Shown here piece after piece: positions 1 to 64,000 of a DNA stretch of 64,000 nt. Where the stretch lies: assembly GCA_015064395.1 (NCBI GenBank), contig SVSH01000001.1, positions 58,956 through 122,955 on the forward strand, read 5' to 3'. How positions within the stretch are numbered: position 1 is the stretch's first letter; each line of letters starts with the position of its first letter. The DNA is from Oscillospiraceae bacterium (GTDB lineage: Bacteria; Bacillota; Clostridia; Oscillospirales; CAG-272). Made by a program: the position numbers and the translations under genes. Under the pieces are notes generated by a model, which saw nothing but the letters and a program-made list of their open reading frames with translations, was not told where the DNA came from and did not search any database.

Positions 1-2
1 CG

Positions 3-557
3 ACCGACATCGCGGTCATCTCGATGGGCGGTGTGGTCGTGTCCGAGTCCATTCGCATCGCAGGGGAAAAGCTCGACGAGGCGATCATGCGTTACGTGCG
101 CCGCGAGCACGGGCTTTTGATCGGTGTTCAGACGGCGGAGCTGATCAAGCAGCGCATCGGTGCGCTGTATACCCACAAGCAGGTCCGCAGTGTCGAGGTG
201 CGGGGACGCAACGCGCAGAGTGGTCTTCCCGAGGTGGCAACGCTGTCCTCCCGCGAGATGCTGGAGGCCATGGCCGAGCCGGTCAGCGCCATTTTGGACG
301 CAGTCTGCTCCGTCATTGAGCGGACACCGCCTGAATTGCTGGGCGACGTATTGAAATATGGAATTATTATGACGGGCGGCGGCAGTATGGTGCGCGGCTT
401 CGATCAACTGATCCAGAAGGTGACGGGCGTTCCCGTTCGCGTGGCGGACGATCCCATCTCCTGTGTGGCGCGCGGTACGGGCATCGCGCTTCAGAATCAC
501 AAGCAGCTGCCCGAGGGTACGCTCAATCTGGCACGCGCACGGCGCGACCGCCTGTGA
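3..557 (+). CDS. mreB: Rod-shape determining protein MreB/Mbl, C-terminal part (5' truncated by window edge)
   Basis: Frame is open to the left edge; ...GIIMTGGGSMVRGFDQLIQKVTGVPVRVADDPISCVARGTG... is the actin-like MreB C-terminus. Confidence 0.93.
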   Translation, partial: TDIAVISMGGVVVSESIRIAGEKLDEAIMRYVRREHGLLIGVQTAELIKQRIGALYTHKQVRSVEVRGRNAQSGLPEVATLSSREMLEAMAEPVSAILDAVCSVIERTPPELLGDVLKYGIIMTGGGSMVRGFDQLIQKVTGVPVRVADDPISCVARGTGIALQNHKQLPEGTLNLARARRDRL

Positions 558-582
558 GCCCCGGGAAGGAAAGGACAAGAGT

Positions 583-2046
583 ATGAGCAATCGCATCATC
601 TGCGGCTTTGAGCCGGCGAGCGTATTTCGCTTTTTTGAAGAGATCAGTGCCATCCCCCGCGGTTCGGGAAACGAGGCGGGTGTGGCCGACTACTTATGTG
701 ACTTTGCCGGCTCGCGCGGTCTTGCCTGCTATCGGGATGGCAATCATAACGTGCTGATCACCAAGCCGGCAACTGAAGGGCGCGAGGGTCAAGCACCGCT
801 TCTGTTCCAGGGGCATACCGATATGGTGTGCGAGAAGAACGGCGACACGGTGCACGATTTTGAGCGCGATCCCATTCGTTTGGTGTTGGAGGGCAACCGC
901 TTGAGTGCCGAGGGCACGACCTTAGGTGCTGACAACGGCATCGCCGTGGCCATGATGCTGGCTCTGCTTGACGGCGAGCTTGACAGCCATCCTGCCCTTG
1001 AGTGTTTGTTTACGACCGAGGAGGAGACGGGCATGGGAGGTGCCATCGCCTTTGATTATTCTCGCCTGACCTCCCGTCATATGGTCAATTTGGACAGCGA
1101 GGAGGAGCGCGTGGTGACGGTTGGATGCGCGGGCGGGATCCGCAGTGATCTGCTCATTCCCGTGACGCGTGAGGCGATGGGCGAGCGTGAATGCTGCCGC
1201 GTGTCGCTGACCGGTCTTGCCGGTGGACACAGCGGAGCGGACATCCATACGGGACGGGCGAGCGCCAATCTTCTCCTGGGACGGTTGCTTTGCTCCTTGC
1301 CCGACGTTCGCTTGATCAGCATCGAGGGCGGCTCCAAGGATAACGCTATCACTCGTGAGGCGTATGCTGTGATTGCGGTGCCGAGCGTGGCACTGGCGAG
1401 CATGACGCTGTTGGGACTTGCCGATGAGATCGCGGGCGAATTGGTGCCCGAGGATCGGGACTGCCGCATCGCTTGCGAGCGTCTGACCGAGGAGGAGACG
1501 GAAAACCTTGCCTGTGCGATGGACGAGGCTTCCACCGCCCGTGTGCTTGGGCTTCTGGCAAACGCCCCCTGCGGCGTGCTGGCGATGAGTCATGAGGTCG
1601 AGGGACTGGTTGAATACTCTCGCAATCTTGGCATTTTGCGTACCACTAAGGAGGGCGTACGTATCACCTTTACCTCGCGCGCTTCGCGCGAGAGCCGCCT
1701 GGACGGTACGATCCACGCGTTGAATGCCTTGGCGGGTGCCTTGGGCGCAACGGTGAACCACCACAGCCGCTATCCCGGCTGGGAATATGCCCCTGTTTCA
1801 GCCGTGCGGGACGCCTATACGGCGGCTGCCCGGGCAGTGCTGGGCGGCAAGATGGAGGTCGTGGCTATCCACGCAGGCTTGGAGTGCGGATACATCAAAA
1901 AGCAACTGCCCGATATGGACATCATTTCGATCGGCCCGGATATGAGGGGCATTCATTCGCCCGACGAGGTGTTGTTCTTGGATTCGGTCGAGCGTGTATG
2001 GAAGGCTGTAGCCCGTATGATCGCGGACTGGAACGTGGCACGCTGA
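583..2046 (+). CDS. pepD: Aminoacyl-histidine dipeptidase (M20 family, PepD-like)
   Basis: MSNRIICGFEPASVFRFFEEISAIPRGSGNE..., GHTDMVCEKN, LGADNGIAVAMMLALL, GLAGGHSGADIH. The ATG at 583 is preceded by GGAAGGA. Confidence 0.9.
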   Translation: MSNRIICGFEPASVFRFFEEISAIPRGSGNEAGVADYLCDFAGSRGLACYRDGNHNVLITKPATEGREGQAPLLFQGHTDMVCEKNGDTVHDFERDPIRLVLEGNRLSAEGTTLGADNGIAVAMMLALLDGELDSHPALECLFTTEEETGMGGAIAFDYSRLTSRHMVNLDSEEERVVTVGCAGGIRSDLLIPVTREAMGERECCRVSLTGLAGGHSGADIHTGRASANLLLGRLLCSLPDVRLISIEGGSKDNAITREAYAVIAVPSVALASMTLLGLADEIAGELVPEDRDCRIACERLTEEETENLACAMDEASTARVLGLLANAPCGVLAMSHEVEGLVEYSRNLGILRTTKEGVRITFTSRASRESRLDGTIHALNALAGALGATVNHHSRYPGWEYAPVSAVRDAYTAAARAVLGGKMEVVAIHAGLECGYIKKQLPDMDIISIGPDMRGIHSPDEVLFLDSVERVWKAVARMIADWNVAR

Positions 2047-2064
2047 GGAAAGTGAGTAAAAAGC

Positions 2065-3009
2065 ATGGAAAAGAACAATAAAAAATACAACGATCGCGGC
2101 GCAAGATCCTACGGCAAGGGAGGACCTCGCCAAGATGGACAAAAGAATGACCGTCGCCCGCCGCGCGACACCAAGAGCGCGGGCAAGTACGATCACGTCG
2201 ATCATAGTGCGCAGAATGCCAATCCGGCGGCAGGCTACGCCAATGAAGATATGAGCAGCGGTATCGTGATCGGCAGAAATGCCGTTCGTGAGCTGCTTCA
2301 CAGTGAGCGCACCATTGATAAGCTGCTCGTCCAGCGCGGTGAGCGTGAGGGCTCCATCGTGGTTTTGGTTGCGCAGGCATTGGAAAAGAAGATTCCCGTG
2401 GTCGAGGTCGATCGCGCCAAACTGGACGCCATTGCCGGCTTTGCGCCCCACCAGGGCGTGATCGCTATGGCGGCAGAGAAGGAATACGTTGACGTAGAGG
2501 ATATTCTTGCCATCGCCCGTGAGCGAGGGGAGGATGCCATTATTGCCATTGCCGACGGCATTACCGATCCCTACAATCTCGGCGCGCTCATTCGCTGTGC
2601 CGAGGGCTTGGGAGCTCACGGATTGATCCTGCCCAAGCGGCGGGCTGTGGGACTGACGCCCCTGGTTTCCAAGGCCAGCGCGGGTGCGATCGAGCATCTG
2701 GCAGTGGCTAAGGTAGCTAATTTGGCCCAGACGGTACAGGAACTGCAAAAGCAGGGCGTTTGGGTGTACGCGGCCGAGGCGGGCGGACAGTCCTACGACA
2801 AGACGGACCTGACAGGCCCCTGCGCCATCATCTTCGGCAGTGAGGGCAACGGCGTGTCGGCTTTGCTCAAGCAAAAGTGCGACGCGATCATTTCGATCCC
2901 CATGCGGGGACAGGTCAATTCTCTCAACGTGTCGACGGCGGCCTCTATTTTGCTTGCAGAGGCGGCAAGACAGCACGCACAAGCCAGAGAAAAACGGTCG
3001 GCAGAGTAA
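2065..3009 (+). CDS. rlmB: 23S rRNA (guanosine-2'-O)-methyltransferase RlmB (SpoU/TrmH family)
   Basis: SpoU motifs: DGITDPYNLGALIRCAEGLGAHGLILPKRRA, GSEGNGVSALLKQKCD, SIPMRGQVNSLNVSTAASILL. Confidence 0.92.
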   Translation: MEKNNKKYNDRGARSYGKGGPRQDGQKNDRRPPRDTKSAGKYDHVDHSAQNANPAAGYANEDMSSGIVIGRNAVRELLHSERTIDKLLVQRGEREGSIVVLVAQALEKKIPVVEVDRAKLDAIAGFAPHQGVIAMAAEKEYVDVEDILAIARERGEDAIIAIADGITDPYNLGALIRCAEGLGAHGLILPKRRAVGLTPLVSKASAGAIEHLAVAKVANLAQTVQELQKQGVWVYAAEAGGQSYDKTDLTGPCAIIFGSEGNGVSALLKQKCDAIISIPMRGQVNSLNVSTAASILLAEAARQHAQAREKRSAE

Positions 3010-3043
3010 GGTCGGTTGACCGATTACAGGAAAGGAGACGTTC

Positions 3044-6000
3044 TTGATGAATCGCAAATCACAGGATTCCACTGACGATTTGTTGCGCGCCCTGCGGACG
3101 TTGATGGATCAGGACGAGGTGGACGAGCAGGGAACACCGGACGACGTTTTTGGAGATCGCTCACCGTCCGAGCGTGACCACAAGCAGCAGGACGAGGAGA
3201 TTGCGGCGTTTGATTCCTACATGGCGGCCTTGCTTGGCGAAGTGGTGTCGGGCGATGTGTCGGGTCGGGATGGCGCCAAGAAAACGACAAGGACGAGAAA
3301 AAAGAAGGCCAAGGCTGCCCCCGAGACGAGCGTTGCGCTCCGTCCGGAGGAAGAATTGGTTGAACTGACAGAGGAGCCGGATGCTGACGAGGAGCCCCGT
3401 GTCAAGTCGCTTACTTCCCCAGAGGAGACCGAGGAGGTCTCTCCTCCCGACGCACAGGTCGAGCTTCCGGGAGACGTGCTGGGCGAGGAGGTTCCCACCT
3501 TTGAGGACGTTTACGTGACCGAAGAGGAGGACGACATTACGGCTAAATCGGAGTTGCAGATCATCGAGCAGCTGCGCATTCCCACCGATTCGTTTGGTAC
3601 GCTTGAAGCCGCGGAAGAGAAGAGCACGGCGGATGAATTGCCTGCCGGATGGAGCGAGATCACGGCGATCTCGGCTTCAGATGAGGCATCGGATGCACCC
3701 TTGAGTGCACAGCCTGCGGAATATACGGACGTTGGTTTGGATGAAAACGGCATGCCGCTTCCCATTGATACTACTGTCCCTGATTTTGATACCGAAGCCG
3801 AGCCTGCAGATACGCAGGAAGAATCGCTTTCTCTGCGCGAGGGTGATATCATTCTGGACGCGGATGAGGATATTCCGCAGACGGAGGAACAGGAAAATAC
3901 GCAAGAGCCCCAGCCCGTGCAAGAGACGCCGGCGGAGGAAAAAAGCGCAACGGTGACGCCCGTTTCTTCTCCCCTGGATGCGGCACGAAGTGCCAATGCT
4001 CGGGCAGAGGCCCAGCGAGCAGAGGAGCAGATAGCGCGTCCCAAGCAGTCCCCCCTGGATGCTATCGCGGCAGGCCGGATGGGAGAACGCGGCAACGTGA
4101 CGTCGCTGGGCGGTGCTCCCGTCTTTGGGCGCAATACCAATCGCGAGCGTTCTCTGACGGATGACGACGTTGAGCTGCTGTTGGAGCTGGGTTATGAGAG
4201 CAATCTTTCCCAAAAGGTTGGATCCCAGCGGGTAGAGCTGCTCAAAAACCGTCGCGCGGATGATGAGCAGATGCGCCGTCAGCGCGAGCATGCTTACGGC
4301 TACGCGGGTGAGGAATATACGGGACACGCACAGGATGACAAGATCAAGAAGACGTATCAAAAGCATCTTCGCGCCGCCAAGGCACGGCTCTTTGGCGTGG
4401 TCCTTTTGACGATTCTTGTCTTGCTTTCGGATATTTTCCCCATGCTGCGGAGCAATTTCCCTCCGTTGGATGCTCTTCTCCCCGCGACGGGACTGTATGG
4501 TGCGGTCGGATTGCTGTTGCTTGTACTGACAGCGCTGATCTGCCTGCCTCATCTGAAGAAGGGCTTTGGCGCCCTCTTCCAATTTGCTCCCGTTCCCGGC
4601 TCTTTGCCGGCTATATTGTTGGTATTTACGCTTCTTTATGATGTGTTTGGCATCTTTATGCCCACCTGCCCGACCCTTTTGAATTTCCCGACGGTATTGG
4701 CACTGCTGTTGCTGTGTGTCGGAGAGCGCATGCGGGTCGGACAGCAAAAGGAGACGTTTGAGGTGGTCAGCGCCCATTCGCGCAAGATCGCGGCGGATGG
4801 CATGGCGCCTCGCAAGAAAAAGGTCGTTCGTGGCGGCCATATCGTTAAGATCATCAACGACGACGCGGATCGTGTGCTCTGGCGAGTACGCCCCACCGAG
4901 CAGGTGGCGGGGTATTTCCGTCGGACGAGCGCGAGAACACAGCGCTATCGTCCGCTCGGCTTTCTTTTGGCCGGTGCCCTGATCGCCGCTGTGATCGTGG
5001 CAGTGATGACACTGCTGGTGCTGGGAGACTTTGTAGCGTCGGTAACGGCATTCCTGTTGACATTGCAGCTTGCTCTGCCTTTTTCTGCCTTGGTGTCGTA
5101 TGCATACCCCATGCTGTTTGCTACAAGACAGCTCTCGGAGCAGGGATGCGCCATCGTCGGCGAGAGTGCCGTGGAGGAATATTCGGGCGAAAAGACGCTG
5201 TTGTTTGACGACACCGAGATGTTCCGCTCCAAGAGCTCGACCGAGATCACCATTAAGGGCGGAGGAGAGACGAGAAAGTATATCCGCTACGCCAAGCGAC
5301 TGTTTTATACCATGGGCGGTACGCTCCGCAACGTAACGACCTCGGATCTGTCAAAGGAGACCTACGAGGAGCGAGTGGAGATCCTTCGCGTTATGGAGGA
5401 GGGGGTAGAGGCCCGCATCGACGGCAAGGTGCATATTCTGGCCGGTACCTCGGCGTTTATGGTCAAGAACGGCATTCGTGTGCCGGGTGAAAACGCGGAA
5501 TTGCTGGTGCGCCGACACGTGGAGAGCTGTATTTTGTATCTCGCCTTTGACGGCAAGCTCCGACTGGGGTATGAGATCGATTATCGCATCTCGGGTCGCT
5601 TTGAACAAGCAGCGGAGCAGCTGTACCGCGAAGGAACGGCGGTGGCCATCGAAACCTACGACCCCAGTATCCACGCCGACTTCCTTACCCGCAGCCGCGA
5701 GGAGGGACGCTGTCCCATCCGCGTGATCAAGCCGGTTCGCTTTGAAAAGGCAAGTGAAGCGCAAATGATCGACAGCGGCCTTGTGGCGACGAGAAGTGCC
5801 CGCGACATGGCTCGCCTCTCCGTCACTTGTGACCGACTGGCACGCACGGACCGTCAGATGAACCATCTGCATCGCATTACCCTTGTGCTGGGCGCGGCTC
5901 TTTCGGGCGCGGCGGCACTGCTTGGCATGATCAACGTGGGTATTTCACTGGCAGTCGTTGCCCTTCAGCTGGCACTTTGTCTGCCTGTGATGATGCTGAC

Positions 6001-6094
6001 ACGTAAGAATATTTTGGATGAACAGGATCAAACGAAAGAATATGACAATCGAAACAGAGAATCAATACGCACAGGAGCCGATGACCTGCTGTAA
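3044..6094 (+). CDS. Large membrane protein: acidic disordered N-terminus plus a degenerate P-type-ATPase-like core
   Basis: Acidic low-complexity residues ~1-430, several TM helices, then LALPFSALVSYAYPMLFATRQLSEQGCAIVGESAVEEYSGEKTLLFDDTEMF in P-type ATPase order. Catalytic motifs are absent (see findings). Confidence 0.6.
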   Translation: MMNRKSQDSTDDLLRALRTLMDQDEVDEQGTPDDVFGDRSPSERDHKQQDEEIAAFDSYMAALLGEVVSGDVSGRDGAKKTTRTRKKKAKAAPETSVALRPEEELVELTEEPDADEEPRVKSLTSPEETEEVSPPDAQVELPGDVLGEEVPTFEDVYVTEEEDDITAKSELQIIEQLRIPTDSFGTLEAAEEKSTADELPAGWSEITAISASDEASDAPLSAQPAEYTDVGLDENGMPLPIDTTVPDFDTEAEPADTQEESLSLREGDIILDADEDIPQTEEQENTQEPQPVQETPAEEKSATVTPVSSPLDAARSANARAEAQRAEEQIARPKQSPLDAIAAGRMGERGNVTSLGGAPVFGRNTNRERSLTDDDVELLLELGYESNLSQKVGSQRVELLKNRRADDEQMRRQREHAYGYAGEEYTGHAQDDKIKKTYQKHLRAAKARLFGVVLLTILVLLSDIFPMLRSNFPPLDALLPATGLYGAVGLLLLVLTALICLPHLKKGFGALFQFAPVPGSLPAILLVFTLLYDVFGIFMPTCPTLLNFPTVLALLLLCVGERMRVGQQKETFEVVSAHSRKIAADGMAPRKKKVVRGGHIVKIINDDADRVLWRVRPTEQVAGYFRRTSARTQRYRPLGFLLAGALIAAVIVAVMTLLVLGDFVASVTAFLLTLQLALPFSALVSYAYPMLFATRQLSEQGCAIVGESAVEEYSGEKTLLFDDTEMFRSKSSTEITIKGGGETRKYIRYAKRLFYTMGGTLRNVTTSDLSKETYEERVEILRVMEEGVEARIDGKVHILAGTSAFMVKNGIRVPGENAELLVRRHVESCILYLAFDGKLRLGYEIDYRISGRFEQAAEQLYREGTAVAIETYDPSIHADFLTRSREEGRCPIRVIKPVRFEKASEAQMIDSGLVATRSARDMARLSVTCDRLARTDRQMNHLHRITLVLGAALSGAAALLGMINVGISLAVVALQLALCLPVMMLTRKNILDEQDQTKEYDNRNRESIRTGADDLL

Positions 6095-7964
6095 TCCTAT
6101 CGAGCACAGAGAGATCGGCAGTGCGATACTCAAATCGGTCTCCAAGCCGGGGCGCTATTCGGGCGGCGAATACGGCGAGATCCTCAAGGACAAATCGACC
6201 ATCAAGGCTCGCTTTGCCTTTGCGTTCCCCGACAGCTATGAGATCGGAATGTCCAATCTGGGCATGCGTATCCTTTACGGTGCGCTCAACAGCCACAAGG
6301 ACATCTGGTGCGAGCGCGTGTTTGCGCCCTGGGTGGATATGCAGGAACAGATGCAAAAGCACGACTTGCCGTTGTGCGCCCTGGAGAGCGGAGATGCCGT
6401 GGGAGACTTTGACTTCCTTGGCTTCACCCTCCAGTACGAGATGTGCTACACCACCGTCCTTAATATGCTGGCCCTGTCCCACATTCCGCTTCGTGCGGCA
6501 GAGAGAGGAGAAGAGCACCCCATCGTCATCGGCGGCGGACCTTGTGCCTATAACCCCGAGCCGGTGGCAGACTTCTTCGATCTGTTCAACATTGGCGAGG
6601 GCGAGGAGATGCTGCCCGAGATCGTGCGTCTGTACATTCGCATGAAGGAGGAGGGAAGATACACCCGTGCAGAATTTCTGCATGAGGCGGCGCGTACCAT
6701 CCCCGGTGTTTACGTCCCCTCTTTGTACCGCGTGACCTATCACGAGGACGGAACCATCAAGGCATACACCCCCATCTACGACGACATTCCCACGAAAATT
6801 CAAAAGCGTATCGTACAGGATCTGGACAAAGCCTATTTTCCCGAGACGGTGGTCATGCCCTATATTGAAACGGTACAGGATCGCATTACCGTCGAGGTGG
6901 GACGCGGTTGCATTCGCGGCTGTCGCTTCTGCCAGGCAGGCATGGTCTATCGACCCGTGCGCGAAAAAACGCCCGACGTGATCAACGCCCAGGCGCGTGC
7001 CATTTTCGATACGACGGGATATGAGGAGCTGTCGCTGTCCTCGCTGTCTATCAGCGATTATACCCGCGTGGACGAGCTGACCGACAAGCTGCTCTCCTGG
7101 ACCAATCCCAACATGGTCAATCTGTCCTTGCCCTCCTTGCGCGCCGACTCCTTTACCAAGGAGCTGATGGATAAGGTGACCTCTATTCGCGCCTCGTCCA
7201 TTACCTTTGCCCCCGAGGCAGGCTCGCAGAGATTGCGCGACGTCATCAACAAGAACCTTTATGAGGAGGATCTGATGCGGGCAGTCAGCGTGGCCTTTGA
7301 GGCGGGGAAAAATCAGGTCAAGCTGTATTTTATGCAGGGCCACCCCACTGAAACGGACGAGGACTTGGCCGAGATCCCGGCACTGGCTCGCCGCGTGATC
7401 GATCGGTATTATCAGAATCCGAACCGGAAGGGCGGACGCCCGCCTCAGGTGACCATCAGCGTCTCCCCCTTCATTCCCAAGCCCTTTACCCCTTTTCAAT
7501 GGGAAGCACAGGACACGTTGGAGGAAATGAAGCGCAAGCAGGAGTACGTCGGCTCATGCGTCACCGACCGCAAGATCAAGTACAATCACCACGACGCCCC
7601 CACCTGTCACATCGAGGCAGTGCTGGCGCGCGGTGACCGCCGCCTGGGCGCGGCGCTGGAGGAGGCCTGTAAGAGGGGCTTCAGGTTTGATGCCTGGTCG
7701 GAATATTTCGACTACGAGGCTTGGATGTCGGTGTTCGAGGATACCGGTGTGGATCCTGCCTTTTACGCCAATCGCGCCTGGGGATTGGATGAGGTCCTGC
7801 CCTGGGATATCATTGACTGCGGCGTGAGCAAGGCGTTTCTCTTACGCGAGCGTGCCCGTGCCTACGAGGCCGCTACCACGCCCAACTGCCGCGAGAAGTG
7901 TAGCGGCTGCGGCGCTAACAAATGGGGAGGTGAGCGAGCATGCTGTCCGAACAACAAGTCGTAA
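6042..7964 (+). CDS. B12-binding-like/radical SAM protein, TIGR03960 family
   Basis: GRGCIRGCRFCQAGMVYRPVREK radical-SAM CxxxCxxC, SFAFPDSYEIGMSNLG, GGGPCAYNPEPVADFFD; Cys-rich C-terminus CREKCSGCGANKWGGERACC. ATG at 6042 overlaps the previous gene. Confidence 0.88.
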   Translation: MTIETENQYAQEPMTCCNPIEHREIGSAILKSVSKPGRYSGGEYGEILKDKSTIKARFAFAFPDSYEIGMSNLGMRILYGALNSHKDIWCERVFAPWVDMQEQMQKHDLPLCALESGDAVGDFDFLGFTLQYEMCYTTVLNMLALSHIPLRAAERGEEHPIVIGGGPCAYNPEPVADFFDLFNIGEGEEMLPEIVRLYIRMKEEGRYTRAEFLHEAARTIPGVYVPSLYRVTYHEDGTIKAYTPIYDDIPTKIQKRIVQDLDKAYFPETVVMPYIETVQDRITVEVGRGCIRGCRFCQAGMVYRPVREKTPDVINAQARAIFDTTGYEELSLSSLSISDYTRVDELTDKLLSWTNPNMVNLSLPSLRADSFTKELMDKVTSIRASSITFAPEAGSQRLRDVINKNLYEEDLMRAVSVAFEAGKNQVKLYFMQGHPTETDEDLAEIPALARRVIDRYYQNPNRKGGRPPQVTISVSPFIPKPFTPFQWEAQDTLEEMKRKQEYVGSCVTDRKIKYNHHDAPTCHIEAVLARGDRRLGAALEEACKRGFRFDAWSEYFDYEAWMSVFEDTGVDPAFYANRAWGLDEVLPWDIIDCGVSKAFLLRERARAYEAATTPNCREKCSGCGANKWGGERACCPNNKS

Positions 7965-8683
7965 ACCGCCGCCCCAAGGAGGACTATCCTGTGCTGCCCG
8001 TGCCTCGCACGGTGCGCGTCAAATTCCGCAAGGTGGGTAATCTGCAGTATATCTCCCATTTGGATCTGCAACGCACGATCAGCCGCGTGCTCGTCCGCGC
8101 CGGTATTCCGACCTGGTATACCAAGGGCTTCAACCCCCATGCCAAGATCACGTTTGGTCTGCCGCTGAGCGTGGGCGCCCAGAGCCTGTGCGAATATTTG
8201 GACGTCCGCATCGAACGCGATATGGGCAACCGCGAGATCAAGCAAAGACTCAACGACGCACTGACGGACGAGCTGTGCGTACTGGACGTATATACCGCAC
8301 CCGAGCAGTCGGTGTTTGCCGATATCGTTTGGGCAAAATACAATATTCGTATCCGCACCGAGGGGCTGAATGAGACGTTGGCTGAGCAGATGCAGGCCTA
8401 TCTGACGACCTCGCCCCTGATGATGGACAAAAAGTCCAAGTCGGGCATCCGCCAGGTGGACATCACAACACTCATTCGCTCGCTTCGTGCTTACATGGAG
8501 AGTGGGGAATTACGCATTGACACGACGCTGTGCGTGTCGGGTGCCAATTATCTCAATCCCGAATATCTGATCTCGGCACTGCGGGATCGATTTGGCATCC
8601 TCCCTGTGGGAGAAGCGTGTGGCGAATATTCCATCCTTCGCACCAACGTATACCTTGCGGATGGCGAGACGGAATTCAAATAA
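7940..8683 (+). CDS. TIGR03936/DUF2344 protein, partner of the upstream radical SAM protein
   Basis: VRVKFRKVGNLQYISHLDLQRTISRVLVRAGIPTWYTKGFNPHAKITFGLPLSVGAQSLCEYLDV; overlaps the upstream ORF. Confidence 0.88.
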   Translation: MLSEQQVVNRRPKEDYPVLPVPRTVRVKFRKVGNLQYISHLDLQRTISRVLVRAGIPTWYTKGFNPHAKITFGLPLSVGAQSLCEYLDVRIERDMGNREIKQRLNDALTDELCVLDVYTAPEQSVFADIVWAKYNIRIRTEGLNETLAEQMQAYLTTSPLMMDKKSKSGIRQVDITTLIRSLRAYMESGELRIDTTLCVSGANYLNPEYLISALRDRFGILPVGEACGEYSILRTNVYLADGETEFK

Positions 8684-8694
8684 GTGCACACAAA

Positions 8695-8720
8695 AGAGCG
8701 CTCTGCGGAGCGCTCTTTTT
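8695..8720 (+). terminator. Rho-independent terminator
   Basis: AGAGCGCTC-TGCG-GAGCGCTCT followed by TTTT. Confidence 0.9.
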
Positions 8721-8750
8721 CCATAAAAGCCTTCGTGCATTTTGACAAAA

Positions 8751-8783
8751 ATAAACAAGCCTCCTTGACAGGGAGGCTCGTTT
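8751..8783. terminator. Second hairpin, possible terminator
   Basis: AGCCTCC-TTGACAG-GGAGGCT flanked by AAAC/GTTT. Confidence 0.45.
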
Positions 8784-8852
8784 CTGTTAAACTGTTTTTA
8801 GTAAATTTGACTTTGCATGGCCTGTTTCGTAGCAAAGAGAAAAGAGGTGTCA

Positions 8853-10349
8853 ATGAAAAAAACGCTCGTGTTGATGCTGTCGGCAATAGTACTCATCACC
8901 TGTTGCGTGCCCACAGCCGTGGCAGAGACAACAGAAGCTCCCACGGCAGAATATGTCGATGTGCTCAACTGTGACACGACACAGGGCTTTACTTCGGAGA
9001 TGCAAATCGCCTTGGACACCGAGGATTTCACACAGGGCGAGGCGGCGGTCTCCTTTACGACCAGCATTCCCGCGGCATCCAATGCAACGGCAAGCATTGA
9101 GGCTACCTTTGCCCCGTTGAATATCGGTCCTGCTTCCGTGTTGGAATTTGATTTTTATATTCCGGATCCGACTCTCCTGCGCTCTACCTATATCATCGCG
9201 ATTGATCTTGGCTCGGCAGGGAAGTCGGACGAACAGGTGATAGACTGGCCTGCTACCGTCTTCGATAGCATTACCGAGGCCGGTTGGTATCATCTGGAAT
9301 TGCCCTTTAGTCGAGCAATCAGCCTTGGCTTCGATGCTACGTCACTCAATTATTTCCGCTTGCTGTTGATGCAAATCAACCCCGAGACGGATCTGACCGA
9401 CGTGGTGATCAAACTGGATAACGTGCGTGTTAAGATCCCGCCTGTAACGACGATCATGGTTGATAATTGCGATTTTATCAACGAGGGCGCGTGGGTGAAT
9501 TGGATGAACAATCCGGTTGCCCGCGACCCCGTGAACAAAACGGAAGGAACCGCCAGCTTGAATTTTGGCTTCATCCACACCGAGCAATATGGCGGTTGGT
9601 CTATGGTCTGCGAAAACAACTATGCTCCCATCAATGCCACAGGCGCTCTCTATTTGGAAATGGATGTATATGTATCCGACGTGGAACGCATGAAGCATTC
9701 GCACTACGGCCAGGCTGGTATCAATATTGAGATCACATCGTCGGGGACGTGCGACTACAACGAATACAGCTGGTCCTTGAGCAATTACGTATCCAAGAAC
9801 GGCTGGACGCACATTCGGTTGCCGATTGCCGAGGCTATCACACCGGGAGCGGATCGCGGTGCGCCGGATATGTCGGCGATCAACTACCTGCGCTTCCATA
9901 TTTTAGGTGTGCGCGAGGGACCGATCGAATTCCGTGTGGATAACGTGTATTTCACGGCGATGCAGGATACGGAGGAGCCTTTCTACGGTGCAACTCCCAT
10001 CGGCAAGCAGGAGCCCGGCGAGAACCCCGGTGAGAACCCCGGTGAGAACCCCGGCGAGAACCCCGGTGAGAACCCCGGCGAGAACCCCGGTGAAAACCCC
10101 GGTGAAAACCCCGGCGAGAATCCCGGCGAGAATCCCGATGAGAACCCCGGCGAAACGCCATCGGATACCGATAGCAAGTTGCGCGCCGAACAGACGGCAC
10201 GGCGTGCCAAGATCCTTTTGTTGCTGATGATCTTTGCCATCATCGGCATTGACGTGGTCGTCATGGCAGTGCGCCGCCGAAATGAGAAGATAGTGCTGTC
10301 CGAAGGAGAATTGCCTCCGGACATGCCGCAAGACGAAGGAGATGCGTAA
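8853..10349 (+). CDS. Secreted, membrane-anchored protein with two CBM-like beta-sandwich modules, (GENP)n linker and C-terminal TM helix
   Basis: Signal peptide MKKTLVLMLSAIVLITCCVPTAVA; modules starting VDVLNCD and IMVDNCD; Pro-rich linker; TM ILLLLMIFAIIGIDVVVMAV + RRRNEK. Confidence 0.75.
   Translation: MKKTLVLMLSAIVLITCCVPTAVAETTEAPTAEYVDVLNCDTTQGFTSEMQIALDTEDFTQGEAAVSFTTSIPAASNATASIEATFAPLNIGPASVLEFDFYIPDPTLLRSTYIIAIDLGSAGKSDEQVIDWPATVFDSITEAGWYHLELPFSRAISLGFDATSLNYFRLLLMQINPETDLTDVVIKLDNVRVKIPPVTTIMVDNCDFINEGAWVNWMNNPVARDPVNKTEGTASLNFGFIHTEQYGGWSMVCENNYAPINATGALYLEMDVYVSDVERMKHSHYGQAGINIEITSSGTCDYNEYSWSLSNYVSKNGWTHIRLPIAEAITPGADRGAPDMSAINYLRFHILGVREGPIEFRVDNVYFTAMQDTEEPFYGATPIGKQEPGENPGENPGENPGENPGENPGENPGENPGENPGENPGENPDENPGETPSDTDSKLRAEQTARRAKILLLLMIFAIIGIDVVVMAVRRRNEKIVLSEGELPPDMPQDEGDA
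10015..10158 (+). repeat. In-frame 12-bp tandem repeat encoding (GENP)10-DENP-GETP
   Basis: GGYGARAAYCCC units repeated about 12 times. Confidence 0.95.
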
Positions 10350-10585
10350 TGGCACGGGTACAGCGCTTTCACGTTGTGTGCGGCGACGTCGCACATGAGC
10401 TGATCTACACTTGTCCCCGCTTTTCTCGCCACGTGGTGCTGGAGATCGACGGAGAACGATTCGAATTGCCCAAGGGCGAGCGGCAAGAGCCCTTTCGCCT
10501 TGGCGACGAGCAGGCGATCCTTTGCATCGACCGCAACGGTCGGGCGAGTATCCTTGTCCGCGAGGGCGAGGTAAGGGAAGAGTAA
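10349..10585 (+). CDS. Small hypothetical protein, 78 aa, overlapping the upstream stop
   Basis: TAATGG overlap; MARVQRFHVVCGDVAHELIYTCPRFSRHVVLEIDGERFELPKG... Confidence 0.55.
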   Translation: MARVQRFHVVCGDVAHELIYTCPRFSRHVVLEIDGERFELPKGERQEPFRLGDEQAILCIDRNGRASILVREGEVREE

Positions 10586-10600
10586 TTTCTTTCTGAATAT

Positions 10601-10635
10601 GAAAGAGCGACAGGAGTTGTCCTGTCGCTCTTTTA
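10601..10635. terminator. Bidirectional terminator between convergent genes
   Basis: AAAGAGCGACAGGA-GTTG-TCCTGTCGCTCTTT. Confidence 0.9.
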
Positions 10636-10642
10636 CTATCGA

Positions 10643-11269
10643 TCATTCTCCCAGCTGCTTTTTAATGCGGGTAACGATCATATCAATGGCCGCGGGATTG
10701 TCACCGCCGCCGGGGACGATGATGTCGGCGTAGCGCTTGTAGGGCTCAACGAAGGCCTCGTGCATAGGCTTGACGGTGGTCAGATACTGGGTAATGACCG
10801 AGGCAAGCGAGCGTCCGCGTTCCTCGGTGTCGCGTAAAATGCGGCGCAGGATGCGCTCGTCGGCGTCTGTGTCTACAAAAATACGAAGATCCATCATGTC
10901 GCGCAAGGCAGGGTCGGAGAACAGCAAGATGCCCTCCAGAAGGATAACGGCGCGAGGTTGGACGCAGGTAGTGGAATTGGAGCGGTTGTGCACGGTGTAA
11001 TCGTACACGGGGACCTCTACGGCTTGTCCTTGGCACAAAAGCTGCAAATGATCGCGCAAAAGCTCCGTCTCAAAGGCGTCGGGATGGTCGTAGTTTTGCA
11101 GACAACGCTCCTCGTACGTTTTGTCGTTTTGCGCGCGGTAATAGCTGTCGTGCGTGATGACGGCTACGCGGTCACCAAAGGCGTCGGCAATGTGACGGGC
11201 CAGCGTCGTTTTGCCGCTTCCCGTGCCGCCGGCGATGCCAATGATCAAAACGTTCTCATTCCGCGTCAT
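10643..11269 (-). CDS. udk: Uridine kinase
   Basis: IIGIAGGTGSGKTTLARHI (Walker A), ITHDSYY, YDHPDAFET, VILLEGILLF, IVPGGGDNPAAIDMI. Confidence 0.93.
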   Translation of the reverse strand: MTRNENVLIIGIAGGTGSGKTTLARHIADAFGDRVAVITHDSYYRAQNDKTYEERCLQNYDHPDAFETELLRDHLQLLCQGQAVEVPVYDYTVHNRSNSTTCVQPRAVILLEGILLFSDPALRDMMDLRIFVDTDADERILRRILRDTEERGRSLASVITQYLTTVKPMHEAFVEPYKRYADIIVPGGGDNPAAIDMIVTRIKKQLGE

Positions 11270-11271
11270 GC

Positions 11272-11859
11272 TCAGCCCTCGCCTTTCTTTTGCTGCTCGA
11301 TGGCCTGCATCCAACAGCTGTGGCACATGGCCACGTAGGAATCGTTGCCGCCAAGCAGGATCTGTCCGCCCTCGGTCACGACTCGTCCCTCGCCGTCAAT
11401 GCGGGCATTGACGATGGCTTTTTTGCCGCAGGTGCAGATGGTTTTGATCTCGGTGATGGAGTCGGCAACCTCGAACAGACGTCTGCTGCCCTCAAACAGA
11501 TGCGTCAAAAAGTCGGTGCGCAGACCAAAGCAGAGAACGGGTATGTTTAGCTTGTCGACGATGAGGCGAAGCTGGTCGATCTGGTCAGCCGTGAAAAACT
11601 GGCACTCGTCCGCAATGATGACGTGGTAGTCACGGAGAGTCATGAATTGCTCATACAGATCCGTCTTTGGCGTGGCGACGTAAGCCTTGGCCTGAAGTCC
11701 AATGCGGGAACGCACGGTGTCCGCACCGTCGCGATCGTCAATGGAGGGCTTGATCAGCCACACCTTCATGCCGCGTTCCTCGTAGTTGAATTTGGTGATC
11801 AGGGCGTTGGCCGTCTTGGAGGAGCCCATCGCGCCGTACTTAAAATATAGCTTTGCCAT
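11272..11859 (-). CDS. tdk: Thymidine kinase
   Basis: MAKLYFKYGAMGSSKTANALITKFNYEERG, VIIADECQFFTADQIDQL, CTCGKKAIVNARI. Confidence 0.93.
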   Translation of the reverse strand: MAKLYFKYGAMGSSKTANALITKFNYEERGMKVWLIKPSIDDRDGADTVRSRIGLQAKAYVATPKTDLYEQFMTLRDYHVIIADECQFFTADQIDQLRLIVDKLNIPVLCFGLRTDFLTHLFEGSRRLFEVADSITEIKTICTCGKKAIVNARIDGEGRVVTEGGQILLGGNDSYVAMCHSCWMQAIEQQKKGEG

Positions 11860-12005
11860 GTCTGTCCTATCTCCTTGCTTGGATTTGGTGTGATCGCGTT
11901 CGGAGGAGTGATGTGACCAGTATAGCATATTTTGTCGAACGGGGCAAGAGGAAAAACAAAAAAAGAATAGGAAAAAGACGGCGTGGCAAATAATTGCAGT
12001 GGAGT

Positions 12006-12018
12006 GTGACTAAATCAC
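12006..12018. promoter_or_regulatory. Putative Crp/Fnr-type operator, site 1 (flavodiiron gene)
   Basis: GTGACTAAATCAC; 23 bp upstream of TATAAT (12042-12047), so centred near -42. Confidence 0.6.
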
Positions 12019-12076
12019 TTGCGCTTTTGCAAATGGCGTGGTATAATAAATCGATTAAATAAAAGGAGATATTCTC

Positions 12077-13864
12077 ATGATCACCAATGATATCAAATAC
12101 ATCGGCGTCAACGACCATAAGATCGATCTGTTCGAGGGACAGTACGTCGTGCCTAACGGTATGTCTTACAATTCCTACGTCATCCTGGACGAAAAGATCG
12201 CAGTTATGGATACGGTTGACGTCAATTTTACGCACGAATGGCTGGATAATCTGCAAAGCGCGCTGGCGGGAAGAATGCCCGATTATCTGATCGTCCAGCA
12301 CATGGAGCCCGATCATTCGGCCAATATCGTCAATTTCCTCAAGGCCTATCCCGCGACTCGTGTGGTAGCCTCGGCCAAGGCCTTTGCCATGATGAAAAAC
12401 TTTTTCGGCACGGATTTCTCTGACAACCGCATCGTCGTCGGAGAAGGAGACACGCTGTCCCTGGGTAAGCACACGCTGACCTTTGTCACTGCCCCCATGG
12501 TGCACTGGCCCGAGGTCATCGTCACCTACGACAGCTACGACAAGGTGCTGTTCTCGGCCGACGGCTTTGGCAAGTTCGGTGCGCTTGACGTCGAGGAGGA
12601 CTGGGCGTGCGAGGCAAGACGCTACTATATCGGTATCGTCGGCAAGTATGGTGCACAGGTGCAAAATCTGCTCAAAAAGGCGGCCGGTCTTGATATTGAG
12701 ATCATCTGCCCGTTGCATGGACCCGTGCTCAAGGAAAATCTGGGCTATTATCTGGGACTGTACAACACCTGGTCGAGCTACCAGCCCGAGGAGGAGGGCA
12801 TCGTGATCGCCTATACCTCGGTGTACGGCAACACCAAAAAGGCTGTGATGCAGCTGGCGGACAAGCTCAAAGCCAACGGATGTCCCAAGGTCGTTGTCAA
12901 TGACCTTGCCCGTTGCGATATGGCTGAGGCGGTTGAGGATGCCTTCCGCTACAGCAAGCTGGTGTTGGCAACCACGACCTACAACGCAGACATTTTCCCC
13001 TTTATGCGGGAGTTTATCCATCACCTGACCGAGCGCAATTACAGCAACCGCACCGTGGCCCTCATCGAAAACGGCAGCTGGGCACCCTTGGCCGCTAAGG
13101 TCATGCGCGGTATGCTGGAGGGCTGCAAAAATCTGACCTTTACCGATACGACGGTCAAGATCCTGTCTGCGCTGAACGAGCAAAGCAGCACGCAGCTGAA
13201 CACACTTGCGGACGAGCTTTGCCGCGACTATCTGGCACAGCAGGATGCCACGGCCAACAAAAACGATCTGACGGCGCTGTTCAAGATCGGATACGGCCTG
13301 TACGTCATCACCTCGAACGACGGCAAAAAGGACAACGGTCTGATCGTCAACACGGTGACCCAGGTCACCAACACCCCCAACCGTATCGCCGTGACCATCA
13401 ACAAGGATACCTATTCTCACCACGTCATCAAGCAGACGGGCAAGATGAATATCAACTGCCTGACGGTGGATGCCCCCTTCAAGGTCTTTGAGGTGTTTGG
13501 CTTCCAGAGCGGTCGCAACGTGAATAAGTTTGCCGATTGCGAGCCGCTTCGCTCGGACAACGGCCTTGTGTTCCTGCCCCGCTATATCAACTCGTTTATG
13601 TCGCTTGAGGTGGAGCAGTACGTCGATCTGGACACGCATGGTATGTTCATTTGCTCGGTCTGTGAGGCAAGAGTTCTGTCTGACCGCGAGACCATGACTT
13701 ATTCGTATTATCACGCCAATGTCAAGCCCCGTCCCAAAACGGAGGGCAAGCGGGGCTACGTTTGCAAGATCTGCGGCTACGTCTATGAGGGCGAGACACT
13801 GCCCGAGGATTTTGTCTGCCCGCTTTGCAAGCACGGTGCGGCTGACTTTGAGCCGATTCAATAA
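12077..13864 (+). CDS. Flavodiiron protein fused to flavin-reductase and rubredoxin domains (595 aa)
   Basis: HMEPDHSAN diiron beta-lactamase motif, IVIAYTSVYGNTKKAVMQLAD flavodoxin, IGYGLYVITSNDGKKDNGLIVNTVTQVTNTP flavin reductase, YVCKICGYVYEGETLPEDFVCPLCKHGAADFEPI rubredoxin. Confidence 0.93.
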   Translation: MITNDIKYIGVNDHKIDLFEGQYVVPNGMSYNSYVILDEKIAVMDTVDVNFTHEWLDNLQSALAGRMPDYLIVQHMEPDHSANIVNFLKAYPATRVVASAKAFAMMKNFFGTDFSDNRIVVGEGDTLSLGKHTLTFVTAPMVHWPEVIVTYDSYDKVLFSADGFGKFGALDVEEDWACEARRYYIGIVGKYGAQVQNLLKKAAGLDIEIICPLHGPVLKENLGYYLGLYNTWSSYQPEEEGIVIAYTSVYGNTKKAVMQLADKLKANGCPKVVVNDLARCDMAEAVEDAFRYSKLVLATTTYNADIFPFMREFIHHLTERNYSNRTVALIENGSWAPLAAKVMRGMLEGCKNLTFTDTTVKILSALNEQSSTQLNTLADELCRDYLAQQDATANKNDLTALFKIGYGLYVITSNDGKKDNGLIVNTVTQVTNTPNRIAVTINKDTYSHHVIKQTGKMNINCLTVDAPFKVFEVFGFQSGRNVNKFADCEPLRSDNGLVFLPRYINSFMSLEVEQYVDLDTHGMFICSVCEARVLSDRETMTYSYYHANVKPRPKTEGKRGYVCKICGYVYEGETLPEDFVCPLCKHGAADFEPIQ

Positions 13865-13992
13865 CGAAACAAGCAAGGGGAGCACGTAAGTGGTCCCCTC
13901 TCTCTTGGAAAAAACGTAAAATTGTGATTGCAAAGCCAAAAGAGATATGCTATAATAAATACGTAATATTGATTTGAAAAAGGAGACGTTCT

Positions 13993-14535
13993 ATGTCTGA
14001 ATTTTTGGCGTCCCTGCATCCTGCACTCGTTTGCCTGATCGTTTGCCTGGCAAAGATCATCGAGATCACCATTCAGTCGCTTAAGACCTGCATGATGGTC
14101 AAGGGGCAGCGCCTCAAGGCGGCGGGACTGGGATTTGTGGAGTGCACCATCTGGGGTCTTGTGATCTCTACCATCATCAGTACGCTGGGGGACAATCTTG
14201 TGCTTCTGCTGTTTTATTGCATGGGCTATGCGACGGGACTTTTCCTGGGCTCGACCATTGAAAATAAGATCGCGTTGGGCACCTCTAATTTGGAGCTGAT
14301 TGCCGGTGACGACAGCACGGGGAAGATCACGGCCTATCTCAAGGAGAATAACCGCGGCTACACCGTATTCGAGGGACACGGCTCCAAGGATAAGATGAAT
14401 ATGATCTTTATCGTGCTTCCTCGTCGCGAGACGCCTCGTGTACTCAAGGATATCCGTCGGGCGTGCGACAATAAGGTGTTTGTCGTGGCAAGTGACGTCA
14501 GCAAATACGCCGGCGGCTATGGTATGATGAAATGA
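13993..14535 (+). CDS. DUF2179/UPF0316-type membrane protein
   Basis: AKIIEITIQSLKTCMMVKGQRLKAAGLGFVECTIWG; C-terminal YTVFEGHGSKDKMNMIFIVLPRRE domain. Confidence 0.75.
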   Translation: MSEFLASLHPALVCLIVCLAKIIEITIQSLKTCMMVKGQRLKAAGLGFVECTIWGLVISTIISTLGDNLVLLLFYCMGYATGLFLGSTIENKIALGTSNLELIAGDDSTGKITAYLKENNRGYTVFEGHGSKDKMNMIFIVLPRRETPRVLKDIRRACDNKVFVVASDVSKYAGGYGMMK

Positions 14536-15116
14536 AAAATCGATCGTATCGAGAGGTGCTTGACCTCTTTTTGACCATGCTCAAGATCGGGCTGTTCACC
14601 TTCGGCGGTGGATATGCCATGATCGCCCTGCTTGAAAGCGAATTTGTTTCGAAGAAAAAATGGCTCGAGCGGCAGGAGTTTTTGGACCTCGCCGCCATCG
14701 CCGAGTCGACGCCCGGCCCCATTGCCATCAATGCGGCCACCTACATCGGCTACAAGCGGTGCGGCTTTTGGGGATCCTTTGCGGCAACGCTGGGCGTTTG
14801 CATCCCCTCGTTTGTCATCATTTATGCCATTTCCTTGTTTTTTGACGCCTTCATGGCCCTGCATCTGGTGCAGTGCGCCTTCCGGGGCATTCAGGTGTGC
14901 GTGGTGTATCTGATCCTCTCGGCAGGGATTAAGTTACTGAAGGCACTCAAGAGAACGGCGTGGAACGTCGCCATCGTGCTCGTTACGATGATGCTCATGC
15001 TGACCTGCTCCTTGCTCGCGATCCGCTTTTCCACCATTGCTTACATCCTCGCCTGCGGCGTGCTGGGGCTTGCTGTTGATCTGATCAGGCGAGTCAGAAG
15101 GGGGGAGAGGGCATGA
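14532..15116 (+). CDS. chrA: Chromate transporter half-protein (first of pair)
   Basis: FTFGGGYAMIALLESEFVSKKKWL, AAIAESTPGPIAINAATYIGYKRCG. Confidence 0.9.
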   Translation: MKNRSYREVLDLFLTMLKIGLFTFGGGYAMIALLESEFVSKKKWLERQEFLDLAAIAESTPGPIAINAATYIGYKRCGFWGSFAATLGVCIPSFVIIYAISLFFDAFMALHLVQCAFRGIQVCVVYLILSAGIKLLKALKRTAWNVAIVLVTMMLMLTCSLLAIRFSTIAYILACGVLGLAVDLIRRVRRGERA

Positions 15117-15685
15117 TCTACTGGCTTTTGTTCTGGACCTTCTTTCAGGCCGGTGCCTTTTCCTTTGGCGGCGGCTTTGGCATGATCTCCATTATCCGTG
15201 ATCAGGTGCTCTCGCACGGATGGCTGACCGAGGAGGAATTGCTCAATATCATCGCGGTAGCCGAATCGACCCCCGGCCCCATCGCCGTGAATATCGCCAC
15301 CTTCGTCGGGGCAGAGCAGGCGGGTCTTTTGGGATCGTTGCTGGCAACGCTTGGCATCGTTCTTCCTTCGTTTATCATCATTCTGATCATCGCTGCGTTT
15401 GCCGGGCGGCTGATGAAATATGCGCCCGTGCAGGCCTTCCTTGGCGGCATCCGCCCCTGCGTAGTGGGAATGATCCTGGCCATGTCCGCTATCTTGCTGT
15501 TGCAGCAGACGTTGGACCTTGGTAGCGTGTACGATGCTCTCGCCCCCGATCTGCGTGCCATGATCCTGCTCTCGGGCCTATTTGTGATTGCCGCATTTTA
15601 TCGGCGGCTGACAAAAAAGCACCCCTCGCCGATTGTGATGATCTTGATCTCGGCCGGCTTGGGAATGCTGTTTTACGGTATGTAA
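15113..15685 (+). CDS. chrA: Chromate transporter half-protein (second of pair)
   Basis: FSFGGGFGMISIIRDQVLSHGWLTEEELLNIIAVAESTPGPIAVNIATFVG; 4-bp overlap with the upstream gene. Confidence 0.9.
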   Translation: MIYWLLFWTFFQAGAFSFGGGFGMISIIRDQVLSHGWLTEEELLNIIAVAESTPGPIAVNIATFVGAEQAGLLGSLLATLGIVLPSFIIILIIAAFAGRLMKYAPVQAFLGGIRPCVVGMILAMSAILLLQQTLDLGSVYDALAPDLRAMILLSGLFVIAAFYRRLTKKHPSPIVMILISAGLGMLFYGM

Positions 15686-15708
15686 GGATAGGTGGTTGCC
15701 GATCAATA

Positions 15709-15733
15709 AAGGCCGCGATTACCCGCGGCCTTG
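15709..15733 (+). terminator. Hairpin terminator
   Basis: AAGGCCGCG-ATTAC-CCGCGGCCTT. Confidence 0.7.
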
Positions 15734-15756
15734 GATAGATGGTTTTACGTATGATT

Positions 15757-15769
15757 GTGACTAAATCAC
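15757..15769. promoter_or_regulatory. Putative Crp/Fnr-type operator, site 2 (thioredoxin)
   Basis: GTGACTAAATCAC (identical to site 1), 22 bp upstream of TACAAT (15792-15797); no -35 visible. Confidence 0.65.
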
Positions 15770-15831
15770 GGAATATATGCGGAAACTATGGTACAATAAG
15801 GTGTAAAACAAAGAGTAAAGGAGACAGTGAT

Positions 15832-16140
15832 ATGTCAGTCATGAAAATAAATCAAGGTAATTTTGAATCGGTCAAGAACAGCGATCGCCCCGTTCTGCTT
15901 GACTTTTATGCCGATTGGTGCGGTCCTTGCCGTATGCTCTCGCCCGTGGTGGACGAGATCGCCAAGGAGCGAGAAGACATCCTCGTTGGCAAGATCAACG
16001 TGGACGAGGAGGAGGATCTGGCACGTGAGTTTGGCGTGTTCAGCATCCCGACGCTAGTGGTGATGAAGGGTGGCCGCGTGGTCAGCCAGTCTGCAGGCGT
16101 GCGCCCCAAGGCACAGATCCTTGCTATGTTAGAGGGTTAA
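15832..16140 (+). CDS. trxA: Thioredoxin
   Basis: LLDFYADWCGPCRMLSPVVDEIA, FSIPTLVVMKGGR; ATG at 15832 after AAAGGAGA. Confidence 0.95.
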   Translation: MSVMKINQGNFESVKNSDRPVLLDFYADWCGPCRMLSPVVDEIAKEREDILVGKINVDEEEDLAREFGVFSIPTLVVMKGGRVVSQSAGVRPKAQILAMLEG

Positions 16141-16806
16141 TGCGCGCAGCCGCTTTTTATCCAAGATCCGAATACCCTCGCTCCGAGAGGCGGTAATGAG
16201 CCCCTCGGCGGCGAAATATTTGAGCATACGAGTTACGACCTCACGGGCAGATCCCATGTATTTGGCGATCTGCTCGTGTGTTAATTTTACGGTGTCCGTG
16301 CCACTCTGGGCACACTCGTCCAAAAGGAAAATGGCCAGTCGCTTGTCCATGCTCATGAACAAGATCTGTTGCATGACCCACATGACGTCCGAAAAACGGC
16401 TGACGGCACTTTCCAAGGCAAAAATTTTAGCCTCGGGCAGCTTTCGTGCGACGTCTTCAAAGGCACAGCCGCCCACGATGACGCAGTCGCTGTTCTCTTC
16501 CGCGTCGATGTGAACGTCAAAGGTGATGGTCTCCAGCACGCAGGAGGCCGAGAGAATGCAGAGGTCTCCGGGAAAGAGGCGGTATAGGGTGATCTCCTTT
16601 CCTTCTTCGGAGAGCAGATATAGTCGCAGTGTGCCGGAACGGATGAAGATCACGCCGGTGCATTCGCCCCCGTCGTGTACGTTGGTGCCCTTATCAAAAT
16701 GAACGTAGTATGACGAACGCAAGAAGGTTTCTTTATGCTCCGGGCTCATCTTCGGCCAAAAAGGGAAGGTCGTCTCAAACAGCTCGTTCAAATGTTGCTT
16801 ATCCAT
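16129..16806 (-). CDS. Crp/Fnr family transcriptional regulator
   Basis: Cyclic-nucleotide-binding fold (FDKGTNVHDGGECTGVIFIRSGTLRLYLLSEEGKEITLYRLFPGDLCIL) plus HTH (LTHEQIAKYMGSAREVVTRMLKYFAAEGLI). Confidence 0.93.
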   Translation of the reverse strand: MDKQHLNELFETTFPFWPKMSPEHKETFLRSSYYVHFDKGTNVHDGGECTGVIFIRSGTLRLYLLSEEGKEITLYRLFPGDLCILSASCVLETITFDVHIDAEENSDCVIVGGCAFEDVARKLPEAKIFALESAVSRFSDVMWVMQQILFMSMDKRLAIFLLDECAQSGTDTVKLTHEQIAKYMGSAREVVTRMLKYFAAEGLITASRSEGIRILDKKRLRALTL

Positions 16807-16839
16807 GCGATACTCCTTTGAAGACTGGAATATGAGTCA

Positions 16840-16868
16840 ATTATACCACTTCGTTTTGTGAAATTCAA
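16840..16868 (-). promoter_or_regulatory. Sigma70-type promoter of the crp/fnr gene
   Basis: Minus strand TTGAAT (16868-16863) - 17 bp - TATAAT (16845-16840). Confidence 0.7.
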
Positions 16869-16908
16869 TCGTTTCGGACAAAATATTTGGCATAAAACGT
16901 ACAGCTTT

Positions 16909-16921
16909 GTGACTCGGTCAC
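16909..16921. promoter_or_regulatory. Putative Crp/Fnr-type operator, site 3 (ferritin; crp/fnr divergent region)
   Basis: GTGAC-TCG-GTCAC perfect palindrome, 22 bp upstream of TATAAT (16944-16949); no -35 visible. Confidence 0.68.
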
Positions 16922-17003
16922 GGAAATGTGCGGCCAAATGAGGTATAATATGAGTGTAATAACAAGAAATCCCACACATAAAACATGCAAGGAGAATGAT
17001 ATC

Positions 17004-17516
17004 ATGATGAACGAAAAGGTACATGCACTGCTCAATCAGCAGATCAACAAAGAGTTTTATTCCGCCTATCTCTATTTGGATTTTTCTAACTATTTCAAAG
17101 CAAAGGGTCTGGACGGCTTTGCCAACTGGTACATGATCCAGGCGCAGGAGGAGCGCGACCATGCCATGCTGTTCTATCAGTACCTGCAGAATGAAAACCA
17201 GACGGTGACCCTGGAGGCCATCGCCAAGCCCGATCGCGTCTTCGAGAGCCATATGGACGTATTGAAGGCAGGGCTGGAGCATGAGGAGTACGTCACCTCG
17301 CTGATCAACGACATCTATGCGGCCGCATACGATGTCAAGGATTTCCGCACTATGCAGTTCTTGGATTGGTTTGTCAAGGAGCAGGGAGAGGAAGAGACCA
17401 ATGCCAACGATATGATCACCAAAATGGAGCTGTTCGGCTCGGATCCTCGCAGCCTGTATCTGCTCAATCAGGAGCTGGCCGCAAGAATTTACAGCGCCCC
17501 GTCACTGGTTCTGTAA
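17004..17516 (+). CDS. ftnA: Ferritin
   Basis: MMNEKVHALLNQQINKEFYSAYLYLDFSNYFKAKGLDGFANWYMIQAQEERDHAMLFYQYL, EQGEEETNANDMI. Confidence 0.95.
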   Translation: MMNEKVHALLNQQINKEFYSAYLYLDFSNYFKAKGLDGFANWYMIQAQEERDHAMLFYQYLQNENQTVTLEAIAKPDRVFESHMDVLKAGLEHEEYVTSLINDIYAAAYDVKDFRTMQFLDWFVKEQGEEETNANDMITKMELFGSDPRSLYLLNQELAARIYSAPSLVL

Positions 17517-17529
17517 GCATAGATTTGCC

Positions 17530-17563
17530 GCCACGGCGATGCCTTGCGTCGCCGTGGCTTTTT
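17530..17563 (+). terminator. Rho-independent terminator
   Basis: GCCACGGCGA...TCGCCGTGGC followed by TTTTT. Confidence 0.88.
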
Positions 17564-17696
17564 GCGTTCACAGTAATTTTTCACAAAATATGAACTCCTT
17601 TTTTGTTTGGAATGCATGGTTGAAATTTTGGAAAGAAAAATATATAATTTAAGGTGAATGATTGTAAGATATGCTATTTAGCGGAACGGAGATGCG

Positions 17697-19709
17697 ATGA
17701 AACACGCAAGAAGCGCTCTTATTATTTTGATGGTTCTGTGTATGGTGACGGTCACACTGACCGGCTGCAAGCCTACTCCGAGCAAGCCCGAGATCAATAC
17801 CGATTGGAAGCCCAATGCGACGGGAGCGGACGTCAGCTCCGACTCTCTTTTTGTCACAAAGGTGGACAATCTGTCGGATGATTTTATCATGGGCATGGAT
17901 GCCTCCTGCGTCCCCGCCCTGGAGGCCAGCGGCGTCAAGTATTATGACTATGACGGTCAACAAAAGGACGTCTATGAGATCCTCGCCCAAAACGGCATCA
18001 ACTATATTCGCGTGCGGGTCTGGAACGATCCCTTTGACGCCAATGGGAATGGCTACGGCGGCGGCAACTGTAACATCGAAAATGCAGTGGCTATCGGCAA
18101 GCGAGCCACGGCACAAGGCATGAAGCTGCTCGTCAACTTCCATTACAGCGATTTTTGGGCAGACCCTGCCAAGCAAATGGTGCCCAAAGCCTGGAAGAGC
18201 ATGAACATTGACGACAAGGCCGAGGCCTTGTATCAATATACCAAGGACTGCCTGCAGAAGCTGGTCGATGCCGGTGTTGACGTGGGCATGGTCCAGGTGG
18301 GCAACGAAACCAACGGCGCTATGTGCGGCGAGTCGAGCAGTGAGCTGGGCGGCTGGAAGCGAATCACCCAGCTGATGAGTGCAGGCGCGCGCGCCGTGCG
18401 TGAGGTTTGCCCGCACGCCTTGGTAGCCGTTCATTTTGCCAACCCCGAGAAGGCGACCAACTACGAAAGCTACGGCAAAAACCTGCAATACTATGGGGTG
18501 GACTACGACGTGTTTGCTTCGTCCTACTACCCCTTCTGGCATGGAACGCTGGACAACCTGGCCAATGTACTGAACAATATCGCTACGACCTATGGCAAAA
18601 AGGTCATGATCGCCGAAACCTCCTACGCGTTTACTGCTGACGATACCGACTTCTCGGGCAACACGATCGGGGAGGGCGGCGGCATCGTCAAGGACTATCC
18701 CTTCACCCTGCAGGGGCAGGCAAATCTCGTCCGCGACGTGATCGATACCGCGGCCAATCAGATCAAGGATTGTATCGGTGTCTTCTACTGGGAGGGCACT
18801 TGGATCTCGGTCGGCGGGGAGAGCTATGAGCAAAATCTTGCTCTTTGGGAAAAGCACGGCTCGGGCTGGGCCTCCTCGTATGCGGCAGAATATGACCCTG
18901 ACGATGCAGGGAAGTGGTACGGCGGCTGTGCCGTGGATAACCAGGCGTTCTTTGACGCCGACGGAAAGGCGCTGGAATCGCTCAAGGTCTTCTCTCTTGT
19001 CAGAAAGGGTAATACGGTTGACAACCGTGCGGATGCCATCGAGGACGTCAATCTGATCATCGACCTCAACGGGGATATCGTCCTGCCTGACAAGGTCAAC
19101 GCCATTATGTTGGATAACTCCAAGCAGCAGCTTGACGTGCAATGGACCAACGTCGATATTGACGCCATGAAGAACGGCGGCGTTGCCAAATATACCATCG
19201 AGGGTATGGCGGGCGGTATGCGTGCGCTGTGCTACGTTTCTATGGTGGAATATAACTTCCTGACCAATTGGAGCTTTGAGGAAGGGAAGACCGGCTGGAC
19301 GGCGACTGCCATCGGCAGCTTCAATGAGCTTATGGTAGAGGATAAGGTTACCGATTCTATGACGGGTACCAAGCACTACCATTTTTGGGGCGCTACGGCA
19401 AACACGGTTGAGTTCACCCTGGAGCAACAGGTGAACGACCTGAAGTCGGGAAAATACAATTACGCCATTTCTATTATGGGCGGCGACGGCGGCGCGACCG
19501 AGATCTACGCTTACGTCAAGATCAACGGCGAGATCGTCCATCGTGCCGACACCCAGATCACCGTGTATAACGAATGGCATACGGCTACCATCAACGGTAT
19601 CGAATACAACGAGGGCGACACCATCGTCGTTGGCATCTACGTCAAGTGCGCCGGTCCCAACGCCTGGGGCAAGATCGACGATGCATTGCTCAACTCGGTA
19701 AAAGAATAA
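17697..19709 (+). CDS. GH53 arabinogalactan endo-beta-1,4-galactanase, lipoprotein with C-terminal CBM-like module
   Basis: Lipobox LTGC; MGMDASCVPALEASGVKYYD, NYIRVRVWNDP, LLVNFHYSDFWADPAKQ, VQVGNETNGAM (acid/base), MIAETSYAFT (nucleophile), GVFYWEGTW. Confidence 0.92.
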   Translation: MKHARSALIILMVLCMVTVTLTGCKPTPSKPEINTDWKPNATGADVSSDSLFVTKVDNLSDDFIMGMDASCVPALEASGVKYYDYDGQQKDVYEILAQNGINYIRVRVWNDPFDANGNGYGGGNCNIENAVAIGKRATAQGMKLLVNFHYSDFWADPAKQMVPKAWKSMNIDDKAEALYQYTKDCLQKLVDAGVDVGMVQVGNETNGAMCGESSSELGGWKRITQLMSAGARAVREVCPHALVAVHFANPEKATNYESYGKNLQYYGVDYDVFASSYYPFWHGTLDNLANVLNNIATTYGKKVMIAETSYAFTADDTDFSGNTIGEGGGIVKDYPFTLQGQANLVRDVIDTAANQIKDCIGVFYWEGTWISVGGESYEQNLALWEKHGSGWASSYAAEYDPDDAGKWYGGCAVDNQAFFDADGKALESLKVFSLVRKGNTVDNRADAIEDVNLIIDLNGDIVLPDKVNAIMLDNSKQQLDVQWTNVDIDAMKNGGVAKYTIEGMAGGMRALCYVSMVEYNFLTNWSFEEGKTGWTATAIGSFNELMVEDKVTDSMTGTKHYHFWGATANTVEFTLEQQVNDLKSGKYNYAISIMGGDGGATEIYAYVKINGEIVHRADTQITVYNEWHTATINGIEYNEGDTIVVGIYVKCAGPNAWGKIDDALLNSVKE

Positions 19710-19727
19710 CGAAAGGGAACCAAACAA

Positions 19728-21332
19728 ATGCAAAAGAGAAACAAAGCAATCGCGCTGGTGCTGGCGCTCTTCATGCTGCTCGCCACCGCGGGCATGACGG
19801 GGTGTCAGGACAACAATAAGGAGCTTCCTCCGATGGTCGACTCCATTGACGACAATTACAGAACCTTTTATCAGATCTTCGTCGGCTCGTTCTCCGATTC
19901 CAACGGCGACGGCTTTGGCGATTTGCGCGGCATTATTGAGCGCATGGACTATCTCAACGACGGAAACATCAACTCGGGCAAGAGCCTGGGCGTGCAGGGC
20001 ATTTGGCTCTCCCCCATCTTCTCCTCGCCCTCCTATCACAAATACGACGCCAAGGATTACTATCAGATCGACTGGCGCTTCGGCGAGGAAAAGGATCTGG
20101 TTGAGCTGATCAACCTTTGCCATGAGCGCAACGTTAAGGTGATTTTGGACCTGGCGATCAACCACACCTCCACCCAGCACGAGTGGTTCGTTAAATTTAA
20201 GGAAGCGCGCAAAAATCTTGACACCGAGAACGAATACTATGATTTTTATTCTTGCGTGGCCACAGAAGATAGAGCAGGCGGCGCGACCTATCAGAATATT
20301 GCAGGCAGCAGCTGGTGGTACGAGTGCAATTTCTCGGGAGATATGCCCGAATTGAACTTTGACAATCCCAAGGTCAAGGAGGCCGTGCTGGACGTAGCAA
20401 AATACTATCTTGATCTGGGCGTGGACGGCTTCCGCTTTGACGCGATCAAGTACATTTATTACGGAGACACGAAACGATCCGTAGAGTTTTGGGAATGGTA
20501 TATGAAGGAGCTTCGCGCGATCAAGCCTGACATTTATTGTGTCGGCGAGTGCTGGTCGGGGCAGGGTGAGATCCTCGAATACTACGGTGCGATGAACTGC
20601 TTTAACTTTGCCGTCTCGCAGGCCGAGGGCTTTGCGGCCATGGCGGCAAAGGGACTGTCGCTGTCCTCCTTTATCGGCCATATTACCTCTTTGCAGGATC
20701 TGATCCAGGCGAAAAATCCCGAGGGTATGGTCATGTCCTTCCTTTCCAATCACGATATGGACCGAATCGCGGGCGCTTTCGTGACCGAAAACCATATGCG
20801 CATGGCGGCGAATCTCTATTTGCTGTCTCCCGGCTCGCCCGTGATCTATTACGGCGAGGAGATCGGTCTGCGCGGCTCGCGTGGCGGCTCCAATACGGAT
20901 GCCAACCGTCGACTTGCCATGCGTTGGGGCGACGGCTTTGTCATGCGTGACCCGGTCGGGGCAAACTATCCGGCTGAAAATCAGATCAAAACAACGGTTG
21001 TCGATCAGCTTGCCGATGAAAACAGCATGTACAACTATTATTGTAAATTGATCGCCCTTCGCCATAAGTATCCTGCCATCGCGCGCGGCGATTACGGTGC
21101 GGTGAGCAGTGCTTACAAAAATGTCGGTGGCTTTATGATCCAATATGAGGGCGAGACGCTGCTATTGCTCCACAACACCTCTCAAGAGGAATTGACCGTT
21201 GATCTGGGCGAGTGCCAGGGACTGGACGGTAAGACCTTTGCGGCGCTTTGCGACTCGATCGGTGTGGGAGAGGCCAAACTGGAGGGCACGAAGCTGACCA
21301 TCGGTCCTCAGACCAGCGTGATCTTGAAATAA
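19728..21332 (+). CDS. GH13 alpha-amylase family lipoprotein
   Basis: Lipobox MTGC; FYQIFVGSFSDSNGDGFGDLRGI, VDGFRFDAIKYI, CVGECWSG, LSNHDMDR, YYGEEIGLRG. Confidence 0.93.
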   Translation: MQKRNKAIALVLALFMLLATAGMTGCQDNNKELPPMVDSIDDNYRTFYQIFVGSFSDSNGDGFGDLRGIIERMDYLNDGNINSGKSLGVQGIWLSPIFSSPSYHKYDAKDYYQIDWRFGEEKDLVELINLCHERNVKVILDLAINHTSTQHEWFVKFKEARKNLDTENEYYDFYSCVATEDRAGGATYQNIAGSSWWYECNFSGDMPELNFDNPKVKEAVLDVAKYYLDLGVDGFRFDAIKYIYYGDTKRSVEFWEWYMKELRAIKPDIYCVGECWSGQGEILEYYGAMNCFNFAVSQAEGFAAMAAKGLSLSSFIGHITSLQDLIQAKNPEGMVMSFLSNHDMDRIAGAFVTENHMRMAANLYLLSPGSPVIYYGEEIGLRGSRGGSNTDANRRLAMRWGDGFVMRDPVGANYPAENQIKTTVVDQLADENSMYNYYCKLIALRHKYPAIARGDYGAVSSAYKNVGGFMIQYEGETLLLLHNTSQEELTVDLGECQGLDGKTFAALCDSIGVGEAKLEGTKLTIGPQTSVILK

Positions 21333-21352
21333 CTTGAAAAAGAGAGAACGAT

Positions 21353-23158
21353 ATGGAAAACAAGTTTGTTGTCAATATCATCCACCGCCCCGAATTGTCT
21401 CCGGAGTATGCCGAAAAGGCGCTCGGCGGCGCTGACGGCGTTCGGGATGAATCCCTGGATATTTTCCGCTTCCAGCAGGACACGGCGCACAAGTACGGGC
21501 TGAAAACCACCATTCAGATCACCTATGCTTCGCTGTTTTCGGACGTGATCGTGGACCTGGCGAAGCAGGAGCACGAGCAATACGGCGACGAGATCGGTCT
21601 GTCGCTGTTGGGTCTGCCATGCCCCGAGTTCAAGGAAAAATACAAGACTGAAGACTTTTGCATTTGGATGTTCGATGAGGCGACCAAGCGCGAAATCATC
21701 GACGACGTGTTTGGCAAGTTCTATGAGAAATTCGGCTTCTATCCCGAATCGACCAGTAGCTATTTTCTCGATGCCTACACCATCAATTATATCAAGGCCA
21801 ATTATCCGAGCGTCAAGTGCGCCGTCGCTACCTGCTGGGAGGAGGGTCCCAAGGCCTACCACACCTGCAACAACTCCTGGTATACCTTTATGGACGGCGG
21901 CCCTTGGAATCCCTGGATCCCTTCGAAGGTGAATTCCCACTGTCCTGCGGCTGACGCAGACGACGACGCGGGCATCGTGGCCATTCCTCACCTGTCGCGT
22001 GACCTGATGGCCTGCTTTGACGGCAACGGCTCCAATTTCGGCACGCACCCTCAAAACGTCCTGCGCGGTATGATCTACTACAACGAGGACGGGGAATACG
22101 AATATCCTTATCTGTATAATCTCATCGACCAATACCGCCATCTAGCCAAGTACAACGATGGTTATAGCTATAACATGATGTTCGTCGGTCCCGGCTGGCT
22201 CAACCGCCGCGGCCGTTGGGAGGCGCCCTACGAGCTGCTTGCCAAGTCGTATGACGACGGCATGAAATACTACGGCAAGCTCAAGGCCGAGGGCAAGCTT
22301 GTTGATATGACCATGAGCGAATTTGCCGACTATTACCGTAGCATTCACACCGACTACAAGCGGGGCGAGTGCGCCTTGTGGAAGGACATTCTGTACGGCA
22401 GCAACAAGCAGTATTTCTGGTATGCTGACTCGGCACTGCGCACCTGCTTTGACTTTAACCAGGGTGGCGCTATGATCGATCTGCGTCCCTACGTGGCCCG
22501 CATCCCCCAGACGACGGGCATCGGTACGGACAACGTCTACGACGCCTCCTATCCGTATCTCATTCAGATCAACTACCGCGCCGGGTATTTTACCCACTAC
22601 GCCGGCGCCGGCACCATCAAATCCTGCCGCGTCAGCGCCCGTGGGCAGAGCGCAGATCTGTGTCTGTGCCGCACCATGGCCAAATACGAGCGCGTGGAGG
22701 GCGGTGTCCGCCTCCTCGTCGATCCCGTCACGGTGACACTGGGCGGACTTGACGTGGTGATCGGAACGACCATCACTATCCCTGATGGAGGCGGCGAGGT
22801 CATCACCGAGCGGCGTATTCTTAACGACCTGGGCGGCGAGAGCGTCACTTTTGAGGAATACTTCACGGGCGGCTTCGGTACGACGGAATATCAGGCCGAC
22901 ATGAGTCGGCTGACGCTGGGCGTGGATGAGGAGACCATGGCCTTCTCTTACCACGGCAAAAAGATCGTGGGGGAGAATGCCGCACGTGCCTTTGTAACCA
23001 TCCCCGAGGTGTGCACGACCGTCGAAATGGGCGGCGACAACGACGAGGCAGAGGTGGAGGAGGGCATTGCCTTCTCGCCCGTTTACCGCCTTGCCGCCCG
23101 TAAAACGATCACGAAAGGAGGGGTCACGACATGGCTCAAGCTACAAAAGGCAAACTGA
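21353..23158 (+). CDS. Cytoplasmic putative carbohydrate-active protein, barrel-like, family not assigned (601 aa)
   Basis: Long ORF in a CAZyme operon, no signal peptide; YGLKTTIQITYASLFSDVI, HEQYGDEIGLSLLG, STSSYFLDAYTINYIKANYPSVK resemble NodB/GH57-like barrel segments. Confidence 0.5.
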   Translation: MENKFVVNIIHRPELSPEYAEKALGGADGVRDESLDIFRFQQDTAHKYGLKTTIQITYASLFSDVIVDLAKQEHEQYGDEIGLSLLGLPCPEFKEKYKTEDFCIWMFDEATKREIIDDVFGKFYEKFGFYPESTSSYFLDAYTINYIKANYPSVKCAVATCWEEGPKAYHTCNNSWYTFMDGGPWNPWIPSKVNSHCPAADADDDAGIVAIPHLSRDLMACFDGNGSNFGTHPQNVLRGMIYYNEDGEYEYPYLYNLIDQYRHLAKYNDGYSYNMMFVGPGWLNRRGRWEAPYELLAKSYDDGMKYYGKLKAEGKLVDMTMSEFADYYRSIHTDYKRGECALWKDILYGSNKQYFWYADSALRTCFDFNQGGAMIDLRPYVARIPQTTGIGTDNVYDASYPYLIQINYRAGYFTHYAGAGTIKSCRVSARGQSADLCLCRTMAKYERVEGGVRLLVDPVTVTLGGLDVVIGTTITIPDGGGEVITERRILNDLGGESVTFEEYFTGGFGTTEYQADMSRLTLGVDEETMAFSYHGKKIVGENAARAFVTIPEVCTTVEMGGDNDEAEVEEGIAFSPVYRLAARKTITKGGVTTWLKLQKAN

Positions 23159-23391
23159 ATTTCCGCTGTCCCTCCTGCTTTATGAGGGATATCGATATCG
23201 ATATGTTCTTTGACGAAGCAAAGGGCGAGTATTACTGCCTGCGTTGCGGCTTTACGGGCAGGGAAGAGGATGTACTGCGACTCAATGAGGCGGCAAGATA
23301 CCGCTACCGCGCCATGAAGCTGCGCGTGGTGGATTTCGGCGAGGACAACGAGCCCGTCCGCTTCGCCCCTCACAAAGGGGGAGAACAATGA
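23131..23391 (+). CDS. Small Zn-ribbon protein (86 aa)
   Basis: FRCPSCFMRDID...YYCLRCGFTGRE (CxxC...CxxC); overlaps both neighbours (28 bp and 4 bp). Confidence 0.65.
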   Translation: MAQATKGKLNFRCPSCFMRDIDIDMFFDEAKGEYYCLRCGFTGREEDVLRLNEAARYRYRAMKLRVVDFGEDNEPVRFAPHKGGEQ

Positions 23392-24488
23392 TCCTCGGTA
23401 TCGACGTTTCGACCTATCTCGAAGAGCTGGCGCACGGCGCGCGCTATTTTGACGGTAACCGTGAGATCGATCCTCTCGATGCCTTCCGGGCCAACGACGT
23501 TGACTGCATGCGCATCCGTCTTTGGAACGATCCGTATGACGACTTGGACGAGCCGTATCTGGCCGGTACTTGCGACGACCGTCACTATATCAAGCTGGCA
23601 AAGCTGGCAAAAGAGAAGGGCTTTTCCATTCTTCTCGATTTCCATTACAGCGATTTCTGGGCCGATCCCGGCAAGCAGATGATCCCCAAGAGCTGGCAGG
23701 GACTGGAACTTGATGAGCTGTGCCAAGCAGTCTATCGCTTTACCTGTCAAGTTCTTGCAAAGGCCAAAGAGGCGGGCGTCGCGCCCGATATGATCCAGGT
23801 CGGCAACGAGATCACCAATGGTATGCTGTGGCCCATCGGCAAGCTGGAGAATGACGGTGTCCGAGGTAACTACGATGCCTTCTGCCGCCTGGTGGATGCG
23901 GGTTGCCGCGCTTGCCGCGAGGTGTTGCCCGAGGCTAAAATTGTACTCCACCTGGAAAGAAGTCACGATCAGGCTGTATACCAAGAGTTTTTTGGCGAAA
24001 TGGCCAAGGCGGACATCGACTATGACGTCATTGGTGCCTCCTATTACCCCTACTGGCACGGCACGCCTGAGCAGTTGTTTGAAAACCTGGATGCCTGCCG
24101 CGTCTTCGGCAAGGAGATCATGGTCGTCGAGCTGGGCTACGGCTTTACCACCGAGGCCTATTCTCTGGGCGGGGAAGCCAAGCGGTTGGTGATCGATGCC
24201 GAGCGCGCCTACGTCCCCGGCTTTACCGAGCAGTACCCGGTCACCCCCGAGGGGCAGGCCGCGTTTGTGCGCGACTTCTTGGCAATGGCAAGACAGCACG
24301 GCATCGGCGGCGTCTTTTATTGGGAGCCCTTGTGGCTGCCGGGCGAGGGCATCTGCTGGGCGAGCGAGGCAGGGCAGCGCTATATTCACGAGGAAGGGAA
24401 GTCTACCTCCAATGAATGGGCCAATCAGTGCCTGTTCGATTATGCCGGAAGAAAGCTCCCTGCATTTGATGAATATAAAAATGAATAA
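23388..24488 (+). CDS. GH53 galactanase without signal peptide (cytoplasmic)
   Basis: MILGIDVSTYLEEL, CMRIRLWNDPYDD, LLDFHYSDFWADPGKQMIPKSW, IQVGNEITNGMLWP, MVVELGYGFT, GVFYWEPLWLPG. Confidence 0.92.
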   Translation: MILGIDVSTYLEELAHGARYFDGNREIDPLDAFRANDVDCMRIRLWNDPYDDLDEPYLAGTCDDRHYIKLAKLAKEKGFSILLDFHYSDFWADPGKQMIPKSWQGLELDELCQAVYRFTCQVLAKAKEAGVAPDMIQVGNEITNGMLWPIGKLENDGVRGNYDAFCRLVDAGCRACREVLPEAKIVLHLERSHDQAVYQEFFGEMAKADIDYDVIGASYYPYWHGTPEQLFENLDACRVFGKEIMVVELGYGFTTEAYSLGGEAKRLVIDAERAYVPGFTEQYPVTPEGQAAFVRDFLAMARQHGIGGVFYWEPLWLPGEGICWASEAGQRYIHEEGKSTSNEWANQCLFDYAGRKLPAFDEYKNE

Positions 24489-24503
24489 AAATTCCGATTT
24501 GTA

Positions 24504-24548
24504 AAAACCCATTCGCATTTTGCTACAAAAGTGCGAATGGGTTTTGTT
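24504..24548 (+). terminator. Rho-independent terminator
   Basis: AAAACCCATTCGCA...TGCGAATGGGTTTTGTTT. Confidence 0.88.
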
Positions 24549-24585
24549 TAAAGCGCTGAAAATCAACCGAAAGTTTATAATGATG

Positions 24586-24614
24586 TTGACAAAAATGTTC
24601 AAATTTATTATAAT
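24586..24614 (+). promoter_or_regulatory. Consensus sigmaA promoter of the ABC transporter operon
   Basis: TTGACA (24586-24591) - 17 bp - TATAAT (24609-24614). Confidence 0.9.
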
Positions 24615-24665
24615 GGTAACGGTGCCGAAAGGCGCATACTAAAAAAATTTAGGAGGATTACTCTT

Positions 24666-26225
24666 ATGAAAATGAGTAAGATCTTGTCCCTTGTTCTGGC
24701 GGTTCTGATGGTCGTTACCTGCTTGGTAGCGTGCACCCCCAAGACCCCCGACAACGGCGAGAACAACAACCCGAGCACCGGCAATGATCTCGCCGGTACT
24801 TATGACATCAAGGTTTGGGTCGCAGATGCGATCGTTGATCTGACCAAGACGCAGATCGCTAACTTCAATGCCACCAACACCATGGGCATCATCATCAACG
24901 CAAACGTTGAGTCTGTTGGTGAAGGCGACGCTGCTACTTCCATGACGCAGGACGTTGCTGCAGGCGCAGATATCTTCTGCTTCGCACAGGACCAGACCGC
25001 TCGTCTGATCCAGGCAGGCGCTCTCTCTCAGCTGGGCGTTGCTGCTACCGACCTGGTTAAGAAGAGCCACGATAAGGCTTCCGTTGCGGCTGTTACCGCA
25101 GGCGATGCTCTGTACGGCTATCCTCTGACCTCTGACAACGGCTACTTCATGTACTATGACAAGTCCGTCATCTCCGAGGACAAGGTTGGCTCTCTTGAGG
25201 CTATCCTGGCTGCTTGTGATGCTGCAGGCAAGAACATCTCCTTCGAGCTGGAGAACTCTTGGTACATCGTATCCTTCTTCTTCGCTACCGGCTGTCTGTC
25301 CGAGTGGAAGACCGACGACAACGGTAAGTTCATCGACGTTAACGATAACTTCAACTCCGAAGCAGGTAAGATCGCTGCTGAGGGTCTGAAGAAGGTCGTT
25401 ACCTCTCCCCGTTACGTAAACTCCAGCGCTACGGCTGACTTTGAGGCTGCTGTTCCTTCCGCTGTTGTCATTTCCGGTACCTGGAACTATGATAACGCAA
25501 AGGAACTGCTGGGCGACAACTTTGGTGTTGCCGAGCTGCCCTCCTTCGAGGTTAACGGCAAGTCCTACCACCTGGCTTCCTTCAACGGCTGCAAGCTGAT
25601 GGGTGTTAAGCCCCAGGCTGACGCTAAGCGTGCTGCTGCTCTGAATCAGCTGGCTCAGTACCTGACCGGTGAGACCTGCCAGCTGGAGCGCTTCAATGCT
25701 AAGGGTTGGGGTCCCTCCAACGTAGCTGCTCAGAAGGCTGAGGCAGTTATGGCTGCTCCTCACCTGCAGGCTCTGCTCGCTCAGAACAACTACTCTCGTC
25801 CCCAGGGCAACATCCACGGCTCTTGGTGGGATATTGCAAAGGTCATCGCTACCTCCATCAAGGAAGGTAAGACCATCGACGAGTCTCTTGCTAACTACCA
25901 GGCTTCCATGGAAGCTCTGTTCACCATGTCCGACGACGTTCTGAATGCTTGGACCGTTATCGGTAACATCAATGGCGACGGTTGGAGCGTTGACCTGCAC
26001 ATGACGAAGCAGGATGACGGCACTTGGAAGACCGACGAGGCTTATGAGCTGACTGATACCACTGAGTTTAAGGTTCGTCAGGGCAAGTCCTGGACTGTTG
26101 ACTACGGCCTGAATGGCGAGAAGGGTGGCGCTAACGTTACCGTTGCCGGCCTTGGCGTTGCTGCAGGCACTTACTACATCGTGTTCAATCCTGAGACCGG
26201 CATGATCTCGGTCGTTGCCGCTTGA
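24666..26225 (+). CDS. Sugar ABC transporter substrate-binding lipoprotein with C-terminal SusE/SusF-like domain
   Basis: Lipobox LVAC; MalE-like body (DIFCFAQDQTARLIQAGAL, YGYPLTSDNGYFMYYDKS); C-terminal WTVIGNINGDGWSVDLHMTKQDDGTWKTD...FKVRQGKSWTVDYG...AGTYYIVFNPETGMISV. Confidence 0.88.
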   Translation: MKMSKILSLVLAVLMVVTCLVACTPKTPDNGENNNPSTGNDLAGTYDIKVWVADAIVDLTKTQIANFNATNTMGIIINANVESVGEGDAATSMTQDVAAGADIFCFAQDQTARLIQAGALSQLGVAATDLVKKSHDKASVAAVTAGDALYGYPLTSDNGYFMYYDKSVISEDKVGSLEAILAACDAAGKNISFELENSWYIVSFFFATGCLSEWKTDDNGKFIDVNDNFNSEAGKIAAEGLKKVVTSPRYVNSSATADFEAAVPSAVVISGTWNYDNAKELLGDNFGVAELPSFEVNGKSYHLASFNGCKLMGVKPQADAKRAAALNQLAQYLTGETCQLERFNAKGWGPSNVAAQKAEAVMAAPHLQALLAQNNYSRPQGNIHGSWWDIAKVIATSIKEGKTIDESLANYQASMEALFTMSDDVLNAWTVIGNINGDGWSVDLHMTKQDDGTWKTDEAYELTDTTEFKVRQGKSWTVDYGLNGEKGGANVTVAGLGVAAGTYYIVFNPETGMISVVAA

Positions 26226-26308
26226 TTTTCACACGCTGTAAAGTAAATCATTAAACCTAAGGGTCGGAGTTCGTTTGGCTTCGACCCTTTTTCAAAAGAG
26301 GGATATAC

Positions 26309-27841
26309 ATGAAAAGATACAGTGATCTCGAGTACTTAAAATTGCCGAAATGGCGCCGGTTCCTGTATACGTTGCTGTGCCTCATCGTTGGCATTCCCAG
26401 CGGCATCTGGAATGGTATCAAAAAGATCGGCAACGCGTTTGTCAAATTTGGCAAGCGCATCGCATTTGAATTTAAGGATATTTACCTCACCTTCAAAAAC
26501 GGTGACTGGAAGACACGCACCTCTTTCTTCATTATGGGCTTTGGAAGCCTTGCTCGCGGACAGATCATGCGCGGTCTCCTGTTTTTGCTGATGGAGATCG
26601 TTTTCATCGGCTATATGGCCTTGGCCGGTGTCAAATGGGTGTCTCAACTGCCCCAGCTGGGCGTTCAGGGTCCTGTCAAGGAATACGACCCCATTTTTGA
26701 CCAATATACGACGGCTTATCACGATAACTCCTTTAAGATCCTGCTCTATGGCGTGCTGACTATCTTCTTCGCCATCGCTGTGATCTATACCTGGAGGATC
26801 AACGTCAAGCAGAATCAGATCGCAGAGAAGATCCTGGCGTCCGGTAAGAAGCTGAAGTCGGGCAAGGACGACCTGCGCAGCCTGGTGGACGATCAGTTCC
26901 ACAAGACGCTGCTGTCGCTGCCGCTGTTCGGTATCGTAGTCTTTACCGTCATGCCCATCATCTTCATGATCCTGGTTGCATTCACCAACTACGACTCCAT
27001 CAACGACGGTTACATCAACAACCTGTTCGATTGGGTCGGCTGGGATAACTGGAATACCATGCTCTCCTGGGGCGAGGGTAACGTCAGATACGGTGCGACC
27101 ATGGGTGAGATCTTGACCTGGACCTTGATCTGGGCCTTCTTCGCCACCTTCTCCAACTACTTCCTGGGTATGGGCGTGGCTATGGTCATCAACAAGAAGG
27201 GCATCAAGTTCAAGAAGTTCTGGCGTACCTGCTTGGTTCTGACCATTGCAATTCCCCAGTTTATTTCGCTCTTGTACGTGTCTAAAATGTTCGCACCCAA
27301 CGGCCTGATCAACGGTTTCCTTCTAGATATGAAGTGGATCGAGCAGCCCTTGCCGTTCTGGACAAATGCGACATGGGCGAGAATTACGGTCATTATCATC
27401 AACATCTGGATCGGTATTCCTCACCTGATGCTGATGGCGACCGGTATTCTTATGAATATTCCCGCCGACCTGTACGAGTCCGCCAAGGTGGACGGCGCAG
27501 GCGTTTGGAAGCAATACACCAAGATCACGCTGCCGTATATGCTGTTTGTCACCGGTCCTTACCTGTTGACCAGCTTCATCGGCAACATGAACAACTTTAA
27601 CGTCATTTACCTCTTGACCGGCGGCGGTCCCTCCAACCTGGATGCAGCCGGCGTTCTCGGCGCTCCCGGTGAAACGGACCTGCTGATCACTTGGCTCTTC
27701 AAGATGGTTACCACCTCCGAGCCCGCAGCCTATAACCTGGCGTCCGTTATCGGTATTATCGTATTCGTTGTGGTTGCAGCCATCTCCCTGATCGTCTACA
27801 ACGTAATGCCTTCTACCAGAAATGAGGAGGATTTCCAATGA
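26309..27841 (+). CDS. CUT1 ABC sugar transporter permease (MalF-like), extended N-terminus
   Basis: Multi-TM; ESAKVDGAGVWKQYTKITLPYMLF EAA-type motif; GGGPSNLDAAG. Confidence 0.92.
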   Translation: MKRYSDLEYLKLPKWRRFLYTLLCLIVGIPSGIWNGIKKIGNAFVKFGKRIAFEFKDIYLTFKNGDWKTRTSFFIMGFGSLARGQIMRGLLFLLMEIVFIGYMALAGVKWVSQLPQLGVQGPVKEYDPIFDQYTTAYHDNSFKILLYGVLTIFFAIAVIYTWRINVKQNQIAEKILASGKKLKSGKDDLRSLVDDQFHKTLLSLPLFGIVVFTVMPIIFMILVAFTNYDSINDGYINNLFDWVGWDNWNTMLSWGEGNVRYGATMGEILTWTLIWAFFATFSNYFLGMGVAMVINKKGIKFKKFWRTCLVLTIAIPQFISLLYVSKMFAPNGLINGFLLDMKWIEQPLPFWTNATWARITVIIINIWIGIPHLMLMATGILMNIPADLYESAKVDGAGVWKQYTKITLPYMLFVTGPYLLTSFIGNMNNFNVIYLLTGGGPSNLDAAGVLGAPGETDLLITWLFKMVTTSEPAAYNLASVIGIIVFVVVAAISLIVYNVMPSTRNEEDFQ

Positions 27842-28737
27842 GTAAGAAAAATCAAATGCCTACCCTGCCTCCTCAGGCGAAGCGTCACCTGGGTATCAAG
27901 GCTGTCAATACCATCAGCAATGTCTTCATTTACATTCTGCTGGTGTTCATTACCATCATCTGGCTCGTTCCGTTCGTATGTATCGTTCTGCAATCCTTCA
28001 ACGTAGAAGATACCTGTATGGTCGGTTACGTCATCCCAAAGGACTGGGGTCTGGATAACTACAAGGCGTTGTTTGCAGAGGGTAGCCCCTTTTTGAAGTG
28101 GTATCTCAACACCTTTATCATCGCGTTGTGCACGGCAGTCGGTCAGACCGTGATTCAGCTGTGCATGAGCTACACGCTGTCCCGCTTCCGCTTTAAGATG
28201 CGCAAGCCCTTGATGAAGTTCATGCTGATCCTGGGTATGTTCCCCGGTATGCTGGGTATGATCATCCTCTACAACGTGCTGGCGGATATGGGTCTGACGC
28301 AAGCGAACGCCGTTCCCGGCCTGATCCTGGTGAATATCGCCTCTGCCGGTATGGGATATTACGTGTCCAAGGGCTTCTTCGACACCATTCCGAAATCGTT
28401 GGACGAGGCAGCCCGCATCGACGGCGCGACTCGTATGCAGATTCTGTACCGTGTGATCCTGCCGTTGGCAAAGCCCATCGTCATCTATACGGTTCTGTCT
28501 GCTTTCATGGGACCTTGGGGTGACTTTGTGTTCGCTCGTTACATCTCCATGAACAACATTAATGGTATGAACGTTGCAGTCGGCTTGAACAGCTGGCTGA
28601 CAGCGGATGCGATTGCCTACAAATATACCCAGTTCTGTGCCGGCGGCGTGCTGGTTGCTCTGCCTGTTACTCTGCTGTTCCTGTTCCTGCAGAAGTACTA
28701 CGTCGAGGGCGTTACCGGCGGTGCCGTTAAGGGTTAA
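27838..28737 (+). CDS. CUT1 ABC sugar transporter permease (MalG-like)
   Basis: DEAARIDGATRMQILYRVILPLAKPIVIYTVLSAF EAA motif; 4-bp overlap with the upstream gene. Confidence 0.93.
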   Translation: MSKKNQMPTLPPQAKRHLGIKAVNTISNVFIYILLVFITIIWLVPFVCIVLQSFNVEDTCMVGYVIPKDWGLDNYKALFAEGSPFLKWYLNTFIIALCTAVGQTVIQLCMSYTLSRFRFKMRKPLMKFMLILGMFPGMLGMIILYNVLADMGLTQANAVPGLILVNIASAGMGYYVSKGFFDTIPKSLDEAARIDGATRMQILYRVILPLAKPIVIYTVLSAFMGPWGDFVFARYISMNNINGMNVAVGLNSWLTADAIAYKYTQFCAGGVLVALPVTLLFLFLQKYYVEGVTGGAVKG

Positions 28738-28757
28738 TTGATAAGGAGTGAGAGAAT

Positions 28758-29882
28758 ATGGCAAGTGTAAAATTGACTAATGTCAAGAAAGTTTATGATA
28801 ATAGCGTGGTAGCCGTTCAGGAGTTTAACCTGGACATTGCCGACAAGGAATTCATCGTTTTTGTCGGTCCCTCCGGATGCGGTAAGTCCACCACGTTGCG
28901 TATGATCGCAGGCCTGGAGGATATTTCCGGCGGTACGGTCGAGATCGACGGTGTGGTCGTTAATGACCTGCAGCCCAAGGACCGTGACATCGCCATGGTC
29001 TTCCAGAACTATGCGCTGTATCCCCACATGACGGTATACGATAACATCGCATTCTCCCTGCGTATCAAGAAGGTTCCCGAGGACGAGGTATATCAGCGTG
29101 TTCTGAAGGCTGCCGAGATCCTGGGCATTACCGAGTATCTGCTGCGTAAGCCCCGTGCTCTTTCGGGCGGTCAGAGACAGAGAGTTGCCATCGGCCGTGC
29201 GATGGTCCGCGACAGTAAGGTCTTCTTGATGGACGAACCGCTGTCCAACCTGGACGCGAAGCTGCGTAACCAGATGAGAGCCGAGATCATTCTGCTGCGT
29301 CAGAAGATCGACACGACCTTTATCTACGTTACCCACGACCAGACCGAGGCTATGACGCTGGGCGACCGTATCGTCATCATGAAGGACGGCTTCATTCAGC
29401 AGGTCGGCACCCCCACGGAGGTGTTCGATATGCCCGCGAACCTGTTTGTTGCAGAATTCATTGGCGCGCCCAAGATGAACACCTTTAAGACCGATCTGTG
29501 CTGCGAGGGCGGAAAGTACTTCGTCAAGCCTTACGGCGCAACCATCGAGGTGACCGGCAAGAAGGCCGCTATGCTGGCTGACAAAGGCGTTCGCTCGGGT
29601 GAGATCATTCTGGGCGTCCGTCCCGAACACTTCAAGCTGACCGACGAAAACGATCCCTCCGCGATTGCATGTAAGATCACGGTCAATGAGATGATGGGTA
29701 GCGAGCTGCATCTGCACGCGCTGACCGAGAACGGCGAAAAGCTGATCGTCCGTATCCCTACTGTTTCGCTGGATGACGACGTTCGTCACAGCATGGTTTA
29801 CGGCAAGACCATTTACGTTACCTTCGAGGGTAAGGTCATGCACTTCTTCGATAAGGAAACCGAGAAGAATCTGCTCGTCTGA
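28758..29882 (+). CDS. ABC transporter ATP-binding protein (MsmK/UgpC/MalK type)
   Basis: GPSGCGKSTTLRMIAGLE, RALSGGQRQRVAIGRAMVRDSKVFLMDEPLSNLD, YVTHDQTEAMTLGDRI. Confidence 0.96.
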   Translation: MASVKLTNVKKVYDNSVVAVQEFNLDIADKEFIVFVGPSGCGKSTTLRMIAGLEDISGGTVEIDGVVVNDLQPKDRDIAMVFQNYALYPHMTVYDNIAFSLRIKKVPEDEVYQRVLKAAEILGITEYLLRKPRALSGGQRQRVAIGRAMVRDSKVFLMDEPLSNLDAKLRNQMRAEIILLRQKIDTTFIYVTHDQTEAMTLGDRIVIMKDGFIQQVGTPTEVFDMPANLFVAEFIGAPKMNTFKTDLCCEGGKYFVKPYGATIEVTGKKAAMLADKGVRSGEIILGVRPEHFKLTDENDPSAIACKITVNEMMGSELHLHALTENGEKLIVRIPTVSLDDDVRHSMVYGKTIYVTFEGKVMHFFDKETEKNLLV

Positions 29883-29900
29883 TCGAAGCGCTTAATTCCA

Positions 29901-29939
29901 ACAGCCATAGCACGAGTTTTTGTGCTATGGCTGTTTTTT
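29901..29939 (+). terminator. Rho-independent terminator
   Basis: ACAGCCATAGCAC-GAGTTTTT-GTGCTATGGCTGTTTTTT. Confidence 0.9.
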
Positions 29940-29972
29940 GTCAGAAAAATTCTTGTCTGTGATAGCAAATAC

Positions 29973-30001
29973 TGGACATCGCGCACTTCTTGTGATATAA
30001 T
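29973..30001 (+). promoter_or_regulatory. SigmaA promoter for the 1287-aa beta-helix protein
   Basis: TGGACA - 17 bp - TATAAT. Confidence 0.75.
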
Positions 30002-30048
30002 AGGAGAGAAAAAGGAAAAGGCGAATGTGAGCCAAAAGGAGAGTATAT

Positions 30049-33000
30049 ATGAAGCGTACAATATGGAATATCATACTATTCTTACTGGTGGCGAGCCTGC
30101 TTTGCTTTGGTGCGTCGGCTGCCTGGCAGGCGGACGTTGTTGTGAACAACTGCGAGGCGGCTTCGAATTGGGACGGTCACGGTCTCTCTTTGCGAACCAA
30201 TCAGACAGACGCCAGGGAAGGACAGGCATGCCTTGAATTTACGGTCGATCGCGATTTTTGGATCAACACCGCCCCTATGACACCGGTGGACGCGACCGGC
30301 GCGAATGCATTGGCACTGGAGCTGTACGTTTCCTCCGCACAGGATTTTTATGCCTCCAGCGTAATGTGCCTTGAGCTGACCTCCTCGGGGCAACACGACG
30401 TTGAGGAAAGTGCGTGGGAGCTTACGCGCTTCGAACTTGAGGATGGCTGGAATAGCCTTGTGCTCCCGCTTTCCGAGACCGATGGCGGCTGTGACCTCTC
30501 AAGAGTAAACCATATTCGCTTTTACTCACTGGGCACAGCGCCGGAACAGCCGCTGACGCTTCGCTTGGATCATATCCGCTTGACCTATGTCAGCGGTGAG
30601 CTTGACACGGGGGATCACGTCATCGGTCAGCAGGATGGCGCGACAGCGACGCCTGTCATGAAGGACGTTGCCCTCAACACGCCGTATGATCCCTGGTCGG
30701 AGCCCTCGCAGGACCAAGACACGACAACGGATGCCAATAAGGCACCGACCATGGCCATCGTGGGAGGCATCCTTGCCGGCGTGGCACTGATCGCCGCGGT
30801 CGTATTGCTGATTATGACCAAGAATAAAAAGATTCGCATGATCGCGTGTAGTGGGTGCGCGGCTTTTCTTGCTGTGGGCGTGTTGCTTGTTTTGCTTGCG
30901 CCGAGCGCACCGACAGTCAACGGCGATACGCCAATCCATCCGTTCTTCACCACCGATCAGACCGGGCATCCCGAGCTTGGTGCAGACGAGGTGGACGTAG
31001 AGTCGCTTTTGACGGTTGCTCCCGATTATTCGTATATCAATGACTATAAGATCCGATATCAAAGCTCTCCCGCGATCGCGGATCTCTCCTCGCTTCCGCA
31101 CCTGATGATGCAGGAGAACGAAACGGTGCAAAGCGGCCTTTCGCTGTATCTGCCCAGCGGAAACCAGCCTGAATTTCTGCATCTGAGGGGGAAGGATTGC
31201 CGGGTGTTCCAACGCTGGGACGAGACCGACGCCTTCTTCATTGCCGCAGACGAGGCAACGCGGGCTGCTTATGGCGAGTGGGATATCGTGCTGAATATGG
31301 TGGTTTACGTCACCGAGGAGGCCAAGCTGACCTTCGAATACGTCGATCAAGCAGGGCAGGAGCAAAGTCTTGTCGCCGAATGTGACAGAACGCGCGAGTG
31401 GATGATGCTCAGTGTCGTGTTGCCTGATATAGCTCTTGAGGGTGCTCTTGACGGAAATGATATCTCCGTGACCTGTAAGCGGGCGGAAATGATCCGCATA
31501 CACGCGATCTATCTTGACGAGGTGACTGAGGACGCACAGCCCCAGACCGGACTCATTCATACGACCTTTGAAACCGACTCGTACATCGTTGCCGATGCCA
31601 ACGTTCTTGCCTTTGGTGCGACGGGCAATGGTTATACGGATGATACCAAAGCCTTTCAGAAAGCGATCGATCACGTGGCGTCCCTGGGGGGAGGCACCGT
31701 GTTTGTGCCGGCAGGCTATTATTGTCTGACCGAAACGCTGACCTTGCCCAACAGCGTAGGCCTTGTGGGTGAATTGGAAAAGGGAAGTGCGCGTGGCAGT
31801 GTTCTTTGTATCTACGGTGGTAAGGGCAGCGTAGATTCGGCCGCAGCCGCGGTGCTTATGAATCATCAGAGTGCGGTGATCAATCTCGCCTTTTGGTATC
31901 CCGAGCAAACCTTTGTCAACGGTCGGGCCATTCCGTATCCGCCCACCTTGGTACAAAACGGTTCTGAAAGTGTGACCATTCGCAACGTCACGCTGGTCAA
32001 TTCGTACATCGGCATCGACTTTGCCAAAAACGCAAACAATTCCTTGCAGTACGTGCGCGACGTTTACGGCACTTGTCTTGAGACGGGCTATATCAACAAC
32101 AACAGCTTTGATATCGGACGAATCGAAAACGTGACCTTTACACCCGACGTTTGGCTGTCCTCCGGCTTGCCCGGAACGCCCAACGCGCAGCTGCTTCGTA
32201 CTTATATGATCCGCAATGCCACAGGTATGATTCTGCAACGCATTGACTGGACCTATCTTGCGGATATCACAATCGAGGGGTACCATAAGGGTATCCTGTG
32301 TACTGCGGGCGAGCAGGGAACTTCCAACGGGCATATGTATCGTGTTAACCTGCTAGACTGCTATTACGGCCTGTATGCTGACTGTCTGAGTTGGATGCTG
32401 GCCACCGACTGTACCTGGCGTGCGACGGGGGGCAACGGTGCGATAGCGCTGTACATTGAAGAGGGGTGTGTCGGCAAAGTATCACTGTCGAATTGCGAAT
32501 TGAGCACCGGTGGCGCTAACGCCCTGCTCAACTACGGCAAATGTGAGATCGCGCTGATGGATTGCGATCTCTCCTGTGCGAGTGAGTCTACCTACGTTCC
32601 CGTACGGGGCATGAGTGATACGCTGATCAATACGGCTCTCTCGGGCAACGCCTCGGGCGCGCACGTGCTGATCGATGAAGATGTGCCGACACTGCCGGGG
32701 AATGTGGATTACAACAAAACGGTTGTGACCAAGCCCGCGTCGGATGCGTTTATTGATCTGTCACGGGAACCCTACTGTGCAAAGGCAGGGGAGGATATCA
32801 CCGAGCGGCTTCAGGATGCGATCGACGCGATGAAGGACACCGGCGGTACCGTCTACATTCCTGCAGGGCAGTACCGCTTGAGCGACTACATCGAGGTTCA
32901 TGCGGGAATCGAGGTGCGGGGTGCGGTCGCGTGGCCGCAAAACATGAATGTGACCTCATTCTTGACCAAGGTCGGCGAAAACGATCCCGACGGACAGGCG

Positions 33001-33912
33001 CTCTTTACCTTATATGACGGTGCGGGATTGCGTGGCCTTGCCGTGATCTACGAGGAACAGCACACGACCATCAAGCCCTACTCCTATACCGTGCGCGGTG
33101 ATGGCGAGGGCATCTATCTGGTGGCAGTCAGTCTGCCGACCTCCTGGCGCGGCGTCGATTTTGCGACCAACCGCTGTGACGATCACTACATCGAGTATTT
33201 GTGGATGGCGCCGGTAGATATCGGTATCATCGTGGGTAGCGGCAGTGAGGACGGTATCATCCGAGATTGCCATTTCACGCCCAATACCTGGTGCCTGCGT
33301 GGTGACGTGAACTGGTGGGACAAGGTATATAATGTAATTATGGAGCGCTCGCGTCCCTACGTCATCGGAGAGAGCAAAAATCAGATCCTGTACCACAATT
33401 TCGTTTATGGCGCACGCGAGGGACTCTCGGTCCTGGACGGCGCACAGAACGTCAATCTCTTGTGCCATGGCGTCGACAGTGGCTATACCTCGGCTCATTT
33501 TTCGGGCGATTGTAGTGTGGTCATGGTGGACAGCCAGCTGGTCAACCTACATAAAAACAATCCGAGTGCTGATATGCATTATCTTGTTACGGCCGATGAT
33601 TTCACGGGTGAGTTGACTATGATCAATTCCTCCTTCTGGGGCTCGACCCAGGGCGCATGGAGGTTTAACGGCTCTGGCAGCGTTGTCATGTACGGTGTCC
33701 AAATGCACAGTGCAGGACCTTTGATGTGCGAACTGAAGGGAGGAGAGCTGGCACTGTACGGTATGCTGGAGTCCTCTCGCGCCAAGGACTTTTTCGTGGG
33801 TGAGAATGCTCAGTCGCTGATCCTTTCGGGTAACGTGTTCCCCGGAGGATTGCAGATCGACAAGGCAGAGGGCACCGAGGCCGATATCTCGGGCGAGGAC
33901 GTAGGCGATTGA
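30049..33912 (+). CDS. Giant surface protein: CBM-like module, TM hairpin, second beta-sandwich, two pectate-lyase-3-like beta-helix domains (1287 aa)
   Basis: Signal peptide; VVVNNCEAASNW module; TM pair around MTKNKKIRMIA; LAFGATGNGYTDDTKAFQKAIDHVASLGGGTVFVPAGYY and EDITERLQDAIDAMKDTGGTVYIPAGQYRLSDYIEV. Confidence 0.85.
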   Translation: MKRTIWNIILFLLVASLLCFGASAAWQADVVVNNCEAASNWDGHGLSLRTNQTDAREGQACLEFTVDRDFWINTAPMTPVDATGANALALELYVSSAQDFYASSVMCLELTSSGQHDVEESAWELTRFELEDGWNSLVLPLSETDGGCDLSRVNHIRFYSLGTAPEQPLTLRLDHIRLTYVSGELDTGDHVIGQQDGATATPVMKDVALNTPYDPWSEPSQDQDTTTDANKAPTMAIVGGILAGVALIAAVVLLIMTKNKKIRMIACSGCAAFLAVGVLLVLLAPSAPTVNGDTPIHPFFTTDQTGHPELGADEVDVESLLTVAPDYSYINDYKIRYQSSPAIADLSSLPHLMMQENETVQSGLSLYLPSGNQPEFLHLRGKDCRVFQRWDETDAFFIAADEATRAAYGEWDIVLNMVVYVTEEAKLTFEYVDQAGQEQSLVAECDRTREWMMLSVVLPDIALEGALDGNDISVTCKRAEMIRIHAIYLDEVTEDAQPQTGLIHTTFETDSYIVADANVLAFGATGNGYTDDTKAFQKAIDHVASLGGGTVFVPAGYYCLTETLTLPNSVGLVGELEKGSARGSVLCIYGGKGSVDSAAAAVLMNHQSAVINLAFWYPEQTFVNGRAIPYPPTLVQNGSESVTIRNVTLVNSYIGIDFAKNANNSLQYVRDVYGTCLETGYINNNSFDIGRIENVTFTPDVWLSSGLPGTPNAQLLRTYMIRNATGMILQRIDWTYLADITIEGYHKGILCTAGEQGTSNGHMYRVNLLDCYYGLYADCLSWMLATDCTWRATGGNGAIALYIEEGCVGKVSLSNCELSTGGANALLNYGKCEIALMDCDLSCASESTYVPVRGMSDTLINTALSGNASGAHVLIDEDVPTLPGNVDYNKTVVTKPASDAFIDLSREPYCAKAGEDITERLQDAIDAMKDTGGTVYIPAGQYRLSDYIEVHAGIEVRGAVAWPQNMNVTSFLTKVGENDPDGQALFTLYDGAGLRGLAVIYEEQHTTIKPYSYTVRGDGEGIYLVAVSLPTSWRGVDFATNRCDDHYIEYLWMAPVDIGIIVGSGSEDGIIRDCHFTPNTWCLRGDVNWWDKVYNVIMERSRPYVIGESKNQILYHNFVYGAREGLSVLDGAQNVNLLCHGVDSGYTSAHFSGDCSVVMVDSQLVNLHKNNPSADMHYLVTADDFTGELTMINSSFWGSTQGAWRFNGSGSVVMYGVQMHSAGPLMCELKGGELALYGMLESSRAKDFFVGENAQSLILSGNVFPGGLQIDKAEGTEADISGEDVGD

Positions 33913-34026
33913 GCCTTGCGCCCACGTTCGACAAAAAAAGGGAACATTCCCCCGTCTTCGTCATAAGATGATAATGCGGGGGCGCCGGTGAGCCTCCCGC
34001 CAAATCGATGAAACGGAGGAGCTCTC

Positions 34027-34119
34027 ATGAATAACGGCTGTCTGTGTAATTTCCTTGGCGATAACTGGGTCTGGATCCTGATCATCGCGCTGTTGATCTT
34101 CTGCTGCGGTTGTAACTGA
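34027..34119 (+). CDS. 30-aa Cys-rich single-TM micropeptide
   Basis: MNNGCLCNFLGDNWVWILIIALLIFCCGCN; GGAGG upstream and a terminator 20 nt downstream. Below the size cut-off of the supplied ORF track. Confidence 0.65.
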   Translation: MNNGCLCNFLGDNWVWILIIALLIFCCGCN

Positions 34120-34141
34120 TCCGTAACACAACGATCCAAAC

Positions 34142-34168
34142 GGCACCGCCTGCGGGCGGTGCTGTTTT
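34142..34168 (+). terminator. Hairpin terminator
   Basis: GCACCGCC-TGCG-GGCGGTGC-TGTTTT. Confidence 0.8.
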
Positions 34169-34190
34169 GATGTAAAATCAAAAGGAATTC

Positions 34191-34219
34191 TTGACATTGC
34201 GGCTGATATTCTGTATAAT
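34191..34219 (+). promoter_or_regulatory. Consensus sigmaA promoter
   Basis: TTGACA - 17 bp - TATAAT. Confidence 0.88.
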
Positions 34220-34247
34220 AAAGGAAGTATAAAAGGTAAGGAGGAGA

Positions 34248-36848
34248 ATGAATATGATCATTCGTCCAAAGGCATCGCTTTTTCTTCGGATGCTGGCGCT
34301 GTGCTTGACTCTTATTATGTTGCTGTCGCCTGCTATGACTGCTTGCAGAAAGGATCCGGGGCAGGGCGACGAGGATGACGGTCCCAAGATCACGCTGGTC
34401 GGTGAGGACGGTGTCTTCCGCTATACCATTATTCGCTCCCTGGATGCCAAAAAGGCACTGTCCAGTGCTTGCGCGACGCTGCACGCTGTGCTTGAGAAGA
34501 TCCTGGATCGCAAGGACGTGGAGATCATCACCGATGACGTATCACCCTACGAGTGGGAGATCCTGGTTGGAAATACCAACCGCCCCGAGAGCGCACAGGT
34601 CAAGAGCGAGCTGGGCGAGGGGCAATATGCCATTCGCGTGATGCAGGAGGGCAAAAAGATCGTGATCGTCGGCTGTGACGACGAGCACACGGTCAAGGCC
34701 ATCGACTATTTTTTGAGAATATACGCAGATTATGATGCGATCACGGGGACGATGATGATGAAAGAAAATATTTCGCTCTCGCTTACCTTAAACGACGTAC
34801 AGACGGCACAGGACACACCGACCTATGCCAATGAGCCCACGCTGGTACATACTCGCTATACCACCGAAGACGTGGTCGTGGCGGACATCATTGTCGGCCG
34901 TGAAAACTACGCCGTCGACCCCACCGGTACGATGGATAGCGCGCCCGGCATTCAGCTGGCGCTGAACGATTGCGCGGCGCGTGGCGGCGGCACGGTCTTT
35001 TTGCCGGCGGGCAATTACCGCATTACGTCGGAATTGCGCATTCCCGCCTTTACCGTTTTGCGCGGTGACTGGCAGGATCCTGACCTTGGCAACGAATACG
35101 GCACGGTGATCTGGGCTGACGTTGCCAGCAGAGATGAGATGACCTCGGGCACGATCCTGCTTGGCGCATCGGGCGGCGCATATGGTCTGACCGTTTATTA
35201 TCCCGATCAGTCCATGGAGAACGTCCGACCCTATCCCTTTACCTTCTATTTCAATCCCAACCATCAGGGCAAGGGGGGGCACGCCCCGACGGTCAAAAAT
35301 TGTACCGTCATCAACGGTTATCGCGGCGTTGGCGCGACGGTGGAGAGCGAGTCGGGACACGAGCAGATGACCATTGAAAACTTCAAGGGAACCTTCCTGG
35401 ATATCGGGGTTGCCATTGGTTTCTCCTCCGACGTGGGTACTTGTGCCAACATCACCGTCTCTCCCAAGTACTGGAGCGAGTTCCATGCTGTTCGAGGACT
35501 GGAGGAGGTGGACGTCAGAGACGTGACGGATTACACCCGCAAGCATACGACGGGTATGCGCCTGTCCGACGTTGAGTGGACCGAGTACGTACACATCACC
35601 GTTACCGATTGCAAGACGGGTATCCATATCATCCCCGCTGTTCGCATCGGCTTTGCCGGTAGCTTCTACGATACCGTTGTTATGAATTGTGATACCGCGG
35701 TACGCGCCGACGAGCTCGATAAGCGCTGGGGCGCACAGTTCTCCAACTGTTACCTGGTCGGCAGCGAATACGCCATGGTCAATGCTTCCAATGGTGTCAT
35801 CAAAACGGCCGGTACGACCATGCTGGGCGGACTGTCGGGTACGATCCTGGTTGACCGCGATCTGCTGTCGCAGTACAACATCGACACCGGCGTGTCGTAT
35901 CAGAAGCCAAACGCTGTACTGTACGTGGCTGATTTTGACAAGAAGGCGACCACGGATATTTCCGGTGAACTGCAGGCGTTGCTCAACGAGGCCGGTAAAA
36001 CGGGCGGCGTTGTCTACCTGCCCGGTGGTAACTATCTCTTGGATCAGCCCATCACCGTTCCCGAGGGCGTTGAGTTGCGCGGTACCTCGCCCGTGGCGAC
36101 TCGCGAACAGCAGGGCTACGGGATCGGTACTCGTATCTTTACCCACTACGGTGTCGGTATGTCGGACACCGATACGGCACTGATCACACTGGAGCCCTAT
36201 GCCGGCGTCAACGGCATCCGCTTCGCGCACAGCTCCAACACCTCGGATGTCCGCGACACCGCGTATATGATCCGCGGCAAGGGTGAGGGCGTGTACGTCG
36301 TCAACTCCTGCTTCATTGCGGCAGGCCGTGGCATTGACTTTGTCGGCTGTGACGATCACTTCATCAAGAAGGTTACCAGCTTCTGCTTTATCAACGATAT
36401 GAGAGTGGGTGGCAAGAACGGAACGATCACAGGCTTTTTGCACAACGCGACCGTTTGCGACCGCCTGGGCTACACCCCCGAATCGGGCGAGATCGGCGGC
36501 GATTTGAAAAATCCCAATTATGCCAACCGCAACGAGGTGGCGCGTGACTATAACACCACCATTCACGTCGTGGATGCCGAGGGACAGCGCATCTGGAATG
36601 CCTTTTCGTATGGCGTTGCCCACTTCATTGTGGCGGAGAACAGCATCGACACGTTGGCGGTGAATATCGGAACGGATAACATCGGTAGCGAAACGGCCCA
36701 GATGGTCATTCGCGGCGGTGATTTCGTTGCCATCAACGTCCTGCGCTTCAACGGCCACTCCTACGACGCCGAGGACGGTGCAAAGGTGAAGCTGTATTCT
36801 CGTCTTGCCATTGGAGACAAGACAGAGGAAACCGAAAAGATCGGATAA
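34248..36848 (+). CDS. Lipoprotein with two pectate-lyase-3-like beta-helix domains (866 aa)
   Basis: Lipobox MTAC; GTMDSAPGIQLALNDCAARGGGTVFLPAGNYRITSELRIPAFTVLRG; DISGELQALLNEAGKTGGVVYLPGGNYLLDQPITVPEGVELRG. Confidence 0.85.
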   Translation: MNMIIRPKASLFLRMLALCLTLIMLLSPAMTACRKDPGQGDEDDGPKITLVGEDGVFRYTIIRSLDAKKALSSACATLHAVLEKILDRKDVEIITDDVSPYEWEILVGNTNRPESAQVKSELGEGQYAIRVMQEGKKIVIVGCDDEHTVKAIDYFLRIYADYDAITGTMMMKENISLSLTLNDVQTAQDTPTYANEPTLVHTRYTTEDVVVADIIVGRENYAVDPTGTMDSAPGIQLALNDCAARGGGTVFLPAGNYRITSELRIPAFTVLRGDWQDPDLGNEYGTVIWADVASRDEMTSGTILLGASGGAYGLTVYYPDQSMENVRPYPFTFYFNPNHQGKGGHAPTVKNCTVINGYRGVGATVESESGHEQMTIENFKGTFLDIGVAIGFSSDVGTCANITVSPKYWSEFHAVRGLEEVDVRDVTDYTRKHTTGMRLSDVEWTEYVHITVTDCKTGIHIIPAVRIGFAGSFYDTVVMNCDTAVRADELDKRWGAQFSNCYLVGSEYAMVNASNGVIKTAGTTMLGGLSGTILVDRDLLSQYNIDTGVSYQKPNAVLYVADFDKKATTDISGELQALLNEAGKTGGVVYLPGGNYLLDQPITVPEGVELRGTSPVATREQQGYGIGTRIFTHYGVGMSDTDTALITLEPYAGVNGIRFAHSSNTSDVRDTAYMIRGKGEGVYVVNSCFIAAGRGIDFVGCDDHFIKKVTSFCFINDMRVGGKNGTITGFLHNATVCDRLGYTPESGEIGGDLKNPNYANRNEVARDYNTTIHVVDAEGQRIWNAFSYGVAHFIVAENSIDTLAVNIGTDNIGSETAQMVIRGGDFVAINVLRFNGHSYDAEDGAKVKLYSRLAIGDKTEETEKIG

Positions 36849-36854
36849 ATGCTT

Positions 36855-36904
36855 GACAAACACCTCCATATATGCTACAATCGGAGCATATGTGGAGGTG
36901 TTTT
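36855..36904 (+). promoter_or_regulatory. Promoter embedded in a long palindrome (putative autoregulatory operator)
   Basis: TTGACA-17-TACAAT; AACACCTCCATATATGCT-ACAATCGG-AGCATATGTGGAGGTGTT, 17/18 bp match. Confidence 0.75.
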
Positions 36905-36906
36905 GT

Positions 36907-37320
36907 ATGAAATATGAAAATTTGAGTGAAAAGATCTCGGTCAACGTCAACGTGGCGACGCTGGCAGGCGTTGATTTTTTGGTCGAGCACGGCTTTTATG
37001 CCAACCGAAGCGACGCGGTCAATCAGGCCGTGCGTGAGCTGATCGCCCGTGAGCAAAGCACGATCGACCGCATCATCATCCAGGAGACCAAGGACCATTC
37101 CTCCCGCACTGAGTGGTTTCTGGGAGAATTGACCCTGACCCCTGAAAGGCTGGCCGCCTGGAGCCGCCATGCAGGCAAGGAAAAGCTGTGCGGCTACGGC
37201 CTGCTCGTCATCGACGAGGCTTGCGACGAGGAGCTGCTGTTTGCCACCGTCAAGGCCATTTCGGTGCAAGGCAGTGTCCGCGCAACGGCGTCGGTCAAGG
37301 AGCATTACGGCATCCAATAA
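36907..37320 (+). CDS. CopG/ribbon-helix-helix family transcriptional regulator with C-terminal domain
   Basis: EKISVNVNVATLAGVDFLVEHGFYANRSDAVNQAVRELIARE is an RHH motif; start ATGAAATATGAAAAT. Confidence 0.75.
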   Translation: MKYENLSEKISVNVNVATLAGVDFLVEHGFYANRSDAVNQAVRELIAREQSTIDRIIIQETKDHSSRTEWFLGELTLTPERLAAWSRHAGKEKLCGYGLLVIDEACDEELLFATVKAISVQGSVRATASVKEHYGIQ

Positions 37321-37323
37321 CAG

Positions 37324-37357
37324 AGCAAGAGCACCGCGATGTCGCGGTGCTCTTGCT
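37324..37357 (+). terminator. Long hairpin terminator
   Basis: AGCAAGAGCACCGCGA-TG-TCGCGGTGCTCTTGCT. Confidence 0.8.
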
Positions 37358-37361
37358 GTTT

Positions 37362-37760
37362 GAGGGCTGTCTTTTTTGTTTGCCGACACACAACGAGTGA
37401 GAGGCGATTACAGCGGGCAACTACTCCAAAGGCTTCTCGCGGCGCAAAAGCACACATCTTCAACGCTTGTAAGCGCGGCTCCAAAAAAGTCACACTCATT
37501 TCAGGGCAAAAGCCTTTGCTTACTCTGCCTGCCGCGCGTGATGGCTGCCTTGAAGCACAGTACAAACGAGTAATATGTCTATCTCTTGGTATGTTGTGTA
37601 GCGCGGCAAAGGGGCGGTTTCCAAAGGCGGCAGTCTTTGGCGCGTTTTCTTGGTTCGTTCTTTGCCGCGTGGCAAAGAATGAACATTTATGCCGGTACAG
37701 CGAGCGCGCGTAGCTGTGCGAGCCTGTAGGAGAAGTCGTTTGAATTTAGATAAGCTTTGC
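37362..37760. other. About 400-bp non-coding structured block, candidate dispersed repeat or structured RNA
   Basis: No convincing ORF; nested and competing inverted repeats (37602-37611/37660-37669; 37660-37666/37671-37677). Confidence 0.4.
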
Positions 37761-37764
37761 TCCC

Positions 37765-38424
37765 TTACAAAATAAACTGCTCATTGATCACAAGTCGGAA
37801 TCGCAAACCCAGCTTTTCCGCCGCCCGACGGCAGAGGTTCATGCGCTCCAAAAAGATCTCAAAATAATCCATAATGCTGCTGTATTGCGTGTCGACGGTC
37901 AGCGCCAGACAAAGCTCACGCTTGTCCTCGCTCAATTTCAATTCGGAGTTGGTAACCGAGTAATTCACACGGTCGTGAATATCAAAGGTGGTCAGATCGC
38001 TGTTTCTCACACGCGAGCGACGAACGTCCGACTTGTCGGCCAGAATCAAAGCCGCACTCACCTCGTCGATGGGCACACCCGTCCCCTCGTCGTGATTGCC
38101 GATGGCGGTGATGACGGTGCAGATATCCTCGGCACTCATGCCAAGACGATCCAAAAGGCGGAAGGCCATCAAAGCGCCGCTTTGGGAATGGTCTACTCGA
38201 TTGACCACGTTTCCAATGTCGTGCAAAAGTCCTGCAATGCGGGCAAGCTCAACGGTCCTCTCAGCATGCCCCAGGGATAAAAGAAGGTCTCCCGCCACGC
38301 GGGATACGCGGCCGACGTGAGCGAAGCAGTGCTCGGTGTAGCCCAGAGCGCACAGCGCGCTGTCGGCTCGCTGAATGTAGGTTTTTACCTCGTCGTTGCG
38401 GCGTAGGGAGTCGTAAGTGATCAT
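37765..38424 (-). CDS. HD-domain phosphohydrolase
   Basis: HCFAHVGRVSRVA...ARIAGLLHDIGNVVNRVDHSQSGA...GNHDEGTG. Confidence 0.85.
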   Translation of the reverse strand: MITYDSLRRNDEVKTYIQRADSALCALGYTEHCFAHVGRVSRVAGDLLLSLGHAERTVELARIAGLLHDIGNVVNRVDHSQSGALMAFRLLDRLGMSAEDICTVITAIGNHDEGTGVPIDEVSAALILADKSDVRRSRVRNSDLTTFDIHDRVNYSVTNSELKLSEDKRELCLALTVDTQYSSIMDYFEIFLERMNLCRRAAEKLGLRFRLVINEQFIL

Positions 38425-38450
38425 GGAGTCATCCTTTCTCGTCTGCTAAC

Positions 38451-38479
38451 TTGACAGACGCGCTGAAATTTGATATACT
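38451..38479 (+). promoter_or_regulatory. SigmaA promoter of recG
   Basis: TTGACA - 17 bp - TATACT. Confidence 0.8.
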
Positions 38480-38509
38480 GAAAAGAGAAAATAAAAAGGA
38501 GGCGAGTGT

Positions 38510-40666
38510 ATGAGCATTTGTTGGGACGAACAGAGCGTTACTACCTTGTACGGCGTGGGCAAGGCGCGCGAGAGTGCATACGCCCGTCTTGGCGTGCGCA
38601 CGGTAGGGGAGCTTTTGGAGCACTATCCCCGCGCGTATGAAAACAGAGGCGAGGTGAAGCTGCTTGCCGATGCGCCGATCGATGCACGGTGCGCCGTCAT
38701 ACTGACCGTCGCTACACAGCCCCGTGTCCATACCATCCGCCGTGGGATGTCCTTGCTTAAATTCCGGGCGTATGACGAGAGCGGTAGCTGTGAGATCACC
38801 TTTTTCAATCAGAATTATCACAGGGACGCCTTTCCCTTGGGTGCCACCTTCCGTTTTTTTGGTAAGGTGGAGCGCACGGGTCAGCGCTTTGCAATGAGCT
38901 CTCCTGCTTTTGAGGAGATCGCGCCCGATAGCGACGGCTCGGAGCTACCGCCCCTGTTTCCGGTGTATCCGCTGACAGAGGGCCTGTCCCAAAAGCAGAT
39001 CGCTACCAATATCGCTATGGCCCTGCGTCTGTCGCAGACCGAGATGGAGGATCCTTTGCCGGCTGAGTGGAGACAGCGTCGCGGCCTTTGCACCTTGCCG
39101 TATGCACTGCGGCAAATCCACATGCCTGAGAGCATGGCGGCGCTCAGAGCGGCGAAAAAACGGCTGATCTACGATGAATTTTTGATGTTCGCGCTGGGAC
39201 TTGCGGCCTCGCGCCGCCAGGTCAAGGAGCAAATCGCGCCCGTGTGTGACAAGGGCGACCTTGCACAGCTTGCGGCACAATTGCCCTATGCATTGACGGG
39301 GGCACAGCAGCGTGCCATCGAAGAAATACGGCAGGATATGTCCCGCAACGTGCCCATGAGCCGAATGATCGTCGGCGACGTTGGTTGCGGCAAAACGATA
39401 TGTGCGGCGGCCGCGATGCTGTTCGCGGTACAGAGCGGAAGACAGGCGGCCCTGATGGTGCCGACCGAAATTTTGGCGCGCCAGCACGCAAATGAGCTGG
39501 GAGAGCTGTTTGACAAATTAGGCATTCGATCCGCGCTTCTCATTGGCGCGACGACGGCGGCGCAAAAGAAGAAGATCAAAGCAGCGCTCTCACACCCCGA
39601 TCCCGCAGAGCGGATCGACGTGGTGATCGGTACCCAGGCGCTGTTGAGCGAGGGCGTTGCATTTGCTGCCCCCGGTCTTGTCGTCACGGACGAACAGCAC
39701 CGCTTTGGCGTCAATCAGCGGGCGACACTGTCCGAGCGTACTCACTTTGCTCATTTGCTCGTTATGAGTGCCACGCCCATCCCGCGCTCCTTGGCGCTGG
39801 GACTGTACGGAGATCTGGATATCTCCCGTATCGACGAAATGCCACCCGGGCGCCAGGTGGTGCAAACGGTTGTGGTGGACGACTCCTACCGTGCTCGCCT
39901 GGACGGATTTATCACCCGCCAGGTGGAGGAGGGGGGACAAGTGTACGTGGTGTGCCCCGCCATCGATGGGGAGGATGTAGAGGAGGGCGAGCTGTCCTTG
40001 CGTGACGTCTGGTCGGACGAGATACCAAGACCGGCGGAGGAGAAAATCCCGCTCAAGTCGGCCCTGCAATACACGAAGGAGTTGTCCGAGCGTCTTCCCG
40101 GCATTTCGATCGCCTGCCTGCACGGCAAAATGAAGCCGGCGGAAAAGGACGCCATCATGCAACGCTTCGTCAATGGGGACGTAAAGGTACTGGTTTCTAC
40201 GACCGTCATCGAGGTGGGCGTCAATGTGCCGAATGCTACCTTGATGATCATCGAAAACGCCGAGCGCTTTGGTCTGTCGCAGCTGCATCAGCTGCGCGGA
40301 CGCGTCGGACGGGGCAAGCGACAGAGCTTTTGCGTGTTGGTCAAAGGAGCAATCAAGTGCGGCGAGAACGCCGAGCGGCGCCTGATGACCATGAAACATC
40401 AGCACGACGGCTTTGAGATCGCCCGTCAGGATCTGGTCCAGCGCGGACCGGGCGACTTTTTGCGGGGCAACGCCGACAGTAGCATCCGACAGAGCGGCGG
40501 TATTCGCTTCCGCCTGGCGGATCAGTGCGAGGACGGAGACTTTATGCAGGCCGCCTTTGACGATGCCAAGGAAATGCTCGAGCAGGACGCCGGCCTTGCG
40601 GAGTATCCACAGCTTCGCGCCCGCATGGAACGTATGTTCACGGTCGATCTCGGTGTATTGAATTAA
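38510..40666 (+). CDS. recG: ATP-dependent DNA helicase RecG
   Basis: MIVGDVGCGKTICAAAAM, VVTDEQHRFGVNQRATL, MSATPIPRSLAL, LRGRVGRGKRQSFCVL, GPGDFLRG. Confidence 0.96.
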   Translation: MSICWDEQSVTTLYGVGKARESAYARLGVRTVGELLEHYPRAYENRGEVKLLADAPIDARCAVILTVATQPRVHTIRRGMSLLKFRAYDESGSCEITFFNQNYHRDAFPLGATFRFFGKVERTGQRFAMSSPAFEEIAPDSDGSELPPLFPVYPLTEGLSQKQIATNIAMALRLSQTEMEDPLPAEWRQRRGLCTLPYALRQIHMPESMAALRAAKKRLIYDEFLMFALGLAASRRQVKEQIAPVCDKGDLAQLAAQLPYALTGAQQRAIEEIRQDMSRNVPMSRMIVGDVGCGKTICAAAAMLFAVQSGRQAALMVPTEILARQHANELGELFDKLGIRSALLIGATTAAQKKKIKAALSHPDPAERIDVVIGTQALLSEGVAFAAPGLVVTDEQHRFGVNQRATLSERTHFAHLLVMSATPIPRSLALGLYGDLDISRIDEMPPGRQVVQTVVVDDSYRARLDGFITRQVEEGGQVYVVCPAIDGEDVEEGELSLRDVWSDEIPRPAEEKIPLKSALQYTKELSERLPGISIACLHGKMKPAEKDAIMQRFVNGDVKVLVSTTVIEVGVNVPNATLMIIENAERFGLSQLHQLRGRVGRGKRQSFCVLVKGAIKCGENAERRLMTMKHQHDGFEIARQDLVQRGPGDFLRGNADSSIRQSGGIRFRLADQCEDGDFMQAAFDDAKEMLEQDAGLAEYPQLRARMERMFTVDLGVLN

Positions 40667-40683
40667 ATATGGAAGCGACTGCC

Positions 40684-40718
40684 GCAAAGGGAAATCCGGA
40701 TGCGGCAGCCGTTTTTTT
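40684..40718 (+). terminator. Hairpin terminator after recG
   Basis: CTGCCGCA...TGCGGCAG then GTTTTTTT. Confidence 0.7.
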
Positions 40719-40720
40719 GA

Positions 40721-41005
40721 TCAGTGACAGTCGCATCCGCAATCGCAGGCGTCACGGCAAAAGATGCGTCGCCACCACCGCACCATGCCGCACACAGCCC
40801 ACATGGCGAGCATGGCGGCGGCCATCACGGCCAAAAGCTTGACGAGCGGTGTGGTACAGGTGTGGTCCAGGTGCAAGGCGGCCATGGGCGAACGATCGCG
40901 GTCGTTCCGATAGAGCCCGCATTCATAGTGCAGCTCGCGGCGAAGCCGGGGCTGTGTGACGGCGCGAGCAATGTGAGCCGCGCATTGATGAAGATCGGTT
41001 TTCAC
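40721..41005 (-). CDS. Small single-TM protein with Cys-rich tail (GTG start)
   Basis: AAGGAGG-ATTTGAC-GTG start; TM LVKLLAVMAAAMLAMWAVCGMV; tail FCRDACDCGCDCH. Confidence 0.5.
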   Translation of the reverse strand: MKTDLHQCAAHIARAVTQPRLRRELHYECGLYRNDRDRSPMAALHLDHTCTTPLVKLLAVMAAAMLAMWAVCGMVRWWRRIFCRDACDCGCDCH

Positions 41006-41101
41006 GTCAAATCCTCCTTGATTTTGAAACATAAGTGATGAGTGCATCCGATCTTATTGTTTCCACCGGGGAGTGAAAGCATACAAGGGGGACTTTTCCG
41101 A

Positions 41102-42352
41102 TCAGCCAAGACCGTATTCCAGCACGCGCAGGGAATAACTGTCAAAGAGCGTATCCACGCCGTACAGTAGTAGTACGGCATCAACATCGGCGCGCTCCAC
41201 AAGCGAGAAAATGGCTTCGCTTTGCGTGGAATAGGTCCGGGGATCGATCAGAATGAGGTTGTAATGACGGGCCAGGAAAGGGGACAGGGACTGGGAAAAG
41301 CTATCCTTGAGTAACAGAAGGGTTGGCGCGTCGGGACGTTGCGGATCGCTGACACGAATGTGCGTGTTGGTGCCGCCGAGAAAGACGTTATACTCGTCGT
41401 GTGTCCTGAGAGCGGCAAAATCGTACAGGCCATCAAGATGAGTCTTTACTTGTCCGTTTTGCAAGATCTCGGTCTGCAGGCGGTCGTCCCCGGGATAGCG
41501 GAACAGCGAAATCGGCTCTCCCTTGACCCAGCTCATGCCTGATGCGGCGTGCGCCGTACCGAGAAAATCGGTGCAAACGACGCTTGGTTCAAAGTCAGAT
41601 ATAGGGAAAGGGGTGTAACCTAAGGCATCGGCCAGCGAAAGATAGGCATAGTATGCGCCCAACGAGGTCCAGTGGTGGTCGGTTCGGTACCATACCTCCT
41701 GCCCACCGTCGGCGGCCACGCGCAAGGGAGTGGTCAGATCATGGGGGGCAAGGCCAAGAGAAAGAGCACATTGTGAAAGATACCGGCAGTCCTCATCGGC
41801 GTCGGTAGCGCTGTAAAGGCGGGGGAGCTTACTTTTGTTGACGTCAATGGAGCGGGGAACGGGCGCAAACACAAAGGGGATGTCTCTTTGTGCCATCGCT
41901 CCGGAAAAGCGCGCGACGGCATTCAGATTGTTGCGCGCGTTGGATAATTGCTGCTCTGTCGTTTTTGGAAGCGATATCAGATATCCTTCGTGCGCCGCGA
42001 GAATACCGTTGTTTTGTTGCTTGCCGAGTAGCAACTCCATGCAAGCCTTGGTGCGGACGAAATAGGAACGGGCGGGAAACTGATCGGCGCACATGGAAGA
42101 AATCTCCGAGGCCAGCTTGCCGTCGAGCAGGGAAGATACCGAAAAATCAGGAGCTGTTGTCAAAAGTCTATTTTCCTCGGGAGAGAATTCTCTGTGCGGA
42201 AGCAGGCAGAGTAACAGTCCCAAGCCCACTAAGAGGGCACAGAGGAGGACAAGGAGGACGACACCAAGAGGACGGGTTCGTTGCGACAGCGTGGCTTCTA
42301 TATCAAAATAGTTCTGTGCTTCGCGGTCAGCAGGGTGTACTTTGGGTGCTAT
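41102..42352 (-). CDS. DHHW-family (AlgJ/SGNH-like) membrane-anchored protein; start uncertain (AUA at 42352 or GTG at 42229)
   Basis: YRTDHHWTSLGAYYAY motif; LLLLKDSFSQSLSPFLARHYNLILIDPR. N-terminal TM and strong SD are kept only if the frame is extended upstream. Confidence 0.75.
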   Translation of the reverse strand: MAPKVHPADREAQNYFDIEATLSQRTRPLGVVLLVLLCALLVGLGLLLCLLPHREFSPEENRLLTTAPDFSVSSLLDGKLASEISSMCADQFPARSYFVRTKACMELLLGKQQNNGILAAHEGYLISLPKTTEQQLSNARNNLNAVARFSGAMAQRDIPFVFAPVPRSIDVNKSKLPRLYSATDADEDCRYLSQCALSLGLAPHDLTTPLRVAADGGQEVWYRTDHHWTSLGAYYAYLSLADALGYTPFPISDFEPSVVCTDFLGTAHAASGMSWVKGEPISLFRYPGDDRLQTEILQNGQVKTHLDGLYDFAALRTHDEYNVFLGGTNTHIRVSDPQRPDAPTLLLLKDSFSQSLSPFLARHYNLILIDPRTYSTQSEAIFSLVERADVDAVLLLYGVDTLFDSYSLRVLEYGLG

Positions 42353-42423
42353 GGGGAGCCTCCTTTCGTGGCTGTGGACAACAAAGGGACGGTGTCAAAT
42401 CTATGACACCGCCCCATCTGGCT

Positions 42424-43458
42424 TCAGGATACTTTCACGGTGACGATGAAGCCGCCTTCATTGTCGCCGGAGATGGTATAGTTGCCGTTTTCGGGGACGG
42501 GGACTTGAGTCTTATCGCCCGTAGCGGCTACGTAATAGATCTGGTAGCTGCTGCCGTCATCGGTGGTGACGTTGAGAGTGCGGTCTCCGAAGGTGTAGCT
42601 CTTGACGTAGGATACGTACTCCTCAAGACACAAATTGTTGGTCTTCATGATATAGGCGTGAACGTAGCCGACGTAACGGAAATAGTTGGTATAATCATCA
42701 ACGCCCGTCTGCGCGACCTTGTCGGCGGGATAACGGACGACGAAGCCGTACTTATAGCAGTTCTGATACAGCCAGGTGTACTTTTCGTTGGTCAAGGGAA
42801 GGGGCGTCGCACCCTTCTGTCCGCGCAGGGCACAGGAAAGTCCCGTATGGCTGTCGCTGTAGCCGGCGGGCGTGGTGCTTCCGCTGGCGGTCTGCTGTTC
42901 GGCGGTTCGGTGAGCGGAGGTCATAACGACCGAGGGGTCACCGAAGGCGGCCAGCAGCTTATCCATCTGACGGTAAGCCGTCTGCTCCATCCAAAGGGAA
43001 GTGCCGGACACCTGCATATATTGGCCATAGGTTTTCGCGGCCATCTGGCTGTCATACACGTTGACGAGATGGATCGAAGGGAAGGGGTAGACGTGCGTAC
43101 GGTTGACCAGAACCAGCTCGCCCTCATGAATGCGGCCGGCATCAAGGGTGATTGTATTCTGCTGGGTGGCGGGCGGATCATCGTCGGGGGTTTGGTCACC
43201 GGGCTGATCCCCCGGCTGATCTCCCGGGAGGGTATCGCCGGGCTGTTCACCGCCGGGCGTGTCGCCCTCGGGGGGCTTATTGCTATTTCCAAGCGAAGAG
43301 ATCGCCGTGATGGACAGCATAATTGCGAAGACGAGAAGCAGAAGCACGAAGGTGACGGCAATGGCCATCAGCGTTTGGTTCTGACGGCGGATGCGCTGGG
43401 TGCGGCGCGCGTCGGGACGGTCGCGGTGAGGCGTCTCGTCGTTGTAGTTGTAGTTCAT
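42424..43458 (-). CDS. VanY/M15-like protein, apparently lacking catalytic residues
   Basis: VanY-like landmarks (SVVMTSAHRT, SHTGLS, YNFRYVG-like, LCLEEYVSYV); N-terminal TM; PGDQ linker. Confidence 0.7.
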   Translation of the reverse strand: MNYNYNDETPHRDRPDARRTQRIRRQNQTLMAIAVTFVLLLLVFAIMLSITAISSLGNSNKPPEGDTPGGEQPGDTLPGDQPGDQPGDQTPDDDPPATQQNTITLDAGRIHEGELVLVNRTHVYPFPSIHLVNVYDSQMAAKTYGQYMQVSGTSLWMEQTAYRQMDKLLAAFGDPSVVMTSAHRTAEQQTASGSTTPAGYSDSHTGLSCALRGQKGATPLPLTNEKYTWLYQNCYKYGFVVRYPADKVAQTGVDDYTNYFRYVGYVHAYIMKTNNLCLEEYVSYVKSYTFGDRTLNVTTDDGSSYQIYYVAATGDKTQVPVPENGNYTISGDNEGGFIVTVKVS

Positions 43459-43559
43459 AGTTTGTACGATCTCCTTTCATTCTATACGTGGAGAAAGGCA
43501 AAGGGAAGCCTTACATGGGCGAATATCGCCAAGAAGTCTTCCCCTTGTTTCATGTTTGA

Positions 43560-45704
43560 TTACTGAGCGTCCTTGATGGAGAAGTCCATTCTGCCCTTCT
43601 TGTCAAGGCCCATATACTTGACCTTGACGGAGGAGCCAACGTCGATGCCGGCGTCGGTCACCTTATTGATGCGGCGGTTGGTGATCTTGGAGATGTGGAC
43701 CATGCCCTCCTTGCCGGGAGCATACTCAACGAAGCAGCCTACGTCCTCGTTGGGCTTATCCTTGCTGGCCAGGATCTTAACGACGGTTGCGTCGTAGACA
43801 GCGCCAACCTCAGGCTCAAAGACGATGGCGTCGATGGCAGCCTTAGCAGCGATTGCCTGGTCACCGTTAACAGCGGCGATGCGGATGGTACCGTCATCCT
43901 CGATGTCGATCTTAGCACCAGTGTCAGCAACGATCTTCTGGATGACCGAGCCGCCCTTACCGATGACCTCGCGGATCTTATCGGGATTGATGTGCATGGT
44001 GGTCATCTTGGGTGCGTATCTAGAGACCTCAGCTCTGGGAGCCTCGATCGCCTTCAGGATCACTTCATCGATGATATAGTCACGGCCGGCGTGGGTCTGC
44101 TCCAGCGCCTGCTTGATGATCTCGGGGGTAAGACCGTCGATCTTGAGGTCCATCTGAATGGAGGTGATACCCTTATGAGTACCGGCAACCTTGAAGTCCA
44201 TGTCGCCGTAGAAGTCCTCAAGACCCTGAATGTCGATCATGGTATCCCAAGAGCCGTCTTCAGCGGTGATCAGACCGCAGGAGATACCGGCAACGGGAGC
44301 CTTGATCGGAACACCGGCATCCATGAGTGCCAGGGTAGAACCGCAAACGGAGCCCTGGGAGGTCGAACCGTTGGAGGAAACGACGTCGGATACCAGGCGG
44401 ATAGCGTAGGGGAATTCCTCGGTAGAGGGAAGTACGGGAACGAGCGAGCGCTCTGCCAGTGCACCGTGACCGATCTCGCGGCGGCCGGGGCTACGGGTGG
44501 GCTTAGCCTCACCGGTGGAGTAGCCGGGCATGTTGTAGTGGTGCATATATCTCTTCTCGGTCTCGTTGTCGATACCGTCGAGCATCTGTGCTTCATCCAG
44601 CGTACCCAAAGTAGCAATGGTCAGAACCTGCGTCTGGCCTCTGGTGAACAGACCCGAGCCGTGGGTGCGGGGCAGAAGGCCTACTTCAGCGGTCAGAGGA
44701 CGGATCTGGTTCATGGCACGGCCGTCGACACGCTTCTTGTCGACCAGCAGCCAGCGGCGAACGATCTTCTTCTGCAGCTTGTAGATCAGCTCCTCCATGA
44801 TGTCGCCGATCTCGGGGTATTCTTCACCGAACTTCTCGACGATCGCATCCATGATGGGAACCATCTTGGCATCGCGAACCGTCTTGTCGTCGGTGTCGAG
44901 AGCTTCCATAATGTCGTTCTCAAAGGCGGCGAAGACCTTGTCGAACATATCGTGGTCCAAATCGCAAGAGGGATATGCGAACTTTTCCTTGCCGATCTCG
45001 TCAACGATGGCATTGATGAACTCGAGAACGCCCTGGTTCTCCTTGTGAGCCAGCATGATGGCCTCGTACATGACGTCATCGGGAACCTCGTTAGCCCCCG
45101 CCTCGATCATAACGACCTTCTTGGTGGAGGAAGCAACGGTCAATTCCAGATCGGAGACCTTGCGCTCAGCCTCGGTGGGGTTGACGATCAGCTTGCCATC
45201 GACAAGACCAATGTGAACACCCGAGATGGGGCCGTTCCACGGAATGTCGGAGATGGCAAGAGCAGCAGAAGCACCGATCATAGCGGCAACCTCAGGCTCG
45301 CAGTCGTGGTCAACGGACATGACGGTCAGCGTAAGAGCGACGTCGTTGCGCAGATCCTTGGGGAACAGGGGACGGATGGGGCGGTCGATGACACGGGAGG
45401 TCAGGACAGCCTTCTCAGAGGGCTTACCCTCTCTCTTGAGATAACCGCCGGGGATCTTACCGGCAGCGTACATTCTTTCCTCAAAGTCGACCGACAGGGG
45501 CAGGAAATCGATGCCGTCGCGGGGCTTTGCAGATGCGGTAGCGCAGCACAGAACGACGGTGTCACCGTAGCGGACCATGATCGAACCGTTTGCAAGACCG
45601 GCAACCTTACCCGTTTCCAGCACCAGGGGACGGCCCGCCAGCGTGTAGCGGAATACCTTGTGGCTCTTGAACTCCATCTTGGAGCTTGTGATAGTAGTAG
45701 ACAT
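43560..45704 (-). CDS. pnp: Polyribonucleotide nucleotidyltransferase (PNPase)
   Basis: GRPLVLETGKVAGLANGSIMVRYGDTVVL, FLPLSVDFEERMYAAGKIPGGYLKREG, KH domain VIGKGGSVIQKI, S1 domain. Confidence 0.97.
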   Translation of the reverse strand: MSTTITSSKMEFKSHKVFRYTLAGRPLVLETGKVAGLANGSIMVRYGDTVVLCCATASAKPRDGIDFLPLSVDFEERMYAAGKIPGGYLKREGKPSEKAVLTSRVIDRPIRPLFPKDLRNDVALTLTVMSVDHDCEPEVAAMIGASAALAISDIPWNGPISGVHIGLVDGKLIVNPTEAERKVSDLELTVASSTKKVVMIEAGANEVPDDVMYEAIMLAHKENQGVLEFINAIVDEIGKEKFAYPSCDLDHDMFDKVFAAFENDIMEALDTDDKTVRDAKMVPIMDAIVEKFGEEYPEIGDIMEELIYKLQKKIVRRWLLVDKKRVDGRAMNQIRPLTAEVGLLPRTHGSGLFTRGQTQVLTIATLGTLDEAQMLDGIDNETEKRYMHHYNMPGYSTGEAKPTRSPGRREIGHGALAERSLVPVLPSTEEFPYAIRLVSDVVSSNGSTSQGSVCGSTLALMDAGVPIKAPVAGISCGLITAEDGSWDTMIDIQGLEDFYGDMDFKVAGTHKGITSIQMDLKIDGLTPEIIKQALEQTHAGRDYIIDEVILKAIEAPRAEVSRYAPKMTTMHINPDKIREVIGKGGSVIQKIVADTGAKIDIEDDGTIRIAAVNGDQAIAAKAAIDAIVFEPEVGAVYDATVVKILASKDKPNEDVGCFVEYAPGKEGMVHISKITNRRINKVTDAGIDVGSSVKVKYMGLDKKGRMDFSIKDAQ

Positions 45705-45844
45705 TTTTTACCTCCGTAAATTTGTTTTATTTTTTACGAGGCACATCACTTTGGTTTAGCAATTATCTTAACGTCTGTCGCACAGGCGCTAAAATAATGG
45801 CTAATCCGTCGCGATATGCTCTCGTTTGTGCCAAAATAACGACA

Positions 45845-45890
45845 CGGAGTGAAGATAGTACGCAAATTGCTCTACGCTATCTCCACTCCG
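45845..45890 (-). other. Hairpin in the rpsO-pnp intergenic region (candidate RNase III-type processing or attenuation element)
   Basis: Minus strand GGAGTGGAGATAGCGTA...TACTATCTTCACTCC long imperfect stem. Confidence 0.55.
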
Positions 45891-45898
45891 CTGTGCAA

Positions 45899-46189
45899 TT
45901 ACTTTCTCAGATTCAGCTTCGCAACGATCGCACGGTAGCGCTCGATGTCAACCTTCTGCAGGTAGCCCAGAAGATTTCTTCTGTGACCGACCATCTTCTG
46001 CAGACCTCTGCGGCTGTGGAAATCCTTGGGATTTGCCTTCAGGTGCTCGGTCAGGTCAGCGATTCTCTTGGTCAGAATTGCGATCTGAACCTCAGGGGAA
46101 CCGGTGTCGCCCTCGTGAGCAGCGTGAGCTGCGATGATGGACTGCTTTACTTCCTTCTGCATTGCCATGATGATATTCACCTTTCTCAT
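45899..46189 (-). CDS. rpsO: 30S ribosomal protein S15
   Basis: [70 protein letters not shown]. Confidence 0.97.
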
Positions 46190-46317
46190 TTATTTTTTGA
46201 CAGCGGCTGACACAGCGATCGGTGGGTGAATGCACTGCTTAACGAGCAGTCCTATATCCGAAGACCGAGTCAACGCCATACATAGGGGATTATACCACAA
46301 AACTTTGCGTTTGTAAA
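46190..46317 (-). promoter_or_regulatory. rpsO promoter and ~95-nt leader
   Basis: Minus strand TTTACA (46317-46312) - 17 bp - TATAAT (46294-46289); leader contains ACTGCT-CGTTA-AGCAGT hairpin. Confidence 0.6.
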
Positions 46318-46335
46318 TAGCTTTTCGAATATTTT

Positions 46336-46719
46336 TTAACTTTTTTGCCTTGTTTTTTCCTTGTTTAAGGATAAAAGACGGGGCAGACCGACGGCAATGA
46401 GGAAAAGACCGAACAATTTTGACCCCAGGCCCTCGGGAAGGAACAGTGCCGTGCGCGTGCCCAGATAAGCGGCCGGCAGTCCGGCGATCAAGATCAGGAT
46501 CACGGCAAGCAGATGGATGTGGCGTCGCTTAAGATGGACGATCATGGAGGCGGCAGAGGCAAACAGGAAAAACAAAAGGTTAAATCCCTGTGCCGAGAGC
46601 TGGGGCGTGTTGCGAAACAAAGTCAGATAAAGCACCAAAAGACCGCCGGACCCGATACCCATACCGGCCAGGGCCGCAAACAGAAAGGTGAATATAATAT
46701 CTATCCAAATCATAATCAA
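46336..46719 (-). CDS. TauE/SafE-type membrane transporter half-protein
   Basis: AALAGMGIGSGGLLVLYLTLF, GLPAAYLGTRTAL. Confidence 0.75.
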   Translation of the reverse strand: MIMIWIDIIFTFLFAALAGMGIGSGGLLVLYLTLFRNTPQLSAQGFNLLFFLFASAASMIVHLKRRHIHLLAVILILIAGLPAAYLGTRTALFLPEGLGSKLFGLFLIAVGLPRLLSLNKEKTRQKS

Positions 46720-47147
46720 CTCCGAAGGATCATAAATATGCCCGAGATCAATACAAGAAGGGAAAACAAGGTGCGAACAAAGGGAAGCTTCAGCCGGTCA
46801 AGCAGCCACCCGCCCACAACACCGCCCAAAAGGGAGGGAAGGATCAAGGGAGAAAAGGCGCTAAGGCTCAATCTGCCGGCCGCGGCGTATTGCGTGGCTG
46901 AAAACAGGGAGAGCGGTAAGGTGACAGCAAGGGCGTTGGCAAAGACGTCGCGGCTGTCTGTCGGGTAATTCACTCGCCCCGGTATATGCGGAAATCGCTT
47001 TTTTGCATATCTCAGCAGATAAATGAGAACGATGCCGCCGCCTGCCCCCAAAAGCCCGTTGATAAAGCCGGTAAGAGCACCGATGACAAGAAAAAAAGCC
47101 ATGCTTAAAAGGGAATAACGATCTCGAGCAGCCCAAGACGTCGACAT
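46716..47147 (-). CDS. TauE/SafE-type membrane transporter half-protein
   Basis: LTGFINGLLGAGGGIVLIYLL, ANALAVTLPLSLFSATQYA, GGVVGGWLLDRL; 4-bp overlap with its partner. Confidence 0.78.
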   Translation of the reverse strand: MSTSWAARDRYSLLSMAFFLVIGALTGFINGLLGAGGGIVLIYLLRYAKKRFPHIPGRVNYPTDSRDVFANALAVTLPLSLFSATQYAAAGRLSLSAFSPLILPSLLGGVVGGWLLDRLKLPFVRTLFSLLVLISGIFMILRS

Positions 47148-47413
47148 ATCAACACCTCCTATGACAATTTGTGCGCATTTTTGCGCCCCAAGCATAAAAA
47201 AATCACAAAAATCCGATCACAGCTCTTGCAAATGCGAGCAAGAAATGGTATACTATATAAAATAGGGATAACTATATGTTGTGTAATGCGCGGCTGACAA
47301 CACAGCCTTATTGTGGACGGTCGTAAGGGTTCTCATGACACGTCACAGAATTTTTTCAGTGGAAATTGATGGTGCTTGACACCGGGACATAAAAGATCGG
47401 AGGATGGGATAAA

Positions 47414-50400
47414 TTGAGCAAGAAAAACAAAAAAAGCTGGTTTGAGATGCTGTGCACGATGGATACGTCGGACACGTCGGAGCGCCGGTCATCCGGTAAG
47501 GGCGACCGCGTCCGCATGAGCAGCCGTGCCGCCGGCCCGTACGGACAGGATGAGGACATCCCGCCCTTTGATGCAACAACCCCCGAGCCCATCGGAGATC
47601 ATATTTTCGATGAAGTAGAGGGCAAGGGAGAAACCGGCAAGAAGAAAACGTCGACCACCTCGCGTAAATCGTCCGGTACGACCACCTCGTCGCGCAATAC
47701 GACCAATACCACCCGCCGCCCTGCCGGCACAGGTCGGGGCTCGTCGGCTGTCAACACGTCGAAAAAAAGCAGCTCCTCTCGCAAAAAGCAAGACGAAAAG
47801 GCACCGCCTGCGGACATTGCCTATCGGGCACAGCCCTACATCGTGCTGTTTCTTGGCGCGCTGTTGGCCATTATGCTGTTTTTGTCGCTGGTGATGAGCG
47901 AGGGCACGTTTGCCTTTACGACCGAAACCCACCCCTTCCGTTGGGTAGGGTACCACGTGGAAAGAATTCTGTTTGGCTTGATCGGATATGGAGCCTTTGT
48001 TCTGCCCCTTATGATGGTCTATCTTTCCATTTGCCGTATTCGTGGAGGCAAAACATACCGTGCGCAGGGGCGTGGTGCTTATGCGACGGTGATCGTCCTT
48101 TTGTTGCCGACCATCATCCATACTTGCATGGTGGGCGCGGCAAGTGCAGAGGGACAGCTTGATACGTTGAATTTGAAAGCCCTTTATGCCCTTGGCGCGG
48201 ACAAGCTGGGTGGCGGCGTTGTGCCGGGACTGCTCGGAACGCTGGCTCATCGCGGCATCGGTGTCGTAGCGACCTTGCTGATCGGCATCGTCGGCATGAT
48301 CGTTTTCACCATGCTGCTGCTTCGCCTCTCGCCCGCCAAGATCAAGCATATGTTGTGTGCCTGGACCGAGGCGCGTCAGGAGCGTCTTGACCGTGAGGCT
48401 TATGCCAAGGAGCAGGCAAAAAAGGCGCAGGAAAAGCAGGAAGCGGCTTTTTCCAAGTCTTCTGCTAAACGTCAAATGGTGGAGGATGAAGACGAAGACG
48501 ATCTTGTCCTCCCCGCCCGTGGCCGTACGGCTCGCCGTGAGCGTGACCTGGCCATGCGCGAGGCAGAGCGCTCCGACCGTCGGGAGCATCCGGTGGATCA
48601 GCCCTCTCGCCGCCGTGCGCAAGCACAAGATGCGGAGGAGGAGAGCCAGCTTTACCTGGATCCCACCAGCGCCCTTTTGTCCCAAAACAGCAGACGCAAG
48701 AAAAAGCAGCAAGAGCCGGTGGCAGATCCTGACACCGTGTTCCCAGACGAGACTCCCGTTGTGAGCGAGCCGCTGGAATTTGTCAGCGAGCTCTCGCGTG
48801 AGGAGATCGACGAGATGGAGCGTATTTTTGCGCAAAAGAACAATTCGATCGCTTCAACGCTTCCCCCCGAATACGAGTCGGAGGAAGTGTCAGAGCCTAT
48901 GATCTCCTATCCCGACCGCGCCGAGATCGTGCTCTCGGATGACTCCCCCTTGCCGGTTGAGCCTGCCGATGTCGAGCAGGCACTGGAGGAAACGCAGGAT
49001 TATCAGGGAGGATTTGATTATTCCATGTCCTCACAGGAGGACGAGGGCGGTGAGACGGTCGAGACCGTCGGTGGCGTCGAAATTCGCGTGGAGCGGCTGT
49101 CCCGGGAGGAACGCGAGCGCGGCGAGAAGATCGCCGAGCCGGACGATGAGCCGGAATATCAGCCTCGCCCCTACACCTATCCCAAGGTAGAATTGCTCAA
49201 CGAGCCTAAGCCTCATAATGCCCTGAAGGATCAGGAGATCCGTGCCAAGATGCAAAAGCTCAATGCCACACTGACCAATTTCAAGGTGCGCGTTGACGGC
49301 ATTTCCTACGTCTGCGGCCCTGCCGTTACCCGCTACGAGGTGCGTCCCGCACCCGGTGTTCGTGTTCGCTCGATCGCCAACCTGGCGGATGATATCGCCA
49401 TGAGCCTGGCCGCCAAGAGCATTCGTATCGAGGCTCCCATCCCGGGCAAGGAGGCCGTGGGTATCGAGGTTCCCAACACCACTCGCGAGACTGTTTTCTT
49501 GCGCCGCCTGATCGATTCGGACGACTTCCGCAACCGCCCCAGCAAGCTGACGGCATGCCTTGGCGAGGACGTTGCGGGCAATCCCATTTTGTTTGATATT
49601 GTCAAGATGCCTCACCTGTTGGTGGCAGGTACGACGGGCTCGGGTAAGTCGGTGTGTATCAACGATTTCATTATGAGCCTGGTCTACAAGTCCACCCCGC
49701 AGGAGGTTAAGATCATTTTGATCGACCCCAAGCAGGTCGAGTTTACCGTCTACAAGGATCTGCCTCACCTGATGGCTCCCATCGTGTGCGACCCCAAGCG
49801 AGCGGCGGCGGTTTTGAACCTTGCCGTCCTGGAAATGGAAAAGCGCTTCCAGGCCATCCGTGACGTGCAGGCGCGTAACATTGAGGGTTATAATGCTGCA
49901 ACGGCCAACGATCGCTACGAGCATCCCTATATGCCGCATATCGTCATCATCATCGACGAGCTGGCAGATTTGATGATGCAGGCCAAGGACGAAGTCGAGA
50001 ATTCGATCGTTCGTCTGGCGCAAAAGGCAAGAGCGGCCGGTATGCACCTGATCATCGGTACCCAGCGTCCCTCCGTTGACGTTATCACCGGTCTGATCAA
50101 GGCCAACGTCCCCTCGCGTATTGCTTGTACCGTCGTGTCGCAGGTCGACTCGCGTACCATTCTGGATATGGCGGGTGCAGAGAAGCTGCTTGGTATGGGT
50201 GATATGCTGTACGCGCCCGTCGGCAGTCCCAAGCCCTTGCGTGTGCAGGGTGCCTTCGTCAGCGATGGCGAGGTCGAGCGTATCGTCGAATTTATCAAGC
50301 GTAACAACGATCCTGTCCGCTACGATCAGGAATTCCTGGACAACATCGACCGCGAGGCGGCCATGATCGGCACCAAGCGTCAGCCCGGCACCATGGACGA

Positions 50401-50653
50401 CGAGGACGACGGCGAGAGCCCCGACGGCATGGATCCCAAATTCTACGAGGCCTTGCGCATTGCGCTGGATAACAAGCGCATCTCCACCTCGCTCCTTCAG
50501 CGTATGCTGTCCATCGGCTATGGACGCGCGGCAAAGATCATCGATCAGATGGAGCGCATGGGCTTTGTCGGTCCCGCTGTGGGCAACAAGCCGCGTGAGA
50601 TCCGCATCACCGAGCAGGGCTATGCCGAGCTGATGATGAACAAGGATCAGTAA
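47414..50653 (+). CDS. ftsK: DNA translocase FtsK/SpoIIIE (TTG start)
   Basis: HLLVAGTTGSGKSVCINDFIMSL, LIDPKQVEFTVYKDLPHL, HLIIGTQRPSVDVITGLIKANVPSRIAC, C-terminal gamma-type winged helix. Confidence 0.96.
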   Translation: MSKKNKKSWFEMLCTMDTSDTSERRSSGKGDRVRMSSRAAGPYGQDEDIPPFDATTPEPIGDHIFDEVEGKGETGKKKTSTTSRKSSGTTTSSRNTTNTTRRPAGTGRGSSAVNTSKKSSSSRKKQDEKAPPADIAYRAQPYIVLFLGALLAIMLFLSLVMSEGTFAFTTETHPFRWVGYHVERILFGLIGYGAFVLPLMMVYLSICRIRGGKTYRAQGRGAYATVIVLLLPTIIHTCMVGAASAEGQLDTLNLKALYALGADKLGGGVVPGLLGTLAHRGIGVVATLLIGIVGMIVFTMLLLRLSPAKIKHMLCAWTEARQERLDREAYAKEQAKKAQEKQEAAFSKSSAKRQMVEDEDEDDLVLPARGRTARRERDLAMREAERSDRREHPVDQPSRRRAQAQDAEEESQLYLDPTSALLSQNSRRKKKQQEPVADPDTVFPDETPVVSEPLEFVSELSREEIDEMERIFAQKNNSIASTLPPEYESEEVSEPMISYPDRAEIVLSDDSPLPVEPADVEQALEETQDYQGGFDYSMSSQEDEGGETVETVGGVEIRVERLSREERERGEKIAEPDDEPEYQPRPYTYPKVELLNEPKPHNALKDQEIRAKMQKLNATLTNFKVRVDGISYVCGPAVTRYEVRPAPGVRVRSIANLADDIAMSLAAKSIRIEAPIPGKEAVGIEVPNTTRETVFLRRLIDSDDFRNRPSKLTACLGEDVAGNPILFDIVKMPHLLVAGTTGSGKSVCINDFIMSLVYKSTPQEVKIILIDPKQVEFTVYKDLPHLMAPIVCDPKRAAAVLNLAVLEMEKRFQAIRDVQARNIEGYNAATANDRYEHPYMPHIVIIIDELADLMMQAKDEVENSIVRLAQKARAAGMHLIIGTQRPSVDVITGLIKANVPSRIACTVVSQVDSRTILDMAGAEKLLGMGDMLYAPVGSPKPLRVQGAFVSDGEVERIVEFIKRNNDPVRYDQEFLDNIDREAAMIGTKRQPGTMDDEDDGESPDGMDPKFYEALRIALDNKRISTSLLQRMLSIGYGRAAKIIDQMERMGFVGPAVGNKPREIRITEQGYAELMMNKDQ

Positions 50654-50712
50654 GAATACAACAAAAGAGGAAGCCTTCTTGCGAGGGCTTCCTTTTTTTG
50701 TCTTATGCAAAA

Positions 50713-51522
50713 TTATTTGTTGTCGATCATATGAACGTCGAGCTGAGGGAAGGGGACTTCCAAGCCGTTTTCGGTAAAGGCCTCAAGCACACGCTCGTTG
50801 AGATCAAAGTAGGTGTCCCAGTAATCTGCCTGGTTGACCCAGACGCGGGTGACAAAGTTGAGTGAGCTTGCTCCGTGCTCGGTCAGGCGGATGGTCACGC
50901 CCTTATCCATGAGAATGTTGGGCTGCGTCTCGACAACGCCCATGATGACGTCCTTGACCTTCTGAATGGAAGAACCGTAAGCGACAGAGAAGACAAAGTC
51001 AACGCGGCGCTCGGGGTTCTGGCTGTAGTTGGTGATGGTTGCCGAGGAGACGGTGGCGTTAGGAATGACGACGATCTTATTGTCGGGGGTCGTCAGGTGA
51101 GTGTTGGTGATGGTGATGTCCTTAACGACACCTGTCGTGCCACCGATGTCAACGAAGTCACCCTCCTCAAAGGGCTTGGTAGCGACGAGGATCAGACCGC
51201 CCGCAAAGTTGGACAGCGAATTCTGCAGAGCAAGAGAAGCGGCCAAAGAGAAAGCGGTGAGAATGGCAACGAGGCTAGTGGTAGGAACGCCCAGCAGTGT
51301 CAGAAGCGCGATCAGATAGATCAGATAGAGTGCGATCTTGACGACCATGGTGACAAAGCCGCCTGCGACCGACGAAACCTTGGGGGAACGCTTGAGCGCT
51401 CTGCCGACGATGGCGGCAAGAATTTTGATGACGATCCAGCCAAGGATCAGGACGGCTAAAAACGTAATGATCTGAGTGTCGTGAGCAAAGTAGAACTCTT
51501 TGATTCTTTCCCAGAATTGCAT
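50713..51522 (-). CDS. mscS: Small-conductance mechanosensitive channel (MscS family)
   Basis: SLALQNSLSNFAGGLILVATKPFEEGDFVDIGGTTGVVKDITITNTHLTTPDNKIVVIPNA. Confidence 0.95.
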   Translation of the reverse strand: MQFWERIKEFYFAHDTQIITFLAVLILGWIVIKILAAIVGRALKRSPKVSSVAGGFVTMVVKIALYLIYLIALLTLLGVPTTSLVAILTAFSLAASLALQNSLSNFAGGLILVATKPFEEGDFVDIGGTTGVVKDITITNTHLTTPDNKIVVIPNATVSSATITNYSQNPERRVDFVFSVAYGSSIQKVKDVIMGVVETQPNILMDKGVTIRLTEHGASSLNFVTRVWVNQADYWDTYFDLNERVLEAFTENGLEVPFPQLDVHMIDNK

Positions 51523-51575
51523 AAGGGACCCTCCTTGAAGTTTATTGTGGCAAGCATATATTTGCTTCGAGGTAA

Positions 51576-51604
51576 AGTATATCACAAAAGCATTTCAATG
51601 TCAA
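51576..51604 (-). promoter_or_regulatory. SigmaA promoter of mscS
   Basis: Minus strand TTGACA - 17 bp - TATACT. Confidence 0.8.
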
Positions 51605-51785
51605 CAAAAAACGGAGCAGTTTTGAAAAAGGTAAAGGTCACAAGGCAAATGAAAAAACACGCAGGCGCGGGTACTATGCTTGGAAAAAAGAAAAATATTT
51701 TGCGAAAAAAAGTATTTTCGGGCATCTTTGCGTATCTTAAGGAATGAATTTGACAGAAAATCATGTCGGACGGAGGTGTTTTGAT

Positions 51786-52814
51786 ATGGCAAGCTTAGCG
51801 GATACCTACATGGAACACGAAAAGGTGTGGCTCTCGCCCTATGCCATGCTGACGGCCAATACGCGGGGAAGAAAAGAGCCCTCGTTGGTCGATGACGGCA
51901 GAACGGAATATCGCACCGAATACCAGCGTGACCGTGACCGCATCATTCACTCCCAATCCTTCCGCCGCTTGATGAACAAGACGCAGGTATTTTTGGCACC
52001 GGCCGGGGACCATTACCGCACGCGCCTGACGCACACGCTGGAGGTCACGCAGATCGCACGTACTCTTGCGCGAGCATTGCGGCTGAACGAGGATCTGACC
52101 GAGGCGATCGCTCTGGGGCACGATCTGGGGCATACCCCCTTCGGACACGCGGGCGAGCAGGCCATGCAGGAGTGCTACGACCCCCAGTTTGCCCATTATA
52201 AGCAGAGCATTCGCGTGGTCGACCATCTGGAAAAGAACGGCCGCGGCCTGAATCTGACCTGGGAGGTTCGCAACGGCATCGTCAATCACACGGGCGACTC
52301 GCGTGCGGCAACCTTGGAGGGGCTGCTGGTCAAATTTGCCGATCGCATCGCTTACATCAACCACGACATCGACGACGCCTGCCGGGCGGGTATCATGCAG
52401 ATCTCGGATATTCCCGCAGAGCTGCGCGAGGTGCTGGGCGAGACGCACTCGGGGCGCATCAATACCATGGTGACCTCCATCATTCGCTGCAGTCAGGATC
52501 AAAACGACATTCAAATGGCGCCCAAGGTGCAGGAGGCCACAATGAAGCTGCGTGCTTTCCTGTTTGAAAACGTGTATACCAATCCTGTGGCGAAGTCGCA
52601 GGAGATCAAATCTCGGGCACTGCTCATTAAGCTGTTTGACCATTACGTGTCGCATCCGGATGCCATGCCTGCCCTTTACCGCCGCCTGGCCGAGCGCGAG
52701 CCGGTGGAGAGATGCGTGTGCGACTTTTTGTCGGGCATGACCGACCGCTATGCGATCGAAACCTACAATGAATTGAACGTTCCGCGCGTGTGGCGTGGAC
52801 TGAATATGAACTGA
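51786..52814 (+). CDS. dgt: Deoxyguanosinetriphosphate triphosphohydrolase-like protein
   Basis: RDRIIHSQSFRRLMNKTQVF, RTRLTHTLEVTQIARTLAR, ALGHDLGHTPFGHAGE HD motifs. Confidence 0.95.
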   Translation: MASLADTYMEHEKVWLSPYAMLTANTRGRKEPSLVDDGRTEYRTEYQRDRDRIIHSQSFRRLMNKTQVFLAPAGDHYRTRLTHTLEVTQIARTLARALRLNEDLTEAIALGHDLGHTPFGHAGEQAMQECYDPQFAHYKQSIRVVDHLEKNGRGLNLTWEVRNGIVNHTGDSRAATLEGLLVKFADRIAYINHDIDDACRAGIMQISDIPAELREVLGETHSGRINTMVTSIIRCSQDQNDIQMAPKVQEATMKLRAFLFENVYTNPVAKSQEIKSRALLIKLFDHYVSHPDAMPALYRRLAEREPVERCVCDFLSGMTDRYAIETYNELNVPRVWRGLNMN

Positions 52815-52844
52815 ACGATTTACACAAGACGGGAAGGGAAGGAG

Positions 52845-54623
52845 GTGCGCCGTTTGATCGCACGCGAGATTATTGACGATATTGTAGCGCGAAACGACAT
52901 CGAGTCTGTGATCAGCTCATACGTGACGCTCAAGCGCGCCGGCTCGAATATGAACGGGCTCTGCCCCTTCCACAGCGAGCGAACGCCCTCGTTTACCGTT
53001 TTCCCTAACACCCAAAGCTTTTATTGCTTTGGATGCAACGCGGGAGGAAGCGTTATTACCTTTATTGAAAAGGCGGAAAACCTGGACTATGTCGGTGCGG
53101 TTGAATTTTTGGCGGCGCGGGCAGGTGTTTCCATTCCGCAGGACGGCCGTCGCGCACAGCCCGGTGAGATCCCCCGCAGGCGTATTTTTGATATGAACCT
53201 GGCAGCGGCAAAATTTTTCCGCGAATGCCTGTTCGATCCTGCCCTGGGCGGTGAGGGCATGCGCTATCTGATGGAAAACCGACGCCTGTCTCCTGCAACC
53301 ATTAAGCATTTCGGCCTTGGCTTTGCACCCAACAGCTTTTCGGCTCTGCACGACCATATGCGGCGCTTGGGGTATACCGATGAGGAGCTGATCAAGGGCT
53401 TCCTTTGCGGCAAGAGCCAAAAAACCGGACGGGCGTATGACTATTTCCGCAACCGCGTGATGTTTCCTATCATTGATACTTCGGGAAATATCGTAGCGTT
53501 TGGCGGACGGGTAATGGATGATTCCAAGCCAAAGTACCTCAACTCGTCCGACACCCCCGGATTTAAGAAAAGCCGACACCTGTTTGCCCTGAACTTTGCC
53601 CGCAATCACGCCACAGAGTCTATGATCCTGTGCGAGGGCTATATGGACGTCATCGCCCTTCACGCCGCCGGCTTTGAAAACGCGGTGGCTACGCTGGGAA
53701 CGGCCATTACGTCAGAGCAGGCGCGCATTTTTGCAAAGTACACCAAGAAGGTCATTATCTCCTACGACAGCGATGAAGCGGGACAGCGGGCGGCCAACAA
53801 GGCCATGCAGCTGCTTGGCGAGGTGGGGCTGGAGGTGCGGGTGCTGCGTGTGCCCGACGCCAAGGACCCCGACGAGTACATCCGGAAATACGGGGCGGAC
53901 AAATTCCGCCGCGTCGTGGAGGGAAGCCGAAGCGGTTTTCAGTATAAGCTGGACAATATTTTAGCAAAATACGACTTGACACAGCCGGAAGATAAGATCC
54001 GGGCGAGCAACGAGTGCTGTGCTCTCATCTCGGGATACCATTCCGGGGTGGAGCGGGAGGTCTACATCTCGCAGGTGGCAAAGCAGCTGTCTTTGCCTGT
54101 CGACGTGCTGAAAAACCAGGTGGATATGAGCTTGCGCCGACGCATCCGAGAAAAAAAGGCGCAGGAGCAGCGCGGGGCACAGGCCTCCATCCGAAACGTG
54201 GGGGATCGTATCAATCCCGATGCCATCAAGGACGTGCAAGCGGCCGCGGCGGAGGAAACGATCCTTGGTCTGATGCTGATCTATCCCGAATACCGCAGTG
54301 CTGCGGCAGACGGAAGCGAGGGGCTGACGTCACAGGACTTCTTCACCGCCTTTGGTCGGCGGGCGTTTGAGGCGATCGTGGCGGCTCACGAGTCCCCCGA
54401 GGGCTTCAGCGCACCTGCCCTGGAGCAATCCTTCACTCCCGATGAGGTGGGACGATTGCAACGTATGGAGCAGGGACGCAGAGCCTTGAGCGAAAACGGT
54501 CCGTCAGTCTTCCGCGAGGCGATCGCCACCCTCAAGCGTGCTATGTCACAGCGTGCCGATCGGGAAAACGAGGACGTGGTCTCGGGCATTGCCTCCATTC
54601 TGGCCAGAAAAGGAAAAAAGTAA
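52845..54623 (+). CDS. dnaG: DNA primase
   Basis: CPFHSERTPSFTVFPNTQSFYCFGCNAGGSVITF Zn finger; EGYMDVIALHAAGFENAVATLGTAIT TOPRIM. Confidence 0.97.
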   Translation: MRRLIAREIIDDIVARNDIESVISSYVTLKRAGSNMNGLCPFHSERTPSFTVFPNTQSFYCFGCNAGGSVITFIEKAENLDYVGAVEFLAARAGVSIPQDGRRAQPGEIPRRRIFDMNLAAAKFFRECLFDPALGGEGMRYLMENRRLSPATIKHFGLGFAPNSFSALHDHMRRLGYTDEELIKGFLCGKSQKTGRAYDYFRNRVMFPIIDTSGNIVAFGGRVMDDSKPKYLNSSDTPGFKKSRHLFALNFARNHATESMILCEGYMDVIALHAAGFENAVATLGTAITSEQARIFAKYTKKVIISYDSDEAGQRAANKAMQLLGEVGLEVRVLRVPDAKDPDEYIRKYGADKFRRVVEGSRSGFQYKLDNILAKYDLTQPEDKIRASNECCALISGYHSGVEREVYISQVAKQLSLPVDVLKNQVDMSLRRRIREKKAQEQRGAQASIRNVGDRINPDAIKDVQAAAAEETILGLMLIYPEYRSAAADGSEGLTSQDFFTAFGRRAFEAIVAAHESPEGFSAPALEQSFTPDEVGRLQRMEQGRRALSENGPSVFREAIATLKRAMSQRADRENEDVVSGIASILARKGKK

Positions 54624-54679
54624 ATCCAAGAACAAAAACACCCGCTTTTGCGGAGGATACATAAACGAAAGGGAAATGT

Positions 54680-55801
54680 ATGAAAAAGGAAACTGTTGCA
54701 ACACCTGTAGGTGAGACCGAAGAAAAGGTCAATATGGAAGAGCTGATCGAAAAAGGGAAGAAGGGTGCCCTGTCCTCGCACGATCTGGACGCGGCACTGG
54801 AGACCATGAATTTCGATATTGACTCGTTGGATAAGCTGTACGAAACGCTGGAGGACAACGGCATCGCTCTGCCCGGAGAGATCTCCTCGGCCGAAATGAG
54901 CGAGATCGAGCACGAGGTCGAGCATTTTGGCGCGGGCGAGAATATGAAGCATATTCTCGAGCAAGAGGGTCTGTCGGTGGACGACCCGGTTCGCATGTAC
55001 CTCAAGGAGATCGGCAAGGTGCCGCTGCTTACGGCCGAGCGCGAGCACGAGCTGGCCGAGAGAATGGCCGCCGGTGACGAGGACGCCAAGAGCGAGCTGG
55101 TCGAGGCCAACCTCCGTCTGGTCGTTTCGATCGCCAAGCGCTACGTTGGTCGAGGCATGTATTTTCTGGATCTGATCCAGGAGGGCAACCTGGGTCTGAT
55201 GAAGGCGGTTGAGAAATTTGACCACAATAAGGGCTTCAAGTTCTCCACCTATGCGACCTGGTGGATCCGCCAGGCCATCACCCGTGCCATTGCCGATCAG
55301 GCAAGAACCATCCGCATTCCCGTCCATATGGTCGAGACCATTCATAAGGTCTCCCGTTACTCCCGCCAGATGCTGCAGGAGTTGGGACGCGAGGCGACCG
55401 CCGAGGAGATCGGCGAGAAGATGGGCATGAGCGCGGAGAAGGTACGCGAGATCATGAAGATCGCGCAGGATCCCGTTTCTCTTGAAACGCCGATCGGCGA
55501 GGAAGAGGATAGCCACCTGGGCGATTTCATTCCCGATGATGATACGCCAGCTCCTGCCGATGCCGCCTCTGCTACCATTTTGCGCGAGGTGATCGAGCGT
55601 GAGCTGCACACCCTGACTCCCCGTGAGGAGCACGTCATCAAGCTGCGCTTTGGCTTGTACGACGGCCGCACCCGTACGCTGGAGGAGGTCGGCAAGGAGT
55701 TCAACATTACCCGTGAGCGTATCCGTCAGATCGAGGCAAAAGCACTGCGCAAGCTGCGCCATCCCAGCCGTGCAAGACATCTTCGCGGTTTCCTGAATTG
55801 A
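54680..55801 (+). CDS. rpoD: RNA polymerase primary sigma factor (sigmaA/RpoD)
   Basis: [92 protein letters not shown]. Confidence 0.98.
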
Positions 55802-55991
55802 CGAAAAAAGGTTTTTGCTTGATGTGATGTCAAACAAAAAAAGATGCTTAATTTTGGAATGTTTGCACTAAAAAATCGGCGTTTTGCCAAAAACGGGCGA
55901 GCCTGTTTGTGCATAACATAGATTAAATGTTAACGTGCCGTGACCAAAATGAGAAAACGAATGAGAGCCGTGTGCGGGGGGTGAAAAAACA

Positions 55992-56025
55992 CCTTGACAG
56001 AACGGCGGATTTGTAGTAAAATATT
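55992..56025 (+). promoter_or_regulatory. SigmaA-like promoter for the 685-aa lipoprotein
   Basis: TTGACA - 17 bp - TAAAAT. Confidence 0.65.
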
Positions 56026-56091
56026 ATAGTATAAAATGTTCAAGGTGTGCGCACTTGGCGCATGGCTTGAATTGCCACAGGAGGAATGTTT

Positions 56092-58143
56092 ATGAAGAAG
56101 AGAGTAATCAGCTTCTTGCTGAGCCTTTTCATGCTGTTGTCGGCGTGTGCCCTTTGTCTGACCGGCTGTTCGATGGACACGGGTGACACGGATACCGATG
56201 CTACTACGGATAAGAAAAACGACCCTGTAACCTTGGTTATGTGGTGCGTGACCGAGAGCGCCAAGACGCCCAACGCAGAGGGTGAATTGGTGTTTGACGA
56301 GGAAACGCAGAAGCAGGTGGACGAGGTCGTAATGAATATGACCATGCTCACTGAGGCCGAGCTGAATGCCAAGTTGATCGTCAAGTACTTCACCATGGAC
56401 GAGTACTATGAAAAGCTTGAGGCGGCGCTGAAGGCACAGGAAGAGGCCAAGAAGCTTGCCGATGAGGAAAAGAAAAAGCCCGGCGGCAATAAGACCGAGA
56501 ACAAGAAGGAAGAGACGGACGAGGACGAGGAGGAATTCCCCGAGGTCCCCGATTATCAGGTCGACATCCTGTACCTGGCCGGCTATGACAAATATGTCGA
56601 GTACATCGACAACAAGTGGCTGGCTTCCTTGACGACGGAGCTCAACGGCGATGCCAAGTCCATCACCAACTACGTTCCCGCTTCGCTTTTGAATGCCGTT
56701 CGTTACAAGGGCTCCCCCTATGCGATCCCCAACAACAACGTGATCGGCGAGTACACCTATATGCTGGTTGATAAGACGCTGGTTAACAAGTATTACTACA
56801 CCGCCTCTTTCGAGAGAGGGGAAGTACATAGCATCGTTGACCTGGCAGACTTCCTTGAGGACGTTGCCAACTACGAGGCCAAGAACGGTGTCGTTCCCAT
56901 CGACGGTGACGTCAACTACTGTATGAGTCTTCTGGCTCACTACTGGGATATCAATCCGGATACGTTTGCTCTTACCGGAAACTTCTCCGTTTTGGGATAT
57001 GCTTACAAGAACACCGATAGCATTAACCGCGGTTCGGTTGCGCTCAAGTTTGATAACCTGCTGACGGATGAGACGTATATCAACTCGCTCAAAAATCTGA
57101 TGAACTTCCAGTTTGAGGGCTACTTCCAGAAGCCCGAGGAAGGACAGACGAGCGCGGTTTCCTTTGTCACGGGTGACGCCGCAGAGATGGTCTCCTACGA
57201 GGAAGACTACTACGTGGTTGTCGTTGACTATCCTCGCGCTTCGACCGAGGACATTTACGACAATATGTTCGCTGTCAGTGCGTTCTCCAGTGACGTTAAC
57301 AGAAGTATGCGTCTGGTGGCACTGATGAACACCAATGAAAAGTTCCGTAACCTGTTCCAGTACGGTGTCGAAAAGACCAACTACACGGTCAGCGATGACG
57401 GTGTTGCAACTCCCACCCGTAACAACCTGTATAAGATGGACATCGCCAAGACAGGTAACCAGTTCGTAGCGTACATTCCCGAGGGTGTCGACAAGGATCT
57501 TTGGGAGTTTGCCAAGAAGCAGAACCGCGAGTCGCTGGTTATGCCTCTTCTGGGCTTCGACTTCAAGACGGAGCTGGTGGATGAGTCTGAGGACATGGAA
57601 GATCCCCAGTCCAAGGCCAAAAAGTATGTGATCGAAACCCTGAACGTTGAATTGATCCGTGTCATTTCGGAATACTCCGCACAGGCATGGGATAAGATCA
57701 TGGCATGTAAGACCATTGAAGCACTGGAGGAAACGCTTGACTTCTTGGCTCTCGATGTAACGGCATTGACCGTTTCCGTTGGTAAAGAGGGATCCGGTAA
57801 GGATGAGGTCGACGTTAAGGTGTCTGCTATGGACCTCGCTATGAATCACATCATGGTTGAGCAGGAATACGAGGCAGACGGTAAGGTCAAGGTCGATGTA
57901 GATGAAGAGACCAAGGAAGAGACGCCTACGGTAGCTCTCAAGGAGACGACCGTTATCGTAAAGCCTGACCTTCGTTCCCGCCAGGTCGTTGATAAGGAAG
58001 GCAACCCCGTTTTGAACGAAAACGGTGAGCCCAAGATCGAGACCTACCTGGTTTACTACAAGCAGCTGACCCCCCATCAGGTTTACTACAGATGGATGCA
58101 GACCTACGGCTTCTTGCCCGCCGGTGCATACCCTGCAAATTGA
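56092..58143 (+). CDS. Large extracellular solute-binding-like lipoprotein with charged insertion
   Basis: Signal/lipobox LCLTGC; family-1 SBP-like body (YQVDILYLAGYDKYVEYIDNKWLASLT, YKGSPYAIPNNNVIGEYTYMLVDKTL). Confidence 0.65.
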   Translation: MKKRVISFLLSLFMLLSACALCLTGCSMDTGDTDTDATTDKKNDPVTLVMWCVTESAKTPNAEGELVFDEETQKQVDEVVMNMTMLTEAELNAKLIVKYFTMDEYYEKLEAALKAQEEAKKLADEEKKKPGGNKTENKKEETDEDEEEFPEVPDYQVDILYLAGYDKYVEYIDNKWLASLTTELNGDAKSITNYVPASLLNAVRYKGSPYAIPNNNVIGEYTYMLVDKTLVNKYYYTASFERGEVHSIVDLADFLEDVANYEAKNGVVPIDGDVNYCMSLLAHYWDINPDTFALTGNFSVLGYAYKNTDSINRGSVALKFDNLLTDETYINSLKNLMNFQFEGYFQKPEEGQTSAVSFVTGDAAEMVSYEEDYYVVVVDYPRASTEDIYDNMFAVSAFSSDVNRSMRLVALMNTNEKFRNLFQYGVEKTNYTVSDDGVATPTRNNLYKMDIAKTGNQFVAYIPEGVDKDLWEFAKKQNRESLVMPLLGFDFKTELVDESEDMEDPQSKAKKYVIETLNVELIRVISEYSAQAWDKIMACKTIEALEETLDFLALDVTALTVSVGKEGSGKDEVDVKVSAMDLAMNHIMVEQEYEADGKVKVDVDEETKEETPTVALKETTVIVKPDLRSRQVVDKEGNPVLNENGEPKIETYLVYYKQLTPHQVYYRWMQTYGFLPAGAYPAN

Positions 58144-58162
58144 TCTCTGATCGGATATGAAT

Positions 58163-58206
58163 AAAAGACGCGAGAGCGAAACTTGGGTTTCGCTCTCGCG
58201 TCTTTT
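58163..58206. terminator. Bidirectional terminator between convergent genes
   Basis: AAAAGACGCGAGAGCGAAAC-TTGG-GTTTCGCTCTCGCGTCTTTT, 20-bp perfect stem. Confidence 0.93.
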
Positions 58207-58228
58207 TATGTTATTGACCAAGGCAGGA

Positions 58229-59146
58229 TCAAAGGTCAAGTACCTGTTGATAGACCTCGTTTTTGGGAAGGGAACGGTCATGGGCGGTCGCCTTGATGGC
58301 ATCGTTCTTTCGCAGACCCTTGGCCATATAGTGGAGAACGTGATCGGCAATGCTCATGTTCTCCCAAAAGCTGCTTTGTGCGGCTTTTTGTCCACCTTCG
58401 ATGACCAGCACGTACTCGCCGCGCGGATCGTGTTCGTTGTAATAGGCAACGGCTTCGCCCAGCGTCGTGCGCATAATTTCTTCGTTTCGTTTGGTCAGCT
58501 CGCGACAAAGCGAGATGCGGCGCTCGGCACCCAGTGTCTCGTCAAGATCGGCCAGCGTGGCCTTGAGCTTGTGAGGTGCTTCGTGAAGTATCATCGTCCG
58601 GTCCTCTCGGGAGAGCCTGAGAAGCTGATCGCGGCGCTCGCTTTTGTTGACGGACAAAAAGCCCTCAAAGCAAAACCGCGCGGTGGGGAGACCGGAAAGA
58701 GTCAGAGCGTCGATGCCGGCACAGCAGCCGGGGACACCCGTAACACACACCTGCTCGGCGGCGCACAGAGCAACCAGATCCTCACCGGGATCGGAAATGG
58801 CAGGCGTACCTGCGTCGGTGATCAAAGCACAGCTCTCTCCTGCCTTAAGTCGGGCGACGATCTGCTCGCCCCGCTCGCGGCGGTTGTGCTCGTGATAGGA
58901 TACCATGGGCTTGGAAATGCCCAGATAAGTCAGTAGCTTGGCGGAATTGCGGGTGTCCTCGGCGGCGATGAAATCCACGCCCGAGAGCACCTTGATGGCA
59001 CGCAGGGAAAGATCGTCCAGGTTGCCGATGGGGGTTGCAACCAGATATAGTGTCCCGCCTACGATGCGATTTTTATCTTCTCGGTGAAGGGAATCGAGAA
59101 GGGCGGTAGAGGTGCCGCCTGATGCGGCGTCAGCGATTGTCGTCAT
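58229..59146 (-). CDS. rsmI: 16S rRNA (cytidine1402-2'-O)-methyltransferase
   Basis: GGTLYLVATPIGNLDDLSLRAIKVLSGVDFIAAEDTRNSAKLL, LITDAGTPAISDPGEDLV, FEGFL. Confidence 0.96.
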   Translation of the reverse strand: MTTIADAASGGTSTALLDSLHREDKNRIVGGTLYLVATPIGNLDDLSLRAIKVLSGVDFIAAEDTRNSAKLLTYLGISKPMVSYHEHNRRERGEQIVARLKAGESCALITDAGTPAISDPGEDLVALCAAEQVCVTGVPGCCAGIDALTLSGLPTARFCFEGFLSVNKSERRDQLLRLSREDRTMILHEAPHKLKATLADLDETLGAERRISLCRELTKRNEEIMRTTLGEAVAYYNEHDPRGEYVLVIEGGQKAAQSSFWENMSIADHVLHYMAKGLRKNDAIKATAHDRSLPKNEVYQQVLDL

Positions 59147-59234
59147 GGTGAGTGTTCCTTTGCTTATTAGGTTTGCACCCGAAAGGGGCCTTGGGATTAT
59201 ACTGAAAGTAAAAGCATCAAATGGGAGGGTAACG

Positions 59235-61875
<2,641 letters not shown>

Positions 61876-62151
61876 TCATCTTTATTATTGTACCAAGATT
61901 TACACCTTTTGTCAATCGTCACCGCCTCTTTTTTTCAAACTTGTTCGTCATTGTATTGGTGATATTGCACAAAGTTTGTTATGAAATACAATTTTTTCAT
62001 ATACCTTATTTACAAATGCTGTTGGGCGTGATATAATACAAATGTAATCGGAGCACGATTATACCTGCCGGCCGCTCCGCAGGCGCAGTATATATGGTTA
62101 TACAAGGCCGTGCGGACGGAAGGGAAAAACACAAAACAAGGAGGAAACACC

Positions 62152-62682
62152 ATGAAATTGAACGTAATCGGCAGACAAATGAATGTGTTTGAAGAAACCA
62201 AGCAGCAGATCGCCAAAAAGCTTGCCAAGCTGGATAAGTTCTTTCCTACCGAGGCACAGGCGTCAGTCACCCTGTCCCGCAAGCATGGCGCTTCCCGAGT
62301 GGAGATCACCATCAACGCAGGCGGTACCTTGTACCGTAGTGAGCAGGATGCGAGCGATTTCCGCGAGGCCATTGACCGTTGTGTGAGCATCATTGAGCGC
62401 CAGATCCGCAAGAACAAAACGCGCCTTGCCAAGAGATTGCGCGAGACCATCCCTGAGGATGAATTTTTCGCCCCCGAGGATGAGGATCAGGAATTGATCA
62501 TCCGTACGAAAGAGTTCTCGATCAAGCCCATGTCGGTCGAGGAGGCCATTCTCCAGATGAATCTGCTGGGACACAGCTTCTTCGTGTTCCGTGAGGATGA
62601 CGGCAGCAACAAGGGCAGAGTATGCGTCGTTTACGCCCGCCGCGACGGCGATTACGGTCTGATCGTGCCGCAGGAAGAATAA
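62152..62682 (+). CDS. hpf: Long-form ribosome hibernation promoting factor
   Basis: MKLNVIGRQMNVFEETKQQIAKKLAKLDKFFP...; C-terminal IIRTKEFSIKPMSVEEAILQMNLLGHSFFVFRE. Confidence 0.95.
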   Translation: MKLNVIGRQMNVFEETKQQIAKKLAKLDKFFPTEAQASVTLSRKHGASRVEITINAGGTLYRSEQDASDFREAIDRCVSIIERQIRKNKTRLAKRLRETIPEDEFFAPEDEDQELIIRTKEFSIKPMSVEEAILQMNLLGHSFFVFREDDGSNKGRVCVVYARRDGDYGLIVPQEE

Positions 62683-62710
62683 TATTTGACTGATTTTTCG
62701 TAAATATACC

Positions 62711-62752
62711 CATGGCTGTCGGTCTTTTTGGCCGACAGCCATCTATTTTTGC
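62711..62752 (+). terminator. Rho-independent terminator
   Basis: ATGGCTGTCGG-TCTTTTTGG-CCGACAGCCAT then CTATTTTT. Confidence 0.85.
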
Positions 62753-62857
62753 CGAAAAATGCATTTTTCATCAACAGGACTTGCATTTTTGAATATGATG
62801 TGATATAATGAAGCATCATTTAAGAGGATACGTGTATTCGGAAAGGAAGGCAATCCT

Positions 62858-63934
62858 ATGAACAAAAAAAGAGTTGGTATCGTGGGCGCGACCGGTATGG
62901 TCGGTCAGCGTTTTTTGACGCTACTTGAAAATCACCCCTATTTTGAAGTCACCGCCCTGGCTGCCTCTGCCCGCAGTGCAGGCAAAACGTATAAGGAGGC
63001 CGTTGGCGAGCGTTGGAAGATGACGACGCCCATGCCCGAAGCCTTTGCGGATATGATGGTCATGGACGCCGCTGAGATCGAAAAGGTCGGTGCGCTGGTC
63101 GATTTCGTGTTCTGTGCCGTTGATATGAAGAAGGACGAGGTCAAGGCGCTGGAGGAGGCCTATGCCAAGGCCGAGATCCCCGTTGTGTCCAACAACTCGG
63201 CACACCGCTGGACGCCCGACGTTCCCATGGTCATTCCCGAGATCAACCACGCTCACTACGAGGTCATCGAGGCGCAGAAGAAGCGTCTGGGTACGAAGCG
63301 CGGCTTTATTGCCGTCAAGCCCAACTGCTCCATTCAGTCCTACGTGCCCGCAATCACCCCTCTCTTGAAGTATAAGCCCACCATGATCGTTGCCACCACT
63401 TACCAGGCCATTTCCGGCGCAGGTAAGACTTTTAAGGACTGGCCCGAGATGGTCGACAATATTATTCCCTACATCGGTGGCGAGGAAGAGAAGAGCGAGC
63501 AGGAGCCTCTGCGCGTTTGGGGTAAGGCGGAGAACGGTGAGATCGTCAAGGCGGATGCGCCCGTCATCACCACCCAGTGCATCCGCGTGCCCGTGTCGGA
63601 CGGTCACACCGCGGCGGTGTTTGTCAAGTTTGAGACCAAGCCCACCAAGGAGGAGATCCTGGACGCTTGGAAGAATTTTGAGGGACTTCCTCAGAAGCTG
63701 GCTCTGCCGCACGCGCCCGAGCAGTTCATCACCTACTTTGAGGAGGACAACCGTCCTCAGGCCAAGCTCGACCGCGACATCTACGGCGGCATGGGCGTGA
63801 CGGTCGGCAGACTGCGCGAGGACGCGCTGTTCGACTATAAGTTCGTGTGCCTCTCGCACAACACCCTGCGCGGTGCCGCCGGCGGCGCTGTGCTCAACGC
63901 AGAGCTGCTGTATAAGCTCGGATATTTTGACTAA
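62858..63934 (+). CDS. asd: Aspartate-semialdehyde dehydrogenase
   Basis: KRVGIVGATGMVGQRFLTLLENHPYFEVTALAAS, VKPNCSIQSYVPAITPLL, TYQAISGAGKTF. Confidence 0.96.
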   Translation: MNKKRVGIVGATGMVGQRFLTLLENHPYFEVTALAASARSAGKTYKEAVGERWKMTTPMPEAFADMMVMDAAEIEKVGALVDFVFCAVDMKKDEVKALEEAYAKAEIPVVSNNSAHRWTPDVPMVIPEINHAHYEVIEAQKKRLGTKRGFIAVKPNCSIQSYVPAITPLLKYKPTMIVATTYQAISGAGKTFKDWPEMVDNIIPYIGGEEEKSEQEPLRVWGKAENGEIVKADAPVITTQCIRVPVSDGHTAAVFVKFETKPTKEEILDAWKNFEGLPQKLALPHAPEQFITYFEEDNRPQAKLDRDIYGGMGVTVGRLREDALFDYKFVCLSHNTLRGAAGGAVLNAELLYKLGYFD

Positions 63935-63947
63935 TTGGATATGATAA

Positions 63948-63996
63948 TGGGGGAAGAGGGTGCCTTTTTGAAAAAAGGCACCCTCTTCCCCCATAC
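63948..63996. terminator. Long hairpin terminator at window end
   Basis: GGGGGAAGAGGGTGCCTTTTTT-GA-AAAAAAGGCACCCTCTTCCCCC. Confidence 0.85.
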
Positions 63997-64000
63997 CCCC

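Follow-up and report, generated by a model that had tools for sequence, protein, structure and literature searches.

The locus and its predicted features

The window, that is the whole stretch of 64,000 nucleotides analysed, carries at positions 3044-6094 of the (+) strand an open reading frame that an earlier sequence-only reading had described as a dead P-type-ATPase-like protein and that is borne out as a real gene. The frame opens with TTG 3044, directly followed by ATG 3047, and because an SD-like GAAAGGAG lies just 5' of ATG 3047 and homologues of the same genus start with MNR..., translation almost certainly begins at ATG 3047, giving a protein of 1015 amino acids that ends at the stop at 6094. 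Residue numbers are counted from TTG 3044 by default, and the full-length structural model is numbered from ATG 3047. The features of the locus are as follows.

2065-3009 (+): rlmB, 23S rRNA Gm2251 methyltransferase (TIGR00186, 212.7 bits, above the cut-off)
3047-6094 (+): pseudo-P1B-ATPase gene, 1015 amino acids, called as an open reading frame from TTG 3044
3071-3118 (+): N-terminal hook helix STDDLLRALR..., residues 9-24 counted from the ATG, pLDDT about 68, which is moderate
3236-3970 (+): acidic disordered linker, about residues 64-308, pLDDT about 30 in the full-length model
4160-4285 (+): membrane-proximal three-helix mini-domain LTDDDVELLLELGYESNLSQKVGSQRVELLKNRR, helices 372-380, 384-391 and 393-413, pLDDT about 80
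4325-4768 (+): first four TM helices, P1B-like MA/MB-M1-M2 (427-470, 481-511, 519-537, 546-574), aligned to LpCopA 118-207
4784-4909 (+): remnant actuator (A) domain of four strands, the TGES-bearing segment of P1B pumps being deleted
4940-5140 (+): M3-M4, with M4 prolines P679 and P689 kept and the CPC metal site gone (ALPFSALVSYAYP)
5204-5221 (+): P-domain strand and DKTGT site, reading FDDTEM (residues 721-726)
5252-5521 (+): N domain, with the HP motif reading GGTL (family GGPL) and the GxG motif reading EEGVEA
5654-5671 (+): TGDN site, reading TYDPSI (residues 871-876; family T-x-D-P-N-I)
5690-5800 (+): shortened second half of the P domain, the GDGxND-containing module being deleted
5801-6085 (+): stalk and last two TM helices (M5, M6), with family-conserved columns C929, Q975 and W978

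Further along, at 8817-10349, the window encodes a protein that is putatively anchored in the membrane, in which repeated PGEN units (GENPGENPGEN...) are followed by a single C-terminal TM helix. Relatives of it were found in loci of the same genus.

Relationship to P1B-type ATPases

A Pfam search with the window protein matched no family. NCBIfam TIGR01525 (heavy-metal P-type ATPase) matched its residues 645-878 with E=3e-5, at 23-25 bits, far below the curated cut-off of 346, and 20 of 30 homologues matched the same model individually (best 2e-11). No P-type match was obtained when the PDB was searched with the window protein as a single sequence; a profile of the 30 homologues retrieved LpCopA at E=8e-18, in three collinear segments, of which the first holds the early TM helices, the second M3-M4-P-N-P and the third the final two TM helices. 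Motif spacings in P1B pumps and in the pseudo-ATPase family are 44 and 44 residues from CPC to DKTGT, 38 and 38 from DKTGT to HP, and 114 and 113 from HP to TGD. The TIGR01525 and LpCopA matches together with these spacings support, on statistical grounds, the P-type ATPase order that had been proposed for the C-terminal half.

An AlphaFold2 model of residues 426-1016, built with the family alignment, reached a pLDDT of 85.5 and a pTM of 0.83, and the best 50 PDB fold matches listed for it were all P-type ATPases, headed by CopA (4bbj, E=6e-14, probability 1.00), ATP7B and ZntA and including KdpB. The HAD P-domain/N-domain arrangement, on which the sequence-only reading had been made to depend, is therefore present in the predicted fold. 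TM-scores of about 0.5 and an rmsd of about 12 A mean that the modelled protein shares the architecture of these pumps with its domains arranged differently. The domain order is that of true P1B pumps, namely four TM helices, A domain, two TM helices, P/N domain and two TM helices, so that in the predicted fold the 4+2+2 arrangement with A, P and N domains is found, the A domain as a remnant only. The sequence-only reading had named a TM pair ahead of the P domain and a final TM pair; the total is corrected to eight helices. In a quick, unrooted tree of P1B, P2 and pseudo-ATPases with long branches, the family forms a single clade (100% SH-aLRT), which is placed on the P1B side where P1B and P2 divide.

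Loss of catalytic and nucleotide-binding motifs

Motif counts were taken from 139 aligned rows, which come from partly overlapping loci and include one true P1B pump (L104). The column of the catalytic Asp is variable (D63 A18 S15 N12 and others), the following column, where DKTGT has Lys, holds D in 115/139, and the site goes on [ED]-V-F-P. The reading of the DKTGT position as DDTEM thus holds for the window protein, although the exact string is not conserved among homologues. The TYDP noted at the TGD position is found as well, and in the alignment it corresponds to T-x-D-P-N-I with D in 138, P in 115, N in 111 and I in 108 rows. HPL is replaced by GGPL and GxG has lost its first Gly (xxGI), and so neither of the two nucleotide motifs of the P1B N domain is found in the family, nor is the CPx metal site in M4, CPC having been lost; an N-terminal HMA domain was not found in the pseudo-ATPase.

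The absence of GDGxND from the window protein was likewise confirmed, and across the family it is by deletion, rather than by mutation alone, that the A domain has lost its TGES segment and the P domain its PEDK...GDGxND module, the median distance from TGD to the C-terminus being 125 amino acids compared with 162 in P1B. A presence/absence check of 17 proteins from within the order found DKTGT, GDGxND and TGES in none of them, and stray TGD and CPS strings once each; 30 of the 30 out-of-order matches examined carry DKTGT, GDGxND, TGES and CPC. As the catalytic loops are physically deleted, the protein should be unable to run the transport cycle.

Distribution, gene neighbourhood and selection

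The order bearing the gene is GTDB Oscillospirales; loci of its family f23 are matched by Anaeromassilibacillus senegalensis NZ_LN868536 and Clostridium sp. D33t1_170424_F3 (Acutalibacteraceae). A match was obtained in 53 of 59 near relatives, a few weak ones of which may be true pumps, and in 271 of 295 genomes of the order at E<=1e-15; because E-values as low as 4e-21 are possible for a true P1B pump with the same profile, we regard about 260/295 as the more cautious figure. When a class sample was searched with a broader profile of 49 rows, 17 of its 18 in-order genomes gave full-length matches of 308-705 bits, and among ~660 out-of-order genomes none exceeded 128 bits, matches spanning profile positions about 200-490 only. 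These weak matches were considered as possible relatives and rejected, all 30 examined being true P1B pumps. The pseudo-ATPase is nearly universal and single-copy in Oscillospirales, and it is absent from the ~660 genomes sampled beyond the order. One genome of family f23 (G372, 99% complete) is without the gene, which is present in G261 of the same genus, either through loss or through an assembly gap, and at another locus (L132, genome G046, 2709-4945) the protein is encoded as two open reading frames of 569 and 227 amino acids, reflecting a frameshift, an assembly error or a real split.

The gene had been placed between rlmB and a radical-SAM pair. The first neighbour is deeply conserved: in 75 of 78 loci, from different families of the order, rlmB is the gene immediately upstream, and in two of the other three loci the contig begins at the pseudo-ATPase gene. 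The radical-SAM genes (TIGR03960/TIGR03936) are a local feature, found downstream in 25/78 loci, mainly in the window's own family. L116 (G319) is the sole locus with upstream sequence in which no adjacent RlmB match was seen. The linkage to rlmB could reflect operon inheritance alone. Between close pairs of pseudo-ATPases dN/dS is 0.04-0.10.

Since the loss of motifs is fixed across an order-wide family under purifying selection, the designation as pseudo-ATPase is upheld and can be regarded as practically certain. The best explanation is that the family descends from a P1B-type metal pump whose catalysis was lost no later than the common ancestor of Oscillospirales and whose scaffold has been kept as a single copy beside rlmB.

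The acidic N-terminus and the membrane core

Residues 1-430 had been described as acidic and low-complexity. The acidic character is evident from the composition of the N-terminal part (D+E 25%, K+R 10%), and full disorder is limited to about residues 64-308. The hook helix has the consensus (S)x[DE]ELLxxL in the window's family and [FY]S[VLI][DE]DILxE elsewhere in the order, and the mini-domain is conserved among homologues as LDxxDxxLxxxLGxExEL...G. The idea that the hook motif is a docking code common to other proteins is not supported, as almost all matches of a pattern search in 20 genomes were the pseudo-ATPase gene itself; the one extra match examined sits within a CofE-like enzyme. Conservation of these tail motifs shows constraint, not tethering.

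Within the membrane the best-kept columns are P679 and P689 of M4 and Q975 and W978 of M6, the W978 column being L in the window protein, and no conserved charged or Cys/His/Met site was found within M3-M6. As conservation within the membrane is modest, a ligand site is uncertain; the strongest conservation extends over the cytosolic P/N domain too.

A second dead P-type protein in the same genome

Outside the window, the same genome encodes a second dead P-type protein of 934 amino acids (G000:C40:47263-50064; L210:3264-6068), which is P2/PMR1-like (TIGR01522, 97.6 bits, cut-off 798) and whose gene adjoins a ClpC-like gene on one side and rpsB-tsf-pyrH-frr on the other. Its relatives are spread over many genera of the family to which the window belongs. 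Like the pseudo-P1B family it belongs to the same bacterial family and has lost DKTGT and GDGxND, but it is P2-like and, in the quick unrooted tree, stands next to P2 pumps as a clade of its own, and it therefore represents a separate loss. That a single lineage has undergone two such losses independently makes decay by chance less probable.

Proposed role and alternative explanations

A protein so strongly conserved in a dead form must serve a purpose other than pumping. We infer, at a probability near one half, that it works without ATP as a scaffold in the membrane or as a sensor of a ligand; the role of regulator, sensor or scaffold suggested by the sequence-only reading is likewise one that we can only infer. 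According to this proposal, the protein would not cycle; its eight-helix core would serve as membrane anchor and probably as receptor for a ligand (lipid or ion) through the M4 proline kinks and the Q-x-x-W of M6; the fused P/N domains would form a rigid cytosolic platform with the new conserved surfaces FxD...FP and T-x-DPNI; and the long acidic tail with its conserved hook helix would tether a soluble partner and recruit it to the membrane.

Among the alternatives, the one that survives best, although still unlikely, is that the dead pump is a regulatory subunit which heteromerises with a live P-type ATPase and controls it, or which partners the second dead protein. Pseudoenzymes often regulate active relatives, and the genome does contain live P1B (G000:C49) and P2 (G000:C3, C41) pumps in addition to the dead P2-like protein. 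However, the pump genes are unlinked, the fixed neighbour being rlmB, P1B pumps are usually under the control of metal-binding domains and repressors, and the long independent tail would be left unexplained. A link to ribosomes or translation, in which the protein would dock ribosomes, rRNA or a maturation factor at the membrane and would be coupled to RlmB, is a little less likely still: it would account for the adjacency to rlmB across families of the order, and the acidic tail may lure basic ribosomal factors, but the argument starts from adjacency alone, no RNA-binding domain was found, and rlmB is present in bacteria that do not have the pseudo-ATPase gene. The same low probability is given to a passive permease or a lipid or ion facilitator whose TM core would conduct or scramble with no need of ATP. 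The kept M4 prolines and M6 Q-x-x-W are consistent with it, as is the description of TMEM94, also reported to be inactive, with lipid in its TM gorge (PMC12134183), whereas the membrane part has no conserved charged or Cys/His/Met site in M3-M6, has lost CPC and shares the strongest conservation with the cytosolic P/N domain.

A live, non-canonical pump that hydrolyses ATP by means of other residues is very improbable. Such a case has been claimed for ERMA/TMEM94, which is without TGES and has DKQGI and GSSANL and is nevertheless described as an Asp-dependent Mg2+ transporter (PMC13322241), but in the pseudo-ATPase family the catalytic Asp itself is unconserved (D in only 63/139), the segments with GDGxND and TGES have been removed outright by deletion and the HP and GxG motifs are lost. 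Finally, a decaying pseudogene or an assembly artefact, for which the loss of every catalytic motif might speak, was rejected with near certainty on account of a dN/dS of 0.04-0.1, intact open reading frames throughout the order and new family-specific conserved motifs.

Taking the scaffold or receptor proposal together with the second, P2-type loss, we consider it somewhat better than an even chance that this is the first order-wide bacterial family of dead P-type proteins, retained almost universally, fixed beside rlmB and now serving as an ATP-independent receptor or scaffold with a recruiting tail, and that these bacteria have repeatedly turned P-type pumps into dead regulatory devices.

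Comparison with known systems

Among P-type ATPases, a textbook superfamily, hardly any dead members are known, and the one prominent case, TMEM94/ERMA, is disputed. The dead pump of Oscillospirales, probably a core gene in a major gut clade, offers a clean natural system for studying the use of a pump scaffold without pumping, and such dead P-type genes should not be annotated as transporters. A literature search of open-access papers found no report of a bacterial family of dead P-type ATPases.

With the P1B ATPases (CopA, ZntA, ATP7B; TIGR01525) the pseudo-ATPase shares the 4+2+2 TM helices, the position of P/N between M4 and M5, the motif spacings and the fold. Unlike them, it is without DKTGT, TGES, TGD, GDGxND, CPC, HP and GxG, has a long acidic tail and a reduced A domain, and no HMA domain was found in it. 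In Plasmodium, GC-beta contains a P4-ATPase domain with degenerate signatures (PMC6592433), which differs in being of the P4 type, fused to a guanylate cyclase and from a protist. For TMEM94, a human ER protein, no ATPase activity was detected and no nucleotide was seen at the site (PMC12134183), whereas for ERMA/TMEM94 an active, Asp-dependent Mg2+ pump is claimed (PMC13322241). Compared by published descriptions only, it resembles the bacterial family in its P-type fold, the absence of TGES and the replacement of GDGxND, and differs in being eukaryotic and SPCA-like, with 10 TM helices and the Asp kept in DKQGI; in the bacterial family the Asp is variable, whole segments are deleted and the best fold matches are P1B. 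The pseudo-ATPase is thus closest to P1B pumps by descent and closest to TMEM94/ERMA by way of life.
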